Translations under genes and position numbers: made by a program
Part shown: in pieces, positions 1 to 64,000 of the stretch
How positions within the stretch are numbered: the first letter of the stretch is position 1
Layout: every line of letters begins with the position of its first letter
Assembly: GCA_016124275.1 (NCBI GenBank)
Contig: WGOA01000052.1
Coordinates: 1-64,000 of the forward strand
From: Bacteroidota bacterium
GTDB taxonomy: Bacteria; Bacteroidota; Bacteroidia; Chitinophagales; BACL12
Reading direction: 5' to 3'
Length of the DNA: 64,000 nucleotides
The notes under the pieces: generated by a model
Told to the model about the DNA's origin: nothing
The model's input: the letters and a program-made list of their open reading frames with translations, nothing else
The model's database searches: none

Positions 1-2
1 TG

Positions 3-815
3 GCCGCCAGTTGGCTGGAGCGTTGCGGCATGGATTTAGGCGATGAGTATTTTGAAGCCACCTACGGCAATCCCCGCGGCCACTTTGAAGACCTTGTGTT
101 TGTTGGTTTTCACAAGCAAATCCTGGCCAGACAAGGCGTTGATTTTGTCATCACGCCGGAGCGCGAACTGAATGTGTCGGCACAGGAAACGCGCGAAGCC
201 TATACGCTTTTGCGCGAGCGCGGCGGCCGCCCGCAATGGGGCTGGAAAGATCCGCGCACCAGCCTTTTTCTGGATTTCTGGCGCGCCCGGTTGCTGCAAT
301 TGAGAGTTTTGGGCTTGTACCGGCCTTACAACACGGTGGTGCATTCGCTGATGCGCCGCGACTTAAAGCAACCGGCTGTCGGCCTGAAAAAAGCCCTTCT
401 CCCGTATTGGCATCATCCGGCTAACCGCCTGTTGGCCAATCGCTACCTGGGCACTTGGATCCGCTACAACCAGGCCTTGCTGCGCCATGCCGAGCAGTAC
501 CCAGCCGAGATTGTCCTGCTGAGGGCAGAAGATTTGGAGACTTCGGACGCCGCGCTGCAAGCCTTCCTCTCTCAACAGTGGGGCTTTCACCTGACCCCGG
601 TGCCCATTCAAAGCGTTTTTGTTCCGGGCGAATTGGACAATGCGCTCCCCGACATTCGTTTCTCAAAAAAACTGCGCGCGCAGGCAGAACAGGTCTGGGA
701 ACAACTCGAATCCAGGCGTTTTACTGCGGCCAACAATCCTTTTAATGGAGCTGGAGTTGGCAATGTTCCAAGTACTGCATTTCCCGGAGCACCATTAGGC
801 AGTCTCGGCGCATGA
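3..815 (+). CDS. sulfotransferase-like protein, 5' truncated by window edge
   Basis: The frame stays open to the window edge (AASWLERCGMDLGDEYFEA...); GWKDPRTSLFL motif resembles sulfotransferase family proteins; lies in a glycan locus. Confidence 0.6.
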   Translation, partial: AASWLERCGMDLGDEYFEATYGNPRGHFEDLVFVGFHKQILARQGVDFVITPERELNVSAQETREAYTLLRERGGRPQWGWKDPRTSLFLDFWRARLLQLRVLGLYRPYNTVVHSLMRRDLKQPAVGLKKALLPYWHHPANRLLANRYLGTWIRYNQALLRHAEQYPAEIVLLRAEDLETSDAALQAFLSQQWGFHLTPVPIQSVFVPGELDNALPDIRFSKKLRAQAEQVWEQLESRRFTAANNPFNGAGVGNVPSTAFPGAPLGSLGA

Positions 816-2017
816 AAATCCTGTTCGCTCAAAATGCCCAGGGCATTGGGGGCTCTGAAAACTACCTGTTGCGTCTGCTTCCGGCCCTTCAGGAACGCGG
901 CCATGAGGTTGCCTTCGCGGGTGTCCACAACACAAAGGCCCCTGGCAGTATCGCAGAAGTGGACCGCTGGATGCAGGGGTTTCGCGATCAGCAGATCCCC
1001 GTTTTTTTCCGAACCACCCGGTCTTATCTGGATCCAACTGTGCCCTGGTGGCTTTGGAAGCAATTTCGCCGCGGTGCAGCGCAGCAAAAGCCCTTCGACT
1101 TATTGCACACGCACCTGATCTATGCAGATTTTTGGGCAGCTTGTATTCGGGCCTTTGTGGGCAAGCGCTGTCCGGTGGTCAGCACCGTTCACGGCTATGA
1201 AGAGCGCATTTTAGAGCGCTATGTGCTTGAACCGGAGCAGGTTCCCCGAAACCTTTATTGGCAGGTGTTTAATGCTACCCGCCGCTTTTTGCCGCTTACC
1301 TATTCCTGTTCCGCCGGGTTGCGCGATTTTTACGCCCGAGCGGGGATTCGCGGGGCTCATACGTGGCCGGTGGTGGAGCATGGCTTTGATTTTCCAGGGG
1401 TAAGACCGCCGTATGACCCCAACTGCCGCTTGGGAAACCCGCAAATTGCGGTCATTGGACGGCTGATTAAGCGAAAAGGGGTGCCCATGGCTTTGGAAGC
1501 CATTGAAAAGCTTTTGCCCCATTTTCCGGGCATTCAGCTTGTTGTGGTGGGCTCAGGTCCGGAGCTGGAGGCCCTGCGTATGCATGCAGCCGATCTGGGT
1601 CTGTCCAATCATGTGCATTTTCAGGGCTTTGACCCGAACCCCATTCGCTGGATGCTCGCTTCGGATCTGGTGTTGGTTCCTTCGTATGCTGAAGGATTGC
1701 CGCTTGTGATCTTTGAAGCGTTTTTTGCCCAAAAACCGGTGGTGGCCTTCGATACCATTGGGTGCAGAGATTTGATTCAGAATGGAGAAACTGGTATTTT
1801 AGCTCCTTCATTTGAGCGCCAAGCACTTGTGAATGCTATTCGCTCCCTGCTAGCGGATAAATCCAAAAGCATTCCGATAGTTCAGTCTGCGCACCATCGC
1901 CTCTTTGAATATTATACCCTTAAGAGGATGGTTGATCAAACAGCGTCTATTTACCGCCAACTTCTTCCTGAGTCCAATCCAAGTGGATCGATGACAACGT
2001 TGACAAAAAATCCCTGA
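812..2017 (+). CDS. GT4-family glycosyltransferase
   Basis: 401 aa; GxGGSENYLLRLL N-terminus, VIGRLIKRKGVPMALEA and SYAEGLPLVIFEAFFAQKPVVAFD GT-B/GT4 motifs. Confidence 0.9.
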   Translation: MKILFAQNAQGIGGSENYLLRLLPALQERGHEVAFAGVHNTKAPGSIAEVDRWMQGFRDQQIPVFFRTTRSYLDPTVPWWLWKQFRRGAAQQKPFDLLHTHLIYADFWAACIRAFVGKRCPVVSTVHGYEERILERYVLEPEQVPRNLYWQVFNATRRFLPLTYSCSAGLRDFYARAGIRGAHTWPVVEHGFDFPGVRPPYDPNCRLGNPQIAVIGRLIKRKGVPMALEAIEKLLPHFPGIQLVVVGSGPELEALRMHAADLGLSNHVHFQGFDPNPIRWMLASDLVLVPSYAEGLPLVIFEAFFAQKPVVAFDTIGCRDLIQNGETGILAPSFERQALVNAIRSLLADKSKSIPIVQSAHHRLFEYYTLKRMVDQTASIYRQLLPESNPSGSMTTLTKNP

Positions 2018-2038
2018 GCAAGTAGTTTTTATATTAAT

Positions 2039-2725
2039 ATGTTAAGTAATATTATTTATGGAAGTTCTGCTGGCTGTCTTTTAGCTGCTTTTTTTTATCT
2101 CTTGAAATGGTTGAAGGAACGAAGAATGCTCATAAACATTATCAATGAAATCAAGGGGGACAAAAGTCAATTCGCCAGTATAGAGTCGCTTACCGTGTTA
2201 AAGAAATATTTATCTAAAAATATAAATTACGATACCGCCAAAAGGGAAGCCAAGCGCCCACTGCTCCGGCAGCCAGCAGCGACAACCTTAAAGACTGGCT
2301 TTGGTTTTTGTGGGGAGAATGCCAGGGTGGCTGTATTGATGTTAAACTATGGAGGAATCAAAGCTGGAAGGGTTTACTTGTTTGGCAATCGCTGGAATCA
2401 CGTTGTTGTAGAGCATTTATACAATGATAAATGGTATCTTTTTGATGCTCACAATGACCCAGGGGTTATGTTGCCAGATGCCAAAGTGGCTAAAATACTC
2501 ATTGAAGACATCAGCTCGTTCCCAAATGAATACCGAGATCAGAATGAATGGGTAGCGAGTTGCAGGATAAAAATTGCCAGAAAAGTCAGTATGCTATCTG
2601 GAGTTTCTCAATGGAGGTTACCTAAACCATTTACCATCCTGGTGGAAAGCCCAGATCTGATCATGGCAATTGCTTTTCTAATGGCGGGAATTGCCTTGCT
2701 GATTCTGAAACAAATAATGATCTAG
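2039..2725 (+). CDS. membrane-anchored transglutaminase-like protein
   Basis: 228 aa; GFCGENARV / NHVVVEHLYNDKWYLFDAHNDP gives a Cys-His-Asp transglutaminase-core pattern; hydrophobic segments at both ends. Confidence 0.65.
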   Translation: MLSNIIYGSSAGCLLAAFFYLLKWLKERRMLINIINEIKGDKSQFASIESLTVLKKYLSKNINYDTAKREAKRPLLRQPAATTLKTGFGFCGENARVAVLMLNYGGIKAGRVYLFGNRWNHVVVEHLYNDKWYLFDAHNDPGVMLPDAKVAKILIEDISSFPNEYRDQNEWVASCRIKIARKVSMLSGVSQWRLPKPFTILVESPDLIMAIAFLMAGIALLILKQIMI

Positions 2726-2730
2726 AGTTT

Positions 2731-3660
2731 ATGACAAAGCAAGCCAATTGTTTGTTGTGTAATAGCGAGGAGTATATACTCGTAAAGGAGTTTCCTGATG
2801 GAGTAAAGGTAGGCCGCTGCAAAAGCTGCGGTTTCCTTTATACCCCCGTTATGGATTCTGTTCCGGAAAACTTGTTTGGGGCCTCAACGGCTGATGTGTT
2901 GACCGTTTTTTACGACCCTATTGTGAAAGGACGTGTAAAGCATTTCAGGCACCAGAACTTCAAGGATTACTTGGGTGTTGTTTCTACTTACTCTAAGAGC
3001 AAACGGTTGCTTGATATCGGTTGTGCCCATGGATTTTTTGGATTGGAAGCAAGAAAGAATGGCTATGATGTTTCCGGAGTGGAACCACATCCCGCCATGG
3101 GAAAGTTTGCCAAGGATGTGCTGCAGCTGCCAATTTTTCCTGGAACTTTTGCCACAGCAAATATTCCGGATAGCCGATGGGACATAGCAACATTTACGGA
3201 CTCCATGGAGTATTTTCCCGATCCGGTTGCTGATCTCAAAAAGCTTCGCGAGAAACACCTAAATGACCAAGGCATTGTATTTATCAAGGTGCCTAATGGC
3301 GATTACTTCGTTTTGAGGCATTGGATCCAGAGGAAATTGGGCGTGAAGGCAGGGGGATCAGAAGCGTTTGCTCCCTCCAAGCGCGTAGCGCATTACAATC
3401 AGAAATCAATCCGGCAGCTCTTAGAGATTTCCGGCTTTACAGTACTCAAGATTGGCTACCTGCAACCGGTCCATTCACCAGTTTGGCCAAAGTACACAGG
3501 TCTTTGGCTAGAGTTTGAAGCGCCATTTTTCATGCAATGGAAACAGGTGATTGCCCGAAAGGTCATTCACGCATTGGGCAAAATTCAATATGCACTTGCG
3601 GGGCGCAATCACTTTAGCCAGGGAATTTACGTTGTTGGGCGTAAAGGAATTGCACATTAG
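2731..3660 (+). CDS. class I SAM-dependent methyltransferase with N-terminal CxxC zinc-finger
   Basis: CLLCNSEE...CKSCGFLYTP; LLDIGCAHGFFGLEARKNGYDVSGVEPHP motif I. Confidence 0.85.
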   Translation: MTKQANCLLCNSEEYILVKEFPDGVKVGRCKSCGFLYTPVMDSVPENLFGASTADVLTVFYDPIVKGRVKHFRHQNFKDYLGVVSTYSKSKRLLDIGCAHGFFGLEARKNGYDVSGVEPHPAMGKFAKDVLQLPIFPGTFATANIPDSRWDIATFTDSMEYFPDPVADLKKLREKHLNDQGIVFIKVPNGDYFVLRHWIQRKLGVKAGGSEAFAPSKRVAHYNQKSIRQLLEISGFTVLKIGYLQPVHSPVWPKYTGLWLEFEAPFFMQWKQVIARKVIHALGKIQYALAGRNHFSQGIYVVGRKGIAH

Positions 3661-3746
3661 CCCAATCACAGGGCTTAAATCCCCCCAACCAAGGCTGGCT
3701 TCTACCTTCCTTTGTTCTGGTGGATGACTAACTTTGCGCAGGTTAA

Positions 3747-4757
3747 TTGAGAAGTTTGTACTATCCTACCCCATACCACCAAAAGCCCCTTGCGGAGACC
3801 TCCATCCTCGTCACGGGTGGGGCGGGCTTCATCGGAAGCCACCTGGTCGAGTACCTGTTGCAACATGGGGTTAAGCGGGTGCGGGTGCTCGACAGCCTGA
3901 TCACCGGGTTGCGATCCAATGTGGAGCTTTTTCGCGATGATTCCCGCCATGAATTTGTGGAAGGGGATATGCGCGATTTTGCCACCTGCCTGCGCGCTTG
4001 TGAGGGCATGGATCTGGTAAGCCATCAAGCCGCCTTGGGATCCGTTCCGCGTTCGGTTGCCGATCCCATCACCACTAACCAGATCAACGTGGAGGGCTAT
4101 GTCAATGTGCTCACGGCGGCCCGGCAGGCTGGTGTGAAGCGCGTGGTGTATGCCTCCTCCAGTTCAGTTTACGGCGATGAGGCTACTCTTCCCAAAACTG
4201 AAGCCAAAATTGGCAAGCCCCTTTCGCCCTATGCGGTCAGCAAGCTGGCAGGTGAGCTTTACCAGCAGGTGTTCAGCCAGGTTTACCAGCAGGAGATTAT
4301 TGGGCTTCGCTATTTCAACGTTTTTGGCCCGCGCCAGGACCCGAACGGACCTTACGCTGCGGTCATTCCAAAGTTCATCGACAAGATTCTGAACGGTCAA
4401 GCGGTGGAGATTGATGGCGACGGTGGCCAAACCCGCGATTTTACCTTCATCGAGAATGTAGTGCAAGCCAACCTGCTGGCGCTGACGACCAGCAACCCCG
4501 AAGCGCTGGGCCAGGTGTACAATGTTGCGGTTGGCGAGCGTTTTACCGTGCTCCAATTGTTTGATCATCTGCGACTTTTGTTGGGCTCCGATGCTGCACC
4601 GGTGCATAAGGATTCCCGGCCTGGCGACATTCGCGACAGTTTAGCCAGCATTGAAAAGGCGGCTAAACTGCTGGGCTACGAGCCCCGATTTCGCATGAAG
4701 CAGGGTCTTGCCCTGACCGTGGAGCATTTTTTGGCTGAATCGCTCAAAAGCGAATAG
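3747..4757 (+). CDS. NAD-dependent epimerase/dehydratase, WbpP/TviC-type UDP-HexNAc 4-epimerase
   Basis: VTGGAGFIGSHLVEYLL Rossmann motif; AALGSVPRSVADPITTNQINVEGY, YAVSK and RYFNVFGPRQDPNGPYAAVIPKF signatures; TTG start. Confidence 0.88.
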   Translation: MRSLYYPTPYHQKPLAETSILVTGGAGFIGSHLVEYLLQHGVKRVRVLDSLITGLRSNVELFRDDSRHEFVEGDMRDFATCLRACEGMDLVSHQAALGSVPRSVADPITTNQINVEGYVNVLTAARQAGVKRVVYASSSSVYGDEATLPKTEAKIGKPLSPYAVSKLAGELYQQVFSQVYQQEIIGLRYFNVFGPRQDPNGPYAAVIPKFIDKILNGQAVEIDGDGGQTRDFTFIENVVQANLLALTTSNPEALGQVYNVAVGERFTVLQLFDHLRLLLGSDAAPVHKDSRPGDIRDSLASIEKAAKLLGYEPRFRMKQGLALTVEHFLAESLKSE

Positions 4758-4758
4758 G

Positions 4759-6027
4759 GTGCAGCGCGATGCTCCCCATGCGGTTTTCCTCTCGTACGAT
4801 GGCATGACCGACCCTTTGGGTCAAAGCCAGGTCATTCCCTACTTGGCAGGCCTTGTGCGGCAAGGTTACCGCATCAGCATCATCAGTTTCGAAAAGCCTG
4901 CGGTCTTTGAGCAACAGCGCGGAACCATTCAAGCCTTGCTGGACCGCTCGGGCATCCAGTGGATACCGCTGTCCTACACCAAAAGCCCACCGGTGCTCAG
5001 CACCGTTTACGACATCCTGCGCATGTACCGGACGGTGCTGGCGTTGCACCACCGCACACCGATTCAATTGTTGCACGCGCGCAGTTATATTTCGGCGCGG
5101 GTAGCGCTGACGATAGGGCGCAAAACCGGCATCCCATGGCTGTTTGACATGCGCGGTTTTTATGCGGATGAGCGGGTAGATGGCCACTTATGGCCGCAGT
5201 CCAACCCCATTTTTCGCAGCGTTTACGGATATTTCAAGCGAAGGGAACTCGATTTTCTGCGCGAATCCAGTGCGGTCATCAGCCTTACGCATGCGGGGAA
5301 ACGCTTCATGGAAACGAAGCTTTTGCCCGGGCTTGATTCGAATAAAACCCGTGTTATCCCCTGTTGCGCTGACCTTGATCGCTTTGACTATACCCGCTTT
5401 GCCCCGGCAGACCGCGATGCGGTGCGAAAGGAGCTGGGTATTGATCCGAACGCCCTGGTCGTGGTCTATTCAGGCTCGGTCGGCACCTGGTATATGCTGG
5501 ACGAGATGCTGCAGTGGTTTGTCGAACTGCAGAAGCGTCGCCCGGATGCTGTTTTTATATTCCTGAGCGCTGAGCAGGAGCGGATTTCGCAGCGAGCCGT
5601 ATATTTCGGTATCCATAACATTAATTTAGTTATCCGTAAGGTTGTTTATGCTGAAATGCCCCGCTACCTCAATTGTGCGGATTTAGGCCTATTCTTCATA
5701 GTGCCCACGTTTTCTAAGCAGGCATCCAGCCCCACAAAGATGGGCGAGTTAATGGGAATGGGCATTCCGCTTGTCTGCAACAGCGGGGTAGGAGATGTCG
5801 GTGACATTGTGCAGCAAAGCCAATGTGGCATTGCGTTGGACGTCAACGATCCTGAACAAATGCAGGCCTCCGTGACCCAAGTGGAGTCCTTGCTACCCTT
5901 GGACAAAGCCACCATTCGCCAGGCTGCCTTCCGATTCTACTCGCTCCAGGCCGGCATTGAGACCTATGCGGCTACCTATGCGCAGGTTCTGAGCCCGGAC
6001 AAACGCAACCCAGATCCCAAAACCTAA
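4759..6027 (+). CDS. GT4-family glycosyltransferase
   Basis: 422 aa; LSYDGMTDPLGQSQVIPYLAGL N-terminal motif typical of GT4 enzymes; GTG start. Confidence 0.88.
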   Translation: MQRDAPHAVFLSYDGMTDPLGQSQVIPYLAGLVRQGYRISIISFEKPAVFEQQRGTIQALLDRSGIQWIPLSYTKSPPVLSTVYDILRMYRTVLALHHRTPIQLLHARSYISARVALTIGRKTGIPWLFDMRGFYADERVDGHLWPQSNPIFRSVYGYFKRRELDFLRESSAVISLTHAGKRFMETKLLPGLDSNKTRVIPCCADLDRFDYTRFAPADRDAVRKELGIDPNALVVVYSGSVGTWYMLDEMLQWFVELQKRRPDAVFIFLSAEQERISQRAVYFGIHNINLVIRKVVYAEMPRYLNCADLGLFFIVPTFSKQASSPTKMGELMGMGIPLVCNSGVGDVGDIVQQSQCGIALDVNDPEQMQASVTQVESLLPLDKATIRQAAFRFYSLQAGIETYAATYAQVLSPDKRNPDPKT

Positions 6028-6042
6028 AACACAAGATATACT

Positions 6043-7902
6043 ATGTGTGGCATAGCGGGTTTTGTGGATGAAAAAGGGCGTCTGGACCGGGGACAGCTCA
6101 GCGCAATGGGCCTGGCTATGGCGCATCGCGGTCCCGATGCAGAAGGCATTTGGCACGAAGGACCAGCGGGCTTTTTACACCGGCGACTCAGCATTCTCGA
6201 CTTATCCGACTCGGCCAACCAGCCCATGCACAGTGCCGACGGGCGCTATGTCATGGTGTTTAATGGAGAGATTTACAACTATCGTCAGATTGCCCGGGAT
6301 TTAGCACTCCAGGACCTTCGCACCACCGGCGATTCCGAAGTGATCCTGGAAGCCTTTGCCCGGCTTGGTCCCGATTTCGTGTACAGGCTAAATGGCATGT
6401 TCAGCATCGCCATCTGGGACAAAGCTCGACAGGAACTGCACCTCTTTCGCGATCACATCGGCATCAAGCCGCTGTACTATTCGCTGGATCAGGATCGGCT
6501 GGTTTTCGCTTCTGAACTCAAGGCGTTGTTGCAGATTCCGGGCCTGCGCGATCGCAGCGAGCTAAACCCTGCCGCGCTCAACGCCTTTTTGCATTTGAGC
6601 TACATCCCTGGCGAGTTGTCCATCTACGAGGGCATACGAAAACTTCTGCCGGGGCACAAAGCGCTGTACAAAGGCGGCAAACTCCACCTGACCCGCTACT
6701 GGAACATAGAGGATACTATTCACACAAACCCATCGCCAACGGAAGCCGTGGCGGTAGAGCAGCTACACCCTTTGCTCCGCGATTCCGTAGCCTCGCAAAT
6801 GATTGCGGACGTGCCCTTGGGTACCTTTCTCAGCGGGGGAATTGACTCCAGTCTGGTCACAGCCTTGGCGGCAGAAGCCTCCCCCCATCGGGTTCGAACC
6901 TTTTCTATCGGGTTCAAAGAAAGCAAGTTTAACGAAGCGCACTATGCGCGACATGTAGCGGAACACCTCAGAACCGACCACACAGAGTTTGTGCTGTCAG
7001 AAGAAGAGGCGCAAAGTCGTTTTGAAGACATTTTGGCCACCTACGACGAGCCTTTCGGCGATTCCTCAGCGATTCCCACCATGCTGGTCTCCGAACTGGC
7101 CCGCAAAGAAGTAACCGTCATCCTCTCCGGCGATGGGGGCGATGAAACGCACCTGGGCTACGGAAGCTATGCCTGGGCAGATCGGCTGGAGCAGCCCATT
7201 TATCGCGGACTGCATAATCCGCTGGCACTGGCGCTGGAACACACGCCAGGCCTTCCTGACCGCTACCGCCGTATCGGCAAGCTCCTTCACTATCCCGACC
7301 AGACGCACCTGCCCAGCCATATTTTCTCGCAGGAACAATATGCCTTCAGCCGGGCTGAGTTGCGCAGCCTGGTCAAACAGCCCTTTCACGCTGATTTTGC
7401 CTTGCCCGAGTTCCCGGAACGGTCCTACCTCCATCTGACTGCTGCAGAGCGGCAAGCTCTTTTCGACCTAAAGCGCTACCTGCCTGATGACCTGCTGGTT
7501 AAAGTGGACCGCGCCAGCATGCGATCTTCGCTTGAAGTGCGGGTGCCTTTGCTGGACCATCGCCTGGTTTCATATGCGCTCAATCTGCCTGCGGCATTGC
7601 GCAGCCACAACGGTGTCAGCAAGAGACTCCTCAAGCAGATCCTCTACCAGTATGTTCCCGCGTCGGTTTTTGCCCGTCCCAAATGGGGTTTTGGCATCCC
7701 GCTCGGTGATTGGCTCAAGGGTCAATGGAAGGAGCGCATTCCGCAATACCTGAATAAAGACCTGGTTGAAGAAGCCGGTTTGGTCCATTTCTCCGAAGTG
7801 GAGCGGCTGCTGAAGCTTTTCGCACGGGGCCATAGTCATTTGTATGTTCGAATTTGGCTTTTGCTCTTGCTGCACAAATGGTATGCGGAGAAATTTCGAT
7901 AA
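6043..7902 (+). CDS. asnB: asparagine synthase (glutamine-hydrolysing)-type amidotransferase
   Basis: MCGIAGFVDE N-terminal Cys nucleophile; HRRLSILD; FLSGGIDSSLVTALA PP-loop; SGDGGDE. Confidence 0.93.
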   Translation: MCGIAGFVDEKGRLDRGQLSAMGLAMAHRGPDAEGIWHEGPAGFLHRRLSILDLSDSANQPMHSADGRYVMVFNGEIYNYRQIARDLALQDLRTTGDSEVILEAFARLGPDFVYRLNGMFSIAIWDKARQELHLFRDHIGIKPLYYSLDQDRLVFASELKALLQIPGLRDRSELNPAALNAFLHLSYIPGELSIYEGIRKLLPGHKALYKGGKLHLTRYWNIEDTIHTNPSPTEAVAVEQLHPLLRDSVASQMIADVPLGTFLSGGIDSSLVTALAAEASPHRVRTFSIGFKESKFNEAHYARHVAEHLRTDHTEFVLSEEEAQSRFEDILATYDEPFGDSSAIPTMLVSELARKEVTVILSGDGGDETHLGYGSYAWADRLEQPIYRGLHNPLALALEHTPGLPDRYRRIGKLLHYPDQTHLPSHIFSQEQYAFSRAELRSLVKQPFHADFALPEFPERSYLHLTAAERQALFDLKRYLPDDLLVKVDRASMRSSLEVRVPLLDHRLVSYALNLPAALRSHNGVSKRLLKQILYQYVPASVFARPKWGFGIPLGDWLKGQWKERIPQYLNKDLVEEAGLVHFSEVERLLKLFARGHSHLYVRIWLLLLLHKWYAEKFR

Positions 7903-7949
7903 GCCTTTGCATACCACAAACCCAAACGCCAAGCCCTAAATTTGCCCCA

Positions 7950-9899
7950 ATGTGCGGAATATCCGGAGTATGGGTTTTGTCGGGCGAAGGGCAGCGCGTC
8001 CTGGAGCAACTTCCGCAAGCAACCCGGGCCTTAGCGCGCCGTGGCCCCGATGATGAGGGCCACTTCTACCACAACCGCTGCGGGTTGGGCCATCGGCGTC
8101 TGAGCATCCTGGACACCAGCAGCGCCGGCCATCAACCCATGACCGATCCGGAAGGGCGTTTCACCCTGGTGTTCAATGGCGAGATCTTCAACTTTCGCAC
8201 GTTGCGTTCTGAACTGGAGGCATTCGGCCATACTTTTCATTCTGGAGGAGATACCGAAGTGCTGCTGCGGGCCTTTCGCCAGTGGGGGCCGCAGGCCTTG
8301 CATCGCCTGAACGGTTTTTTCGCCCTGGCGCTGTATGATCGCGAGAACGAGTCGCTGTTCCTTGCCCGCGACCGCATGGGCATTAAGCCCCTGTTGTACG
8401 CCGAGCACAGCGGCGCGCTCGTCTTTGCCTCCGAAATGAAGGCCTTGTACTCGTTGGGCTTGCCCCGTGAACTGGATACCATTTCGCTCTACCAGTACCT
8501 GCAACTCAACTACCTGCCCGACAGCGGCGGCATTTACCGCGGCCTCAAACGGCTGGAACCGGGCTGCTGTTTGCATGTGCAAGGTCAGGAAGTCCGCTTG
8601 GAACGCTGGTGGACCTTGCCGGAGGCGGGCAGCGACGTTAGTGAACAACCCGGTGATCCTGCTGCGGCGGCGCAACAACTTCCCCCGCAAGACTATGCCG
8701 GCCAGCAGAAAAGGCTGCGCGAATTGCTGGAGGACGCTGTGCAGCTTCGCCTCGTTGCCGATGTGCCACTTGGTGCTTTTTTGAGCGGCGGCATTGACTC
8801 ATCTGTGATTGTTGCCCTGGCTTCAAAGCACGTCAAGCAGCTTTCCACGTTTTCCATTGGCTACCGCGATGAGCCTTTTTACGACGAGACCAGTTACGCG
8901 GAAAAGGTAGCGGAGAAGTACAAAACGAATCATACGGTTTTCTCGCTGAGCAATGACGATTTGTTCGCGCACCTGCACGACACGCTGGATCAGTTTGATC
9001 AGCCCTTCGCCGATTCTTCGGCGTTGGCCGTGAGCATCCTAAGCCGTGAAACCAGAAAGAGAGTTACGGTTTCGCTGAGCGGTGATGGTGCTGATGAGTT
9101 GTTCGGCGGTTACCACAAGCACATGGGCCACCTGCGGGTTGAACAAGGAGGAGCCGCCGCCGCGCTCGTGGGCGTCGCAGGACCGCTATTGAACCGCATG
9201 CCACAGAGCCGGCAGAGCCCGTTGGGCAATCGGCTGCGCCAGTTGGCCCGTTTTGCCGAAGGCCGCGCCATGACACCGGCCAACCGTTACTGGCGTTGGT
9301 GCGGTTATGCTCCGGAAGCGGAGGCCCTTCGCCTGCTGGCTCCTGCATGGAAGGAGCAGGTCAGGCAACACCAAACCGACTACCTGGCCCGCAAATTATA
9401 CCTCACCCGAGCCTTTGACCACGCCACCGGGCTTGCCCCGGTCTTGACCTCTGACCAGCGCATGGTGCTTCCCGGCGACATGCTGCACAAAGTGGACAGC
9501 ATGTCCATGGCGCACAGTTTAGAGGTGCGCGTTCCCTTTCTGGATCACCGCGTGGTGGATTTTGCGGCTCGCCTGCCGGAAAGCAGCAAAATCAGCGGCG
9601 GCATCAAAAAGCGCATCGTCCAGGATGCCTTTCGCGACCTGCTGCCCCCCGAGCTCTACAACCGACCCAAACACGGCTTTGAAGTACCCCTACTCAAATG
9701 GTTTCGCGGCGAATTGCGCTCCTGGATCGCTGACGATCTCTTAAGCGAGGCCTACATCCGCGACCAGGGCATCTTTGATGCTCAAGCCATCCGCCAACTC
9801 AAAGAAAAGCTCTTCAGCCCCAGCCCCGGCGATGTCCACGCACGCATTTGGGGGTTGATCGTGTTCCAATATTGGTGGCGAAAATGGCACTTGGCCTGA
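7950..9899 (+). CDS. asnB: second asparagine synthase-type amidotransferase
   Basis: MCGISGVWVLSG: start corrected from 7854 to 7950 so that Cys2 is exposed; FLSGGIDSSVIVALA; SLSGDGADELFGGY. Confidence 0.92.
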   Translation: MCGISGVWVLSGEGQRVLEQLPQATRALARRGPDDEGHFYHNRCGLGHRRLSILDTSSAGHQPMTDPEGRFTLVFNGEIFNFRTLRSELEAFGHTFHSGGDTEVLLRAFRQWGPQALHRLNGFFALALYDRENESLFLARDRMGIKPLLYAEHSGALVFASEMKALYSLGLPRELDTISLYQYLQLNYLPDSGGIYRGLKRLEPGCCLHVQGQEVRLERWWTLPEAGSDVSEQPGDPAAAAQQLPPQDYAGQQKRLRELLEDAVQLRLVADVPLGAFLSGGIDSSVIVALASKHVKQLSTFSIGYRDEPFYDETSYAEKVAEKYKTNHTVFSLSNDDLFAHLHDTLDQFDQPFADSSALAVSILSRETRKRVTVSLSGDGADELFGGYHKHMGHLRVEQGGAAAALVGVAGPLLNRMPQSRQSPLGNRLRQLARFAEGRAMTPANRYWRWCGYAPEAEALRLLAPAWKEQVRQHQTDYLARKLYLTRAFDHATGLAPVLTSDQRMVLPGDMLHKVDSMSMAHSLEVRVPFLDHRVVDFAARLPESSKISGGIKKRIVQDAFRDLLPPELYNRPKHGFEVPLLKWFRGELRSWIADDLLSEAYIRDQGIFDAQAIRQLKEKLFSPSPGDVHARIWGLIVFQYWWRKWHLA

Positions 9900-9920
9900 G
9901 CGGCAGTTTATCTTTACCCC

Positions 9921-11138
9921 ATGCCCCGCGTCCTTCGCATCATTAACCGGCTCAACCTCGGTGGCCCCACGTTCAACGCGTCGTACCTGACCCGTTATCT
10001 GGCCCCGGAGTACGAAACGTTGCTCGTTTCCGGCATGAAAGACGATTCCGAAGCCTCCAGTGAGTTCATTCCCCATAGCTTGGGCATAGAGCCGCGTTTT
10101 GTGCAGCACATGCAGCGCGAATTGAGCCCGCAAAAGGATTATCTGGCTTATCGCGAATTGCGCAGCATCATCCGCGAGTTTAAGCCCGACATCGTGCACA
10201 CGCACGCGGCCAAGCCAGGAACGGTAGGCCGTCTGGCAGCCTTTCACGAAGGGGTACCCGTAGTGCTGCATACGTTTCACGGCCATGTTTTTCACTCCTA
10301 TTTCGGGCCCGGCAAAACGCGGGTGTTCCTTGAAATTGAGCGTTACCTGGCCCGTAAAAGCAGCGGCATTATCGCCATAAGCCCGAGCCAGAAGCAGGAA
10401 CTGAGCCGCAATTTTCGCATCACCACCGAAGACCGCATCCACGTGGTGCCCCTGGGTTTTGACCTGGACCGTTTCCGCAGCGATCGCGACCAAAAGCGCA
10501 CGGCCTTTCGCGAGCGCTACAAGTTGCAACCTGGCGACGTCGCAGTGGGCATCGTCGGGCGTTTGGTGCCGGTCAAGCAACACGGGTTGTTCCTCAAGGC
10601 TTTTGCTGACGCCGAGGGCCGCTACCGGGCCCAAAACCCGGCTGGCCGCCTCGTCGCCTTCCTCATCGGCGACGGCGAAAGCCGCGCAGCCGTTGAGACC
10701 CAGTGCCGTGAAAACCAGCTCGCTTTTACCGCCGCCCATGACGATCAGCCTCCGCTACCCGCCATAGAAACACCTGTGGTTTTCACCAGCTGGATCAAGG
10801 ACGTGGACCGGGCCTTCGCCGGCCTGGACATCATAGCGCTGAGTTCGCTCAATGAAGGAACCCCGGTAAGCCTGATCGAAGCGCTCGCCGCAGGAAAGCC
10901 GCTGGTCAGCACCGATGTTGGGGGCATCCGCGACATCCTTCCCCCGGAATTCCTGACTTACCTTATTGAAAAATCGGATCACGCCGGCTTCGCCGATCGT
11001 CTGTTGGCACTGGCTTCAGACGCTGAACTGCGCGCCACGCTTGGCCGTACTGGCGAGCAGGAAGTCTTTGAGCGTTTTGGCTACCAGCGCCTGGTGCGCG
11101 ATGTGGCTTCGCTTTATGAGCAACTGCTGGCCCGCTAA
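9921..11138 (+). CDS. GT4-family glycosyltransferase
   Basis: RIINRLNLGGPTFNASYLTRYL; HTHAAKPGTVGR; SSLNEGTPVSLIEALAAGKPLVSTDVGG. Confidence 0.92.
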   Translation: MPRVLRIINRLNLGGPTFNASYLTRYLAPEYETLLVSGMKDDSEASSEFIPHSLGIEPRFVQHMQRELSPQKDYLAYRELRSIIREFKPDIVHTHAAKPGTVGRLAAFHEGVPVVLHTFHGHVFHSYFGPGKTRVFLEIERYLARKSSGIIAISPSQKQELSRNFRITTEDRIHVVPLGFDLDRFRSDRDQKRTAFRERYKLQPGDVAVGIVGRLVPVKQHGLFLKAFADAEGRYRAQNPAGRLVAFLIGDGESRAAVETQCRENQLAFTAAHDDQPPLPAIETPVVFTSWIKDVDRAFAGLDIIALSSLNEGTPVSLIEALAAGKPLVSTDVGGIRDILPPEFLTYLIEKSDHAGFADRLLALASDAELRATLGRTGEQEVFERFGYQRLVRDVASLYEQLLAR

Positions 11139-11161
11139 TCCTGATCTCTTACCTTTATCCC

Positions 11162-11557
11162 ATGACCTGGCTTGCTGTAGCATTTGGCGGCGCAATTGGC
11201 TCTATGTTGCGCTACGGCGTTAGCCTCGCGGCGCTGCAGGGTTACCTCGGCAACCCCAATGCCGCCTTTCCGCTGGGCACTTTCCTGATCAATGTGCTTG
11301 GCTCCTTCCTCATGGGCTTGCTCTGGGGCTGGCAGAGCGCGCAACCGGACGCGTGGTCACCGGTGCAACGCGGGGCAGTCTTTAGCGGCCTGCTCGGCGG
11401 CTTCACCACCTTCTCGGCCTTCTCATTGGAAGGGCTCCAGTTGTTCCGCGCGGGCCATCAGAACATGGCGCTGGCATATCTAGGTGGAAGTGTCCTCTTG
11501 GGCACTGCAGCTGCAGCACTCGGATTCTGGCTGGGGCAGCGTTGGGCGGCGGGGTAA
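11162..11557 (+). CDS. crcB: fluoride efflux channel CrcB/Fluc
   Basis: GGAIGSMLRYGVS; GTFLINVLGSFLMG; GLLGGFTTFSAFSLE signatures; 131 aa. Confidence 0.95.
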   Translation: MTWLAVAFGGAIGSMLRYGVSLAALQGYLGNPNAAFPLGTFLINVLGSFLMGLLWGWQSAQPDAWSPVQRGAVFSGLLGGFTTFSAFSLEGLQLFRAGHQNMALAYLGGSVLLGTAAAALGFWLGQRWAAG

Positions 11558-11569
11558 GACGAGTGGCAT

Positions 11570-12436
11570 TCAAGGCAACGAGTTCTTAAAATCCTCATAC
11601 CGATCCACAAACGTTCCGCCTTCGCCGCACCCGAGCTCTTCCCAAAAACCGAGGATGTCCTCAACGCGGTTATCCGGGTCTGGGTGGCTGGATAAAAACT
11701 GCGGTGGGGTAGGCGTACCCGCCGCCACCAACTTTTCAAAGAAGCGGGCAGCGCCCCGTGCATCGTATTCCGTGCCGCAGAGGTAGCGCACCGAGTACTC
11801 ATCGCTTTGCTCTTCGTGGTTGCGGCTAAACTTGAGCACCACCAGCGATGCGGCAATGTCCGTCAGGCTGCTGCTGCTGTTGCCCAGCACAATGCCGAGC
11901 AGCAACTGAATGCCGTAGAGCTGGGTCAACTGATCAGTGCTGTGGCGGAGGGCGGCATGGGCAATTTCGTGGCCCATCACACCGGCCAACTGATCTTCGG
12001 AATCCAAATACTTGACCAAACCGGTATAGACGTAGATGTAACCGCCGGGTGTGCAAAAAGCGTTCAACACCTCATCGTCTTCAATCAACTTCACCTCCCA
12101 GGCAAAGGCGGCCTCGTTGTCCACCTCGGCATTGTCCAGAATTTCATCGCGGATGCGGCGCAGATGCCCATAGGCCTCCGGATACAGCCCTTCCGACAAA
12201 ATTGGGTAAGTAGCCGGATCCGCTTCAATTTCATCGCTGACCTGCATGCCCAGATCGATGTCGTCCTGTACCGAAAACAGGTTGATGCCGCCGCCGTCTT
12301 TCTTGCAGGAAGAAGACACAGCAGCAATCAAAAGCAGGGACAGCAATGCGCTGCTCCATTTTGGGCGAAGGGTATTGGTGGTTATCACAGCGTTAAAACT
12401 ACTCCGATAAAGTCTATGCTTGGGAAAGGCTAACAA
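11570..12436 (-). CDS. M48-family metalloprotease, lipoprotein
   Basis: HEIAHAALRHSTDQ zinc motif; lipobox-like SSSCKKDG; true start may be downstream of 12436. Confidence 0.85.
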   Translation of the reverse strand: MLAFPKHRLYRSSFNAVITTNTLRPKWSSALLSLLLIAAVSSSCKKDGGGINLFSVQDDIDLGMQVSDEIEADPATYPILSEGLYPEAYGHLRRIRDEILDNAEVDNEAAFAWEVKLIEDDEVLNAFCTPGGYIYVYTGLVKYLDSEDQLAGVMGHEIAHAALRHSTDQLTQLYGIQLLLGIVLGNSSSSLTDIAASLVVLKFSRNHEEQSDEYSVRYLCGTEYDARGAARFFEKLVAAGTPTPPQFLSSHPDPDNRVEDILGFWEELGCGEGGTFVDRYEDFKNSLP

Positions 12437-12469
12437 ACGTCGGCCAGTTGGCTACACAAATGCCACGGC

Positions 12470-13612
12470 TTAATCCGGCCTGACCCAATCTGCATAATTG
12501 CCTGGATGGATCAGCCGGAATTCAGCTTCCGGATAGGTCTGCGCCCAGGCAACGGGAGTTTTGGGCTTTTTTTCGGCGTTCCATTTGAATTCGTAGGCGA
12601 AAAGTTGGCCTTCGCGTTCTTCTACCCAATCAATTTCCTGTTGATCATAGGTTCTCCAGAAATAATTACTGGAAAATACATTGTGGTAATTTTGAAACTT
12701 AATGCGTTCGCTGATCATGTAGTTTTCCCACAGAACACCTTGGTCATTTCGGGCAGAAAGCGGATTGAAGTTGGCGATCAACGTGTTTCGTAAACCGTTA
12801 TCGTGGAAATACCAGCGGCTATTTTTGGATACTTCCTTGCGCAGGTTTTTGCTGAACCCGCCAATGCGGTAGATCACAAATAATTTCGCCAATAGGTCAA
12901 GGTACTTTTCGACCGTATTTTTACTCATGTTTAATTGACGACCCAGTTCCTGGTGCGAAACTTCCTGACCAACCTGAAAAGCGATAAGCTTTAATAACGC
13001 GAGCATTTTGTCCGAAGCCCTGATCCCGTCGATGGCCAATATGTCTTTGAGCAGGTAGTCGTTAACCAGTTCGCGCAGGTATGCCGCTTTGCCGGTGTTG
13101 CTCATTATGCTGAGCAATTCCGGGTAGTTGCCATAAACCAGGCGGTCGTGCAACTTGTCCTTTCTTTCCAAAATGTTTTCTATGGAGTCGTACTCTTGCT
13201 CCGCCAAGGCAAAGAGATTTAACGTGATTTTACGGCCAGTTAAGGGCTCGCCTGTATGTTGCTGGAGATCAAATGATGACGAGCCTGACACCAGAATTTT
13301 CAGCCCTTCGACGTGATCTACTATCAGTTTCAGTTTGGCACCGATGTCAGGTATTTTTTGGGCTTCATCAATCACCAACAGGCTGATGCTGCTAAAGGTG
13401 CTCTTGTAGTGAGCAATGGTCCGGCGCTCCAACAGCTCCTGAGCGGCCAGGTCCTCGCCATTCAACAGAAGGTGCGGCTCCTTGCTTTTTTTGATGATTT
13501 GCTCCAGCAACACGGTTTTGCCTACCCTCCTCGGACCGAGGAGCATAACCACTTTGTCTGTTTGGAGACCCGTAAGCACCTGGGCTTCCACAATCCTTGG
13601 TAGTAAAGGCAT
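12470..13612 (-). CDS. AAA ATPase, DUF4143 type (P-loop + winged-helix + PD-(D/E)XK-like C-terminus)
   Basis: MLLGPRRVGKTVLLEQ Walker A; LLVIDEAQKIPD Walker B; SHQELGRQLNMSKNTVEKYLDLLAKLFVI winged-helix; EIDWVEEREGQLFAYEFKW. Confidence 0.9.
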   Translation of the reverse strand: MPLLPRIVEAQVLTGLQTDKVVMLLGPRRVGKTVLLEQIIKKSKEPHLLLNGEDLAAQELLERRTIAHYKSTFSSISLLVIDEAQKIPDIGAKLKLIVDHVEGLKILVSGSSSFDLQQHTGEPLTGRKITLNLFALAEQEYDSIENILERKDKLHDRLVYGNYPELLSIMSNTGKAAYLRELVNDYLLKDILAIDGIRASDKMLALLKLIAFQVGQEVSHQELGRQLNMSKNTVEKYLDLLAKLFVIYRIGGFSKNLRKEVSKNSRWYFHDNGLRNTLIANFNPLSARNDQGVLWENYMISERIKFQNYHNVFSSNYFWRTYDQQEIDWVEEREGQLFAYEFKWNAEKKPKTPVAWAQTYPEAEFRLIHPGNYADWVRPD

Positions 13613-13636
13613 CTGGCTATTTTTTGGAGAAGCCCT

Positions 13637-13662
13637 CGACGCAATTTAGCTAAATTAAGTCA
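13637..13662. promoter_or_regulatory. palindromic operator-like site 1 (imperfect)
   Basis: CGACGCA-ATTTAGCTAAAT-TAAGTCA. Confidence 0.6.
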
Positions 13663-13668
13663 ATAAAC

Positions 13669-13694
13669 TGACACTATTTAGCTAAATTTAGTCA
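13669..13694. promoter_or_regulatory. palindromic operator-like site 2 (imperfect)
   Basis: TGACACT-ATTTAGCTAAAT-TTAGTCA, 32 bp after site 1. Confidence 0.6.
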
Positions 13695-13700
13695 ACGTAC

Positions 13701-13726
13701 TGACGCTATTTAGCTAAATAGCGTCA
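13701..13726. promoter_or_regulatory. palindromic operator-like site 3 (perfect 26-bp palindrome)
   Basis: TGACGCT-ATTTAGCTAAAT-AGCGTCA, 32 bp after site 2. Confidence 0.65.
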
Positions 13727-13746
13727 ATTAAAGCACCTGCGACCCC

Positions 13747-14604
13747 TCACCTCCGCCCCAGGTAAGCCGCGGTCTTTTTGACCACCAGTGCCAGGTCATC
13801 GGGCAGTTCAGCACCGGGCCAGGGGTTGGTTCCGCCAAAGCCGTGGTCGGCGCCGATGATGGTTTCCAGTTCGGAATTGGGGCTGTTTTCGTAGAGGTGC
13901 AGTGCGGCAGAATAGGGCACCACCGGGTCGGCTGTGCCGTGCACCACGAGGTAGGGCTGGTTCAGCCCGCGCAGTGCACCGTCCAGGTCCAGGCGGTCGG
14001 TGTGCGCCACAAAGTCTTCGTAGAGCTGGAAATACAGCGGCATTTGCTGCTTGGTGCGGCTGTTTTCCACGTACACCACGCCTTTTTCGCGCCAGCGGTC
14101 CACGTCATCTGCCCGAATGTAGTTGTCCAGGCTGCCCACTCCGGCCCAACTGACCACGCGCTTAACCCGCTCGTCCTCATGGGCTTTGAGCAGGGCGGTG
14201 GCGCCACCCCGGCTGTGGCCGATCAGATTGACTTGCGCCGGGTCAATGCTAAAGGTGTGCAACTGCTCACCGGATAGCGCCCCGTCCAGCACGGTGCCCA
14301 GATCGTCGAGTTCCCGGCTGAAATTGTTGTTTCCAAAGGCTTCCAGGTCATCGAAAGCCAAGGGATTTTGTAGCGTGGTCCCGTTGTGCGAAAAATTGAA
14401 TTTGATGAAAGCAAATCCGGCCTCCACAAATTCGCGGGCCACCAACTCCCAGCAGCCGTAGTCTTTGTAGCCTTTGAAACCGTGCACGAAGACCACCAAG
14501 GGGTGGTGCGGCCCTGCGTCCGGGGCGTAAACGTCTAGCAAAAACGGGCGGCCTGCGCTGCCCGATAACTGGATATTTTTTTGAACGTTCATAACTTTTG
14601 GCAA
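13747..14604 (-). CDS. alpha/beta hydrolase
   Basis: LVVFVHGFKGYKDYG; LIGHSRGGATAL nucleophile elbow; DPVVPYS; ADHGFGGTNP. Confidence 0.88.
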   Translation of the reverse strand: MPKVMNVQKNIQLSGSAGRPFLLDVYAPDAGPHHPLVVFVHGFKGYKDYGCWELVAREFVEAGFAFIKFNFSHNGTTLQNPLAFDDLEAFGNNNFSRELDDLGTVLDGALSGEQLHTFSIDPAQVNLIGHSRGGATALLKAHEDERVKRVVSWAGVGSLDNYIRADDVDRWREKGVVYVENSRTKQQMPLYFQLYEDFVAHTDRLDLDGALRGLNQPYLVVHGTADPVVPYSAALHLYENSPNSELETIIGADHGFGGTNPWPGAELPDDLALVVKKTAAYLGRR

Positions 14605-14783
14605 AAGGAAACTCCAAAATCTTGGGCCGGGCGGTGAAACTTGCGCACAGCGCCGCGAAGGCTCTCGACTCGCGCCGCAAAGCTCGCAGGGTTGGCCCGG
14701 CTCAGCCCTGCTTCAGCCTCCAAGTTCGGCAGGGAAATCGACTTATTGAGCGCAGCGGGCTTAGCTTTGCCCAAAATTCCGGC

Positions 14784-15758
14784 ATGTCCAATGAGCTGGC
14801 CCAAATCCAGCATCCCATCCGGGAGGAGCTCGACACTTTCGAGCGCAAGTTTCGCGAGAGCGTAAAAAGCAACGTGGCCCTGCTGGACCGGGTCATGTAC
14901 TACATTGTCAAACGCAAGGGCAAGCAGGTTCGCCCCATGTTTGTGATGCTTTCTGCGCAATTATGCGGAAAAATTGGGGAGCCAACCTACGTGGCCGCTT
15001 CGCTTATTGAGTTGCTGCACACAGCCACGCTGGTGCACGACGACGTGGTGGATGACGCCTACATGCGCCGCGGTTTTTTCAGCATTAACCACCTGTGGAA
15101 GAACAAAATTGCCGTGTTGGTCGGCGATTACCTGTTGTCCAAGGGCCTGCTGCTCAGCTTAGAATCCGGCCAAACGCAAATTCTGCAAATCACCTCTACA
15201 GCCGTGCTCGAAATGGCTGAAGGCGAGCTGCTGCAGATGGAAAAGGCCCGGAAACTGGACATTCAGGAGTCCATTTACTTTGACATCATCAGGCGAAAAA
15301 CGGCATCGCTCATCGCGGCCAGTTGCGCGGCGGGTGCCGCTTCCACCATCACCGATGCGGAAACCATCGAACGGCTGCGTCAATTCGGTGAGCTGATCGG
15401 CATCGCGTTTCAAATCAAAGACGACCTGTTCGACTACGGTCCCGACGACGTCGGCAAGCCCACCGGCATCGACATCAAGGAGCGCAAAATGACCTTGCCG
15501 CTGATCTACGCCTTGAGCAAGGCCAACCGCAGCGATAAGCGACGGATCATTTCGCTCGTCAAAGGGGGAGGGGACGACCGCGAAAAAGTGAACGAAGTGA
15601 TCGGTTTTGTGCAGGCCAGCGGCGGCATGGATTACGCGCGGCAGGCCATGTACCAATACCAGGAACGCGCCTTTGTGTTGTTGCGCGAATTTGACCCTTC
15701 GCCCACCCGCGATTCGCTGGAGCAATTGGTGCGTTACGTGACGGAGCGGGAAAAGTAA
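14784..15758 (+). CDS. polyprenyl synthetase
   Basis: LLHTATLVHDDVVDDAYMRRG first Asp-rich motif; GIAFQIKDDLFDYG second motif; start corrected to MSNELAQIQHPI. Confidence 0.92.
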   Translation: MSNELAQIQHPIREELDTFERKFRESVKSNVALLDRVMYYIVKRKGKQVRPMFVMLSAQLCGKIGEPTYVAASLIELLHTATLVHDDVVDDAYMRRGFFSINHLWKNKIAVLVGDYLLSKGLLLSLESGQTQILQITSTAVLEMAEGELLQMEKARKLDIQESIYFDIIRRKTASLIAASCAAGAASTITDAETIERLRQFGELIGIAFQIKDDLFDYGPDDVGKPTGIDIKERKMTLPLIYALSKANRSDKRRIISLVKGGGDDREKVNEVIGFVQASGGMDYARQAMYQYQERAFVLLREFDPSPTRDSLEQLVRYVTEREK

Positions 15759-15825
15759 ACGCGCAAAGTAAACGCGCAAAGACGGCGGCCTAACAATCGG
15801 CCTACCCACGAGCGCAAGGCTAGCC

Positions 15826-17127
15826 TCAGCCCTTCACCAATTTGGGCAGCGTAAAACAGAAGGTCGTCCCTTCGCCGGGGCTGCTTTCGGCCCAGATGCG
15901 GCCGCCATGGCGCTCCACAATTTTCTTGCACACCGCCAGACCGATGCCCGCGCCTTCGTATTCGTCGCGGTTGTGCAGGCGGCGGAAGATGCCAAAGATC
16001 TTGTCCATGCCGTCTTCGGGAATGCCGATGCCGTTGTCGCGCACGCTGAATTTCCAATGGTCGCCGCCCGAAGCCGGATCCACTTCGCCCTCAATGCGAA
16101 TCATGGGCTGGGCGCTGGTGTTGAATTTTATGCCGTTGCTGACCAGGTTCTGGAAAAGTTGGCCCAGTTGCACCGCGTTGCCGCGCACCACAGGCAGTTC
16201 GCCGAAGATCACTTCAACCTGCCGCTCCTGAATCTGGTTGGCCAGGTTGCGCAGCACGCCTTCCAGAATTTCGTGCACCGACACTGTTTCCAGGTCCTTC
16301 TGCCCGCGACTGTCCAGGCTGCTGTAATCCAGCAGGCCCGTGATCAGCGCTTCCATGCGCCGCGAGCCCTGCACGATGTATTCCATGAACTCCTGGCCTT
16401 CCTCATCAATGGAAGGGCCGTGGCGGCGCTGCAACAGTTGCGCAAAACTGATGATGGTTCGAATGGGCTCCTTGAGGTCATGTGCAGCGATGTACGCGAA
16501 TTGCTCCAGTTCCAGGTTGGTGGAAATGTAGCGGTTCAGCTCCGCATTGGTGCGGGCCATATCAGCGGCGCGGCGTTCCGCACTGGCGCGCTGCAACTTC
16601 AGCGCACTGATGTCGCGGGTTACCTGCAAGCCACCGGTAACATCGCCTTCGGTATCCCGGATCGGAACCAGGTCAACCTGGTAAAAGCGGCCCTGGTCTT
16701 CAACTTCCTTGCTAAAGGTCTGACCCCGGAGCGTGCCCCGAAAATGCGCTTCCCATTGCCGCCAGCCCCGGCCATCGGGCAGGAGATCGAGCACACTGCG
16801 GCCAACAATGTCTGATGAATGGTAGCCAAGGGTATCCAACAGCGGTCCTTCGGCCATTTGAAAGCGCAGTTGCCGGTCAAAGGCCACCACAAAGGTGTCC
16901 GGGAGAAGGGCAGGCAGCGCCTGGTAGAAGGGTAGTGTTTTTTCCAACTGTCTGAATTCCAACGCCATAAGCGCTTTTTGGGCTTCCAGTTCTGCAATAC
17001 GGCACTGGAGCCTGCTGATCTCAGCAGCCAGAAGTGTGGCATGGTCTGGCTCGGATTCGCTGGCGTCCTGGTGGTGGTTGGGCAGCGCTCCGGTCAAAAT
17101 GCCTGGGTTTGGGCGCGAAAAGGGCAT
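15826..17127 (-). CDS. PAS-domain sensor histidine kinase
   Basis: YIAAHDLKEPIRTIISF H-box; FSVRDNGIGIPEDG; GAGIGLAVCKKIVERHGGRIWAESSPGEGTTFCFTLP. Confidence 0.93.
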   Translation of the reverse strand: MPFSRPNPGILTGALPNHHQDASESEPDHATLLAAEISRLQCRIAELEAQKALMALEFRQLEKTLPFYQALPALLPDTFVVAFDRQLRFQMAEGPLLDTLGYHSSDIVGRSVLDLLPDGRGWRQWEAHFRGTLRGQTFSKEVEDQGRFYQVDLVPIRDTEGDVTGGLQVTRDISALKLQRASAERRAADMARTNAELNRYISTNLELEQFAYIAAHDLKEPIRTIISFAQLLQRRHGPSIDEEGQEFMEYIVQGSRRMEALITGLLDYSSLDSRGQKDLETVSVHEILEGVLRNLANQIQERQVEVIFGELPVVRGNAVQLGQLFQNLVSNGIKFNTSAQPMIRIEGEVDPASGGDHWKFSVRDNGIGIPEDGMDKIFGIFRRLHNRDEYEGAGIGLAVCKKIVERHGGRIWAESSPGEGTTFCFTLPKLVKG

Positions 17128-17183
17128 GGCGTAGTTCGTTATACCCGGGTTCCGGGCATAAGGTTACGTTTGGTGCAACTTTT

Positions 17184-18749
17184 TTACCCTGGCGTTGGAG
17201 CCCCGCGACCGTCAGCCAAAATCTCCTCCAAATACTCCCGCGTATTGCTCAACCGGGGCACTTTGTGCTGCCCGCCCAGCTTGCCCTTGCGTTTGAGCCA
17301 ATCGTAAAAGGTGTTATGGGGCACAGCGTGCAGAATGGGCATGCCCAGGGCCATGTCTTTGTGGCGCTTGGCGGCGTAGTCGCTGTTGATTTCCTTCAGC
17401 GTGCGGTCCAGGGCTTCAGTAAAAGCTTGCAGCGACTCCGGCGGCGTATCGAACTCCACCAGCCACTCGTGACCGCCCTTTTCGCCCGCTTCAAAATAAA
17501 TGGGGGCTGCCGTGTACTCGCGCACCAGCGCGCCGGTAGCCGCAGAGGCCTGCTCAATAGCGCGGTCGGCATTTTCTACAATCACTTCTTCGCCGAACGC
17601 GTTGATGAAATGGCGTATGCGGCCGGCTACCTGTACGCGGAACGGATTGAGGCTGGTGATGCGCACCGTATCGCCGATGCGGTAGCGCCACAAACCGGCG
17701 TTGGTGCTGATGACCAGCGCGTACACTTTGCCCAGTTCCAGCCCCTCCAACCCCACGGTCCGCGGCTCAGACTTGTCAAATTCTGACACGGGGATGAACT
17801 CGTAGTAGATGCCGTAGTCCAGCATGAGCAGCAGATCGTGGCTGTCCAGCTGGTCCTGAATGGCAAAGAAACCCTCAGAGGCATTATAGGTTTCTAAATA
17901 CGTCATGTCGGGCGAAGGGATCAGTTCCCTGAACCGCTTTCGGTAGGGAGCAAAGCTGACGCCTCCGTGGATGTAAAGTTCCAGGTTGGGCCAGATGTCC
18001 AGGAGGTTGCTCTTGCCGGTTTTTTTGAACAAATGTTCAATCAATACGATGGTCCAGGTGGGCACGCCCGCAATGTGGGTGACGTTTTGCTTCAGGGTGG
18101 TTTCGACCATGCGCTCAATCTTTTCCTCCCAGTCGTCCAGCAGGGCAATGGACAAGTCCGGCGTTCGAATAAAGCGCGCTGCCATGGGCATGTTTTGCAT
18201 CATCACCGCGGAGACATCGCCGAAGTAGGTGCCCTCGTTGAGCTTGTTTACCTGGTGGCTGCCTCCCATGACCAGCCCCCGACCACTGAAAACTTTGGTG
18301 TCGGGCACCTGGTCGCAGTAGAGCGACATCAAATCCTTTCCCCCGGCAAAATGGCATTCTTCCAGGGCTTCTTTGCTGACCGGAATGAACTTGCTGCGCC
18401 CGGCGGTGGTGCCGGATGACTTGGCGAACCACTTGATTTCGGACGGCCACAAAAGCCCCTGCTCGCCGTTCATGACGCGCTCAATGGTGGGTTGCATTGC
18501 TTCGTAGTCCTGCACCGGCACGCGCTTCCGGAATTCTTCGGGCGTGCGAATGTCTGCGTAGCCGTGGTCGCGACCCCAGGTGCATTTGGCCCCGTCGTTC
18601 ATGAGCCTGCGGAATACTTCTTCCTGCACTTGATGCGGATGTTGCATGAAGTGTTCAATCTGGCCGATGCGCTGCTTGAGCATCCACGAGAACACAGCGT
18701 TGAACACGCCGCGGGGCACTTCAGAAGGTTTCTTAGGCAGAAAGGCCAA
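17184..18749 (-). CDS. GH3 auxin-responsive promoter family protein (acyl-adenylating fold)
   Basis: KSSGTTAGRSKFIPVS; YNASEGFFAIQ; GLWRYRIGDTVRITSLNPFRVQVAGRIRHFINAFGEEV. Confidence 0.92.
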   Translation of the reverse strand: MAFLPKKPSEVPRGVFNAVFSWMLKQRIGQIEHFMQHPHQVQEEVFRRLMNDGAKCTWGRDHGYADIRTPEEFRKRVPVQDYEAMQPTIERVMNGEQGLLWPSEIKWFAKSSGTTAGRSKFIPVSKEALEECHFAGGKDLMSLYCDQVPDTKVFSGRGLVMGGSHQVNKLNEGTYFGDVSAVMMQNMPMAARFIRTPDLSIALLDDWEEKIERMVETTLKQNVTHIAGVPTWTIVLIEHLFKKTGKSNLLDIWPNLELYIHGGVSFAPYRKRFRELIPSPDMTYLETYNASEGFFAIQDQLDSHDLLLMLDYGIYYEFIPVSEFDKSEPRTVGLEGLELGKVYALVISTNAGLWRYRIGDTVRITSLNPFRVQVAGRIRHFINAFGEEVIVENADRAIEQASAATGALVREYTAAPIYFEAGEKGGHEWLVEFDTPPESLQAFTEALDRTLKEINSDYAAKRHKDMALGMPILHAVPHNTFYDWLKRKGKLGGQHKVPRLSNTREYLEEILADGRGAPTPG

Positions 18750-18805
18750 GGCGGTCAGTTTTCCGAAATTTACAGAACGCTGGGCGAAAAATCCTCACCC
18801 GGCTT

Positions 18806-19567
18806 CTAAAGGGCTCCGGATGGGCTGGCACCCGATGGACGTTTGCGGCGCAGCTCAAAATTTTGACCCAGGTACACGCGCCTGACCTGTTCATCGGCGG
18901 CCAGCTCTTCGGCAGAGCCGGAGCGAAGAATTTTACCTTCGAACAACAGGTACGCGCGATCCGTGATGGACAGCGTTTCCTGCACGTTGTGGTCGGTGAT
19001 GAGCACGCCGATGTTGCGGTCGCGAAGGCCGCTGACGATGCCCTGAATGTCTTCAACGGCAATGGGATCGATGCCCGCGAAGGGTTCGTCCAGCAAGATA
19101 AACTTGGGATCTACGGCCAGGGCTCGCGCGATTTCCGTGCGGCGGCGTTCTCCGCCGGACAGTACATCGCCATTGCTTTTGCGCACGTTTTCCAGCCCGA
19201 ATTCGCCGATCAACTGCTCGAGTTTGGCGTGTTGGTCGGCCTTGCTCAGCCCGGTCATTTCCAGCACGGCTGCGATGTTGTCTTCTACGCTCAACTTTCT
19301 GAACACCGAGGCTTCCTGCGGCAGGTAGCCGATGCCCATTTTGGCCCGGCGAAACATGGGAAGCCGTGTGATGTCCTTTCCATCCAATTGGATGATGCCT
19401 TCTGCGGGTTTAACCAACCCCACAATCATATAAAAACTTGTGGTCTTGCCCGCGCCGTTGGGCCCAAGCAACCCGACAATTTCGCCCTGCCCCACCTGGA
19501 GGCTCACGTCATTGACAACGGCCCGCCCTTTGTAGCGCTTGATCAGATGGTCGGCTTTGAGGATCAT
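18806..19567 (-). CDS. lptB: LPS export ABC transporter ATP-binding protein
   Basis: [54 protein letters not shown]. Confidence 0.95.
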
Positions 19568-19574
19568 GGTGGAG

Positions 19575-20555
19575 TCAGGGGATGGAATTGCTTTCCTGGC
19601 TTTTCTGGTAGCGGTAGAGCAGGGTCAATTCAAAGTTGCTGCGGTCGGCGGCAAATTGGTTGAGCACGTAAGTATACGTCCCGCGGAGCGAAAAGCGGTC
19701 TTCAAAGCCCACCTCAGCACTTAACAAAATTTGCCGGAAGCGCTCTTGCACCACCGGAAAACTCGGGTTTGGGGGCACTTGCCGGCGCAGGTCAATCCGG
19801 TAGCCAACACCCACCCCAAATTGGTCATCAAAGCGGGCATCGGCGGTGAAATCGCTCAGGAAGTTGCCGGAATTGGCGTAGCGCCCCAGGAAGGCAGGGG
19901 TGATGATCAGGCCATCCAGATCAATGCCGTAGCTGGCGTTGAGGTAATAAACGTCGTCGATGGTTGCAGTAATGGCGGATGTGTATTCCACCGTAGGCCG
20001 ACTCAGGTGTGTGGCCCCGGCTCCCAGCGAAAGATTTTGGTAGGTGTACCAGATGCCTGCGTCAAAATCGGGGAAGAAGCGGTTTCGCCGGTCCAGCGCA
20101 GTGGGTACACCCGCTTGTTGAAAGCCGACAATCTCGCGACTGCCCAGGCCCAAACTTCCCCCGACCAACAGCCGATGCCCGGCCTCGTCAAGGACCGGAT
20201 AAGCAAAACCGATATCCGCGATGACGTAGCGCGCGCTGAACGGCACAAAGATGTAGGTCAGGTTGGCGCTAATGGCCCCGTCAAAACTGCCCACGGCCTG
20301 GCGAACACCGAGCGTAAAGGACGAACTGACCAGGGTGTCCAGCACGGCGGCCAGGCTTTGGCCGCTGGCAAAAACAGCCCCATCACCAAAAACGCCGGCG
20401 TAGCCGGGATTCAGGCTGCTGAAGGTGTGGTACCCGTGGGCACTGACCGGGTCGGAGGTCAGGGCAGTACCTGATAAAAACTGCGCGCGCAGGCTGGTGG
20501 CCGTCAACAGGCACAGCCCTGCAACCACCATACCATAGAGTATGTTATGCTTCAA
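19575..20555 (-). CDS. PorP/SprF-like type IX secretion membrane protein
   Basis: Signal peptide; SSLNPGYAG motif near N-terminus; beta-barrel-like alternation. Confidence 0.75.
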
Positions 20556-22254
20556 TTTCTTCGCTCCGTTTAATGGATTTGATGTGCAGTTGCAGCGAAA
20601 CCTGTCCGTTCCAGCGGTTTTCTTCTACGTGGTAGGCCAGGGCGAGCGGCTTTCCGCTGCTGCACAAACCGAGCGAACCGACCTGGCCAAAGGCAATGCC
20701 ATCAAAACGAACATCCCCACTGCGCACCTGCACTTTGAGGTGCTCGTCTTTGAGCACGCGCGGTGCGCCCTGGGTTTGCAGGGCTCTGCTGGCAAAGACT
20801 GGCGCCAGATTGCCCGGTCCAAAGGGTTCAAACTGCTTGAGGATGGCAAAGAACTTGTCTTTGACATCCGGCAGGGTTAGTTCAGCGTCAATGCGGAGGC
20901 GGGGGGTCAACAGGTCGAAGGGAATGCGCTCGCGCACCGCTGCTTCAAACCGCTCGCGAAAGATGGGCACGTTGGCCAGCGGCATGCTCAGACCCGCTGC
21001 AAAGGCATGCCCACCGAAGCGGTCCAACAGATCGCTGCAGGCGGAGATGGCGTCGTGGATGTCAAGCCCCGCCACCGATCGCGCAGAGCCTACCGCCTGT
21101 CCGTTGGACGCAGTCAGCACGATGGTGGGCCGGTAGTGTTTCTCAATCAATCGGCTGGCCACAATGCCGATGACACCCTTGTGCCAGTGTTCGGCAAAAA
21201 CCACCGTACTGAAGCGCTCTTCCCGGTCGGCCCAGGCCATCAGGATGGCCAGCGCCTCGCGGGTGGTGTCCTGGTCTTCCTGTTTGCGGTGGTCGTTGCG
21301 GCTTTGCAGCTCGTCCGCGCCATCGCGGGCGGGGTCTTCGGTTTCGGCCAACAGCATGGCTACCGCATCGCGGGCGTGGCCCATGCGCCCGGCGGCATTG
21401 ATCCGCGGCGCCAGCCCAAAGACCAGGTCGCGGATGGTTGGGGGCCCGACTACTTTGGCTTGCCGAAGCAATGCCCGCAGCCCCGGCCGGGGTGCTTTGG
21501 CCAACAACTGCAAGCCGTGGTGCAAGAGCACGCGATTTTCGCCGGTAACCGGAACGATATCTGCGGCGATGCTCACCGCCACCAGATCCAGGCCTTCGTA
21601 CAGTTCTGCAGTCGGCAACCCGTGCCGCTCAACAAATCCTTGCAGGAGTTTAAACCCTACCCCGCAACCGCACAGCTCCTTGAAAGGATACCCGCAGTCG
21701 GCTTGCTTGGGGTCCAGAATGGCCACGGCGTCCGGCAATTCAGCGCCGGGCAGGTGGTGGTCGGCCACGATGACGTCCATGCCCAGGGCGCGCGCTTCTG
21801 CGATGCGATCAACAGCCTTGATGCCGCAGTCCAGCGTCAGGATGAGCCCGACACCGGTTGCGGCGGCATAGCGCACCCCGGCTTCTGACAAACCATAGCC
21901 TTCGCTATCCCGGTCGGGAATGTAGTACTCTACGGCTTCGTGGCGGCGGCGCAAAAAGCGATAGACCAGCGCCACCGCGGTGGTGCCGTCCACGTCATAG
22001 TCGCCGTAAACCAAAATGCGCTCGCCACGGCTCAGGGCAAGGTCCAGCCGATCCAGCGCCTCCGCCATGCCTTTCATGGCCAACGGAGGATGCAAATGCG
22101 TCAGCTCTGGCCGGAAAAACCGGCGCGCGCTCTCAAAATCGGGAACGCCCCGTTGCACCAACAGCCGGCAAAAAACCGGGTGAATGCCCAATTCGCGTTG
22201 CAAGGCCACAACCCGGTTTTCATCAACCGGCTCCCATTCCCAGCGGTAGTCCAC
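20545..22254 (-). CDS. recJ: single-stranded-DNA-specific exonuclease RecJ
   Basis: ILVYGDYDVDGTTAV; VIVADHHLPG; LAPRINAAGRMGHARDAV; FGGHAFAAGLSM; GTG start. Confidence 0.95.
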   Translation of the reverse strand: MDYRWEWEPVDENRVVALQRELGIHPVFCRLLVQRGVPDFESARRFFRPELTHLHPPLAMKGMAEALDRLDLALSRGERILVYGDYDVDGTTAVALVYRFLRRRHEAVEYYIPDRDSEGYGLSEAGVRYAAATGVGLILTLDCGIKAVDRIAEARALGMDVIVADHHLPGAELPDAVAILDPKQADCGYPFKELCGCGVGFKLLQGFVERHGLPTAELYEGLDLVAVSIAADIVPVTGENRVLLHHGLQLLAKAPRPGLRALLRQAKVVGPPTIRDLVFGLAPRINAAGRMGHARDAVAMLLAETEDPARDGADELQSRNDHRKQEDQDTTREALAILMAWADREERFSTVVFAEHWHKGVIGIVASRLIEKHYRPTIVLTASNGQAVGSARSVAGLDIHDAISACSDLLDRFGGHAFAAGLSMPLANVPIFRERFEAAVRERIPFDLLTPRLRIDAELTLPDVKDKFFAILKQFEPFGPGNLAPVFASRALQTQGAPRVLKDEHLKVQVRSGDVRFDGIAFGQVGSLGLCSSGKPLALAYHVEENRWNGQVSLQLHIKSIKRSEEIEA

Positions 22255-22408
22255 AGGGCGGTAAGTTAGAGCATTCCCGGGGCAGGGAAAGGCCGCAACG
22301 GCCTAAATCCAGCCCGTGTTAGTAACTTCTGGAAAGCAGCGCGGGAGCAGCGTTTTCAGGGCGAAAGGCGCAGTTGCGCAGCGCGGCAACTTGTCGCACC
22401 TTGCGGCA

Positions 22409-24202
22409 TCAGGGCAGCAGCACCACCGGCATGGCCGCAGCGGGGCTCTCGAAGAAATACAAGCCTGCGGGCAAATCCTGCAGGGATACAGCCAGCACCG
22501 AGCCAGCCGCCCAAAGCCCGGAGCGGAGGGGCCTGCCGAGCGCATCCCGCAGGCACCAGGGCTGGGGTTCAGCACCGGCGCTAGCTGCGGGTGCTAACAG
22601 CCCTTCGACATACAGCGTACCTTGTGCGGCCAAGGGATTGGGGTACAGGTTCAGCGCGCTGCTGCCTGCGAGCGGCTGCTCCACACCACCCACGCGGCAG
22701 TAGCCATCCAAGAGCGCTAACATAGCCTGGTGTATGTTCAGGCGGCCGCCGGAAACACTGCGAACGAGCAGGTCGTCAACGGGCGTGACGCCCTCCAACA
22801 AGTACTGCCGAACCAACAGCGCCATGCCCGCCGGATCAAAACGGTAGTCTTCCAGAAAGCGCGGGCAGGCGGCGGCGTATAGCAGTGCAATGGTTCCGGC
22901 CACATGCGGCGTGGCCATGGATGTTCCAGAATTAAACGTATAGGTATTTCCTGGTGCCGTGGAATAGACGCCTGTTCCCGGAGCCCCTAAATCGATGTTT
23001 TCGGGGCCATACCCTGCACCGCTGAGCTCGTCATCGTTGTCCGTGTTGGTCACGGCGATCATGTAAGGGCTGGAGCAGGTGGTGGGCACGTCGCCGATGA
23101 CGTCCACGTTCTGGAAGGCGTTGATGGTGGCGGCCGGACTAAGGATGCCCAGGGCACCGAGGCTGTCGTACATGGCGCACCAAATGGGAAAGTCTTCCGG
23201 TTGGGCAAAATCCAGCCCAAAGCTGGAATTGGTCACCACCACAAAGGCGCCTTCCGCACCGTCCGTGGCGTCGTAGTGCTTGCGCATGGCGTGGATGTAG
23301 CCGTAGGCAGCCACCACATCGTCTTCTTCCAATTCGGCAAAAACGGGCAGAATGGGGGTGCCCCAATTCACGCCGGTAACGCCCAGGCCGTTGTTGCCCA
23401 GCGCGGCAGCGATGCCGCAAACGTGCGTTCCGTGCAGTTCCACCGGCAACGCAGCATTGTTGTCCGTGGCGTTCCAGCCGAAGTAGTCGTCCACGTAACC
23501 GTTGCCGTCGTTGTCCAGGCTGTCTCCTTCAATTTCGCCGCGGTTGATCCAAAACCACAAGTCTTCGTGGTTGCGGTCAAAACCGTCGTCAACTACCGCG
23601 ATGACGATGGTATCGCCAAGCGCCGTAACGCCGCCGGTGCTGATGTCCCAGGCTTCCGGGGCGTTAATGTCCGCCCCTTCCAGCCCCGGTCCGCCCATGT
23701 TGTTCATGCCCCATTGCAGGGGGAAACTGGGGTCGGAGGGAATAAGCCGCTTTTGCAGCGTGTGGTTGAACTGTGCAGCTTGCAACGCGGGCATGCCCTG
23801 CAGGCGCGCCAGCCACAGTTGGGGGTCGCGGTCAGGGTCAGTGTTCGGGCCACTGTCGGGGCCACTGTTGGGGTCTTTATCTGGGCCAGCGTTCGGATCA
23901 AGGTCCAGCCGGTAAAGGCCCAGCGCAGGGGCAAGGGGCACGAGCGCAGCGGGTTGGTCGGGATAGAGGGTCTGCAGGTGGGTGAGCAGGGCCGTCGGTT
24001 GTTGGCCGGGGCGAAATTGCAGCAGGTATTGTCCCGGAATGGCCGCGTTAACCGAAGCGGATTGTGCGCTGCTCATCTTTGGGGATAAGAGCAGGCCACC
24101 AAGACAAAACAAGGCTATCGCGTACTGGTGGAGGGACACCATGCTGGGGCGGGAAGGGGTTGGGGCAAGCGCTTTCAGCTGGGTTTTCGGAGCCAGTTGC
24201 AA
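22409..24202 (-). CDS. S8 subtilisin-like serine protease with C-terminal T9SS-type sorting region
   Basis: VVDDGFDRNHEDL (Asp), HGTHVCGIAAALG (His), NSGTSMATPHVAGTIALL (Ser); LYPNP...LPAGLYFF C-terminus. Confidence 0.93.
   Translation of the reverse strand: MQLAPKTQLKALAPTPSRPSMVSLHQYAIALFCLGGLLLSPKMSSAQSASVNAAIPGQYLLQFRPGQQPTALLTHLQTLYPDQPAALVPLAPALGLYRLDLDPNAGPDKDPNSGPDSGPNTDPDRDPQLWLARLQGMPALQAAQFNHTLQKRLIPSDPSFPLQWGMNNMGGPGLEGADINAPEAWDISTGGVTALGDTIVIAVVDDGFDRNHEDLWFWINRGEIEGDSLDNDGNGYVDDYFGWNATDNNAALPVELHGTHVCGIAAALGNNGLGVTGVNWGTPILPVFAELEEDDVVAAYGYIHAMRKHYDATDGAEGAFVVVTNSSFGLDFAQPEDFPIWCAMYDSLGALGILSPAATINAFQNVDVIGDVPTTCSSPYMIAVTNTDNDDELSGAGYGPENIDLGAPGTGVYSTAPGNTYTFNSGTSMATPHVAGTIALLYAAACPRFLEDYRFDPAGMALLVRQYLLEGVTPVDDLLVRSVSGGRLNIHQAMLALLDGYCRVGGVEQPLAGSSALNLYPNPLAAQGTLYVEGLLAPAASAGAEPQPWCLRDALGRPLRSGLWAAGSVLAVSLQDLPAGLYFFESPAAAMPVVLLP
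23823..23906. repeat. in-frame 12-bp degenerate tandem repeat (about 7 units)
   Basis: gggtcgcggtca gggtcagtgttc gggccactgtcg gggccactgttg gggtctttatct gggccagcgttc ggatcaaggtcc; encodes the DPNAGPDKDPNSGPDSGPNTDPDRDP tract on the minus strand. Confidence 0.85.
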
Positions 24203-24298
24203 GCAGAATTGCCGCCCTTCGACCTATAAATATAGCGAATTGCCGCAAAAACAAACGCGGGCCTTGCGGGGTAAGCCCAGTTCGTCCTGATTAATGCC

Positions 24299-24958
24299 TT
24301 AGCGCCGGATCAACTGCGTGCGGCAGCTTTCCGTGATGGCGCCGTTGTTCACCGACCATTGGAGGTAAAGCGTATCGCCGCTGGGCACGGCCATGCCAGT
24401 GCCGGACCAGTCCAGGGTGGCGGTGCTGCGGTCAACGAGCAGTTCATGGCCATAATCGCCTTCCAGAAACAAGTTGACGTAACTGCCGGGGCCGAAATTG
24501 CCCAAATTGAACAGCAACACCCTGTTTTCGGGGCAGGTGCAGTCCTGGATGCCCGCCTGGTAGCTGAATATGCCCGATGTGCAGGTGTCTATCGCGCTGT
24601 AATTCACCGCGTAATAGCTCTCTTTTTCCATGCCAACGCGTACGTCAAAGCCCACGCTGCTTTCATTTCCGGCGTCATCGCTGACCCTGAAATCCACCCG
24701 ATAGTCGCCGTAGCGTTTGGTATCCACACTGCCTTCCTGCACCAAAGCGGGGGTGAGGTCGCAGTCGCGGTTGTCCACCACTTCCAGCACGGCCTCCGGG
24801 AGTGAATCGCCCAGCAACACGAATTCCGGGAGCGCACGCCGAACGCTGATCTGGGGGGCATCCTGATCAGCCGGTTTGCAGGCGGGCAGCAACGCGCTCA
24901 GAGCGGCCGTGGCGGCTAATGCAAGGAGAACTCGGGGGAAGGGCTTTTTGGGCAGCAT
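24299..24958 (-). CDS. DUF5011-like Ig-fold lipoprotein, paralog 1
   Basis: Lipobox LLPACK; VSDDAGNESS Ig-like motif; C-terminal half resembles the next two genes. Confidence 0.75.
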   Translation of the reverse strand: MLPKKPFPRVLLALAATAALSALLPACKPADQDAPQISVRRALPEFVLLGDSLPEAVLEVVDNRDCDLTPALVQEGSVDTKRYGDYRVDFRVSDDAGNESSVGFDVRVGMEKESYYAVNYSAIDTCTSGIFSYQAGIQDCTCPENRVLLFNLGNFGPGSYVNLFLEGDYGHELLVDRSTATLDWSGTGMAVPSGDTLYLQWSVNNGAITESCRTQLIRR

Positions 24959-25025
24959 GCGAGGTTGGTGGCGGGAGAGCTGTCAGGGTCTTGATGCTCA
25001 GGAATTTTCGGCTACGTTTTACAGG

Positions 25026-25676
25026 TCAGGGTTTTCGGAACTGGCTGACACAAGATTGAAAGGACACGGAATCGATTTCGTCAAACGGCAAGTCAAATGC
25101 GAACCGGGTGGTTGTTCCGTATGTTAAAACCGAATTACCAACATACGTAAAATCTGAAAGTGAGTCGTTTAGGGTGATGCTGTTTCCAAGCCGTCCAAGG
25201 ATCTGCAAGTGCATTTGGTAGCTGCTGCCGCGGTTCCGCCAATTGGAAACCGCAACACGCGTGCTGTCCAGCGGATCCAAAACAGCGACAGCGGTGTAAT
25301 TGATCAGGATGGAATCGCAGCTATCGCGCACCGCCCAGTTGCCGGTATAATCCTGTGTGCGGGCGTAAACGGCCACGAACCTGGTGGCGGAATCTTCATT
25401 GCCCGCAGCATCGGCCACGTAGTAATAAACGGGGTATTCGCCTACGGAGTCGGTTCTGACGCGGCTGGCATCGGCGGTAACGGCAGCGGTGTCCAACACC
25501 CCGTCTTCTTTGTCCGTGCCCAGGGCTCCCCGTTCCTGGTAGGCCTGGCCCAGCGGGACCCGGTATTCCGGCTCCAAAACCACCACAACCGGCGGCGTTT
25601 TATCGGTTTTTTGGCAGGCTACCACCAGAATGGTTAGGAGCAAGCCCAGGAAAATGGGACGGTTTTTTAAAGCCAT
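25026..25676 (-). CDS. DUF5011-like Ig-fold lipoprotein, paralog 2
   Basis: Lipobox VVACQK; YYVADAAGNEDSAT; FTYVGNSVLTYGTTTRFAF; start MALKNRP preferred over 25685. Confidence 0.75.
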   Translation of the reverse strand: MALKNRPIFLGLLLTILVVACQKTDKTPPVVVVLEPEYRVPLGQAYQERGALGTDKEDGVLDTAAVTADASRVRTDSVGEYPVYYYVADAAGNEDSATRFVAVYARTQDYTGNWAVRDSCDSILINYTAVAVLDPLDSTRVAVSNWRNRGSSYQMHLQILGRLGNSITLNDSLSDFTYVGNSVLTYGTTTRFAFDLPFDEIDSVSFQSCVSQFRKP

Positions 25677-25682
25677 GAGGCG

Positions 25683-25690
25683 CAAAGTTA
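25683..25690 (-). promoter_or_regulatory. Bacteroidota-type -7 element TAACTTTG, 6 nt from ATG
   Basis: Minus strand TAACTTTG-CGCCTC-ATGGCTTTA. Confidence 0.45.
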
Positions 25691-25720
25691 AGAAAGCCGC
25701 CCCGGTGAGGGCGGCTTTCT
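25691..25720. terminator. bidirectional hairpin, 12-bp perfect stem
   Basis: AGAAAGCCGCCC-CGGTGA-GGGCGGCTTTCT. Confidence 0.75.
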
Positions 25721-25828
25721 ATGGTTTGTTCTGTTCGTTGGGGTTAACCGTTGAAGCGCCGTGCGAACTTCGATTAAGGGCTCTTTCCGAAGAAAAACAC
25801 CTAAACGTTCAACGGGAACGGAAGCGAA

Positions 25829-26482
25829 TTATTGCTTGGTGAACACTGCGTCGCAGGTCAGCACACTGGCGCCGTCATCGGCGGAGTAGTCCAGGGTGAA
25901 GACCATGGCCGTGGTGGTGCCGGTGGTCAGAACGCCTGATCCCACAAAGGTGGCACCGCCGATAGCGTCGTCCACGCCAACATTGCTGTTGGTGTCGCCG
26001 GTCAGGTTGAGGTCAACCAGAACCGACAAACCGTAGTTGCCGAAATTGCTGACAATAACCGTGTTGGGGTCCGCACCAGCCGTGATGGTTACGTCGTAGG
26101 TGTAGGTATTTCCGTCGCTGCAGTCTTCCACCACTTCGTAAACACCGGCAAAGTCGCTGCCTTGGGCAAAGACGTGCACGGTGCGAACTTCTGATCCGGT
26201 GTTGCCGGCATCGTCAGTGGCGCTGTAGAGGATGTCGTAGCTGCCTACTTCGTTGGTGTTCAGCGCGCTGTCGTCCACGTTGATGGTGGCAATGACGCCA
26301 TCTTCGGTATCCGTGGCTTCTGCACCGGCTTCGGTGTAGGTTCCGCCCAGTTCAACGAACTCGGGGCTGTCGCCCAAAAGGGTGATGATGGGGCTGTTCA
26401 AATCATCTTCGGTACACTGGGTGAACAGAAGAACGGCCAGGGAGAGGGCCAGAAACTTAATGCTTTTGCTGAAATTGGTCAT
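25829..26482 (-). CDS. DUF5011-like Ig-fold lipoprotein, paralog 3
   Basis: MTNFSKSIKFLALSLAVLLFTQCTEDD signal/lipobox; YSATDDAGNTGSEVRTVHVFA; ATFVGSGVLTTGTTTAMVF. Confidence 0.8.
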   Translation of the reverse strand: MTNFSKSIKFLALSLAVLLFTQCTEDDLNSPIITLLGDSPEFVELGGTYTEAGAEATDTEDGVIATINVDDSALNTNEVGSYDILYSATDDAGNTGSEVRTVHVFAQGSDFAGVYEVVEDCSDGNTYTYDVTITAGADPNTVIVSNFGNYGLSVLVDLNLTGDTNSNVGVDDAIGGATFVGSGVLTTGTTTAMVFTLDYSADDGASVLTCDAVFTKQ

Positions 26483-26633
26483 GGTCTTGGATTTAGGTTT
26501 GATACCAGGTGGCTTGCTAATGATAGCTGTGCTAATTTTGCGCAAAAATAGGTCTACCGCCGCGATTAATACAACCGGGGTTCAATTGGCCTCAAAATTG
26601 ATTCTTTCGAATCGTACCCAAACCAGCAAATCC

Positions 26634-27017
26634 ATGAAAATTCAAATTCTCGCCCTCGCTTTGGGCACAACGTTGGCCTTCAGCAGCTGCAACAGCGGCG
26701 CAGACCAAATTGCCACCCTTGAAACCCAGCTAACCGAGCAAAAACAAGCCTTGGTGGACACCGTGGCCTATTTCACCACCGCCATGTCCGACATGCAATT
26801 CCAAATGGACAGCATCAATGCTGAGCTTGCCAAATTCACTGCTGTCGTGGCCAGCCCTGGCACTTCAACCAAAAAACCTGCAGCTCCTGCTAAGCCAACC
26901 GGTGAAATTGACGTGACTAAGAAAGGCGGTGGAGACGCCCCAAAGATTGACGTAACCAAGAAAGGCGGCGGTGATGCTCCCAAGATTGACGTAACCAAGA
27001 AAGGTGGCGGAAACTGA
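26634..27017 (+). CDS. small coiled-coil lipoprotein with C-terminal IDVTKKGGGDAPK repeats
   Basis: MKIQILALALGTTLAFSSCNSG lipobox; heptad-like helix; start corrected from 26382 to 26634. Confidence 0.75.
   Translation: MKIQILALALGTTLAFSSCNSGADQIATLETQLTEQKQALVDTVAYFTTAMSDMQFQMDSINAELAKFTAVVASPGTSTKKPAAPAKPTGEIDVTKKGGGDAPKIDVTKKGGGDAPKIDVTKKGGGN
26907..27014. repeat. 39-bp in-frame tandem repeat, about 2.8 copies
   Basis: Units at 26907-26945, 26946-26984 and 26985-27014 encoding IDVTKKGGGDAPK. Confidence 0.9.
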
Positions 27018-27052
27018 TCGTTAGTTTCTGATTGTCATCTGTTAACAGACAC

Positions 27053-27082
27053 AAAAAAACCGCCTTTCGGGGCGGTTTTTTT
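27053..27082. terminator. bidirectional Rho-independent terminator
   Basis: AAAAAAACCGCC-TTTCGG-GGCGGTTTTTTT. Confidence 0.88.
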
Positions 27083-27150
27083 ATGCCTGGAATAGCCACA
27101 AACTGCCCCTAACGGGCGGTTTTTGGGTCCTTCCAGGGCCATTTTTACGC

Positions 27151-28506
27151 TCAATGCCGCGCGGAAGGCTCCCGCGCTAACAAGAGCGCTTCAATGCGCT
27201 CCCAATATTCGTCCTGCCATTTTGATTCAAAATCAGGCCAGGTGAACATCCGGTCAAAAAGGGCTTGTTGCCGGTCCATTTCCGCTAAAGCGGTGGCGTA
27301 AGGCGTATCGCTGAAGGTCACCAATGAATAAACCGGTGTAAAGTGTGCCGGGTGGCGCTCCGCCACCTGAGCGGCAATTTTCTTTTGCAGCAAAAACCGG
27401 GGATCGGCCACTTTGTCGCGCATTTCCAAAAAATTTCGCTTGGCCAGCTCGGCGATGGCATCCCCATTGGGTTTGCGTTCCTGCTCAAACGCGCGGAAGA
27501 TCTGGCTCCAATCTTTGCCAGGTTGATCAATCAGCTGCGCAAGGGCACGGCAGTCTTCGAACCCGGCATTCATGCCCTGGCCGTAAAACGGCACAATGGC
27601 ATGGGCGGCGTCGCCGAGCAGTAGGGTGTTTTTGTACGCCCAGGGATAGCAGCGCACGGTGACCAACGCGGAGGTCGGGTTATCAAAAAAATCCTGCATC
27701 AAGGTGGGCATCAGGGCTTTTGCGTCGGCGAAGTAGCGGTCAAAATAGGCTTCTGCAAGCGCGGGCGTCTGGAGTGCATCAAAGCCTTCAGGTCCGTCAT
27801 ACGGGGCAAAGAGGGTGCAGGTAAAACTGCCGTCCAGGTTGGGCAGCGCGATGAGCATAAAGCTTTGCCGGGGCCAGATGTGCAGCGCTTCCGGGTCAAT
27901 GAGCCAGCCGCCATCTGCAGCCGGTGGAATCGTCAATTCTTTGTAGCCGTGGGGCAGGTAGTCTTGCTGGTAGTCAAAGCGGGGCCGGCGTTGCAGGCTG
28001 GAGCGCAGCGCGGAAAATGCGCCATCGGTGCCAAAAATTAATTCCGGGCGAAGGGTGTAGTTGCTGCCTGCAGCTTCGTCGCGCATGTGCAGGTCACCGT
28101 TTTCGAGGTTAAATTCCAGGCAGCTGTGCTCGAATTGAAAGGCTACGTTGGGATGCGCATCAGCGGCCTGCATCATGAGCAGGTTGAGTTCCCCGCGGCT
28201 TACCGAGTTAATGTATTGGCCGCTCTTACCATAAGGTTGAAAATGTTGTGTTCCGTCCAGGTCGTGAATCATGCGGCCGTGCATGGGCAGGCACAGGGGA
28301 AGAACGGCGTCTTTAAGACCGGCGCCTTCCAGGGCCAACAGCCCGCGGTCGGAGAGCGCCAGGTTGATGGATCGCCCGCCTCCGGCGCCGCGCGTGCGGA
28401 AGTCGGGGCGACGGTCAAACACGGTAATGCGGTGGCCGCGCTCGCCTAAATAAACAGACAACAGCGATCCCACCAGACCCGCTCCAATAACTGAAAATTG
28501 ACTCAT
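27151..28506 (-). CDS. kmo: kynurenine 3-monooxygenase
   Basis: FSVIGAGLVGSLLSVYLGERGH FAD motif; RGAGGGRSINLALSDRGL; LLLGDAAHAIVPFYGQGMNAGFEDC. Confidence 0.95.
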   Translation of the reverse strand: MSQFSVIGAGLVGSLLSVYLGERGHRITVFDRRPDFRTRGAGGGRSINLALSDRGLLALEGAGLKDAVLPLCLPMHGRMIHDLDGTQHFQPYGKSGQYINSVSRGELNLLMMQAADAHPNVAFQFEHSCLEFNLENGDLHMRDEAAGSNYTLRPELIFGTDGAFSALRSSLQRRPRFDYQQDYLPHGYKELTIPPAADGGWLIDPEALHIWPRQSFMLIALPNLDGSFTCTLFAPYDGPEGFDALQTPALAEAYFDRYFADAKALMPTLMQDFFDNPTSALVTVRCYPWAYKNTLLLGDAAHAIVPFYGQGMNAGFEDCRALAQLIDQPGKDWSQIFRAFEQERKPNGDAIAELAKRNFLEMRDKVADPRFLLQKKIAAQVAERHPAHFTPVYSLVTFSDTPYATALAEMDRQQALFDRMFTWPDFESKWQDEYWERIEALLLAREPSARH

Positions 28507-28534
28507 GATGTCTTGTAAAGTTAGCGACCGGGCT

Positions 28535-29923
28535 CTAAGGTGTTACCAGGAGCCGCACCCCATAACCCTGCAGGATTAACAATGAGAACAAGGTATCGGT
28601 TTGGTTGTCGAGCGCATTTTGCCAAATGCTGCCCTGCCATTCCACCGGAACGGAAAAAGTTTGGGGCGTATCGCGGAGGTTGACCAGCACCACGGCACTT
28701 TCTGAACCCGCGTCTTTGCGGAAGGCCACCACGTTTTCATCCGAGCCATCCGAGAGCGCGTCAGCCTTGAGCGCAGGGCTTTGCGCATAGGTATTCAGCA
28801 ACTTGCGGTAGCGCGCCAACAGGTCGGGGTTTTGGTTCCAGTTGATGGGCGAGTTCCAGAAAAAGGGAAGGGGAGTGGCCCGGCCCACTTCCTGGCTGCC
28901 GTAGATCAGGGGCACGCCGCCCATGGTGGTGGCTAAGACGGAGGCGGCGAAGGCGCCGTCAATGCCTCCGAACAGCTCCACTGGCGTGGCATCCCACGCG
29001 CTTTCGTCGTGGTTGGTGGTGAAGCGCAATTTCTGTTTGGTAGCGGGAACGCCGCTCAATTCCGATTGACTGTTGCTCATCAGCGTCAGGGCACTTCCCC
29101 CGTTAAAGGCATCTTTGACCCGCCCGTAAAAATTCCAGGAGTAGTTCATCTGAAAGCCTGCAGTGAAATGGTCGTTGCGCTGCCCTTCAGCGAGCAAAAT
29201 CACGTTGCGACCAGGCATGTTGCTCAGGGTATCCAAGGCTCGTTTCCAAAAGCTGTAGGGCACATAATCGGCGGCATCGCAGCGGTAGCCATCTACGTTG
29301 GCCGCTAAAATCCAGTATTTGAGTGCGCTGATCATGGCGGTCTGCATATCCTGGTTGCTGAAATTGAGGTCCGCCACGTCCAGCCAGCCGGTGCCCGGCG
29401 GATGCACGACCTCGCCGTTGACCTGCGTGTACCATTCGGGCCTGCTCATCCAGGGGTTGTCCCATGCGGTGTGGTTGGCCACCCAGTCCAGGATCACGGC
29501 GATGCCGCGGTCATGCGCTGCCTGAACCAGCGAACGCAGATCATCCAGCGTTCCGTATTCGTTGCTCACTGCTTTGTAGTCGGCTACGGAGTAAGGAGAA
29601 TTCACGGAATTGATGCTGCCGATGGGGTGAATGGGCATGAGCCAGATGACATTGATGCCCAGCGATTGAATGGAATCCATTCTGGCTTCCACGCCCGCCA
29701 GATCACCACCAGGGCTGAAGGCCCGCAGGTTCACCTCGTACATGATCACGTCTTCGGTGGCCGGTACTCCGCTGAAGGGGGTTCCGTATGCCGGCGGGTC
29801 CGGTTCGGGCACGTACACGCTGTCAATGGGCGGGTCAATAGGAGGATCTATGGTTGGCAGATCTTCCTTGCAGGAAAACAACAATATGGGCAGGAAGCAA
29901 ATCAACAGGCAGCGGACGAACAT
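28535..29923 (-). CDS. GH13 alpha-amylase family lipoprotein
   Basis: VNLRAFSPGGDLAGVEARMDSIQSLGINVIWLMPIHPIG; VDGYRCDAADYVP; LLAEGQ; FTTNHDE; lipobox LLFSCKED. Confidence 0.92.
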   Translation of the reverse strand: MFVRCLLICFLPILLFSCKEDLPTIDPPIDPPIDSVYVPEPDPPAYGTPFSGVPATEDVIMYEVNLRAFSPGGDLAGVEARMDSIQSLGINVIWLMPIHPIGSINSVNSPYSVADYKAVSNEYGTLDDLRSLVQAAHDRGIAVILDWVANHTAWDNPWMSRPEWYTQVNGEVVHPPGTGWLDVADLNFSNQDMQTAMISALKYWILAANVDGYRCDAADYVPYSFWKRALDTLSNMPGRNVILLAEGQRNDHFTAGFQMNYSWNFYGRVKDAFNGGSALTLMSNSQSELSGVPATKQKLRFTTNHDESAWDATPVELFGGIDGAFAASVLATTMGGVPLIYGSQEVGRATPLPFFWNSPINWNQNPDLLARYRKLLNTYAQSPALKADALSDGSDENVVAFRKDAGSESAVVLVNLRDTPQTFSVPVEWQGSIWQNALDNQTDTLFSLLILQGYGVRLLVTP

Positions 29924-29931
29924 AAGTTTAT

Positions 29932-31230
29932 CTATTTTTTCGAGGGGAGTTCGGCGCTTGCCTGTTCCAGGACTTCCTGAAGCACCCGGGCAAAATGGTA
30001 CACATCTTCGTAGCGGTTATACAGCGGAACGGGAGCGACGCGGATCACATCGGGCTCGCGCCAGTCTGCAATGATGCCCGCTTGCTTAAGGGCTTCAAAT
30101 ACCTCTTTGCCGTGTTGCTTGAACTGGATGGACAGTTGGCAGCCGCGCTGCGCGGGATCCGACGGGGTGATGATGCGAAAATCCGACGATTGGATTTGGT
30201 TCAACAGGTATTCCAGATACCCGGTTAACTGTTCGCTTTTGGTGCGCAGGGGCTCCATTCCGGCTTCGGCAAAAAGATCAAGGCTGGCGCGGTGAACCGC
30301 CATGGGCAGGACCGGCGCATTGCTCATTTGCCATCCGGCAGCGCCGGGTTGCGGGTGAAAACCGGGCTCCATGAGAAAGCGCGTTTCTTCGGAGTTTCCC
30401 CACCAACCGGCAAAGCGCGGCAAGTCAGATCGATTGGCATGCTTGTGGTGCACAAAAACGCCGCTGACGCCACCCGGTCCGGAATTGAGGTATTTGTAAC
30501 TGCACCAGACGGCAAAGTCAACCTCCCAGTCGTGCAGGCGAAGGGGTACATTTCCCACTGCGTGTGCCAGGTCATAGCCCACCACGGCTCCGGCTGCGCG
30601 CCCTGCTGCGGCAAGGGCAGGCAGGTCAAAAAACTGGCCGCTGTAGTAATTGACTCCGCCGATCAGGATCAGGGCCAATTCCTGGCCGTGTTCCTGGATA
30701 AACGCCAAAATGTCTTCGGTGCGGTGGGTTTGTTCGCCCGGCCGGAGCGGAAGCTCCAGGACTGCTTGTTCGGGGTCATAGCCGTGAAAGCGGGCCTGCA
30801 TTTCGGCAGCGTATTGGTCTGAGGGAAAAGCTTTGGCCTCGAGCAAAATTTTGTAGCGGCTCGGCGTAGGCCGGTAAAAACTGACCATCATCAGGTTCAG
30901 GTTCACCGACAGCGCGTTCATAACCACCACTTCGCCTGGCGAAGAAGCGCCTACCAATGCTGCCGTCTGGTGTTCAACCGTATGGTGGTAGTATAGCCAG
31001 GGGTTGCGGCTGTGCACGTGCCCTTCCACGCCCAGACGGGCCCAGTCTTCCAGTTCTGTGCGCACGTAATCCGCTGCGCTTTTGGGCTGAAGACCCAGGC
31101 TGTTGCCACAGAGGTAAACGGCGGGTTTGCCCTTCCATTCCGGATGGTGAAAGCGGTCCCGGAAATGTTTAAGCGGGTCTTTTTCGTCCAGTTGCCGGGC
31201 AAAGACCTGGCTGTTTTCAAACAATAACAT
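29932..31230 (-). CDS. kynU: kynureninase
   Basis: VYLCGNSLGLQPKSA; VGYDLAHAVGNVPLRLHDWEVDFAVWCSYKYLNSGPGG PLP-lysine region. Confidence 0.96.
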   Translation of the reverse strand: MLLFENSQVFARQLDEKDPLKHFRDRFHHPEWKGKPAVYLCGNSLGLQPKSAADYVRTELEDWARLGVEGHVHSRNPWLYYHHTVEHQTAALVGASSPGEVVVMNALSVNLNLMMVSFYRPTPSRYKILLEAKAFPSDQYAAEMQARFHGYDPEQAVLELPLRPGEQTHRTEDILAFIQEHGQELALILIGGVNYYSGQFFDLPALAAAGRAAGAVVGYDLAHAVGNVPLRLHDWEVDFAVWCSYKYLNSGPGGVSGVFVHHKHANRSDLPRFAGWWGNSEETRFLMEPGFHPQPGAAGWQMSNAPVLPMAVHRASLDLFAEAGMEPLRTKSEQLTGYLEYLLNQIQSSDFRIITPSDPAQRGCQLSIQFKQHGKEVFEALKQAGIIADWREPDVIRVAPVPLYNRYEDVYHFARVLQEVLEQASAELPSKK

Positions 31231-31278
31231 ATAATATTAAATGGATAACATAAGTTATGATAACATAAATTATGTTAT
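31224..31278. promoter_or_regulatory. ATAACATA operator-like repeat array at HAAO-kynU junction
   Basis: ATAACATATAATATT (31224), ATAACATAAGTTATG (31245-31259), ATAACATAAATTATG (31260-31274); inverted ATAACATAAATTATGTTAT (31260-31278). Confidence 0.6.
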
Positions 31279-31853
31279 GGAGAAGGTGGTTTTGGTGGTT
31301 CCATAACAGCTCCGCACGATTGGCAGGTGCGGTGCTCCTGGTTTTGGTAAAAGCGGGCCATGACCGGCGGTAGTTGCTTTACGATGTCGGTCATTTCAAA
31401 GTACTCCTCGTAGAGTTTGTTGCCGCAACTTTCACAAAACCAAAGCAGGCCGTCCTGTTCTCCCGGACTGCGGTGAAGTTCCATGACCAGGCCTACGCTG
31501 CCGGCAGGTCGTTGGGGAGAATGCGGCACCTTGGGCGGCAGCAGAAAAATTTCGCCCTGTTTAATGGGGATGGAAACCGGTTTGCCTTCATCGATGACGC
31601 GCAGCACCATGTCGCCTTCTATCATGTAGTAAAACTCTTCAGTTTCGTTGTAGTGGTAGTCTTTGCGGCCGTTCGGGCCGCCAACCACCATAACAATAAA
31701 GTCTTCGTTGTCATCGTACACCACCTGGTTGCCAACGGGTGGTTTGAGGCGGTCCCGGTGGTCGTTGATCCACTGCTGGAAATTGATCGCTTTGCGCAAG
31801 GCCATGACGGGGAGTTTTGGCTGTTTATGCCCGGCGCAAAGCCAGGCTCTCAT
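31275..31853 (-). CDS. 3-hydroxyanthranilate 3,4-dioxygenase
   Basis: YHYNETEEFYYMIEGDMVLRV cupin; FLLPPKVPHSPQRPAGSVGLVME; C-terminal CESCG...CQSCG rubredoxin-like metal site; true start may be MALRKAINF. Confidence 0.94.
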   Translation of the reverse strand: MRAWLCAGHKQPKLPVMALRKAINFQQWINDHRDRLKPPVGNQVVYDDNEDFIVMVVGGPNGRKDYHYNETEEFYYMIEGDMVLRVIDEGKPVSIPIKQGEIFLLPPKVPHSPQRPAGSVGLVMELHRSPGEQDGLLWFCESCGNKLYEEYFEMTDIVKQLPPVMARFYQNQEHRTCQSCGAVMEPPKPPSP

Positions 31854-31970
31854 CGTAAAGGTAAGGCTTTCGGCGGGGTCAGCGCAGCCTTGTTGTCCAT
31901 AGAACAGGTTGCAAGCGTACCTCCTAAACCAAAAAATGATTAGATTAGATTACCCTAAAAGCAAACCATA

Positions 31971-32195
31971 ATGGCAATACTGACCGTAGAGCTTATAGAT
32001 CCCCAGGTGAGGGCAATATTGGAACAACTTGCCAAGATGAATTTAATCAAGATTAAAGAAGATAAGGTGCCCTCAGAGCAGTTTGCAAACCTCTTAAACA
32101 AACTCAGAGCAAACGAAAAGGATGTTCCAGACCCGGGCGAAATATCAGCGGAAGTAGAGGCTGCCAGGGCCCTCAGAAAACAAAAGAATGGTTAA
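31971..32195 (+). CDS. putative antitoxin partner of the PIN toxin
   Basis: 74 aa charged small protein immediately upstream of, and overlapping by 8 nt, a PIN-domain gene. Confidence 0.55.
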   Translation: MAILTVELIDPQVRAILEQLAKMNLIKIKEDKVPSEQFANLLNKLRANEKDVPDPGEISAEVEAARALRKQKNG

Positions 32196-32604
32196 GGTGC
32201 CATTACGCGTTATACTTGACACCAATATTTGGATTAGCTATCTTATTTCGAGCAAATTAGCAAACATTGATTTGTTGCTTGAGAATGGGGTTATTCGATT
32301 GATATTCAGTGAAGAATCCTTGGAAGAGTTTATAGATGTAGCTAACCAACCCAAGTTCAGGAAATTTTTTACTCCTGAAGATATTGCAGTGTTGTTGGGG
32401 TTATTCACCTACTTCGCCGAAATGGTGGAGGTTAAGTCGGAAGTGGTTCAATGTCGAGATTTTAAAGATAATTTTTTGCTCGCCCTGGCAAAAGACAGTC
32501 ATGCGGATTACCTCATAACAGGGGATAAGGACTTATTGGAAATTGGAAGTTTTGAAAGTACACGTATCCTTACATGGTCAGAGTTTGAAAAGGTAGTGGG
32601 TTAA
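32188..32604 (+). CDS. PIN-domain toxin-like ribonuclease
   Basis: VILDTNIWISYLIS N-terminal Asp motif; CRDFKDNFLLALAKDSHADYLITGDKDLLEI PIN acidic residues. Confidence 0.85.
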   Translation: MVKVPLRVILDTNIWISYLISSKLANIDLLLENGVIRLIFSEESLEEFIDVANQPKFRKFFTPEDIAVLLGLFTYFAEMVEVKSEVVQCRDFKDNFLLALAKDSHADYLITGDKDLLEIGSFESTRILTWSEFEKVVG

Positions 32605-32686
32605 GAGGCATCGCTTAAAACCCCATAGACTAGGCTTGCTGAGCGTTTAAAGCTGAAGTTTAGTTCCGTAAAAGAGGATGGTAGCG

Positions 32687-33991
32687 TCAAGCGGAGCGCA
32701 GCACCAGATAATACACACTAAACCCGGTCAGGTAGAGCATGCCCAGCCAGCTCAGCGCGCGCAAAGCGCGGCCTGGACGAGCGGCTTCGGGGGTGTGTTT
32801 GCCGGTGACCAGGGCATAATTGGCCAGGGCAAAAAACGGGGCAGTAAGAAACGACAAGAGCGTGGCAAGGTCCACAAGGCTGCGCAGATCGGCGGCGAAT
32901 GAGCGGATGAGCAACAGGCCACCGGCCGCAACTGCGAGCAAGAGCGCAGGGTAGAGCCAGGCATGTCGGCCCTGATCGCTGCGATCGGGTTGTGGGGCGG
33001 ACGGTAGCCCTTCGCCCAAAAGCAACAGCGACTGGCGGAGCACCCGCGGCATAGCATCCAATACGGTGAGCGTGGTGCTGAACATGGTGGCCACCGCGGC
33101 CACAGCGATGGCAGCCCCAGCCAGAGGGCCCAGCGCAGAGCGGTACAGATCAATCAACAAGGCTGAAAAATCGGCGGGGGCAGACGGAAAATCGGGCGTG
33201 CTGCCGTACAGCATCCGGGCGCCGAGCAGGACAAAAATGACGGCAAGGATGGCCGTGCCGATGTACCCGACTCTGAAGTCAAACAGCGCGTCGCGGAGCG
33301 AAAAATCCGGTTGGTTCTTGCGTTTTTCCAGCGCCCATACCGAGTGCCAGACCGATAAATCAATGGGAGCGGGCATCCATCCCATGAGTCCGATAAGGAA
33401 AATGACGGCCAGCGGATCGGCGAAATGGAACGTTTTGAAGGGTCCGGCTGCAGGAGGCGCGGGCTGGCTAAAAGCCGCTGCGGCAGCGACCAGCGTAGCA
33501 ATACTGAGCAGGACAACGATGATTTTCATGCTGCTGTCCAACAGGCGATAGCGCCCAGCCAGAAGAAGCCCTGCGCTGACCAACAAGACCAGGGCACTCA
33601 TGTGCCAGGGAATCAGGGCCGTGCCCAGAACGTGTTGAACCAAGGCCGCGGTGACCCCGGTAACGGCGGCCTGAACGGTGAAGACCGTAGCCAGGGTCAG
33701 CAGCAGGTACAAGGCCAGCACCGCGTAGCCCAGGCGTTTGTAACCGGCCAACAGGCTCTCGCCGGTAGCCAGAGCATAGCGGGGGCCGAACTCAAAAAAA
33801 GGGTACTTCAAGGCGTTGGCCGCTACTACAGCAAAGAGCAAACCTAACCCGTATTCCGCACCGGCCCGGGTGCTTTGGTAAATGTGCGAAACGCCAACTG
33901 CGCTTCCCGCAAACAAGAGGCCCGGACCCAGGCGATGCCACCAGCGGAGGAGCGTTTGCGGCGCAGGAAGCGGAGAGGTGGTGTCGCGCAT
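32687..33991 (-). CDS. divergent Nramp-family transporter
   Basis: LGPGLLFAGSAVGVSHIYQSTRAGAEYG; GLMGWMPAPIDLSVWHS; about 11 TM segments. Confidence 0.8.
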   Translation of the reverse strand: MRDTTSPLPAPQTLLRWWHRLGPGLLFAGSAVGVSHIYQSTRAGAEYGLGLLFAVVAANALKYPFFEFGPRYALATGESLLAGYKRLGYAVLALYLLLTLATVFTVQAAVTGVTAALVQHVLGTALIPWHMSALVLLVSAGLLLAGRYRLLDSSMKIIVVLLSIATLVAAAAAFSQPAPPAAGPFKTFHFADPLAVIFLIGLMGWMPAPIDLSVWHSVWALEKRKNQPDFSLRDALFDFRVGYIGTAILAVIFVLLGARMLYGSTPDFPSAPADFSALLIDLYRSALGPLAGAAIAVAAVATMFSTTLTVLDAMPRVLRQSLLLLGEGLPSAPQPDRSDQGRHAWLYPALLLAVAAGGLLLIRSFAADLRSLVDLATLLSFLTAPFFALANYALVTGKHTPEAARPGRALRALSWLGMLYLTGFSVYYLVLRSA

Positions 33992-34004
33992 GGCCTGCCC
34001 CGGC

Positions 34005-35546
34005 TTAACTCTCCGGAACAGCGGCGCTGTTCAGGGCACGCAGCAAGTCAGCAACTTTGCCCGACGAAGGGCGCGGAGCCTGAACGTCTGAGATGGTGCC
34101 GTCAGGGGCGATGAGCATGAAGCGGGGGATGCCGTCAATGAGGTAGCGTTTGATGACGTCCGATTGCCAGGCACCTTCGGTAAAAATTTGCAGGCCACCC
34201 AGTTCTTTTTCCGCCACCATGGTCTCCCAGGCACCTTTGTTGTCGTCAACGGAGATGGACATCAGCACAACGGATTCGTCGCCGGCAAACGCTTCCTGTA
34301 GGGTTTCCAGGTGGGGAATTTCCGCGCGGCAAGGGCCGCACCAGGTGGCCCAGACATCCACGTACACGGCTTTTCCTTTGAGGTCGCTGAGCGCCACGCG
34401 GGAGCCATCGGGACGGACGCCGGCAAAGTCCGGTGCGGGTTTGCCGCTTGCCAATGCCTGCCAGTTGCGGTACAGTTTTTCCAATGCCTCGTGTTCCGGA
34501 CCGGGTTTGGCACTGGCCGAGTAGCGCTCATAGAGGGGTGCAGCACCTTCCGGGCCTTCGTAACTCAGGTATTCCCGCAAAACGGAACCGGTTAACTTGG
34601 CCTGAATGGCTTCGTTTTGGAAGGTTTGCTTGACCAGATCCATTTGCTGCAGCGACAGGGCAACCGGGTTTTCGGTGGCCGGGGGCACAGAAGCATCCTG
34701 CGCGCTTTCATCCGCAGCAGCGTTCATGGCCAGCGCACTCAAATAGCTGGACGCAAACGATTCAAAAACGTTTGACGACACGTTCCAATCGTTGTTCAGG
34801 TCCAATTGCTCGACAAAATCCCAATAACCACTGCTGGGTTCAAAAGTGGGGTTGCTGGCGTAATAGCGGTGGTATTCCGGGTAATTGGCCATTTCGCCCG
34901 CCCAGGTAAACTGCAGCTCAAGTTTTTCGCGCTCGGTGAAAAACTCATCCAGTTCAGCCGCATCCAAATCTGCCCTGAGTTTGTCGTAGCGTTCGCGCGC
35001 TTGCTGCACAAAAGCGGCTTCATCCAGTTCATAGGGGTTGTTTTCGCTTCGCAAAGCAGCGTTGCGAACCATTTTTGCCGCCAAGTAATTGTTGATGGCC
35101 GACCCGGTTCCCGAATAGGTCAAGGTCAGGTCGAATTGGGTGGCGTCCAGGCGCAAGTCCAGGGAGTCACCCGGACGGAAGTACGCGATCGTGAACTCCG
35201 GGCCAATGCGAATCCGGGCGTATTCGCCCTGTTCCAGGTCAAAGACCAGGGTAAAACGGCCTTCTGCATCCAGTTCGGTGTTGTACACCGAATCGGCGAT
35301 GTTGATGGAGGCATTGGTCCCCGCCGGATTGGTGATGGTACCTGCCAACACCGTGCGCAAGGGCCCTTGGTTTGTTTCTTCCTCCCCGCCTGCGGCGCAG
35401 CCCGGCAATAGGGCCACAGCGCTGAGGAACAACAGGCAAGCAGCCAGGGTAGGCAGCCGCCGGGCGAACGTTGCGCAGAGCGGCGAAAGGTTGGTCAGCC
35501 CGGGGGCTGACTCTGGCACTGGGTTGGAAGGATAGGGCATCATCAT
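34005..35546 (-). CDS. TlpA/ResA-like thioredoxin-fold lipoprotein
   Basis: VYVDVWATWCGPCRAEIPHLETLQEAF; N-terminal lipobox LLPGCAAG. Confidence 0.92.
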   Translation of the reverse strand: MMMPYPSNPVPESAPGLTNLSPLCATFARRLPTLAACLLFLSAVALLPGCAAGGEEETNQGPLRTVLAGTITNPAGTNASINIADSVYNTELDAEGRFTLVFDLEQGEYARIRIGPEFTIAYFRPGDSLDLRLDATQFDLTLTYSGTGSAINNYLAAKMVRNAALRSENNPYELDEAAFVQQARERYDKLRADLDAAELDEFFTEREKLELQFTWAGEMANYPEYHRYYASNPTFEPSSGYWDFVEQLDLNNDWNVSSNVFESFASSYLSALAMNAAADESAQDASVPPATENPVALSLQQMDLVKQTFQNEAIQAKLTGSVLREYLSYEGPEGAAPLYERYSASAKPGPEHEALEKLYRNWQALASGKPAPDFAGVRPDGSRVALSDLKGKAVYVDVWATWCGPCRAEIPHLETLQEAFAGDESVVLMSISVDDNKGAWETMVAEKELGGLQIFTEGAWQSDVIKRYLIDGIPRFMLIAPDGTISDVQAPRPSSGKVADLLRALNSAAVPES

Positions 35547-35652
35547 AGCGATGAAAATAGTTATAATTCAGCGAAAATGGGGGGTATTTGTGGGCCCGTT
35601 TAAGGGGTTTGCCCGGCAGTTGTTCCTAGCTTAGCCGTCTATTCAACCGATC

Positions 35653-36444
35653 ATGAGCAAGGATTTAATCGGGTTGCACGCCCTGGTTTGCGGGGCCAGC
35701 CGCGGAATTGGAAAAGCGTGTGCCCATGCTTTGGCCCAAGCGGGCGCTTCGGTCACCTGTGCTGCCCGCAGCGAGGATGGGTTAAAGGCCGTGGTGCAGG
35801 AATTGGACCGGAGCCAGGGCCAGCAGCACGGCTGGCTGGCGGCTGATTTCAGCAAGCCTTCTTTGCTGGGCGAAGCGCTGCAGGCGCATTTGGCAGCGGT
35901 TTCGGTGCCCTACCACATTTTGCTGAACAACACCGGAGGCCCTCCGGCGGGTCCGGCAGCAGAAGCCGACGAAGAGGATTTTCGCCGGGCGTTCAACCAG
36001 CACCTGGTCAGCAACCACGTCTTGGTCAAGGCGTTGCTGCCCGGCATGAAGCAGCATGGTTTCGGGCGAATTGTGAACATGATCTCCACGTCCGTTAAGC
36101 AACCTTTGCCGGGGCTGGGGGTGAGCAACACCGTGCGGGGTGCGGTAGCCAATTGGGCTAAAACGCTCGCCAACGAGTTGGCGATTCACGGCATTACCGT
36201 CAACAATGTACTGCCCGGTGCCACGCGCACCGAGCGGCTGGCAGAGATTATCCGCGATCAGGCAGCGCGGACCGGGTGCAGCGAAACTGAGGTAGCGGCA
36301 GCCATGCAAAGCCATGTGCCGATGAACCGTTTTGCAGAACCCGCCGAAATTGCTGCCGCTGTTGTTTTTCTGGCCTCTCCTGGGGCCAGCTACATTACCG
36401 GAATCAACCTGCCCGTTGACGGGGGCCGCACGTCAAGCCTCTGA
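35653..36444 (+). CDS. short-chain dehydrogenase/reductase
   Basis: ALVCGASRGIGKACAHALAQAG; LNNTGGPPAG; ASYITGINLPVDGGRTSSL. Confidence 0.92.
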   Translation: MSKDLIGLHALVCGASRGIGKACAHALAQAGASVTCAARSEDGLKAVVQELDRSQGQQHGWLAADFSKPSLLGEALQAHLAAVSVPYHILLNNTGGPPAGPAAEADEEDFRRAFNQHLVSNHVLVKALLPGMKQHGFGRIVNMISTSVKQPLPGLGVSNTVRGAVANWAKTLANELAIHGITVNNVLPGATRTERLAEIIRDQAARTGCSETEVAAAMQSHVPMNRFAEPAEIAAAVVFLASPGASYITGINLPVDGGRTSSL

Positions 36445-36464
36445 GCAAGCCCTAACTTTGCCGC

Positions 36465-37916
36465 ATGAATGCTTTGCTCAACATCCTCAATTTCATTGAT
36501 GGGGAGTTTGTTCCCGCGGTAGGCGAATCCTGGCTGGACAATGTTGAACCCGCAACCGGGGTGATTTATTCGCTGCTGGCCGATTCGGATGACCGGGATG
36601 TGGCACTTGCGGTGCAGGCGGCGGAAAAGGCCTTTCCCTCGTGGAGCAACATGCCTGCCACCGAGCGATCGCGCATCTTGTTGCGCATTGCCGAAGGCAT
36701 TGATACGCACATGGAAGAGCTGGCGCACGCGGAAAGCAAAGACAGCGGCAAGCCGGTGGAATTGGCGCGCACCGTGGACATCCCGCGGGCGCGGGACAAC
36801 TTTCATTTCTTTGGCACGGCGGTGATGCATTTCGCGTCAGAAAGCCATGCGATGCCCGGCCAGGCGATTAACTACACGCTGCGCCAGCCGCTGGGCACCG
36901 TGGCCTGCATTTCGCCGTGGAACCTTCCACTGTACCTGTTCACCTGGAAGATTGCGCCGGCGCTGGCTGCGGGCAATTGTGTGGTGGCTAAGCCTTCGGA
37001 AATTACCCCGGCCACGGCCTGGATGCTGGCCGACATAGCGCGCGCTGCGGGATTGCCTGCCGGTGTGCTCAACATCGTGCACGGTCTGGGACCCAAAGTA
37101 GGGGCGGCCTTGGTGGACCATCCTGGCATTAAGGCCATCAGTTTTACCGGAGGCACCAAAACCGGCGAAGCCATCGCGCGCAGCGCGGCGCCCCGCTTTA
37201 AGAAGTTGAGTTTGGAATTGGGCGGCAAAAATCCCAACCTGATTTTCGCGGATTGCGATTACGAGCAGGCGCTGCAAACGTCGGTACGGTCCAGTCTCTC
37301 CAACCAGGGCCAGATCTGCCTTTGCGGCAGCCGCATTTATGTGGAAAGGGCCTTGTACGATCGCTTCCGCAGTGATTTTGTAGCGCGGGTTGCAGCGCTG
37401 ATCCAGGGCGACCCCCTGCAGACGCAGACCCAACAGGGCGCCGTGGTTTCGCAGGCCCATTTTGACAAAGTCATGGCGTGCATTGCCTTGGCGCGCGAGG
37501 AAGGCGGGGTGGTGTTGACGGGCGGCAAGCCTGTTAAACTCAAAGGCCGCTGCTCCAAGGGATGGTTCATTGAGCCCACGGTTATTGAAGGGTTGGCGCC
37601 GGGCTGCCGCACCAACCGGGAGGAGATTTTCGGGCCTGTGGTTACGCTCCAACCGTTTGACCGCGAGGATGAAGCGTTGGCGCTGGCCAATGATGGCACC
37701 TATGGGTTGGCCGCTACGGTTTGGACGCAGAACCTGGACCGGGCACACCGGCTTGCCGAGCAGCTTCAGGCTGGCGTGGTCTGGGTTAATTGCTGGTTGC
37801 TGCGCGACTTGCGCACCCCCTTTGGCGGCATGCGCGATTCCGGCGTTGGCCGCGAAGGGGGCTGGGAAGCCATGCGCTTTTTTACGGAGCCAAAAAACGT
37901 CTGCATAAAGTATTAA
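36465..37916 (+). CDS. aldehyde dehydrogenase, likely 2-aminomuconic 6-semialdehyde dehydrogenase
   Basis: SFTGGTKTGEAIARSAAPRFKKLSLELGGKNPNLIFADCD; NQGQICLCGSRIYVE catalytic Cys; cluster context. Confidence 0.9.
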   Translation: MNALLNILNFIDGEFVPAVGESWLDNVEPATGVIYSLLADSDDRDVALAVQAAEKAFPSWSNMPATERSRILLRIAEGIDTHMEELAHAESKDSGKPVELARTVDIPRARDNFHFFGTAVMHFASESHAMPGQAINYTLRQPLGTVACISPWNLPLYLFTWKIAPALAAGNCVVAKPSEITPATAWMLADIARAAGLPAGVLNIVHGLGPKVGAALVDHPGIKAISFTGGTKTGEAIARSAAPRFKKLSLELGGKNPNLIFADCDYEQALQTSVRSSLSNQGQICLCGSRIYVERALYDRFRSDFVARVAALIQGDPLQTQTQQGAVVSQAHFDKVMACIALAREEGGVVLTGGKPVKLKGRCSKGWFIEPTVIEGLAPGCRTNREEIFGPVVTLQPFDREDEALALANDGTYGLAATVWTQNLDRAHRLAEQLQAGVVWVNCWLLRDLRTPFGGMRDSGVGREGGWEAMRFFTEPKNVCIKY

Positions 37917-37944
37917 ATGTTATGCATAACATTTAAAATGTTAT
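37913..37944. promoter_or_regulatory. 24-bp perfect palindrome overlapping a 19-bp ATAACAT-N5-ATGTTAT inverted repeat
   Basis: TTAAATGTTATGCATAACATTTAA (37913-37936) and ATAACATTTAAAATGTTAT (37926-37944). Confidence 0.65.
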
Positions 37945-37969
37945 TGCAACAATTGCAAAATCTATTGTT

Positions 37970-38392
37970 ATGACTTCCTACAATGCCGATAACGCTCCCG
38001 CCCCGGTTGGGCTCTATCCACACGCCCGCCGTGTGGGTGATTTGTTGTTTTTGTCCGGTATCGGGCCGCGCAGCGCAGATGGAAAGTCCATTCCGGGATT
38101 GGAGCTGGATGCCAGTGGCAATTTTGTCACCTTTGACTTTGAAGCGCAGTGCCATTCGGTGTTCCGCAACGTGAAGGCGGTGCTTAAGGCGTCGGATGCG
38201 CTTTGGGAAGATCTGGTGGACGTAACGGTTTTCCTCACCAACATGAAGCGCGATTTCCAAACGTACAACCGGGTGTACGCCGAATACTTCAAGGACCATC
38301 AGCCCTGCCGCACCACGGTAGAAATCAGCAGCCTGCCTACCCCGATAGCCATCGAGGTCAAGTGCATTGCCTTTGTGGGATCGCGGGTTTAG
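37970..38392 (+). CDS. RidA-family protein, candidate 2-aminomuconate deaminase
   Basis: APVGLYPHARRVGDLLFLSGIGPR; PCRTTVEISSLPTPIAIEVKCIA; position next to the AMS dehydrogenase. Confidence 0.85.
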   Translation: MTSYNADNAPAPVGLYPHARRVGDLLFLSGIGPRSADGKSIPGLELDASGNFVTFDFEAQCHSVFRNVKAVLKASDALWEDLVDVTVFLTNMKRDFQTYNRVYAEYFKDHQPCRTTVEISSLPTPIAIEVKCIAFVGSRV

Positions 38393-38450
38393 GCGCGCAA
38401 GGGGTGATGGCCTACAAGTTGAGGGCGCGCAATAGCCGATGGTGCGCAAC

Positions 38451-39383
38451 TCAGGTGCCCCATTCGCGGATCTGGCGTTCGGTCCAGAGCTCGGGGAAAA
38501 AGACCAGTTGCTGTTGGTTGGGGGGCAGGTACTTTTGCCAGTTGGTGCCGCCGGTGGCAGCGATAACGTCCGGGTCGCGGTTCAGGTAACGCGCCGCTGA
38601 TTTCAGGTGCACCAGTGGCCACGCCACATTGGCCAGGTGGTCGTAGTCGCGCAGCATGTTGGTCAGTTCCTCGTCGCGCTCTTGTTCCGGCAGCTGTTTG
38701 TAGCGCGCCAACAGATGATGGCCCCGGTAGCGATCCATCAATTCCAGAAAGGTCTTGCTGTATTTGGCCAGGAATTGCCGGAGGGTCAGCGTTTTTCGCC
38801 CTGAAGCCAATTCGCGACCGCCGCGTTGCCAGTAGAGGTTGTCCAACAGCACCTGGTAGTCGTTTTCGCTGCGGAACCCTTCGCGCTGGGACCAGGCCAC
38901 GAGGTTGTGTGCATCGGTGCTGGTCATCTCGATCATGCGGTATTGGGCGGACTGAAAACCCGAGGCGGGCAAGAGGGCCATTCGAAATTGCAGAAACTGC
39001 TCTTTCTCCATGCCGTCAATCATGATGCTGAACGAGTCGGTCAAATGGCGGAAGTAATTGTTGATGCGCTTCATGCGCAGTTTGAACACGGCTCCATGGA
39101 GCTCATCGGTAAAGGCCAGCTGTTCAATTTCGTTGAGAATGAGCTTGAAATACAGCTCTGTAATCTGGTGGTAAAGGATAAAAATTTTCTCATCCGGAAA
39201 AATCGTGCGCGGATTTTGCAGGCTCAGCAGCACGTCAAGGTGTGTGTAATCCCAGTAGGTCAGGTAATCGGAGTGGATGAGCCCGTCCAGATACGAGCGC
39301 ATGTCCTGGCCCATGGCCGCGTATTTTTCCTCCAGGGTGTGAATGCGCTGGATGATGTCGTCCGGAAGGGTTTTTTCTTGCAT
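38451..39383 (-). CDS. kynA: tryptophan 2,3-dioxygenase
   Basis: YHQITELYFKLILNEIEQL; QFRMALLPASGFQSAQYRMIEM; ATGGTNWQKYLPP. Confidence 0.95.
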   Translation of the reverse strand: MQEKTLPDDIIQRIHTLEEKYAAMGQDMRSYLDGLIHSDYLTYWDYTHLDVLLSLQNPRTIFPDEKIFILYHQITELYFKLILNEIEQLAFTDELHGAVFKLRMKRINNYFRHLTDSFSIMIDGMEKEQFLQFRMALLPASGFQSAQYRMIEMTSTDAHNLVAWSQREGFRSENDYQVLLDNLYWQRGGRELASGRKTLTLRQFLAKYSKTFLELMDRYRGHHLLARYKQLPEQERDEELTNMLRDYDHLANVAWPLVHLKSAARYLNRDPDVIAATGGTNWQKYLPPNQQQLVFFPELWTERQIREWGT

Positions 39384-39404
39384 GGGTAGGCGTTTAGCGG
39401 TGCC

Positions 39405-41519
39405 TCAGCGAAGTTCGCTTGTGAAGGCGAGGAACTCCTCTTCGGTCATAACCTGAATGCTGCCGATTTCTTGCGCTTTTTTGAGTTTAGAGCCGGCTTT
39501 TTCGCCCACCACCAGAATGTCGAGATTGGCCGATACGGCACTCAGGTTGCGGCCGCCGTGGCGCTCCACCACTTCTTTAGCCTGCTCGCGGCCGAGGCGC
39601 TGCAACGTGCCGGTGAACAGCACGGTTTTGCCGCTCAGCACGCCCTGGCCGGGTTTTTCTTCGGCCAGGGTGCGGGTGTTGAGGCCCAGTGCTTCCAGTT
39701 CGGCCAACAGTTCCTGATTCCTGGGGTTGGCAAAGAATTCCGAAATGCTGCGCGCCACCACCGGACCGATGTCTTCAATCTGCATTAATGCCTCCTGGTC
39801 TAACCCGATGAGGTCATTCAGTCCGTTCACGTGGCGTGTCAGGGCTTTGGCGGTGGTGATGCCGACGTGCCGGATGCCCAGCGCGTTGATGAGCCGGAAC
39901 AGCGGACGTGACTTGGAGCGTTCCACGCCCTGTTGCAGGTTGGTCACGGCTTTTTTCCCCCATCCTTTCATTTGCTCAATCAGCGTGTAGTCCAGCTTGT
40001 AGATGTCGGGAATGCTACGGAGCAGGCCTTCCTGGTAAAAGCGGCCGACGATGTCTTTGCCCAGCCCGTCAATGTCCATGGCGTTTTTGGACACGAAATG
40101 GATGAGGCGTTCTTCGGCTTGGGCGGGGCATTCGGCGTTGGTGCAGCGCACGGCTACTTCGCCTTCCGCGCGGCTGAGCGGGCCCTCGCAACTGGGGCAG
40201 GTCAGGGGAAAAACAATGGGCGCTTCGCTGCCTGTTCGCGCTTCAACCACAACTCCGGCTATGTAGGGGATCACGTCACCGGCCCGCTCTACTTTGACCA
40301 GGTCGCCGATGCGGATGTCTTTTTCGTTGATCTGGTCCTGGTTGTGCAGCGAAATGGAACTTATGGTGACGCCGGCCAGCGATACCGGTTCCACTTTGGC
40401 CACCGGGGTGATGGCGCCGGTGCGGCCCACCTGGTACTCCACGCGGAGCAGGCGGCTGCTGGCCTGTTTGGCTTTGAATTTGAACGCGATAGCCCAGCGC
40501 GGGTGGTGCGCTGTGGCCCCGCAACGGCGCTGCATGGCCAGGCTGTTGACTTTGACCACCATGCCGTCAATCTCGTAGCGGTAGTCATCGCGGCGCAGTT
40601 CCCACTGCTGGATAAACGCAATCACCGGGGCAATGCCTTGGCACAAGCCCATGGCCTCACCCGGCACGCGAAATCCGAGGTTGAGCAAATGGTCCAGGTT
40701 GCCACTGTGCGTTTGGAAGGGGCTGTTGGTTGCGCCCAGCAGGTCTTCGCCTGCGGCATTAACGGCATAGCCCAAATGAAAGACAAAACTTTCCAGACCG
40801 CGTTGGGCCACTTCGGCGGGATCTTTCATGCGCAGGCCCCCGGCTGCGGTGTTGCGCGGGTTCTGAAACCGCGGCAGCCCTACGGCTTCGCGGGATTGGT
40901 TCATCCGGGCGAAGACAGCTTTGTCAATCACAACCTCGCCGCGCACTTCAACCAGCGCAGCTCCGAGCTGGTCAAAAGCGGCCGTTTTGGGGATGCCGCC
41001 AATGACGGGCACATTGGCCGAAATGTCTTCGCCTGCAACGCCATCGCCGCGGGTAGCCCCGCGGTCCAACAACCCGTTGCGGTATTGCAGCGAAATGCTG
41101 GAACCGTCGAATTTGGGCTCCACGCAATACTCCACTTCGTCCACGCCGCAGAGCCCGCGCACGCGGCGGTCCCATTCCAGCAAGTCTTCGGCGTTGTAGG
41201 AGTTCTCCAGCGACAGCATGGGCACCGCATGGGCGACGGTAGCCGACGCGTCAGCCAGGCCCCGGGCAACGCGCTGCGTCGGCGAGTCGGGGACCAGCAG
41301 TTCCGGGTGTTCGTTTTCCAGTTGCCGGAGCTCGGCAAAAAGTCGGTCGTAGTCGGGGTCAGGAATTACCTGCTCGGCTTCGAGGTAGTATTGCCGGTCC
41401 AGGAATTCCAACACGGTGCGAAGGGCCGCCGCGCGATCAGCAGGTTCTTCGGGCCCTTCGCCGGTCAGCAGTTCGCGCAGGCTTTGCCGCAGTGCATCGT
41501 TTTCGTCGCGTTCCGTCAT
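39405..41519 (-). CDS. ligA: NAD-dependent DNA ligase
   Basis: YCVEPKFDGSSISLQYRNG KxDG motif; GDLVKVERAGDVIPY; zinc-finger cysteines; BRCT-like C-terminus; start corrected to MTERDEN. Confidence 0.96.
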   Translation of the reverse strand: MTERDENDALRQSLRELLTGEGPEEPADRAAALRTVLEFLDRQYYLEAEQVIPDPDYDRLFAELRQLENEHPELLVPDSPTQRVARGLADASATVAHAVPMLSLENSYNAEDLLEWDRRVRGLCGVDEVEYCVEPKFDGSSISLQYRNGLLDRGATRGDGVAGEDISANVPVIGGIPKTAAFDQLGAALVEVRGEVVIDKAVFARMNQSREAVGLPRFQNPRNTAAGGLRMKDPAEVAQRGLESFVFHLGYAVNAAGEDLLGATNSPFQTHSGNLDHLLNLGFRVPGEAMGLCQGIAPVIAFIQQWELRRDDYRYEIDGMVVKVNSLAMQRRCGATAHHPRWAIAFKFKAKQASSRLLRVEYQVGRTGAITPVAKVEPVSLAGVTISSISLHNQDQINEKDIRIGDLVKVERAGDVIPYIAGVVVEARTGSEAPIVFPLTCPSCEGPLSRAEGEVAVRCTNAECPAQAEERLIHFVSKNAMDIDGLGKDIVGRFYQEGLLRSIPDIYKLDYTLIEQMKGWGKKAVTNLQQGVERSKSRPLFRLINALGIRHVGITTAKALTRHVNGLNDLIGLDQEALMQIEDIGPVVARSISEFFANPRNQELLAELEALGLNTRTLAEEKPGQGVLSGKTVLFTGTLQRLGREQAKEVVERHGGRNLSAVSANLDILVVGEKAGSKLKKAQEIGSIQVMTEEEFLAFTSELR

Positions 41520-41522
41520 GGT

Positions 41523-41583
41523 TTGGGCAAACTTGGGGAAACTCTTGAGCAAACTTGGGCAAACTTGAGCGAACTTGTCAAAC
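41523..41583. repeat. 10-bp direct repeat array TTGRGCAAAC in ligA leader
   Basis: TTGGGCAAAC TTGGGGAAAC TC TTGAGCAAAC TTGGGCAAAC TTGAGCGAAC TTGTCAAAC. Confidence 0.85.
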
Positions 41584-41820
41584 GGTGGAAGGCAAGAGCG
41601 CGTCAATGGCGGCAGCGAGTTTGTGGTCTTTTTCGGTGACCACATCGCCGGCGTCGTGCGTGTTCAGGTAAATGTCCACCTTGTTGTAAACGTTGGTCCA
41701 GTAGGGGTGGTGGTTGTGCTGCTCGGCCAACAGGGCCACCCTGGTCATGAAGGCAAATGCCTGGCTAAAATCGTTGAACTGGAAACTGCGATGCAGTTGG
41801 TTATTCTTTTCGGTCCACAT
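41578..41820 (-). CDS. 4a-hydroxytetrahydrobiopterin dehydratase (pterin-4a-carbinolamine dehydratase)
   Basis: [52 protein letters not shown] family signature. Confidence 0.93.
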
Positions 41821-41824
41821 GCCC

Positions 41825-41832
41825 TAAAGGTA
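41825..41832 (-). promoter_or_regulatory. -7 element TACCTTTA, 4 nt from ATG
   Basis: Minus strand TACCTTTA-GGGC-ATGTGGACC. Confidence 0.45.
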
Positions 41833-41838
41833 AGGCCT

Positions 41839-42885
41839 CTAAAAGTTCCAGTCGCCGGTGTCGAGGGTCTCCACGCAATGGCGCAGCAGATCGATGGACG
41901 CGCGGATGTCGGCTTTGTGGCACATTTCAATGACGGAGTGAATGTGCCGCGTGGGAATGGACACGGCTCCGGAAATGGCGCCGCGCGTGGCCATGCGCTG
42001 GATGCCGGCCGTGTCGGTGCCGCCCTTGGGCAGCACTTCGGGTTGCCAGGAAATGCCGTGGTCCGTGGCTACTTTTTTCATGAAGCGGACCATGCGGTAA
42101 TCGCAGATGACCGAAGCGTCCATGATTTTGATGGCCGTGCCTTTGCCCAGTTTGGTCACCATTTCTTCGGGACGGGCGCCGGGCGTGTCGAACGCGATGG
42201 TGGTGTCCAGGCCGAATCCGAAGTCGGGGTTGATGCCGTGGGCGCTGACGTTGGCGCCGCGGATGCCCACTTCTTCCTGCACGGTGAAGACGGCGTAAAA
42301 GTCGAAGGGCGACTTTTTCATTTCGCGCAACACTTCGATCAGAATGTACACCGAAACGCGGTTGTCCAGCGATTTGACGTTGACGCATTCGCCCATTTCA
42401 ATGAGCTTGCGCTCGCGGCTCACCGGGTCGCCGATGTTGACCAGTTTGTTGACTTCATCGGCGGGCAGACCCAGATCAATGAAGTAATCTTCCAGGTGCA
42501 AGGGTTTGTTGCGCTCCTCCGGGGTCATCAGGTGAATGGGTTTGGAGCCCATCACGCCGACCAGGTCTTCGCGACCGTGCACAATAACCCGCTGTGCGGT
42601 CAGGGTTTTGGGGTCAAAGCCACCGAGGGGGACAAAATGCAGGAATCCATTTTCGTCAATGTGCGAGACCATGAACCCGATTTCGTCCATGTGGGCGGCC
42701 GCCATGACTTTTTTGCCGCCTGGTTTTCCTTTTTTCAGCGCGATAACATTTCCCATGTTATCGATGTCCACCGAGTCAACCAGCGGGCGGACTTCGCGGA
42801 GCACAATTTCGCGGATGCGCTGCTCAAAGCCAGGAACACCGGCTACTTCACAGATTTCTGCAAGCAAGGAAACGTTGATGGACAT
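41839..42885 (-). CDS. M42-family aminopeptidase
   Basis: VMAAAHMDEIGFMVSHIDENGFL; VFTVQEEVGIRGANVSAHGINPDFGFGLDTT. Confidence 0.93.
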   Translation of the reverse strand: MSINVSLLAEICEVAGVPGFEQRIREIVLREVRPLVDSVDIDNMGNVIALKKGKPGGKKVMAAAHMDEIGFMVSHIDENGFLHFVPLGGFDPKTLTAQRVIVHGREDLVGVMGSKPIHLMTPEERNKPLHLEDYFIDLGLPADEVNKLVNIGDPVSRERKLIEMGECVNVKSLDNRVSVYILIEVLREMKKSPFDFYAVFTVQEEVGIRGANVSAHGINPDFGFGLDTTIAFDTPGARPEEMVTKLGKGTAIKIMDASVICDYRMVRFMKKVATDHGISWQPEVLPKGGTDTAGIQRMATRGAISGAVSIPTRHIHSVIEMCHKADIRASIDLLRHCVETLDTGDWNF

Positions 42886-42975
42886 GGATGGAGGAGGTTG
42901 GAAGGGTTTGGGATCGGTACAAGACAGAGCGCCGGACTAGTTGCAGGGCTTTGTTGCTGCAAGCTGTTAATGCTC

Positions 42976-44406
42976 TTAGCGCACGACGCCGATTTTGAGC
43001 ATGTTGGTTTTGCTGCGCGAGCCCAGGGGCATGGACCCGGTGTTCAGGACAATGTCGCCGCGGATGATCAGTCCTTTTTCCTTCAGGATTTCCTGGACTT
43101 CGGCGATGGTTTTGTCGGTGCTTTCAAAGCGGTTGTAGTAAAAGGCGCGAACGCCCCAGACCAGGCTCAGCGTTTTGATGAGTTGCTGGCTGTCGGTGAA
43201 GATGTGAATGGAAGCGCCCGGACGCTGGCTGGCCAGCATAAAAGCGGTGTAGCCGGAGCGGGTCATTCCCAAAATAGCCCGCGCGTTAACGTGCATGGCA
43301 ATGTTGGCAGCGTTGTAACAGATGGCATCGCTTAGGTAGGAGGGGGAATCCTTGTCTGGTTTGACTTCGCGGTTGTAGATGGAAGGGTCTTTTTCCACTT
43401 CCGCGATGATGTCGCGCATGGCTTCCACCACCTTGACCGGGAATTGCCCCACGGAAGTTTCTGCAGAAAGCATTACCGCGTCGGCTCCGTCAAATACGGC
43501 GTTGGCCACATCTGTAGCTTCGGCGCGTGTCGGGCGGAAGTGGCTGATCATGCTTTCCATCATCTGCGTGGCAATGATCACTGGCTTGTAGGCGGCCATG
43601 GATTTGCGCGTGATGTGCTTCTGGATCATGGGGATGCGCTCCATTGGCAATTCCACGCCAAGGTCACCGCGGGCCACCATGATGCCATCGCTGGCTTCAA
43701 TGATGGAATCAATTTCTTCCAGTGCTTCAGGTCGCTCAATCTTGGCGATGATGCGGACGTCTTTGTTGTGGTAGTTGATGATGCCGCGCAATTCGCGCAT
43801 ATCATCGGCTTTTCGAACAAAGCTCAGGGCGATCCACTGGATGTCGCAGTCCAAAACCCAGCGTAGGTTTTGCTTGTCGCTTTCCGTCAGGCTGGGTTCG
43901 GAAATGCGGGTATGGGGCATGTTCACCCCTTTTTTGCTGGACAAAAGCCCACCGTAAATGACTTTGGCCCGGACGCGGGTATCGTCAATTTTTTCCATGA
44001 CCCGCAGTTCCAGCTTGCCGTCATCAATGAGCACATGATCGCCTTCGGCTACGTCCCGGGCAAACTGCTCGTAGGAGATGGACACCAGGTCGGCGGTGCA
44101 TTCTACGTTGTCCGTAGTCAGGATAAGTTCGTGGCCTTCGGGAAGCAATACCGTGCCACCGGGCACTTTGCCGGTCCGGATTTTTGGACCTTGCAAGTCG
44201 GCCAACAGGCCGACCGTGGTGCCCAATTCATCGTTGACAGATTGCACCAGCTCGATAACGGCTTTGTGCTTTTGCTCATCGCCGTGGCTCAGGTTGAGGC
44301 GGAAAATGTTTACGCCAGCGCGAATCAGGGCAGCGATCATCTCGCGGCTTTCAATGGCCGGGCCGACAGTTGCGATAATTTTGGTCCGGTTTGGGGTCAG
44401 GTTCAT
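42976..44406 (-). CDS. pyk: pyruvate kinase
   Basis: TKIIATVGPAIESREM; MVARGDLGVELPMERIPMIQKHI; VMLSAETSVGQFPVKVVEAM. Confidence 0.97.
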   Translation of the reverse strand: MNLTPNRTKIIATVGPAIESREMIAALIRAGVNIFRLNLSHGDEQKHKAVIELVQSVNDELGTTVGLLADLQGPKIRTGKVPGGTVLLPEGHELILTTDNVECTADLVSISYEQFARDVAEGDHVLIDDGKLELRVMEKIDDTRVRAKVIYGGLLSSKKGVNMPHTRISEPSLTESDKQNLRWVLDCDIQWIALSFVRKADDMRELRGIINYHNKDVRIIAKIERPEALEEIDSIIEASDGIMVARGDLGVELPMERIPMIQKHITRKSMAAYKPVIIATQMMESMISHFRPTRAEATDVANAVFDGADAVMLSAETSVGQFPVKVVEAMRDIIAEVEKDPSIYNREVKPDKDSPSYLSDAICYNAANIAMHVNARAILGMTRSGYTAFMLASQRPGASIHIFTDSQQLIKTLSLVWGVRAFYYNRFESTDKTIAEVQEILKEKGLIIRGDIVLNTGSMPLGSRSKTNMLKIGVVR

Positions 44407-44846
44407 TCAAAAAGTAAATTTAGCCTACGGCTAACCGTTTGAGGCTCAATGGGAAAAACAGTCTGGATGTTGGGGAGGGGTCGAATAGAAGCGAGGAGGT
44501 CAGGAAACTTATCGGCATACCAGGAACCGTATACGAGGAGAAGGTAATCGGCGTTGCGCTGCCCGGGTAGGAGCAGCTTGCCGCTAAAGCGGTTCGAAAT
44601 TAGGTAAATCGTGGCTTTGTCCATCTCTTCTATGGCCCTGAACCGGGAAAAGCCGCCATTTTCCGGCAAATGTCCGGGCGAAAGTTCCACGTCTTCGATC
44701 CGCTCCAGGTCTATGCCTAAATAGCGGTTCAGCGACCAGGCCATGCGGTAATCGCGCAGCGGAGTGGCTATGCCGCCCAGCAAAAAGTCGGTTTCCAGCC
44801 CGACGTGCAAGGTGTTTTTCCTGATTTTCTCCCCCACAGGGCCCAA
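44403..44846 (-). CDS. IPExxxVDY-family Bacteroidota protein
   Basis: 147 aa; LPGQRNADYLLLVYG; conserved position next to pyk/acpP. Confidence 0.7.
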   Translation of the reverse strand: MGPVGEKIRKNTLHVGLETDFLLGGIATPLRDYRMAWSLNRYLGIDLERIEDVELSPGHLPENGGFSRFRAIEEMDKATIYLISNRFSGKLLLPGQRNADYLLLVYGSWYADKFPDLLASIRPLPNIQTVFPIEPQTVSRRLNLLFE

Positions 44847-45037
44847 ATTACGAACAACAAGGATGGTAAATGGCCATCGTGTTGAGAGAACAGAAAGGGT
44901 GTTTCTTTTACAACTCTTTGACTATCAATTTGGTAGATTTTCACGTGTGGACAATTTTCTCAAGGCTTATTCGCTTATCCTTTGGAATTGCTTTTCTTTG
45001 CGCCACTAATTTTTTTCAGTCCTTTAAATCATTCGCT

Positions 45038-45274
45038 ATGTCCGACATCGCGGAACGCGTAAAAAAGATCATCATTGACAAGCTGGGTGTTGACGAATCC
45101 GAAGTCAACCCTGAAGCCAGTTTCACCAACGACCTGGGGGCCGACTCCCTGGATACTGTGGAGCTCATCATGGAATTTGAGAAGGAATTCAACATCTCTA
45201 TTCCCGATGAACAGGCGGAAAACATCACCAATGTTGGCGAGGCTATTTCCTACCTGGAAGAGCACGTCAAGTAA
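45038..45274 (+). CDS. acpP: acyl carrier protein
   Basis: [23 protein letters not shown] phosphopantetheine site; start corrected to MSDIAERV. Confidence 0.97.
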
Positions 45275-45301
45275 TTTTCGCCCAACCGCCCAACGACGGT
45301 T

Positions 45302-46561
45302 ATGGAGCTAAAACGAGTGGTCGTTACCGGCATCGGAGCATTAACTCCGGTCGGGAATACAAGCCTTGCTTTCTGGGAGTCCCTGCTCGCCGGCAGGAGC
45401 GGTGCTGCGCCGATCACTCATTTTGATCCGCAGAATTTCCGCACCCGCTTTGCGTGTGAAGTCAAAAACTTCGACGTTGCGGATCACCTGGATCGCAAGG
45501 AGGCGCGGCGCATGGATCCTTTCGTGCACTTTGCCATGGTTGCCGCTCATGAAGCTGTGCTGGACTCCGGCCTTCTGGATGACGCCGCCCTGGACAAAGA
45601 CCGGGTTGGCGTCATCTGGGGTGCTGGTATTGGCGGTTTGTTGACGTTTGAAGAAGAGATCGGCGGTTTTGCCCGCCGCGAAGACGGGGTGCCTAAATTC
45701 AACCCGTTTTTTATTCCCAAGATGATCATTGACATCTCTTCGGGCCATATCTCCATGCGCTACGGGTTCCGGGGCCTGAATTTCTCCACAGTTTCTGCCT
45801 GCGCGTCTTCTACCAATGCCATCATCGATTCGCTCAACTATATCCGGTTGGGCAAAGCGGTGGCCATTGTTACGGGCGGGTCCGAGGCGGCTGTAACGGC
45901 ATCCGGCATCGGTGGGTTTAACGCGATGAAGGCGCTCAGCGAGCGGAACGATTCCCCCGAAACGGCTTCGCGTCCCTTTGACCTGGACCGCGACGGTTTT
46001 GTTTTAGGCGAGGGCGCTGGTGCGCTCATTCTCGAAGAGCGGGATCACGCCATACGGCGCGGAGCTCGTATTTATGCCGAAGTGGTCGGCGGCGGCATGT
46101 CTGCTGATGCACACCACATGACGGCCCCACACCCGGAAGGGTTGGGTGCTCGCAACGTCATGATGGAAGCGCTGCGGGACGCGGGCATGCAAACTTCGGA
46201 CATTGACTACATCAACGTCCACGGTACGTCAACACCCCTTGGCGATATTGCTGAAACAAAGGCCATTACCGAAGTTTTTGGCGAAGCAGCGTACGACCTG
46301 AATATTTCGTCCACCAAGTCCATGACCGGACATTTGCTGGGGGCTGCTGGAGCCATCGAAGCGCTGGCCTGCATTATGGCCGTGCACGATGATGTCATCC
46401 CACCCACCATCAACCATTTCACCGACGACCCTGCGTTTAATACCCGCCTGAACTTTACGTTTGGCCAACCCGTTCGCCGGAAGGTGCGGGCTGCCCTGAG
46501 CAATACGTTTGGATTTGGCGGCCACAACGCTTCGATTATTGTCAAAAAGCACGACGCTTGA
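45302..46561 (+). CDS. fabF: beta-ketoacyl-ACP synthase II
   Basis: VVVTGIGALTPVGN; VSACASSTNAI; INVHGTSTPLGDIAE; LSNTFGFGGHNAS. Confidence 0.97.
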   Translation: MELKRVVVTGIGALTPVGNTSLAFWESLLAGRSGAAPITHFDPQNFRTRFACEVKNFDVADHLDRKEARRMDPFVHFAMVAAHEAVLDSGLLDDAALDKDRVGVIWGAGIGGLLTFEEEIGGFARREDGVPKFNPFFIPKMIIDISSGHISMRYGFRGLNFSTVSACASSTNAIIDSLNYIRLGKAVAIVTGGSEAAVTASGIGGFNAMKALSERNDSPETASRPFDLDRDGFVLGEGAGALILEERDHAIRRGARIYAEVVGGGMSADAHHMTAPHPEGLGARNVMMEALRDAGMQTSDIDYINVHGTSTPLGDIAETKAITEVFGEAAYDLNISSTKSMTGHLLGAAGAIEALACIMAVHDDVIPPTINHFTDDPAFNTRLNFTFGQPVRRKVRAALSNTFGFGGHNASIIVKKHDA

Positions 46562-47289
46562 TGCTTCGGCTTTTTCGTCAGCAATACAATTACTTTTTCT
46601 CTCCCGATAAGGACTTAGTTCGCCGCCTGCACCGGGTAACCGGAGTTATTCCGCAAAGCGTTGCCCTCTATGCTTTGGCGATGCAGCACAGTTCCGCCTC
46701 GAGCAAGCTTACCGAAAACAACGAGCGTTTGGAATTGCTCGGGGATTCTGTGATTGATTTGGCCGTGGCTGATCATTTGTTTAAGCATTTCCCTTACAAG
46801 CCGGAAGGGTTTTTGACCGAAATGCGCGCTAAACTGGTGAGCCGGGGCATGCTCAATGACATTGCCATCCGCATGGGCCTCAAAGAGCTGATTGTTCGCA
46901 AGGCCAGCGAAGCAGATTTTCACAAGAGTTCCATTGCCGGAAACGCACTCGAAGCGTTAGTCGGCGCTATTTACCTTGATTTGGGTTACCGCGAGGCGCA
47001 CCGTTTTGTGTTGGACCGCATGATCCAGCCCTACATAGATTTAGATGAATTGGTGCGCACCACCGTCAATTTCAAAAGCAAGCTGTTGGAATGGTGCCAA
47101 AAACGCCAGAAGAAACTGCAGTTTAAGCTCATCAGCGAACACCGCGATAAGAACAAATGGGTCTATACCATAGCTGCCATGGTGGACGACGAGAAAGTAG
47201 GCCGGGGCAGTGAATCCAGCAAGAAGCGCGCGGAACAACTGGCTGCAGAAGCCGCCGTATTGCACCTGAAAATAGACCAGGAGGAGTAA
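46558..47289 (+). CDS. rnc: ribonuclease III
   Basis: NERLELLGDSVIDLAVADHLF; ALEALVGAIYLDLGY; C-terminal dsRBD. Confidence 0.95.
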   Translation: MMLRLFRQQYNYFFSPDKDLVRRLHRVTGVIPQSVALYALAMQHSSASSKLTENNERLELLGDSVIDLAVADHLFKHFPYKPEGFLTEMRAKLVSRGMLNDIAIRMGLKELIVRKASEADFHKSSIAGNALEALVGAIYLDLGYREAHRFVLDRMIQPYIDLDELVRTTVNFKSKLLEWCQKRQKKLQFKLISEHRDKNKWVYTIAAMVDDEKVGRGSESSKKRAEQLAAEAAVLHLKIDQEE

Positions 47290-47321
47290 ACGCTGTGCAG
47301 CGCTGCCACTGGGCTAAGGCC

Positions 47322-48653
47322 CTACTTCTTCTTTTTCTTGCCGCCTGCTTTCTCCAGTTTAACCGCAAGACTGTCCTGCAATTCGCGCGATACGGCGCCG
47401 TAGGGGCCGATGATCACTTCTTCCGCTTCTGACAAACCGCTTAAAATCTGGATGTAATCATCATCCTGAATGCCGGATTTGACTTCTTTTTGAATGGCCA
47501 GATTGTCTTTGAAGACGAAGACCACTTCGCGGATTTGCTCGCCTTTGGCGGCCAGGGTGTCTTCGCGTGTGGTCACCGACTGTATGGGCACAGAGAGCGC
47601 TTTGTTGACTACACGGGTTTTGATTTCAGCTGTTCCTGACATGCCCGGGTAGAGCGCATACGATGCGGTTTTCTGCCCTTCCTTTTTCTCCAGCAAGTCA
47701 GCATAACTTGACCTATCCAGAACAATTTCTACCTTGTAGTTCGTGGCCTGCTCGGCGGCAGAAAACTGGCCAGAAGTGGCCGCTGTAGCCACCTGCGTCA
47801 CAATGCCGCTGAAGCGCCGGTCGAGGTAAGCGTCCACTTCAACAAACGCAGTATCGCCGGGCCGAATGCGAAGCACGTCGCTCTCGCTGACGTCCACATG
47901 CACTTCCATCAAATTCAGGTCAACAATTTTCATCAGCGGGGTGCCGGACATCATGCTGGTGCCCAAAACCGTTTCGCCAACTTTTACGCTTAGCCCGCTC
48001 ACGATGCCGGATACTGGTGCGCGCAGTTTGGTCCTGGACAATTGCTCCTGCATTTGGCGAAGGGTTTGCTCGTTGCTCTGCACCGTATAGCCTGCGCTCT
48101 TGACGCTTTCTTGCGCAATGGCAATATCAGACTTAGCCGTTTCGTAACGGGCTTGCGCTACTTCAAAATTGGCCTGTGACTCCACACCTTCTTCGCGCAG
48201 CATTTTTATACGATCGTAATTGGCCGAAGCGTTTTTCAGGTTGGCCTCTGCAGCCAGCAATGCCGCTTTGGCGCTCGCCAATGCTGCTTTGGTTCCACTG
48301 AGCGCAGCTTGCGTGCGCTGCACGTCGCTTGCAAAGATTTCCGGATCAATTTCCACCAACAACTGGCCTGCAATGACCGAATCGCCATCTTCAACCCAGA
48401 GCTGAACGATTTCACCGGAGATCTCCGGCGTAATGGTCACCTCTGTTTTAGCGAATAGTTTTCCACTGGCCGTTACTGTTTCGGTAATGTCGCGGAGTTT
48501 GACGTTTTCGGTGCGGACTTCCAGCGCGTTGCGGTTGCCGAAGGAGAATGAAAACCCTCCGCCATCTTTGGCGCCTTGGGTCAGGGTATACACGCCAAAG
48601 GAAATGGCGAGCACCACCAGCGTAAGACCCAGGTAAAGCAGTACTTTTTTCAC
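47322..48653 (-). CDS. efflux periplasmic adaptor (HlyD/MFP family)
   Basis: ITPEISGEIVQLWVEDGDSVIAGQLLVEID; LRAPVSGIVSGLSVKVGETV; GTG start. Confidence 0.92.
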   Translation of the reverse strand: MKKVLLYLGLTLVVLAISFGVYTLTQGAKDGGGFSFSFGNRNALEVRTENVKLRDITETVTASGKLFAKTEVTITPEISGEIVQLWVEDGDSVIAGQLLVEIDPEIFASDVQRTQAALSGTKAALASAKAALLAAEANLKNASANYDRIKMLREEGVESQANFEVAQARYETAKSDIAIAQESVKSAGYTVQSNEQTLRQMQEQLSRTKLRAPVSGIVSGLSVKVGETVLGTSMMSGTPLMKIVDLNLMEVHVDVSESDVLRIRPGDTAFVEVDAYLDRRFSGIVTQVATAATSGQFSAAEQATNYKVEIVLDRSSYADLLEKKEGQKTASYALYPGMSGTAEIKTRVVNKALSVPIQSVTTREDTLAAKGEQIREVVFVFKDNLAIQKEVKSGIQDDDYIQILSGLSEAEEVIIGPYGAVSRELQDSLAVKLEKAGGKKKKK

Positions 48654-48658
48654 AAGCG

Positions 48659-48666
48659 CAAAGTTA
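48659..48666 (-). promoter_or_regulatory. -7 element TAACTTTG, 5 nt from GTG
   Basis: Minus strand TAACTTTG-CGCTT-GTGAAAAAA. Confidence 0.45.
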
Positions 48667-48713
48667 GCGAATCTCCAAAGGGCTTCGGGATGACGCGTGC
48701 AGCACGCAGCCGG

Positions 48714-50054
48714 TTACAAATTCAAGGGACGGCCCTGGTAAAATTCAAGAACCTTGCTGGCCAGCAGGTAGTTGTACTTAGCCGTTAACAAGTCCGCTTC
48801 TGCGGCAATCAGCAAATTGCGGGCATTGTTCAGCTCAAAACTGGGGGCCTGACCGGCCTCAAAGCGCTTTTGGGCAAATTCAAGGGAGAGTTTGCGGGCT
48901 TCCACTACTTTTTTGGCAGCCTGGTAACTGCTGGCAGCGGCTTTGGCATCGGCCACAGACTGCTCAATGGTTTGGCGCAAGGTATTCAAATCGCGTTCTG
49001 AGCTGATTTTCTGTTGGTCCAACAAAAGCTCCGCATTCCGGATATTGGCGCGAACCAGTCCGTTGGTAAAAATGGGCACATTGAGCCCTAAGCCGACAAA
49101 CTGACCAAAGTTGTTGTCCAGCTGGTCACCGTAAGAAGGCAGAAAATCGGCCACCGCTTTTTCGGTGAACCAGGAGGTGCTGGCACCCCCTGTTAATCCG
49201 AGGGAAGGGTACAGGTCGCTGCGGGCAAGGTCAATGTTGTCTTTGGCCAGTTGTTCCGCCATCAGGTTTCGGGTCACGGCAGGCAGTGTTCCGGCTGCAT
49301 AGCGGTAAATGGCTGCAGCATCCCAGTCTTCCACAGCCAAGAGGGCATCCATGGAGGCGGGATCCGGCACCTGCACCTCAAAATCTACCGCTTCGTCTGC
49401 CTGCATCACCAGCCTGAGTTGCAGGTAGGCTAAAGCAATGTTGTTGGCCGCCTGAATGACCCCCAATTCGTCCGTGGCTACTTGCGCCTCCAGTTCGCGC
49501 AAATTGCCTTCGGGAATAACCCCCGCTTGGGCCAGGCGCGCGGAATTGCTCAGGTTATCCCGGCTCACTTCAATTTGCACTTCGCGCCGGCGCTCATCTT
49601 CCAAGGCCAAAAGCACCTGCAGGTAAGCCTGCAGCACATTGATGCGCACCTGATCTTCCGCTGCTTTTTGGTCTGTTTCGGCCAATCCGCGCTGATCTTC
49701 CGCCGCGCGGATGCTTCTCATCAGCCCAAAACCCTGAAAAATAGGTAGGTTGCCATTGACGCTAAAGGAATTGCTTTGCGAGCGCGAAGCATCAATAGTC
49801 AGGTTGTCCGGGTTGGTAAAGCGGCCAAAGGCGAGTCCATAATAGGCAGAACCGGTCACGCTTGGCAGACGATTCAGCCGGCGTTGCTGCAAAGCAACGT
49901 CCGCTTGTTCCACGCCAACACCAGCCAGACGAACGTCCAGGTTGTTTTCTGTGGCGTAGTTCAGGCATTGCTCCAACGTCCAAACACTTTGAGAAAATCC
50001 CAAAATGGGAAACGCAAGGCTAAGGAGCAGGAAACAAAAGGCATAGCGAAACAT
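48714..50054 (-). CDS. TolC-family outer membrane efflux protein
   Basis: LEQCLNYATENNLDVRLAGVGVEQADVALQQRRLNRLPSV; LGLNVPIFTNGLVRANIRNAEL. Confidence 0.93.
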   Translation of the reverse strand: MFRYAFCFLLLSLAFPILGFSQSVWTLEQCLNYATENNLDVRLAGVGVEQADVALQQRRLNRLPSVTGSAYYGLAFGRFTNPDNLTIDASRSQSNSFSVNGNLPIFQGFGLMRSIRAAEDQRGLAETDQKAAEDQVRINVLQAYLQVLLALEDERRREVQIEVSRDNLSNSARLAQAGVIPEGNLRELEAQVATDELGVIQAANNIALAYLQLRLVMQADEAVDFEVQVPDPASMDALLAVEDWDAAAIYRYAAGTLPAVTRNLMAEQLAKDNIDLARSDLYPSLGLTGGASTSWFTEKAVADFLPSYGDQLDNNFGQFVGLGLNVPIFTNGLVRANIRNAELLLDQQKISSERDLNTLRQTIEQSVADAKAAASSYQAAKKVVEARKLSLEFAQKRFEAGQAPSFELNNARNLLIAAEADLLTAKYNYLLASKVLEFYQGRPLNL

Positions 50055-50344
50055 GGGCAGTCTTTTTAGCGGGCACGATTCCGGGCGGATAAACACAACA
50101 CCTTACAGCGCAACGAGGCCGCTGCGGGTCATTCCGGGTTGAAATTAGCCATAGGCATTTTAACCCCTGTGCCGCAGCGGTGCCATTAAGTAAAAATTAA
50201 CATTTTGAAAAGCGCCGGGCTGTTGGATTGTTCGGCAAAGCTTACCCTTAAGGCGTGCAAAACGGGGGAAAGGGTACCGTTCCCGCGCAGGATTTGTCCA
50301 TTTTTACCAACTGTTGCTCTTTGCACTTATCCCCTTCGCCCGAC

Positions 50345-50788
50345 ATGCTTGAAAACCCGGACACCCTCTTTATGAAAGCCGCTCTGCTGGAGGCAGAAAA
50401 GGCATTTGCGGAAGATGAAGTACCCGTTGGAGCCGTGGTCGTAAGCCGCAATCGCATCATCGCGCGAGCCCACAACCAGACGGAGCGTTTGCGCGATGCC
50501 ACCGCTCATGCAGAAATGTTGGCCCTCACAGCCGCCGAAGAAACCCTTGGCAGCAAAATCCTGGAAACCTGCACCCTTTATGTTACGCTGGAGCCTTGTG
50601 TCATGTGTGCCGGGGCTTGTTTTTGGACACGCATTGGCAGGGTCGTGGTGGCCGCAGCAGATGCTAAGGTAGGCTTTCTGCGCTTTGGCACCGGGTTGCT
50701 CCACCCGCGCACGGAGTATTACCAGGGCGTTGAAGCCGAAGCCGCCGCCGACTTGTTGCGCACGTATTTTCAGGCCAAGCGCAACTGA
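50345..50788 (+). CDS. tadA: tRNA adenosine(34) deaminase
   Basis: DATAHAEMLAL; TLYVTLEPCVMCAGACFWTRI zinc motifs; start at MLENPDT. Confidence 0.94.
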   Translation: MLENPDTLFMKAALLEAEKAFAEDEVPVGAVVVSRNRIIARAHNQTERLRDATAHAEMLALTAAEETLGSKILETCTLYVTLEPCVMCAGACFWTRIGRVVVAAADAKVGFLRFGTGLLHPRTEYYQGVEAEAAADLLRTYFQAKRN

Positions 50789-50977
50789 ACAAACCGGGGC
50801 AGGAGCAGTTTTTCTGGCTAATTTTTTAGGAAGTGCCGGCCCCGGAGAGAGGGTTGGCTAAGGGCCATGCGCCGGCCTTAATGCGCTTAGTCCTATCTTT
50901 GCCGGGTTAAACAGCTGGTCTGATCGGAGCTTCTTTTCAGGCAGCGTTATTTTTGAAAATCGATTAATTCTATTGTT

Positions 50978-51586
50978 ATGGCATTCGAATTGCCCGCCTT
51001 ACCCTACGCTTTTGATGCCCTGGAACCGCACATTGATGCGCGCACCATGGAGATTCACCACGGTAAACACCACGCAGCTTACACCACAAACCTGAACAAC
51101 GCCATTGCAGGTACCCCCCTTGAAGGCAAAAGCATCCTGGATTTGATGGCTAAGGCCGGAGAATACGGTGCAGCAGTGCGCAACAACGGGGGTGGTTTTT
51201 ACAACCACAACCTTTTTTGGACCATTCTTGCGCCGAACGCAGGCGGTGCACCCCAGGGTGAACTGGCCGCTGCCATTGACCGCGACTTTGGTTCCTTCGA
51301 CGCACTGAAGGAGCAATTCAACAAAGCGGGAGCTACCCGCTTTGGTTCCGGTTGGGCGTGGTTGGTTGCCCAAGATGGCAAGTTGGTGGTTTCTTCTACC
51401 CCCAATCAGGACAACCCGCTGATGGATGTGGCAGAAGTTAAAGGCTCGCCCATTTTAGGGCTGGATGTTTGGGAGCACGCCTATTACCTGAATTACCAAA
51501 ACCGCAGGCCCGATTACATCGTGGCATTCTGGAACCTGGTCAATTGGAAGCAGGTCTCCGACAACCTGAGCAAAGCCGGTAAATAA
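50978..51586 (+). CDS. sodA: superoxide dismutase (Fe/Mn)
   Basis: [56 protein letters not shown]. Confidence 0.96.
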
Positions 51587-51633
51587 GGAGGGGCTGGAAA
51601 CTACCCCCACCGGCAGGTCCTTTAGCCACTGGG

Positions 51634-53472
51634 CTACTCGACCGTCACGGACTTGGCCAGGTTGCGCGGTTGGTCCACATTGCAACCGCGCATAACGGCG
51701 ATGTGATAGGCCAGCAATTGAAGCGGCACAACAGAAAGCAGAGGGGTCAATGACTCCTCTGTTTTTGGTATAACGACGGTGAAATCCGCCAATTGGCGAA
51801 TCACTTTGTCGTCTTCTGCAACGATGGCAATGATCCTGCCTTTGCGCGCTTTGACTTCCTGAATGTTGCTCACAATTTTGTCGTAAGCACTGGGGTTGGT
51901 GGCCAACACCACCACCGGCATATGCTCGTCAATCAGCGCAATCGGGCCGTGTTTCATCTCGGCTGCGGGGTAGCCTTCGGCGTGGATGTACGAGATTTCT
52001 TTCAGTTTGAGCGCGCCTTCCAGTGCCACCGGGAAATTGTATCCGCGGCCCAGGTACAGGAAGTTGCGCACATCCACGAATTCTTCAGCGATGTCCCGGA
52101 TGAGCGAATCGCTTTGCAGCAGCATTTCAATTTGCGCCGGAATCCGCTGCAGTTCATCCAGAATAAAGTGGTAACGCGATTCCGATATCGTGCCTTTGGC
52201 CCGGGCGATGGCCAGGGCCATCAGGGTAACAATGGTAATTTGCGCCGTGAAGGCTTTGGTGGAAGCAACCCCGATCTCCGGGCCTGCGTGGGTGTATGAC
52301 CCGGCGTCTGTGGCGCGGGAAATGGAAGAGCCCACCACGTTGCAGATGCCGTAGATCGTAGCCCCTCTGGATTTAGCCAATTCAATTGCGGCCAGCGTAT
52401 CGGCCGTTTCGCCCGACTGAGAGATGGCGATGACAATGTCGTGCTCATCCAGGATGGGGTTGCGGTAGCGAAACTCGGAGGCGTATTCCACTTCGACAGG
52501 AATGCGCGCATAGTCTTCAAACAAATACTCCGCTACCAATCCGGCGTGCCAGGAAGTACCGCAAGCCACCACGATGATGCGCCGCGCAGCCACGAATTTT
52601 GCTTCGAACTCCTGAATGCCGCGCAAGTGAATGCTCTGATCGCCAAGTCCGATGCGGCCGCGGAGCGAATCGGTGATGGAGCGAGGTTGTTCGTATATTT
52701 CTTTGAGCATGAAATGCTCGTAGCCGCCCTTCTCAATCGTCTCCAGTTTCATTTGGAGCTCCTGGACGTAGGGCGTAATCCGCTTGTTGTCAATGGTTCG
52801 AATGCTCATTTCGCCATTGCGGTTAACGACCGCTACTTCCTCATCGTTGAGGTACACCACGTTGCGGGTGTACTCGATGATGGGGGTGGCGTCAGAGGCC
52901 AGAAAGAACTCGCCTTTGCCCAGCCCGATAACCAGGGGGCTGGATTTGCGCGCCGCGTAGAGCCGGTTGGGCTCATCTTGGCTGATGATGACAATAGCGT
53001 AGGCACCAATGACTTGTGAGAGCGCAATGGGCAAAGCCTTTTCAAGATCTAACCCCTCCTTTTGCTGAATGTCCTCGATCAGGTTGATCAGCACTTCGGT
53101 ATCGGTATCCGAGATAAAGCGGTGACCGCGCCCTTCAAGCTCAGCGCGAAGGGCAGCGTAATTTTCAATGATGCCATTGTGGATAATGGCCAAATTGGTG
53201 CTGGACGAAACGTGCGGGTGAGCGTTGGTATCGTTTGGCAGGCCGTGCGTGGCCCATCGCGTGTGGCCCATGCCCATAGTGCCGTGCAGGTTACGGCCGG
53301 CTAGTTCTGTTTCAAGTTCGGCTACTTTGCCCGCCTTTTTGCAGACTTGCAACGCTCCGTTCAGCACGGCCACCCCGGCGCTGTCGTAACCGCGGTATTC
53401 CAGGCGTTTCAGGCCCTTAATGATAACCGGAATGGCTTCCCGGTAACCCACATAACCGACGATCCCGCACAT
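51634..53472 (-). CDS. glmS: glutamine-fructose-6-phosphate aminotransferase
   Basis: MCGIVGYVGYREA; GMGHTRWATHG; ISQSGETADTLAA; C-terminal NLAKSVTVE. Confidence 0.97.
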   Translation of the reverse strand: MCGIVGYVGYREAIPVIIKGLKRLEYRGYDSAGVAVLNGALQVCKKAGKVAELETELAGRNLHGTMGMGHTRWATHGLPNDTNAHPHVSSSTNLAIIHNGIIENYAALRAELEGRGHRFISDTDTEVLINLIEDIQQKEGLDLEKALPIALSQVIGAYAIVIISQDEPNRLYAARKSSPLVIGLGKGEFFLASDATPIIEYTRNVVYLNDEEVAVVNRNGEMSIRTIDNKRITPYVQELQMKLETIEKGGYEHFMLKEIYEQPRSITDSLRGRIGLGDQSIHLRGIQEFEAKFVAARRIIVVACGTSWHAGLVAEYLFEDYARIPVEVEYASEFRYRNPILDEHDIVIAISQSGETADTLAAIELAKSRGATIYGICNVVGSSISRATDAGSYTHAGPEIGVASTKAFTAQITIVTLMALAIARAKGTISESRYHFILDELQRIPAQIEMLLQSDSLIRDIAEEFVDVRNFLYLGRGYNFPVALEGALKLKEISYIHAEGYPAAEMKHGPIALIDEHMPVVVLATNPSAYDKIVSNIQEVKARKGRIIAIVAEDDKVIRQLADFTVVIPKTEESLTPLLSVVPLQLLAYHIAVMRGCNVDQPRNLAKSVTVE

Positions 53473-53475
53473 AGG

Positions 53476-54852
53476 CTATTCGATTTCGGTGTAAAGAATT
53501 TCCAGCGACATCCGAATCCGCTCATCGGGGTGGTTGATTCCGCCGATTATGGCCCGGTTGGCATTCCGAAAATAGGGGAATGGTACTAAAACAAAACCTT
53601 TGTTATCCACTTCGCCGTTCAGGATTCGCTGAACATGGCGCGTCAAATTCAGTTCATAACCAGTAATTCGCTGACCAGGACCCACCACGATGCTCTCTTT
53701 GGCCCCGCCGTAATGCGATGCGGGTTCAAACTGGTCGTACACGGACCAATAGGTTTCGCTGCTGCGGCTGATGAAAATAAATTCGTTGCCGCAGATGCTG
53801 TCGGTGGCCAATACGTAGCATTGAGAAGGTGCCGGAAACACAGAATCTGCAGCGGTGCCGCCTGTCAAAGCAAAGCGCAAAATGGCGCGGTTAATGGCCA
53901 CCGTTCCCAGGTCCTCCAGATTGGGTATCTCAATGCGCATGCTGTGTCCGGCCAGTCCGGAAAGGTACATCAGGCTGTCTGATGACGCGCCGCCACAAGC
54001 CTGCGGAATTGCCTGGCCAGTGGTGTACTGATGCGTATAATGCGCTACGGTAATGGATGAAGTGCCAATGGGGAAGACCACCACGCTCGTGTCGGTATTC
54101 AAGGGGGAAATGGCCCGGTAGTACAGGTTCAACCGCGAGACCACATTGCGGGGGTTGACCCGGAAAAAACCGCGCGAGAATCCACTCATGGTGTCCGGTA
54201 CGATGTACAAGCCAGGCAGCCAGTTTTGGAACGAAGTGTCGTTTGACAGTTCAGGCTGACCGGCCAGGTTGAAGAGTTGCTGCCCAAAAGCAATGTCAAG
54301 GGGAATGCGCACTTGTGGCGGTTGGAGCACACCACCAACGGTAACGCTATCCCCCACAGCCGGCAGAAAACCAAGCCGCTGGCCAACGCGAACCGGATCA
54401 ACGGTAAAATCGCGATCGGCGTTGTACACGGTGCCTGTCTCCATTTCCTCCGTCATCCGGTAAATGGAAATGTTCTGCGGCACGCTTTCGTCGCCGTAAA
54501 ATCCTGTGAGCGAAAGGCTAAGCACCAGGGAGTCAAACACGTAAACGGTTGAACCGGTGTCCGGGGTAAAATCCAGGTTGTTGGTGGGCAGAATAAACTG
54601 GGTATAAAGCCCGGCCGTGGATCGGCCAAAGACCAAATCATCGTCACTGCCAATCAGGTTATCCAACAGATTCGTGGCGTAAACGGAGTCGCTGCGAATG
54701 GTGTAGGTATGGATGGTGAAGGTGTCCGTCAGGGCTGTCAGCAAGTCACCATCGCCTAACAAATCCCTACCGATGCCCGTGGGCTCGTTGCAGGATGCCA
54801 TGGCCAGCAGGAAGGCGACAAAGGCCGCATACAATAGGCGGGAAGCGGGCAT
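53476..54852 (-). CDS. DUF4270 family lipoprotein
   Basis: Lipobox MASCNEPTGIGRDLLG; conserved position between glmS and starch synthase. Confidence 0.8.
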   Translation of the reverse strand: MPASRLLYAAFVAFLLAMASCNEPTGIGRDLLGDGDLLTALTDTFTIHTYTIRSDSVYATNLLDNLIGSDDDLVFGRSTAGLYTQFILPTNNLDFTPDTGSTVYVFDSLVLSLSLTGFYGDESVPQNISIYRMTEEMETGTVYNADRDFTVDPVRVGQRLGFLPAVGDSVTVGGVLQPPQVRIPLDIAFGQQLFNLAGQPELSNDTSFQNWLPGLYIVPDTMSGFSRGFFRVNPRNVVSRLNLYYRAISPLNTDTSVVVFPIGTSSITVAHYTHQYTTGQAIPQACGGASSDSLMYLSGLAGHSMRIEIPNLEDLGTVAINRAILRFALTGGTAADSVFPAPSQCYVLATDSICGNEFIFISRSSETYWSVYDQFEPASHYGGAKESIVVGPGQRITGYELNLTRHVQRILNGEVDNKGFVLVPFPYFRNANRAIIGGINHPDERIRMSLEILYTEIE

Positions 54853-54905
54853 TGATTCCAGGGGAATTTAACAGCGGGTAGGGTGCGGAAGAGCGGGAAT
54901 CGGGA

Positions 54906-55718
54906 TCATTTACCGCCCAGCTCTTCGTAAAAATTCTGGTAAGCGCTCAGGTAATCTTCGCCATTCAGGAAAGGCAAAATTGGCTTGCCCAGTTTTTTCA
55001 GGGAGCCGTTCATTTCGGCGTCCATTCCTGCATTGCCCAGAATAACCCCATCGGCATAGGTCATACCACCCATGGTCATGGCCGCATTGTCCAGCTTCTC
55101 AAAAACCTTGAGTTCCTTGCCGCCAATGGCGTCATTGATGAGTGCCTTAACCATGAATTCCTCCGATAACGTTTCTGTAAAGGAATTCTTGTACACCGAG
55201 TAAACTACTTTGGTGGTGCGAAACACCGGATCTCCTTTGTAGGCTGTTTTCAGGTACAGCGGCACCAGGCTGGTCATCCAGCCATGACAATGAATGATGT
55301 CCGGCGGCCAGTCCATGCGGCGAATGGTTTCCAGGGCACCCTTGCAGAAAAAGATCATCCGATCGGCATTGTCATCGTAAAAGGCCTCTTTGGGATCCCG
55401 AAACACCGTTTTTCGCTTGAAAAAATCGTCGTTGTCCAGGAAATAGACCTGCATGCGTGCGCCGGGCACCGATGCCACTTTGATAATCAGCGGGTAGTCA
55501 TCGTTGTCCACAATGATGTTCATACCGGACAAACGAACCACCTCGTGCAGGCGATGCCGCCGCTCGTTGATGCTTCCGAAACGCGGCATCAATACCCGGA
55601 TTTCCATTCCGTTGTCCTGAATGTACTGGGGAAGCTGGCGGGTGATCTCCGCAATTTCCGTAGCCACCAGATACGGCTTCATTTCCTGGGTCAGGATGAG
55701 CACTCGTTTCTTATCCAT
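54906..55718 (-). CDS. single-domain glycogen/starch synthase-like GT5 protein
   Basis: LILTQEMKPYLVATEIAEITRQLPQYIQDNGMEIRVLMPRFGSI; WPPDIIHCHGWMTSLVPLYLK; 270 aa only. Confidence 0.88.
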   Translation of the reverse strand: MDKKRVLILTQEMKPYLVATEIAEITRQLPQYIQDNGMEIRVLMPRFGSINERRHRLHEVVRLSGMNIIVDNDDYPLIIKVASVPGARMQVYFLDNDDFFKRKTVFRDPKEAFYDDNADRMIFFCKGALETIRRMDWPPDIIHCHGWMTSLVPLYLKTAYKGDPVFRTTKVVYSVYKNSFTETLSEEFMVKALINDAIGGKELKVFEKLDNAAMTMGGMTYADGVILGNAGMDAEMNGSLKKLGKPILPFLNGEDYLSAYQNFYEELGGK

Positions 55719-55791
55719 GTATGCGATTGACTAACTTGCAGCCTTTAAAGAAAGGCGCCGTCTGACGGGCAAAAATACAAAAAAGAACGCA

Positions 55792-56679
55792 TTGGTCCAC
55801 CACGGCAAGGCGGCAATGGTCTGTCTGACACAAAAGGCGGCCCTTGCAGAATTCGTTGAACGACAACGAAAAAGGGGAGCCAGCATAGGTTTCGTGCCCA
55901 CAATGGGAGCCTTGCACCAAGGCCATTTATCGCTGGTTGATCGCAGCGCGCTGGAGTGCGATTGCACGATAGTGTCCATTTTTGTGAACCCTACTCAGTT
56001 CAATCAGGTTGAAGATCTGGTGCTCTACCCCCGTCCGCTGGAGGCGGATATGGCCCTTTTAAGCGCCTCTGCCTGCGATGCACTGTTTCTGCCCGCGGTG
56101 CCGGAAATCTATCCCGGAGGAGCCGTTGTGCGGCCACAATGGGACTTTGGCGGCCTTGATAAGGGCCTCGAAGGGCAGTTTCGCCCCGGCCACTTCGACG
56201 GCGTCGCCCAGGTGGTTAAAATCCTGTTGGAATGCGTGCAGCCGGACGTGCTGTACCTGGGCCAGAAGGACTTTCAGCAATATGCTGTCGTTCGAAAAAT
56301 GGTTGAACTCGAGCAACTCCCGGTGGATGTTCGGGTTTGTCCCATCATTCGGGAGCCCGATGGTCTGGCCATGAGTTCCCGCAACGTCCGTTTGGGCGCA
56401 GAAGCACGCGAAAAGGCAAAAGCCTTGTCCCAAACGCTGTTTGCCTTGCGCGAGCAGATTAAACGGGGCAGCTCCCCGCTGCAAGACCTTCTGGATCCCG
56501 CGCGTGCCGCTCTGGAAGCAAGTCCGGGAATAGCGCTGGAATACCTGGAGGCTGTGGACGCGGAAACGCTTGAGCCGGTGCAGGAATGGAACCAAACGTT
56601 GACCATTTTACTCTGCGTTGCTGCCTGGTTAGGCGGAGTGCGTTTGATTGATAACGTCCTGGTGAGCACCACGGCCTGA
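55792..56679 (+). CDS. panC: pantothenate synthetase
   Basis: GFVPTMGALHQGHLSLV; SIFVNPTQFNQVEDLVLYPR; YLGQKDFQQYAVVRKM; start may be internal. Confidence 0.96.
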   Translation: MVHHGKAAMVCLTQKAALAEFVERQRKRGASIGFVPTMGALHQGHLSLVDRSALECDCTIVSIFVNPTQFNQVEDLVLYPRPLEADMALLSASACDALFLPAVPEIYPGGAVVRPQWDFGGLDKGLEGQFRPGHFDGVAQVVKILLECVQPDVLYLGQKDFQQYAVVRKMVELEQLPVDVRVCPIIREPDGLAMSSRNVRLGAEAREKAKALSQTLFALREQIKRGSSPLQDLLDPARAALEASPGIALEYLEAVDAETLEPVQEWNQTLTILLCVAAWLGGVRLIDNVLVSTTA

Positions 56680-56835
56680 ACCGCTACTTATCCACCGAGG
56701 CCAAAGTTTCTTCTGCTGAAACCGCCAGCCATGCGAGGAATGCTATTTTTGCCGCGCCGGAACAGGCTTTTGCATTGCGCATTTGTGCTGTGTCGCGGTC
56801 AACCTTTTTCATTTGCCATCCGTATCCCCTAACTC

Positions 56836-57843
56836 TTGAAAGCAATAGCCAAAAAGATGTTCAAACCCGCCATATTCCTGGCGCTGGGCATTTTCATTCT
56901 GTGGAAGTTGGTGGACGGTATGAGCGAGGAAGTGCGCACACAAACCGTCGAAGCCCTGCGCCAGGCCAAATACGGCTGGGTGGTTCTTTCCATCGGTTGT
57001 GGAATCCTAAGCCACATGAGCAGAACCCAGCGATGGCGCATGCTCATAGAACCGCTTGGCCACTATCCGCGCTACGGCGTTACCTTTTTGTGCGTCATGA
57101 TCAGCTATGTAGCCAATTTGGCGGTTCCGCGCCTGGGTGAAGTGCTCAAATGCACCTTTCTGAGCCGCTATGAGCGTATCCCGGCCGATAAAGTCATCGG
57201 CACCATGATTGCCGAGCGCTCCGTGGACGCCATCACCTTGGTTCTGGTTACGTTGGTCACTTTGGCTTTGCAGTACGCCAAGCTCCGCGAATTCTTCCAC
57301 GAAAGCGTTACTGCGCCCATGCAGGCTACCTTAGCCAGCAACCCACTGCTAGGTCCGGGCCTGTTAATCGGCTTGGCTGTTGCGTTGTTCCTGGGTTGGC
57401 TGGGCTGGCGCAAGGTCCGCGATTCTGAACGCCTGGAGCGTTTTCGCGATGTATTGCGCAATGTGAAAGAAGGGCTGACCAGTTTGCGCCGCGTCAAAAA
57501 CCTTCCCCTGTTCATTTTTCATTCCCTGTTCATCTGGGCCATGTATTACGCGATGGTGGCTATCGCTTTCCCTGCGCTTGTTGAAACGGCTGGCCTCGGA
57601 TTCTCCGCCGGAATGGCTATTTTGGTGTTCGGCTCTGTGGGCATTATTGCTACCCCCGGGGGCATAGGAGCTTACCAGTTAATCGTCAGCGAAACGCTGG
57701 TTAAATTGTACGGCGTGGCCGAAGGAGGAGCCTTCGCTTTTGCCAACATTGTCTGGGGTGCACAAACCGCCATGATTATCGTTTTCGGTCTCGCTTCTTT
57801 GGCTATTTTGCCCCTCTTCCGCGTTCGGCATCAACCTGCATGA
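56836..57843 (+). CDS. lysylphosphatidylglycerol synthase-like/flippase TM protein (UPF0104)
   Basis: RTQRWRMLIEPLGHYPRYGVTFLCVMISYVANLAVPRLGEVLK; multiple TM helices. Confidence 0.88.
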   Translation: MKAIAKKMFKPAIFLALGIFILWKLVDGMSEEVRTQTVEALRQAKYGWVVLSIGCGILSHMSRTQRWRMLIEPLGHYPRYGVTFLCVMISYVANLAVPRLGEVLKCTFLSRYERIPADKVIGTMIAERSVDAITLVLVTLVTLALQYAKLREFFHESVTAPMQATLASNPLLGPGLLIGLAVALFLGWLGWRKVRDSERLERFRDVLRNVKEGLTSLRRVKNLPLFIFHSLFIWAMYYAMVAIAFPALVETAGLGFSAGMAILVFGSVGIIATPGGIGAYQLIVSETLVKLYGVAEGGAFAFANIVWGAQTAMIIVFGLASLAILPLFRVRHQPA

Positions 57844-57850
57844 CCTCTTT

Positions 57851-58342
57851 ATGAGCAACCTCCAATACCTGCAACAAAAAATTATGACGCCGGACCAAGC
57901 GGCGCATACGGTGCTCGGCTGGAAGCTCAAGAGTGCCCGAATCGGCTTTACCAACGGCTGTTTCGATCTATTGCACGCAGGGCATTTGCACACGTTGATC
58001 CATACCGCCAATCACAGCGATAAACTTGTGGTAGGCTTAAACAGCGACGTATCGGTCAGCAGGCTTAAAGGAGCTGGCAGGCCCCTTGTAGGGCAGGAGC
58101 AGCGCGCCTTGTTGCTGGCCGCGTTTCTCTTTGTCGATGCCGTGGTCATCTTTGACCAGGATACCCCGCTGGAGCTCATTGGCCTGTTGCTTCCCGATCT
58201 GTTGGTCAAGGGCGGAGATTGGGCTGAAAAGGACATTGTCGGAGCTGATCTGGTCAGGCAACACGGCGGGGATGTTCAGGTGGTGCCTTACTTAACAGGT
58301 TGGTCCACCACCAATCTCGCGCGCAAACTGGAGCAGTTGTAA
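57851..58342 (+). CDS. rfaE2: D-glycero-beta-D-manno-heptose 1-phosphate adenylyltransferase
   Basis: FTNGCFDLLHAGHLHTL; VVGLNSDVSVSRLKGAGRP; LLVKGGDW. Confidence 0.94.
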   Translation: MSNLQYLQQKIMTPDQAAHTVLGWKLKSARIGFTNGCFDLLHAGHLHTLIHTANHSDKLVVGLNSDVSVSRLKGAGRPLVGQEQRALLLAAFLFVDAVVIFDQDTPLELIGLLLPDLLVKGGDWAEKDIVGADLVRQHGGDVQVVPYLTGWSTTNLARKLEQL

Positions 58343-58440
58343 CACCAAACAAGCACCCTTCCCCGGTTGTTTTGGATTGGGATGTCCTTGCTAACTTTGG
58401 CCCGCCCTCCTTATCCTGATTTTTCCTCAATTCATTTTGC

Positions 58441-59580
58441 ATGTATTTCGACCTTTCTGAAGAGCATCGGATGATCCAGAAAGCTGCCCGCGACTTTGCG
58501 CAGCAGGAGCTTAAACCCGGGGTTATTCACCGCGATTCCACCATGACTTACCCTGCTGAGCAGGTAAAGCGAATGGGGGAATTGGGTTTTCTCGGCATGA
58601 TGGTCGACCCTAAGTACGGCGGAGGGGGAATGGACACGCTCAGCTATGTGCTGGTCATGGAAGAATTGTCCAAGGTGGACAACTCCTGCTCGGTCGTGGT
58701 TTCCGTTAACAACTCCCTGGTAACATGGGGATTGGAGCAATACGGCAACGAAGACCAAAAGGAACGCTATTTGCGGCAACTGGCCAGTGGCCAAACCATT
58801 GGTGCCTTTTGCCTTTCAGAGCCTGAAGCGGGGTCTGATGCCACCAGCCAGCGAACAACGGCTGAAGATATGGGCGACTACTACCTGCTCAACGGCACCA
58901 AAAACTGGATCACCAACGGTGGAACCGCCGGGGTGTACCTGGTCATGGCACAAACCCGGGCAGATGCCGGTCCCAGAGGCATTAATTGCCTGATTGTTGA
59001 ACGCGGAATGCCCGGTTTTGATATTGGTGCAAAAGAAGACAAGCTGGGGATTCGGGCGTCCGACACCCATACGCTGTTGTTTTCTGATGTCAAGGTGCCC
59101 AAGGCCAACCGGATAGGCGACGATGGCTTCGGTTTCAAGTTTGCCATGAAGACCCTTGGCGGCGGGCGCATCGGAATTGCCGCCCAAGCGCTGGGTATCG
59201 CTGCCGGAGCGTTTGAATTGGCAACGGAGTATGCGAAACAACGCCGCGCCTTTGGCACAGAGATCGCCAACCACCAGGCCATTCAGTTTAAACTGGCTGA
59301 CATGGCCACACAGATTGAAGCGGCTCGTCTCCTGGTGTACAAAGCGGCCTGGTTAAAGGACAACGGCCTTGACTACACCAGCGCTTCGTCCATGGCCAAG
59401 TTGTTCGCTTCTGAAGTGGCCATGCGCACCACGGTAGAAGCGGTTCAGGTTCACGGCGGGTACGGCTACGTCAAGGAGTACCATGTAGAGCGCCTTATGC
59501 GCGATGCCAAAATCACCCAGATTTACGAGGGAACGTCTGAAGTTCAGCGGATGGTGATCAGTCGCGGGGCATTAGCCTAA
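58441..59580 (+). CDS. acyl-CoA dehydrogenase
   Basis: GAFCLSEPEAGSDATSQRTTA; AKQRRAFGTEIANHQAIQFKLADM; EVAMRTTVEAVQVHGGYGYVKEYHVERLMRDAKITQIYEGTSEVQRMVISR. Confidence 0.96.
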   Translation: MYFDLSEEHRMIQKAARDFAQQELKPGVIHRDSTMTYPAEQVKRMGELGFLGMMVDPKYGGGGMDTLSYVLVMEELSKVDNSCSVVVSVNNSLVTWGLEQYGNEDQKERYLRQLASGQTIGAFCLSEPEAGSDATSQRTTAEDMGDYYLLNGTKNWITNGGTAGVYLVMAQTRADAGPRGINCLIVERGMPGFDIGAKEDKLGIRASDTHTLLFSDVKVPKANRIGDDGFGFKFAMKTLGGGRIGIAAQALGIAAGAFELATEYAKQRRAFGTEIANHQAIQFKLADMATQIEAARLLVYKAAWLKDNGLDYTSASSMAKLFASEVAMRTTVEAVQVHGGYGYVKEYHVERLMRDAKITQIYEGTSEVQRMVISRGALA

Positions 59581-59609
59581 AATCTTACTTAAAATCCTAA
59601 AGGCACCCG

Positions 59610-59966
59610 TTAAGCCGAAAAGGATGTACCGCATCCACAGGTCTCGCTTGCGTTGGGGTTGTTGAAGGTGAATCCCCGGTTGTCCAAGCCTTCTGAATAG
59701 TGAATCTCCATGCCTTCCAGATAGAGGGCATGGGCGGGGTCCATCAGGACGCGAACGCCCTCGTAATCAAATTCCTGGTCGTTTGGACCAGCCCAGTCAA
59801 AGTCAAGCAAATAGGAGAGGCCAGAGCAACCGCCTCCTTTGACCCCAATACGCAGGGCCTTGCCCGTTTCTACACCGCTGCGGCTGATCAAGGATCGAAT
59901 TTCTGTCAACGCCCCTTCCGTAAATCGGACCGGGCAGGCAGCCGAAAGGGTTTTTAATGTGCTCAT
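59610..59966 (-). CDS. iron-sulfur cluster assembly accessory protein (IscA/ErpA type)
   Basis: LRIGVKGGGCSGLSYLLDF; C-terminal NASETCGCGTSFSA. Confidence 0.95.
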   Translation of the reverse strand: MSTLKTLSAACPVRFTEGALTEIRSLISRSGVETGKALRIGVKGGGCSGLSYLLDFDWAGPNDQEFDYEGVRVLMDPAHALYLEGMEIHYSEGLDNRGFTFNNPNASETCGCGTSFSA

Positions 59967-59970
59967 GCTA

Positions 59971-59978
59971 CAAATTTA
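59971..59978 (-). promoter_or_regulatory. -7 element TAAATTTG, 4 nt from ATG
   Basis: Minus strand TAAATTTG-TAGC-ATGAGCAC. Confidence 0.5.
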
Positions 59979-60168
59979 CGGCTAAACAAGTGCCCTTGGC
60001 AATGTCCGGCCAAGGTTCAGGGCGCCAAGTTTGAGGATTCCCGGTTGAAAGGGTGATTCGCGCCTCGGCCCTTCGCCCGAAATGGGCATTTTCAACATTG
60101 GATGGGTAACCCCAGCAGTTTGACTGCGTTAAAAAAGGCGTTCTTTAGCCTCAGAATTCCCCGTTCCT

Positions 60169-60699
60169 ATGGAGACCAACCCTTTCTTGCAACTCTTGCT
60201 GTACACCATTCCCGCCTTGGTGGTTTTTTTGGTGACCTACTTGTCGCTGCGCCTCTATCTGCAAAAGGAATACCGCCTGAAACAGATTGAGCTGAAAATG
60301 GCGGGGATTCGGGAGGCCAGGCCCGTCCGATTTCAGGCTTATGAGCGGGTTGCGCTTTTGCTGGAGCGGATTGCGCTGAACAACATCCTGCACCGTGTGC
60401 GGAAGACCGACATGACGGTCAGGGATTTTCAGCTGGCAATTTTGTCAAACATCCGTTCGGAGTTTGACCACAATGTTACCCAGCAGGTTTATGTGTCTAT
60501 AGAACTCTGGACGGCGGTCAAGGCAGCCAAAGAAGAAGTGGTCAGCATTGTCAACCGCGTAGCCTCCGAGCTGCCCCCTCAGGCACCGGGCATCGAACTG
60601 AGCAAACGCATCTTTGCGCACATGATTGACACCGAAGACAAGACGCCTACGCAACGCGCATTGGACGTTTTAAAGCGCGAAGTGATGGAATTGTATTGA
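60169..60699 (+). CDS. hypothetical single-pass membrane protein
   Basis: 176 aa; N-terminal TM helix followed by an amphipathic helical domain; family not recognised with certainty. Confidence 0.65.
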   Translation: METNPFLQLLLYTIPALVVFLVTYLSLRLYLQKEYRLKQIELKMAGIREARPVRFQAYERVALLLERIALNNILHRVRKTDMTVRDFQLAILSNIRSEFDHNVTQQVYVSIELWTAVKAAKEEVVSIVNRVASELPPQAPGIELSKRIFAHMIDTEDKTPTQRALDVLKREVMELY

Positions 60700-61248
60700 G
60701 CAAGTTTTTTGGCAACTTTTTGGTGGAAAACGGGTGGGAAAATTTTTACTAAATTTTATTTTTCTACTATCAAAACAGCGCGGATTCCTCCAGCACTGCC
60801 ATTTTGGTGCATTAATTGTTGAAAGCCATTTAGTAATGCACACCAGCAATCCACGCACCAGAAACATCTGTTCAACTTCGTCCATTTTTCTCCACGTTCT
60901 GCCCCGCGCAATGTGGAATTTCTTCCTAGTTTAGTCCACCGTTTGGCGTTGCCGCGGGCGTTCGGTTAACAAGTTGGCTTTTAGAGAAGTGATGGACCGT
61001 ATCTTATCCACATCCCGCTCCTTTCGCTGCCAACACGTTGATCACTTTCTTAGTTTTTAAGCAGCAGACCCTCTCTCACAGGATGGTCTGGTTGTCAGTA
61101 GAAAGCTTCCTTTTTCACGGTTAGCTTCCGCTTGCGACCAGGTCGTTCAGGGTTTCGCATGCCGTACATGGAGGAAAGCGCGCTCGATACAAGGCCAAAT
61201 GGCATGTTCTATTGCTATTGGATCACCTGATTAACCTGAACGAGCCGG
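60700..61248. other. candidate origin of replication region upstream of dnaA
   Basis: 549-bp non-coding gap with AT-rich tract (about 60737-60780) and one perfect DnaA box TTATCCACA at 61004-61012. Confidence 0.45.
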
Positions 61249-62682
61249 ATGAGTAAATCACATGACAACGTATGGACCAATTGCCTCAAAATCATCAAGG
61301 ACAATGTCAGCCAACAAAGCTTTCGCACCTGGTTTGAGCCGATCAAGCCGGTTGCCCTCCACGAAAACATCCTGACTATCCAGGTTCCCAGCCAATTCTT
61401 CTACGAATGGTTAGAAGAGCACTATGTCAGTTTGCTGCGCAAGACCATCAAGCGGGAAATGGGCAAAGAAGCTAAATTGGAGTACCAGATTATTGTTGAA
61501 GGAGGCTCAGCCACTGGCCGGCCTTACACGGTTAACTACCCCAACTACAATTCAGGCGACTCTCAGAACCTTGAGCTGGACCCGCCCATGGTTGTGGGCA
61601 ATTCCATCAAGAATCCCTTTGTTATTCCGGGGCTCAAGAAAATCAACATTGATTCTCAGCTCAACCCCAATGCAAACTTTGAGTCGTTTGTTGAAGGAGA
61701 TTGCAACCGCCTCGCCCGCTCAGCCGGATATGCTGTAGCGGACAAGCCGGGAACTACTGCGTTCAACCCACTGGTCATTTACGGCGGTGTAGGCTTGGGC
61801 AAGACTCACCTGGCGCAGGCCATCGGCAACATGGTCAAGCAGAAGTACAAGAACAAAACGGTTCTGTACGTCAGCAGCGAGAAATTCACCAACCAGTTCA
61901 TTGATTCGCTCAAGAACAACTCGGTTAACGACTTTATCCACTTCTACCAACTTATTGATGTCCTGATCATTGACGACATTCAGTTCTTTGCCAACAAGCA
62001 AAAGACGCAGGACATGTTCTTTCACATTTTCAACCACCTGCACCAAGAGAAGAAACAATTGATCCTGACGTCTGACCGCGCACCGCGCGATCTGGAAGGT
62101 GTCGAAGAGCGTTTGCTTTCCCGCTTCAAGTGGGGCCTGGCTGCTGACCTGACGGTCCCCGACTTTGAGACCCGACTGGCCATTCTGGAAAAGAAGATGT
62201 ACGCCGATGGCATTGAGCTTCCCCGCGAAGTGGTGGAATTTGTGGCCTACAACATTAACTCCAATGTTCGCGAGTTAGAAGGTGCGCTGATTTCTCTGTT
62301 GGCCCAGGCTTCGTTGAACAAAAAGGAAATAGACCTGGATCTGGCCAAAAAGATCATCAAGAACTTTGTCAAGAGCATCAGCCGTGAAGTCTCAATTGAC
62401 TTTATCCAGAAAACGGTTTGCGAATACTTTGATGTTCCGGTCGAAAAGCTTCGTGAGAAAACGCGAAAGCGTCAGGTCGTCCAGGCCCGTCAGCTTTCCA
62501 TGTTTTTGGCCAAGCACTTTACCAAGAACTCGCTCAAAGTCATTGGCAAACATTTTGGCGGTCGGGACCACAGCACGGTTATTCACTCCTGCCAGGCTGT
62601 TCAGAACCTGATGGACACCGATGGGAAGTTCAAAGACAGTGTATCTGACATTCAAAAGAAGATTCAGATGAGCATTAGCTGA
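61249..62682 (+). CDS. dnaA: chromosomal replication initiator protein DnaA
   Basis: VIYGGVGLGKTHLAQAIGN Walker A; LIIDDIQFFANK; C-terminal FGGRDHSTVIHSCQAV box-recognition signature. Confidence 0.97.
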   Translation: MSKSHDNVWTNCLKIIKDNVSQQSFRTWFEPIKPVALHENILTIQVPSQFFYEWLEEHYVSLLRKTIKREMGKEAKLEYQIIVEGGSATGRPYTVNYPNYNSGDSQNLELDPPMVVGNSIKNPFVIPGLKKINIDSQLNPNANFESFVEGDCNRLARSAGYAVADKPGTTAFNPLVIYGGVGLGKTHLAQAIGNMVKQKYKNKTVLYVSSEKFTNQFIDSLKNNSVNDFIHFYQLIDVLIIDDIQFFANKQKTQDMFFHIFNHLHQEKKQLILTSDRAPRDLEGVEERLLSRFKWGLAADLTVPDFETRLAILEKKMYADGIELPREVVEFVAYNINSNVRELEGALISLLAQASLNKKEIDLDLAKKIIKNFVKSISREVSIDFIQKTVCEYFDVPVEKLREKTRKRQVVQARQLSMFLAKHFTKNSLKVIGKHFGGRDHSTVIHSCQAVQNLMDTDGKFKDSVSDIQKKIQMSIS

Positions 62683-62714
62683 AGGCAGTAAGGCCATGCT
62701 GGCTTTTCGCCTGG

Positions 62715-63071
62715 TCAATCCAAGGCTTGGTCTGTTAAGGACAGGCAGAAACCACTCCGTTTAGGGGTGGTTTTTGTTTTTTTAAAAAGGAAGTCGATGT
62801 TGTGCTTGTTTTTCATCGCTAAGCGATCCAATTCGTTCAGCATCATTTTTCCATAGCCTTTCTTTTGTTCTTTGGGAAGAACCGAAAAGTCAATGACGCC
62901 CAATACGCGGATAAGTTCTCCGTTGAGATTCATGCCCCGGTAATCCAGACCAAGTTGTCCAATGACCATTTCATTTTTACACATGACCAGACGGTAGTGG
63001 CAGCATTGTTTATAGAACAACCGGCCTTGGTGGTCATAATCAGGAAAACAAACCCTGAGCAGTGCATTAAT
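62715..63071 (-). pseudogene. degraded GNAT acetyltransferase remnant
   Basis: NALLRVCFPDYDHQGRLFYKQCCHYRLV...VLGVIDFSVLPKEQKKGYGKMMLNELDRLAMKNK acetyl-CoA site; no ATG start in the conserved N-terminus, in-frame TAA upstream (63072-63074), C-terminus runs into the dnaA terminator. Confidence 0.55.
62749..62775 (+). terminator. Rho-independent terminator after dnaA
   Basis: AAACCACTCC-GTTTA-GGGGTGGTTTTT. Confidence 0.8.
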
Positions 63072-63347
63072 TTATGGCCGAAACTTTTCCGGTAAAGCGT
63101 ATTCAGGATACAAGTTAATTTGCAACGACATTTTACCGTATGTTTTTATATTGTTATAATATTTAATAGTTACGGAAAGTAAATTTAATCAAAGTTTGGT
63201 GTTTTTTTTGTAGTTTAGCCCTATCCCTATTTTTTCAGATGCAAGGCCTATCTCTAAGTCACTCGGCTTTGAGGTAAACTTTTCTATTTTTTAAAGGTTC
63301 CCGACTTCGCCGAAGGAGTGCTGTGCATCTGAGTCAAAACTATTTTT

Positions 63348-64000
63348 TTGGTTAGCATACTTGACATAACTATTTTTATAGCATATATTTTATTAATGCT
63401 AAGTGTTGGGTATCATTTTTACCGACGCAATGAATCTGAAGAAGATTATTTCATTGGCGGGCGGAGCATGGGACCATGGCACATAGGGCTTTCAGTGGTA
63501 GCAACCGATGTTGGGGGTGGCTTCTCCATAGGCCTTGGAGGCTTGGGTTTCACCATGGGCATTGCAGGTTCCTGGATGTTGTTTACCGGATTATTGGGTG
63601 CGTGGCTAGCGGCATGTTTGCTCATTCCAAGGGTTTACCGGCTTCCAGAGTTTTCCAAACTCAGCACATTCCCCCAAATTTTTCACAACCTGTTTGGCAA
63701 ATGGCCTGCATTTATGGCGGCGGTAATTTCGCTTATTGGCTATTTGGGCTTTACCAGTTCTCAGCTTTTGGCTGGGGCTAAACTGGCATCCGGTACTTTT
63801 CCAGGCTTTAGCCTGATGCAGGCCTTGCTTTTAATGGGTGTCATCGCTGTGGTCTATACCGTGATGGGTGGAATCAAGGCGGTTATTTATACCGATACCA
63901 TACAATGGATAATCCTCCTGGCGGGGCTCATTTTTATAGGATTGCCCATGGGTTTTTTAGCGGTAGGCGGGAGCGAAGGGATACGTCAGGCACTTCCACC
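63348..64000 (+). CDS. sodium:solute symporter family transporter, 3' truncated by window edge
   Basis: TTG start frame gives (M)VSILDITIFIAYILLMLSVGYHFYRRNESEEDYFIGGRSMGPWHIGLSVVATDVGGGFSIGLGGLG...; absent from the supplied ORF track because it has no stop in the window. Confidence 0.87.
   Translation, partial: MVSILDITIFIAYILLMLSVGYHFYRRNESEEDYFIGGRSMGPWHIGLSVVATDVGGGFSIGLGGLGFTMGIAGSWMLFTGLLGAWLAACLLIPRVYRLPEFSKLSTFPQIFHNLFGKWPAFMAAVISLIGYLGFTSSQLLAGAKLASGTFPGFSLMQALLLMGVIAVVYTVMGGIKAVIYTDTIQWIILLAGLIFIGLPMGFLAVGGSEGIRQALP

What the first reader, a model, noticed from the sequence alone, without database searches (positions are those of the whole stretch)
13637..13726. Three 26-bp palindromes at exact 32-bp spacing upstream of a DUF4143 AAA ATPase
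The core ATTTAGCTAAAT occurs identically at 13644, 13676 and 13708, each flanked by GACNC/GTCA arms. The third copy is a perfect 26-bp palindrome (TGACGCTATTTAGCTAAATAGCGTCA). A 32-bp period is about three helical turns, so the sites face the same side of DNA, as expected for cooperative binding. They lie 25-114 bp upstream of the minus-strand ATPase start. That protein carries a predicted winged-helix segment and a PD-(D/E)XK-like tail (EIDWV...YEFKW). Hypothesis: this ATPase family recognises its own promoter array for autoregulation or DNA targeting.
Basis: partly seen in the sequence, partly recalled or inferred. Interest (0 to 1): 0.7.

Follow-up and report, generated by a model that had tools for sequence, protein, structure and literature searches.

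The report
Self-targeting operator array of an ATPase
The three repeated DNA sites in front of this gene are almost certainly binding sites for the gene's own protein, an ATPase with a nuclease-like end from one of the commonest uncharacterised families in bacteria, because across about 120 relatives three residues of the protein predict the letters of the sites.

Summary
Three 26-bp palindromes with a strict 32-bp period lie 25-114 bp upstream of an AAA_14/DUF4143 ATPase (PADLOC candidate defence family PDC-S01), and their core occurs nowhere else in the genome.

In 81 homologous loci, strict sites of this design number 102 upstream of the ATPase and 4 elsewhere. In one genus, 6 loci with the ATPase or its remnant carry sites; 24 without carry none. 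Sites are built from half-sites NNNNNNAATT in alternating orientation every 16 bp. Residues 230-232 at the start of the predicted recognition helix predict the first four half-site bases: SKN-TGAC (74/78), SRN-TGAA (11/11), SGN/SSN-TGAG (5/5), DKN/DKV-TCAC (3/4). The trend holds in loci fetched later. Proteins sharing these residues share all four bases in 90-100% of pairs below 70% identity, others in 0-8%. This triplet ranks first of 345.

I conclude that the ATPase binds its own promoter array through its winged helix. Negative autoregulation is the most likely effect: sites overlap the start codon in 27 of 89 loci, and promoter boxes lie in register with the array. Binding and repression were not measured. 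What the ATPase and nuclease do is unknown.

The parts
13701..13726 (-). Site 1 (distal), perfect 26-bp palindrome TGACGCTATT-TAGCTA-AATAGCGTCA: two half-sites TGACGCTATT
13669..13694 (-). Site 2, 10/13 palindrome TGACTAAATT-TAGCTA-AATAGTGTCA: half-sites TGACTAAATT and TGACACTATT
13637..13662 (-). Site 3 (proximal), 10/13 palindrome TGACTTAATT-TAGCTA-AATTGCGTCG: half-sites TGACTTAATT and CGACGCAATT. A degenerate TAnnTTTG-like box (TAAATTGC) sits at offset 14, where exact -7 boxes are in register in relatives
   Evidence: promoter assignment is inference
12470..13612 (-). AAA_14 + wHTH + DUF4143 ATPase gene, 380 aa, PADLOC PDC-S01
13514..13537 (-). Walker A, residues 26-33 GPRRVGKT (G26, G31, K32 invariant in 161 homologs; D82/E83 Walker B also invariant)
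12857..13024 (-). Winged-helix segment, about residues 197-252
   Evidence: AlphaFold2 model, pLDDT 89.7
12884..12922 (-). Recognition helix, residues 231-243 KNTVEKYLDLLAK
   Evidence: secondary structure of the model
12917..12925 (-). Specificity residues S230-K231-N232, which predict half-site bases 1-4 (here TGAC)
12584..12670 (-). PD-(D/E)XK-like nuclease motif, residues 315-343, with E326, D328, E341, K343 nearly invariant

Best explanation
The array is the cognate operator of the ATPase encoded next to it. Each 10-bp half-site (NNNNNNAATT) is read by one winged helix of the ATPase. Half-sites alternate in orientation every 16 bp, giving 26-bp palindromes on a 32-bp (three-turn) period, so dimers or a larger AAA+ assembly can dock on one face of the DNA. 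Because the array lies over or against the promoter, and in one clade over the start codon, bound protein most likely represses its own gene. The operator and gene are gained and lost together as a single-gene module, and each lineage carries its own helix/half-site pair. Shown by sequence: the array, its conservation, its linkage to the gene, and helix-site covariation. Inferred: physical binding, repression, multimer geometry. Unknown: what the ATPase and the nuclease-like tail act on; a defence role is only a database candidate.
For: Sites are enriched 29-fold in -250..+25 relative to the distal upstream background (6.04 vs 0.21 per kb); 102 strict sites upstream vs 4 elsewhere. 48 of 55 successive sites are exactly 32 bp apart and most other gaps are near multiples. 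Across 397 genomes of the phylum the two-site pattern occurs in 9 genomes (reversed control 0), at 11 places: 8 directly in front of such an ATPase, 1 with an ATPase remnant, 2 secondary copies near one. Presence/absence at one syntenic locus: array in 6 of 6 genomes with the ATPase or remnant, 0 of 24 without (Fisher p 1.7e-6). Code: base 4 vs residue 231, K-C 62/62, R-A 11/14, G/S-G 5/5, normalised MI 0.73 against 0.30 for the next of about 380 columns. Loci fetched later: S-K-N-T with a detected site gives TGAC, SRNTV gives TGAA, DKNTV gives TCAC, and further helix classes have their own half-sites. Arm-blind detector on 161 loci: same residues 230-232 share all four bases in 90-100% of pairs below 70% identity, different residues 0-8%; triplet 230-232 ranks first of 345 (difference 0.89, median 0.06). 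The predicted recognition helix begins at residue 231. Repression: sites overlap the ATG in 27/89 loci; TAnnTTTG boxes peak at -20 to -40 and fall in 32-bp register with the sites (offsets 14, 46, 78).
Against: No binding or expression data. An activator would also place sites at a promoter. 40 of 161 homologs had no site by the AATT-based detector, mostly a subfamily at about 40% identity. Exceptions to the code exist (L031 has K231 with TGAA). The window's own promoter has no exact TAnnTTTG box. Pair counts in the identity bins are not independent; the bins control for relatedness only in part, and base-4 labels change only about 7 times on the tree.
Confidence: 0.82

Rival explanations
1. 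The array is bound by a separate transcription factor that controls many genes, and the ATPase is just one target.
For: 26-bp palindromes at promoters are typical of ordinary regulators.
Against: Sites occur only at this gene in the genome and only at this gene family in the phylum sample. Half-site letters track residues 230-232 of the ATPase itself at matched whole-protein identity.
Confidence: 0.04
2. The array is the end or attachment site of a mobile element, and its main role is in DNA movement (integration or excision) by the ATPase-nuclease.
For: Gene and array come and go as one unit. One genome has arrays on both sides of the ATPase (L094/L102). Solo arrays exist without an intact ATPase (L106, L095, downstream of L074). 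The nearest relative lacks gene and array at the syntenic place.
Against: Nearly all loci have sites upstream only (102 vs 2 strict sites just downstream). No terminal repeats or target duplications were seen, and solo arrays are explained as well by loss of the gene (the remnant in L106). The site position is tied to the promoter and start codon.
Confidence: 0.08
3. The array is a replication-origin-like or centromere-like site and the ATPase an initiator or partition protein.
For: AAA+ plus winged helix on arrays next to its own gene recalls Orc1/Cdc6 and DnaA. The best fold matches include ORC subunits and RuvB, but weakly (TM-score at most 0.45).
Against: The loci are mostly chromosomal single genes at many unrelated places, absent from close relatives; arrays are often one or two sites. 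The PD-(D/E)XK tail is not part of initiators.
Confidence: 0.03
4. The palindromes act as RNA hairpins (attenuator or terminator) in the leader.
For: In some loci a site overlaps the start codon and would be transcribed.
Against: Pairing is often imperfect (10/13), whereas the AATT frame, the 32-bp phase and the half-site/helix match are kept; many sites lie upstream of the likely promoter box.
Confidence: 0.02

Closest known systems
PDC-S01 (PADLOC phage-defence candidate, singleton; AAA_14 + DUF4143)
   Same: The protein is a full-length match (E 3e-153). [quoted passage not shown]
   Different: No operator array, DNA target or recognition code was found reported in the open papers searched.
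Archaeal Orc1-2 (AAA+ ATPase + winged helix, binds its own promoter)
   Same: An AAA+ ATPase with a winged helix that binds a short motif on its own promoter (PMC9738581).
   Different: Orc1-2 is a global regulator of a damage response and has no nuclease-like domain; here the sites are private to the gene and arranged as 32-bp-phased palindromes.
DnaA and P1-type ParA (own knowledge)
   Same: ATPases with a DNA-binding domain that repress their own promoter through cognate boxes.
   Different: Different ATPase families; neither has a PD-(D/E)XK-like tail or a lineage-variable recognition code.
Separate wHTH/WYL regulators of defence islands (BrxR/CapW type; own knowledge)
   Same: Operators with inverted repeats that silence a putative defence gene.
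   Different: There the regulator is a separate protein; here regulator, ATPase and nuclease-like domain are one polypeptide.

Membership tests
PDC-S01 / AAA_14-DUF4143 ATPases | AAA_14 P-loop domain followed by DUF4143 | tested here: met
   Pfam PF13173 E 1.5e-25 and PF13635 E 9.5e-39; PADLOC PDC-S01 E 3.4e-153
PDC-S01 / AAA_14-DUF4143 ATPases | Walker A/B intact | tested here: met
   G26, G31, K32, D82, E83 in 161/161 homologs
PDC-S01 / AAA_14-DUF4143 ATPases | PD-(D/E)XK-like catalytic residues | tested here: met
   E326, D328, E341, K343 in 159-161 of 161
PDC-S01 / AAA_14-DUF4143 ATPases | Antiphage activity | not testable with these tools
   candidate status only; validation pending for most PDCs
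Self-binding (autoregulatory) DNA-binding proteins | Cognate sites at the gene's own promoter, conserved in homologs | tested here: met
Self-binding (autoregulatory) DNA-binding proteins | Site specificity tracks the protein's own recognition helix | tested here: met
Self-binding (autoregulatory) DNA-binding proteins | Binding changes expression of the gene | not testable with these tools
   needs reporter or EMSA
Orc1/Cdc6-type initiators | Close structural or sequence relationship to ORC/Cdc6 | tested here: inconclusive
   AAA+ fold matches only, TM-score at most 0.45; no significant PDB sequence match
Transposon or integron-like mobile element | Matching ends on both sides of the gene | tested here: not met
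   102 upstream vs 2 downstream strict sites in 81 loci; a few loci, such as L094/L102, do have both

The most novel reading that the evidence does not exclude
The array is more than a repressor operator: it is the family's self-address. The AAA+ ATPase assembles on it in an inert, phased complex, and events that disturb that complex (invading DNA or a phage product) release or activate the nuclease, so one polypeptide is sensor, regulator and effector. The recognition-helix code would let each mobile copy keep a private address.
Probability: 0.25. Interest if true: 0.88.

Novelty: new variant of a known kind. Interest (0 to 1): 0.74.

Why it matters
DUF4143/PDC-S01 ATPases are reported by the tens of thousands across bacteria and archaea and are counted as a leading defence candidate, yet I found no described DNA target or regulation in the open papers searched. 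The array supplies a predicted DNA ligand for each member, a residue-to-base code read from sequence alone, and single-residue swap experiments (K231R with TGAC to TGAA) that can prove it. It also gives a handle (derepression) for switching the family on to find out what it does.

Tried and rejected
Global regulon: rejected, the sites are unique to this gene. The 12-bp core as the conserved element: rejected, the centre varies (TTTAGCTAAA, TTAACGTTAA, TTTACATTAA) while the AATT frame and arms carry the signal. Mobile-element ends on both sides: only a few loci. PDB sequence search gave nothing significant; fold search gave only generic AAA+ proteins (ORC, RuvB, NLR/Avs5). NCBIfam had no model. 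The viral-contig scan gave only two homologs. A precise empty site for the window was not available: the nearest relative has a GNAT gene where the window has array, ATPase and M48 peptidase. Half-site bases 5-6 show no clear single determinant column. The repeat finder missed most of the direct repeats in Pseudomonadota; a shift-match test found them.

Full report
Observation. The window holds three copies of ATTTAGCTAAAT at 13644, 13676 and 13708, each inside a 26-bp palindrome (13637-13662, 13669-13694, 13701-13726). The distal copy is perfect and the other two pair at 10 of 13 positions. They are the only exact copies in the 3.42-Mb genome; a looser pattern with one mismatch found the three sites and two unrelated chance-level hits. 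The minus-strand gene 12470-13612 starts 25 bp from the nearest site and encodes an AAA_14 + DUF4143 protein, a full-length match to PADLOC's candidate defence family PDC-S01.

Conservation. A scan of one genome per species gave 80 homologous loci at 55-63% identity. Their upstream regions almost all carry sites of the same design, TGANNNAATT-N6-AATTNNNTCA. Palindromic 26-mers are 29 times denser at -250..+25 than in the distal upstream background (6.04 vs 0.21 per kb). Strict sites number 102 upstream and 4 elsewhere: 2 far away and 2 just downstream of one ATPase. Of 55 gaps between successive strict sites, 48 are exactly 32 bp. Half-sites therefore alternate in orientation every 16 bp. In 27 of 89 loci a site overlaps the start codon, so the coding sequence carries part of it.

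Exclusive linkage. In 397 genomes of the phylum a two-site pattern matched 9 genomes, with 0 matches of the reversed control. Eight of 11 places lie directly in front of such an ATPase. One lies by a truncated remnant, one is a second copy on the other side of an ATPase (L102), and one (L095) lies 4.4 kb from an ATPase array in the same genome. At one syntenic locus in a single genus, between rpiB and a DUF1294 gene, 6 of 30 genomes carry the ATPase or its remnant and all 6 have sites; the other 24 have neither (Fisher p 1.7e-6). In L106 only the last 57 or so residues of the ATPase remain beside an intact two-site array. The window's nearest relative keeps the flanking genes but has neither array nor ATPase at that place.

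Who binds. In the first set, base 4 of the half-site follows residue 231 of the ATPase: K with C in 62 of 62 loci, R with A in 11 of 14, G or S with G in 5 of 5. Normalised mutual information is 0.73, against 0.30 for the next best of about 380 columns. Two loci with D230 have TCAC in place of TGAC. The base-4 label changes about seven times on the tree, so this is not one clade's signature. Loci fetched afterwards agree: S-K-N-T proteins with a detected site have TGAC, SRNTV (L179) has TGAA, DKNTV (L165) has TCAC. New helix classes have their own half-sites: DRATV with TCTACAAATT, SRETV with CAGCAA/CTGCAA, DNETV with TCGCAA/CCGCAA. With a detector blind to the arms, 121 of 161 loci gave a site. 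Pairs of proteins sharing residues 230-232 share all four bases in 90-100% of cases at every identity level below 70%; pairs that differ share them in 0-8%. Among 345 triplets of neighbouring columns, 230-232 ranks first (0.89 difference; median 0.06). AlphaFold2 (pLDDT 89.7) places these residues at the start of the recognition helix 231-243 of a winged helix. This is the pattern expected if the ATPase itself reads the array, and I know of no other explanation that produces it.

Effect. The Bacteroidota -7 box TAnnTTTG peaks at -20 to -40 in these promoters (65 of its 92 occurrences fall between -40 and -11) and falls at offsets 14, 46 and 78 from site starts, that is in 32-bp register with the array. 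Sites over the promoter and the ATG point to repression. The window's own promoter has only a degenerate box (TAAATTGC) at the same offset inside its proximal site. Repression is inferred; activation is not excluded.

Wider family. In Pseudomonadota homologs (28-30% identity) the upstream region carries AATT-plus-hexamer units as direct repeats at 22 bp (L139, L141, L143; 44 bp in L140) and 23 bp (L006), with 0-4 of 100 shuffles matching as well. The arrangement differs, but the principle of a private array of AATT-framed sites recurs. These are a few examples, not a survey.

Protein function. Walker residues and the PD-(D/E)XK-like residues are nearly invariant, so both activities are probably needed. 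The family is reported as one of the most common defence candidates in prokaryotes, with validation pending (PMC12988326). I found no open paper describing an operator or DNA target. The closest functional parallel found is archaeal Orc1-2, an AAA+ ATPase with a winged helix that binds its own promoter (PMC9738581); it lacks the nuclease-like domain and is a global regulator.

Limits. Everything here is sequence and prediction. Pairwise counts are not independent. About a quarter of the homologs have no site by this detector, mostly a subfamily at about 40% identity. The code has exceptions (for example L031). The organism names behind the G handles are not given, so genus statements refer to coded groups.

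Noticed in passing
L106:1021-1272: Truncated ATPase remnant (C-terminal 57 aa) beside an intact two-site array: the operator outlives the gene.
   Followed up: yes
L094:1495-1552 and 2744-2801: The ATPase is flanked on both sides by near-identical arrays within longer imperfect repeats, suggesting a tandem duplication followed by loss, or insertion at an array.
   Followed up: partly
L041 (site 246 bp upstream of the ATPase) and L074 (sites 1324 and 1356 after the start): Two ATPases on one Cryomorpha contig with different helices (R and K type): each locus also carries sites of the other one's type.
   Followed up: partly
L139, L140, L141, L143 upstream; L006:2825-2895: Pseudomonadota-type DUF4143 genes have 22-23-bp direct repeats with an AATT frame upstream in place of 32-bp palindromes.
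   Followed up: partly
L043-L084, site at -10 to +16: In one clade a site straddles the start codon (TGACGGAATT-ATG...TATTTAGTCA), so the first codons are constrained by the operator.
   Followed up: yes
L137:1-644 and L140:1-978: A Fic family protein gene lies directly upstream of the DUF4143 gene on plasmids of two unrelated hosts.
   Followed up: no
L006 (own genome, contig C96): Second DUF4143 gene in the assembly resembles alphaproteobacterial ones and may lie on a contaminant contig.
   Followed up: partly
L138, L189, L193: Proteins with helix S-K-T-T share a different unit (TTGTAAAATTCGCCAATTAA, in L138 repeated at 33 bp), a further specificity class.
   Followed up: partly
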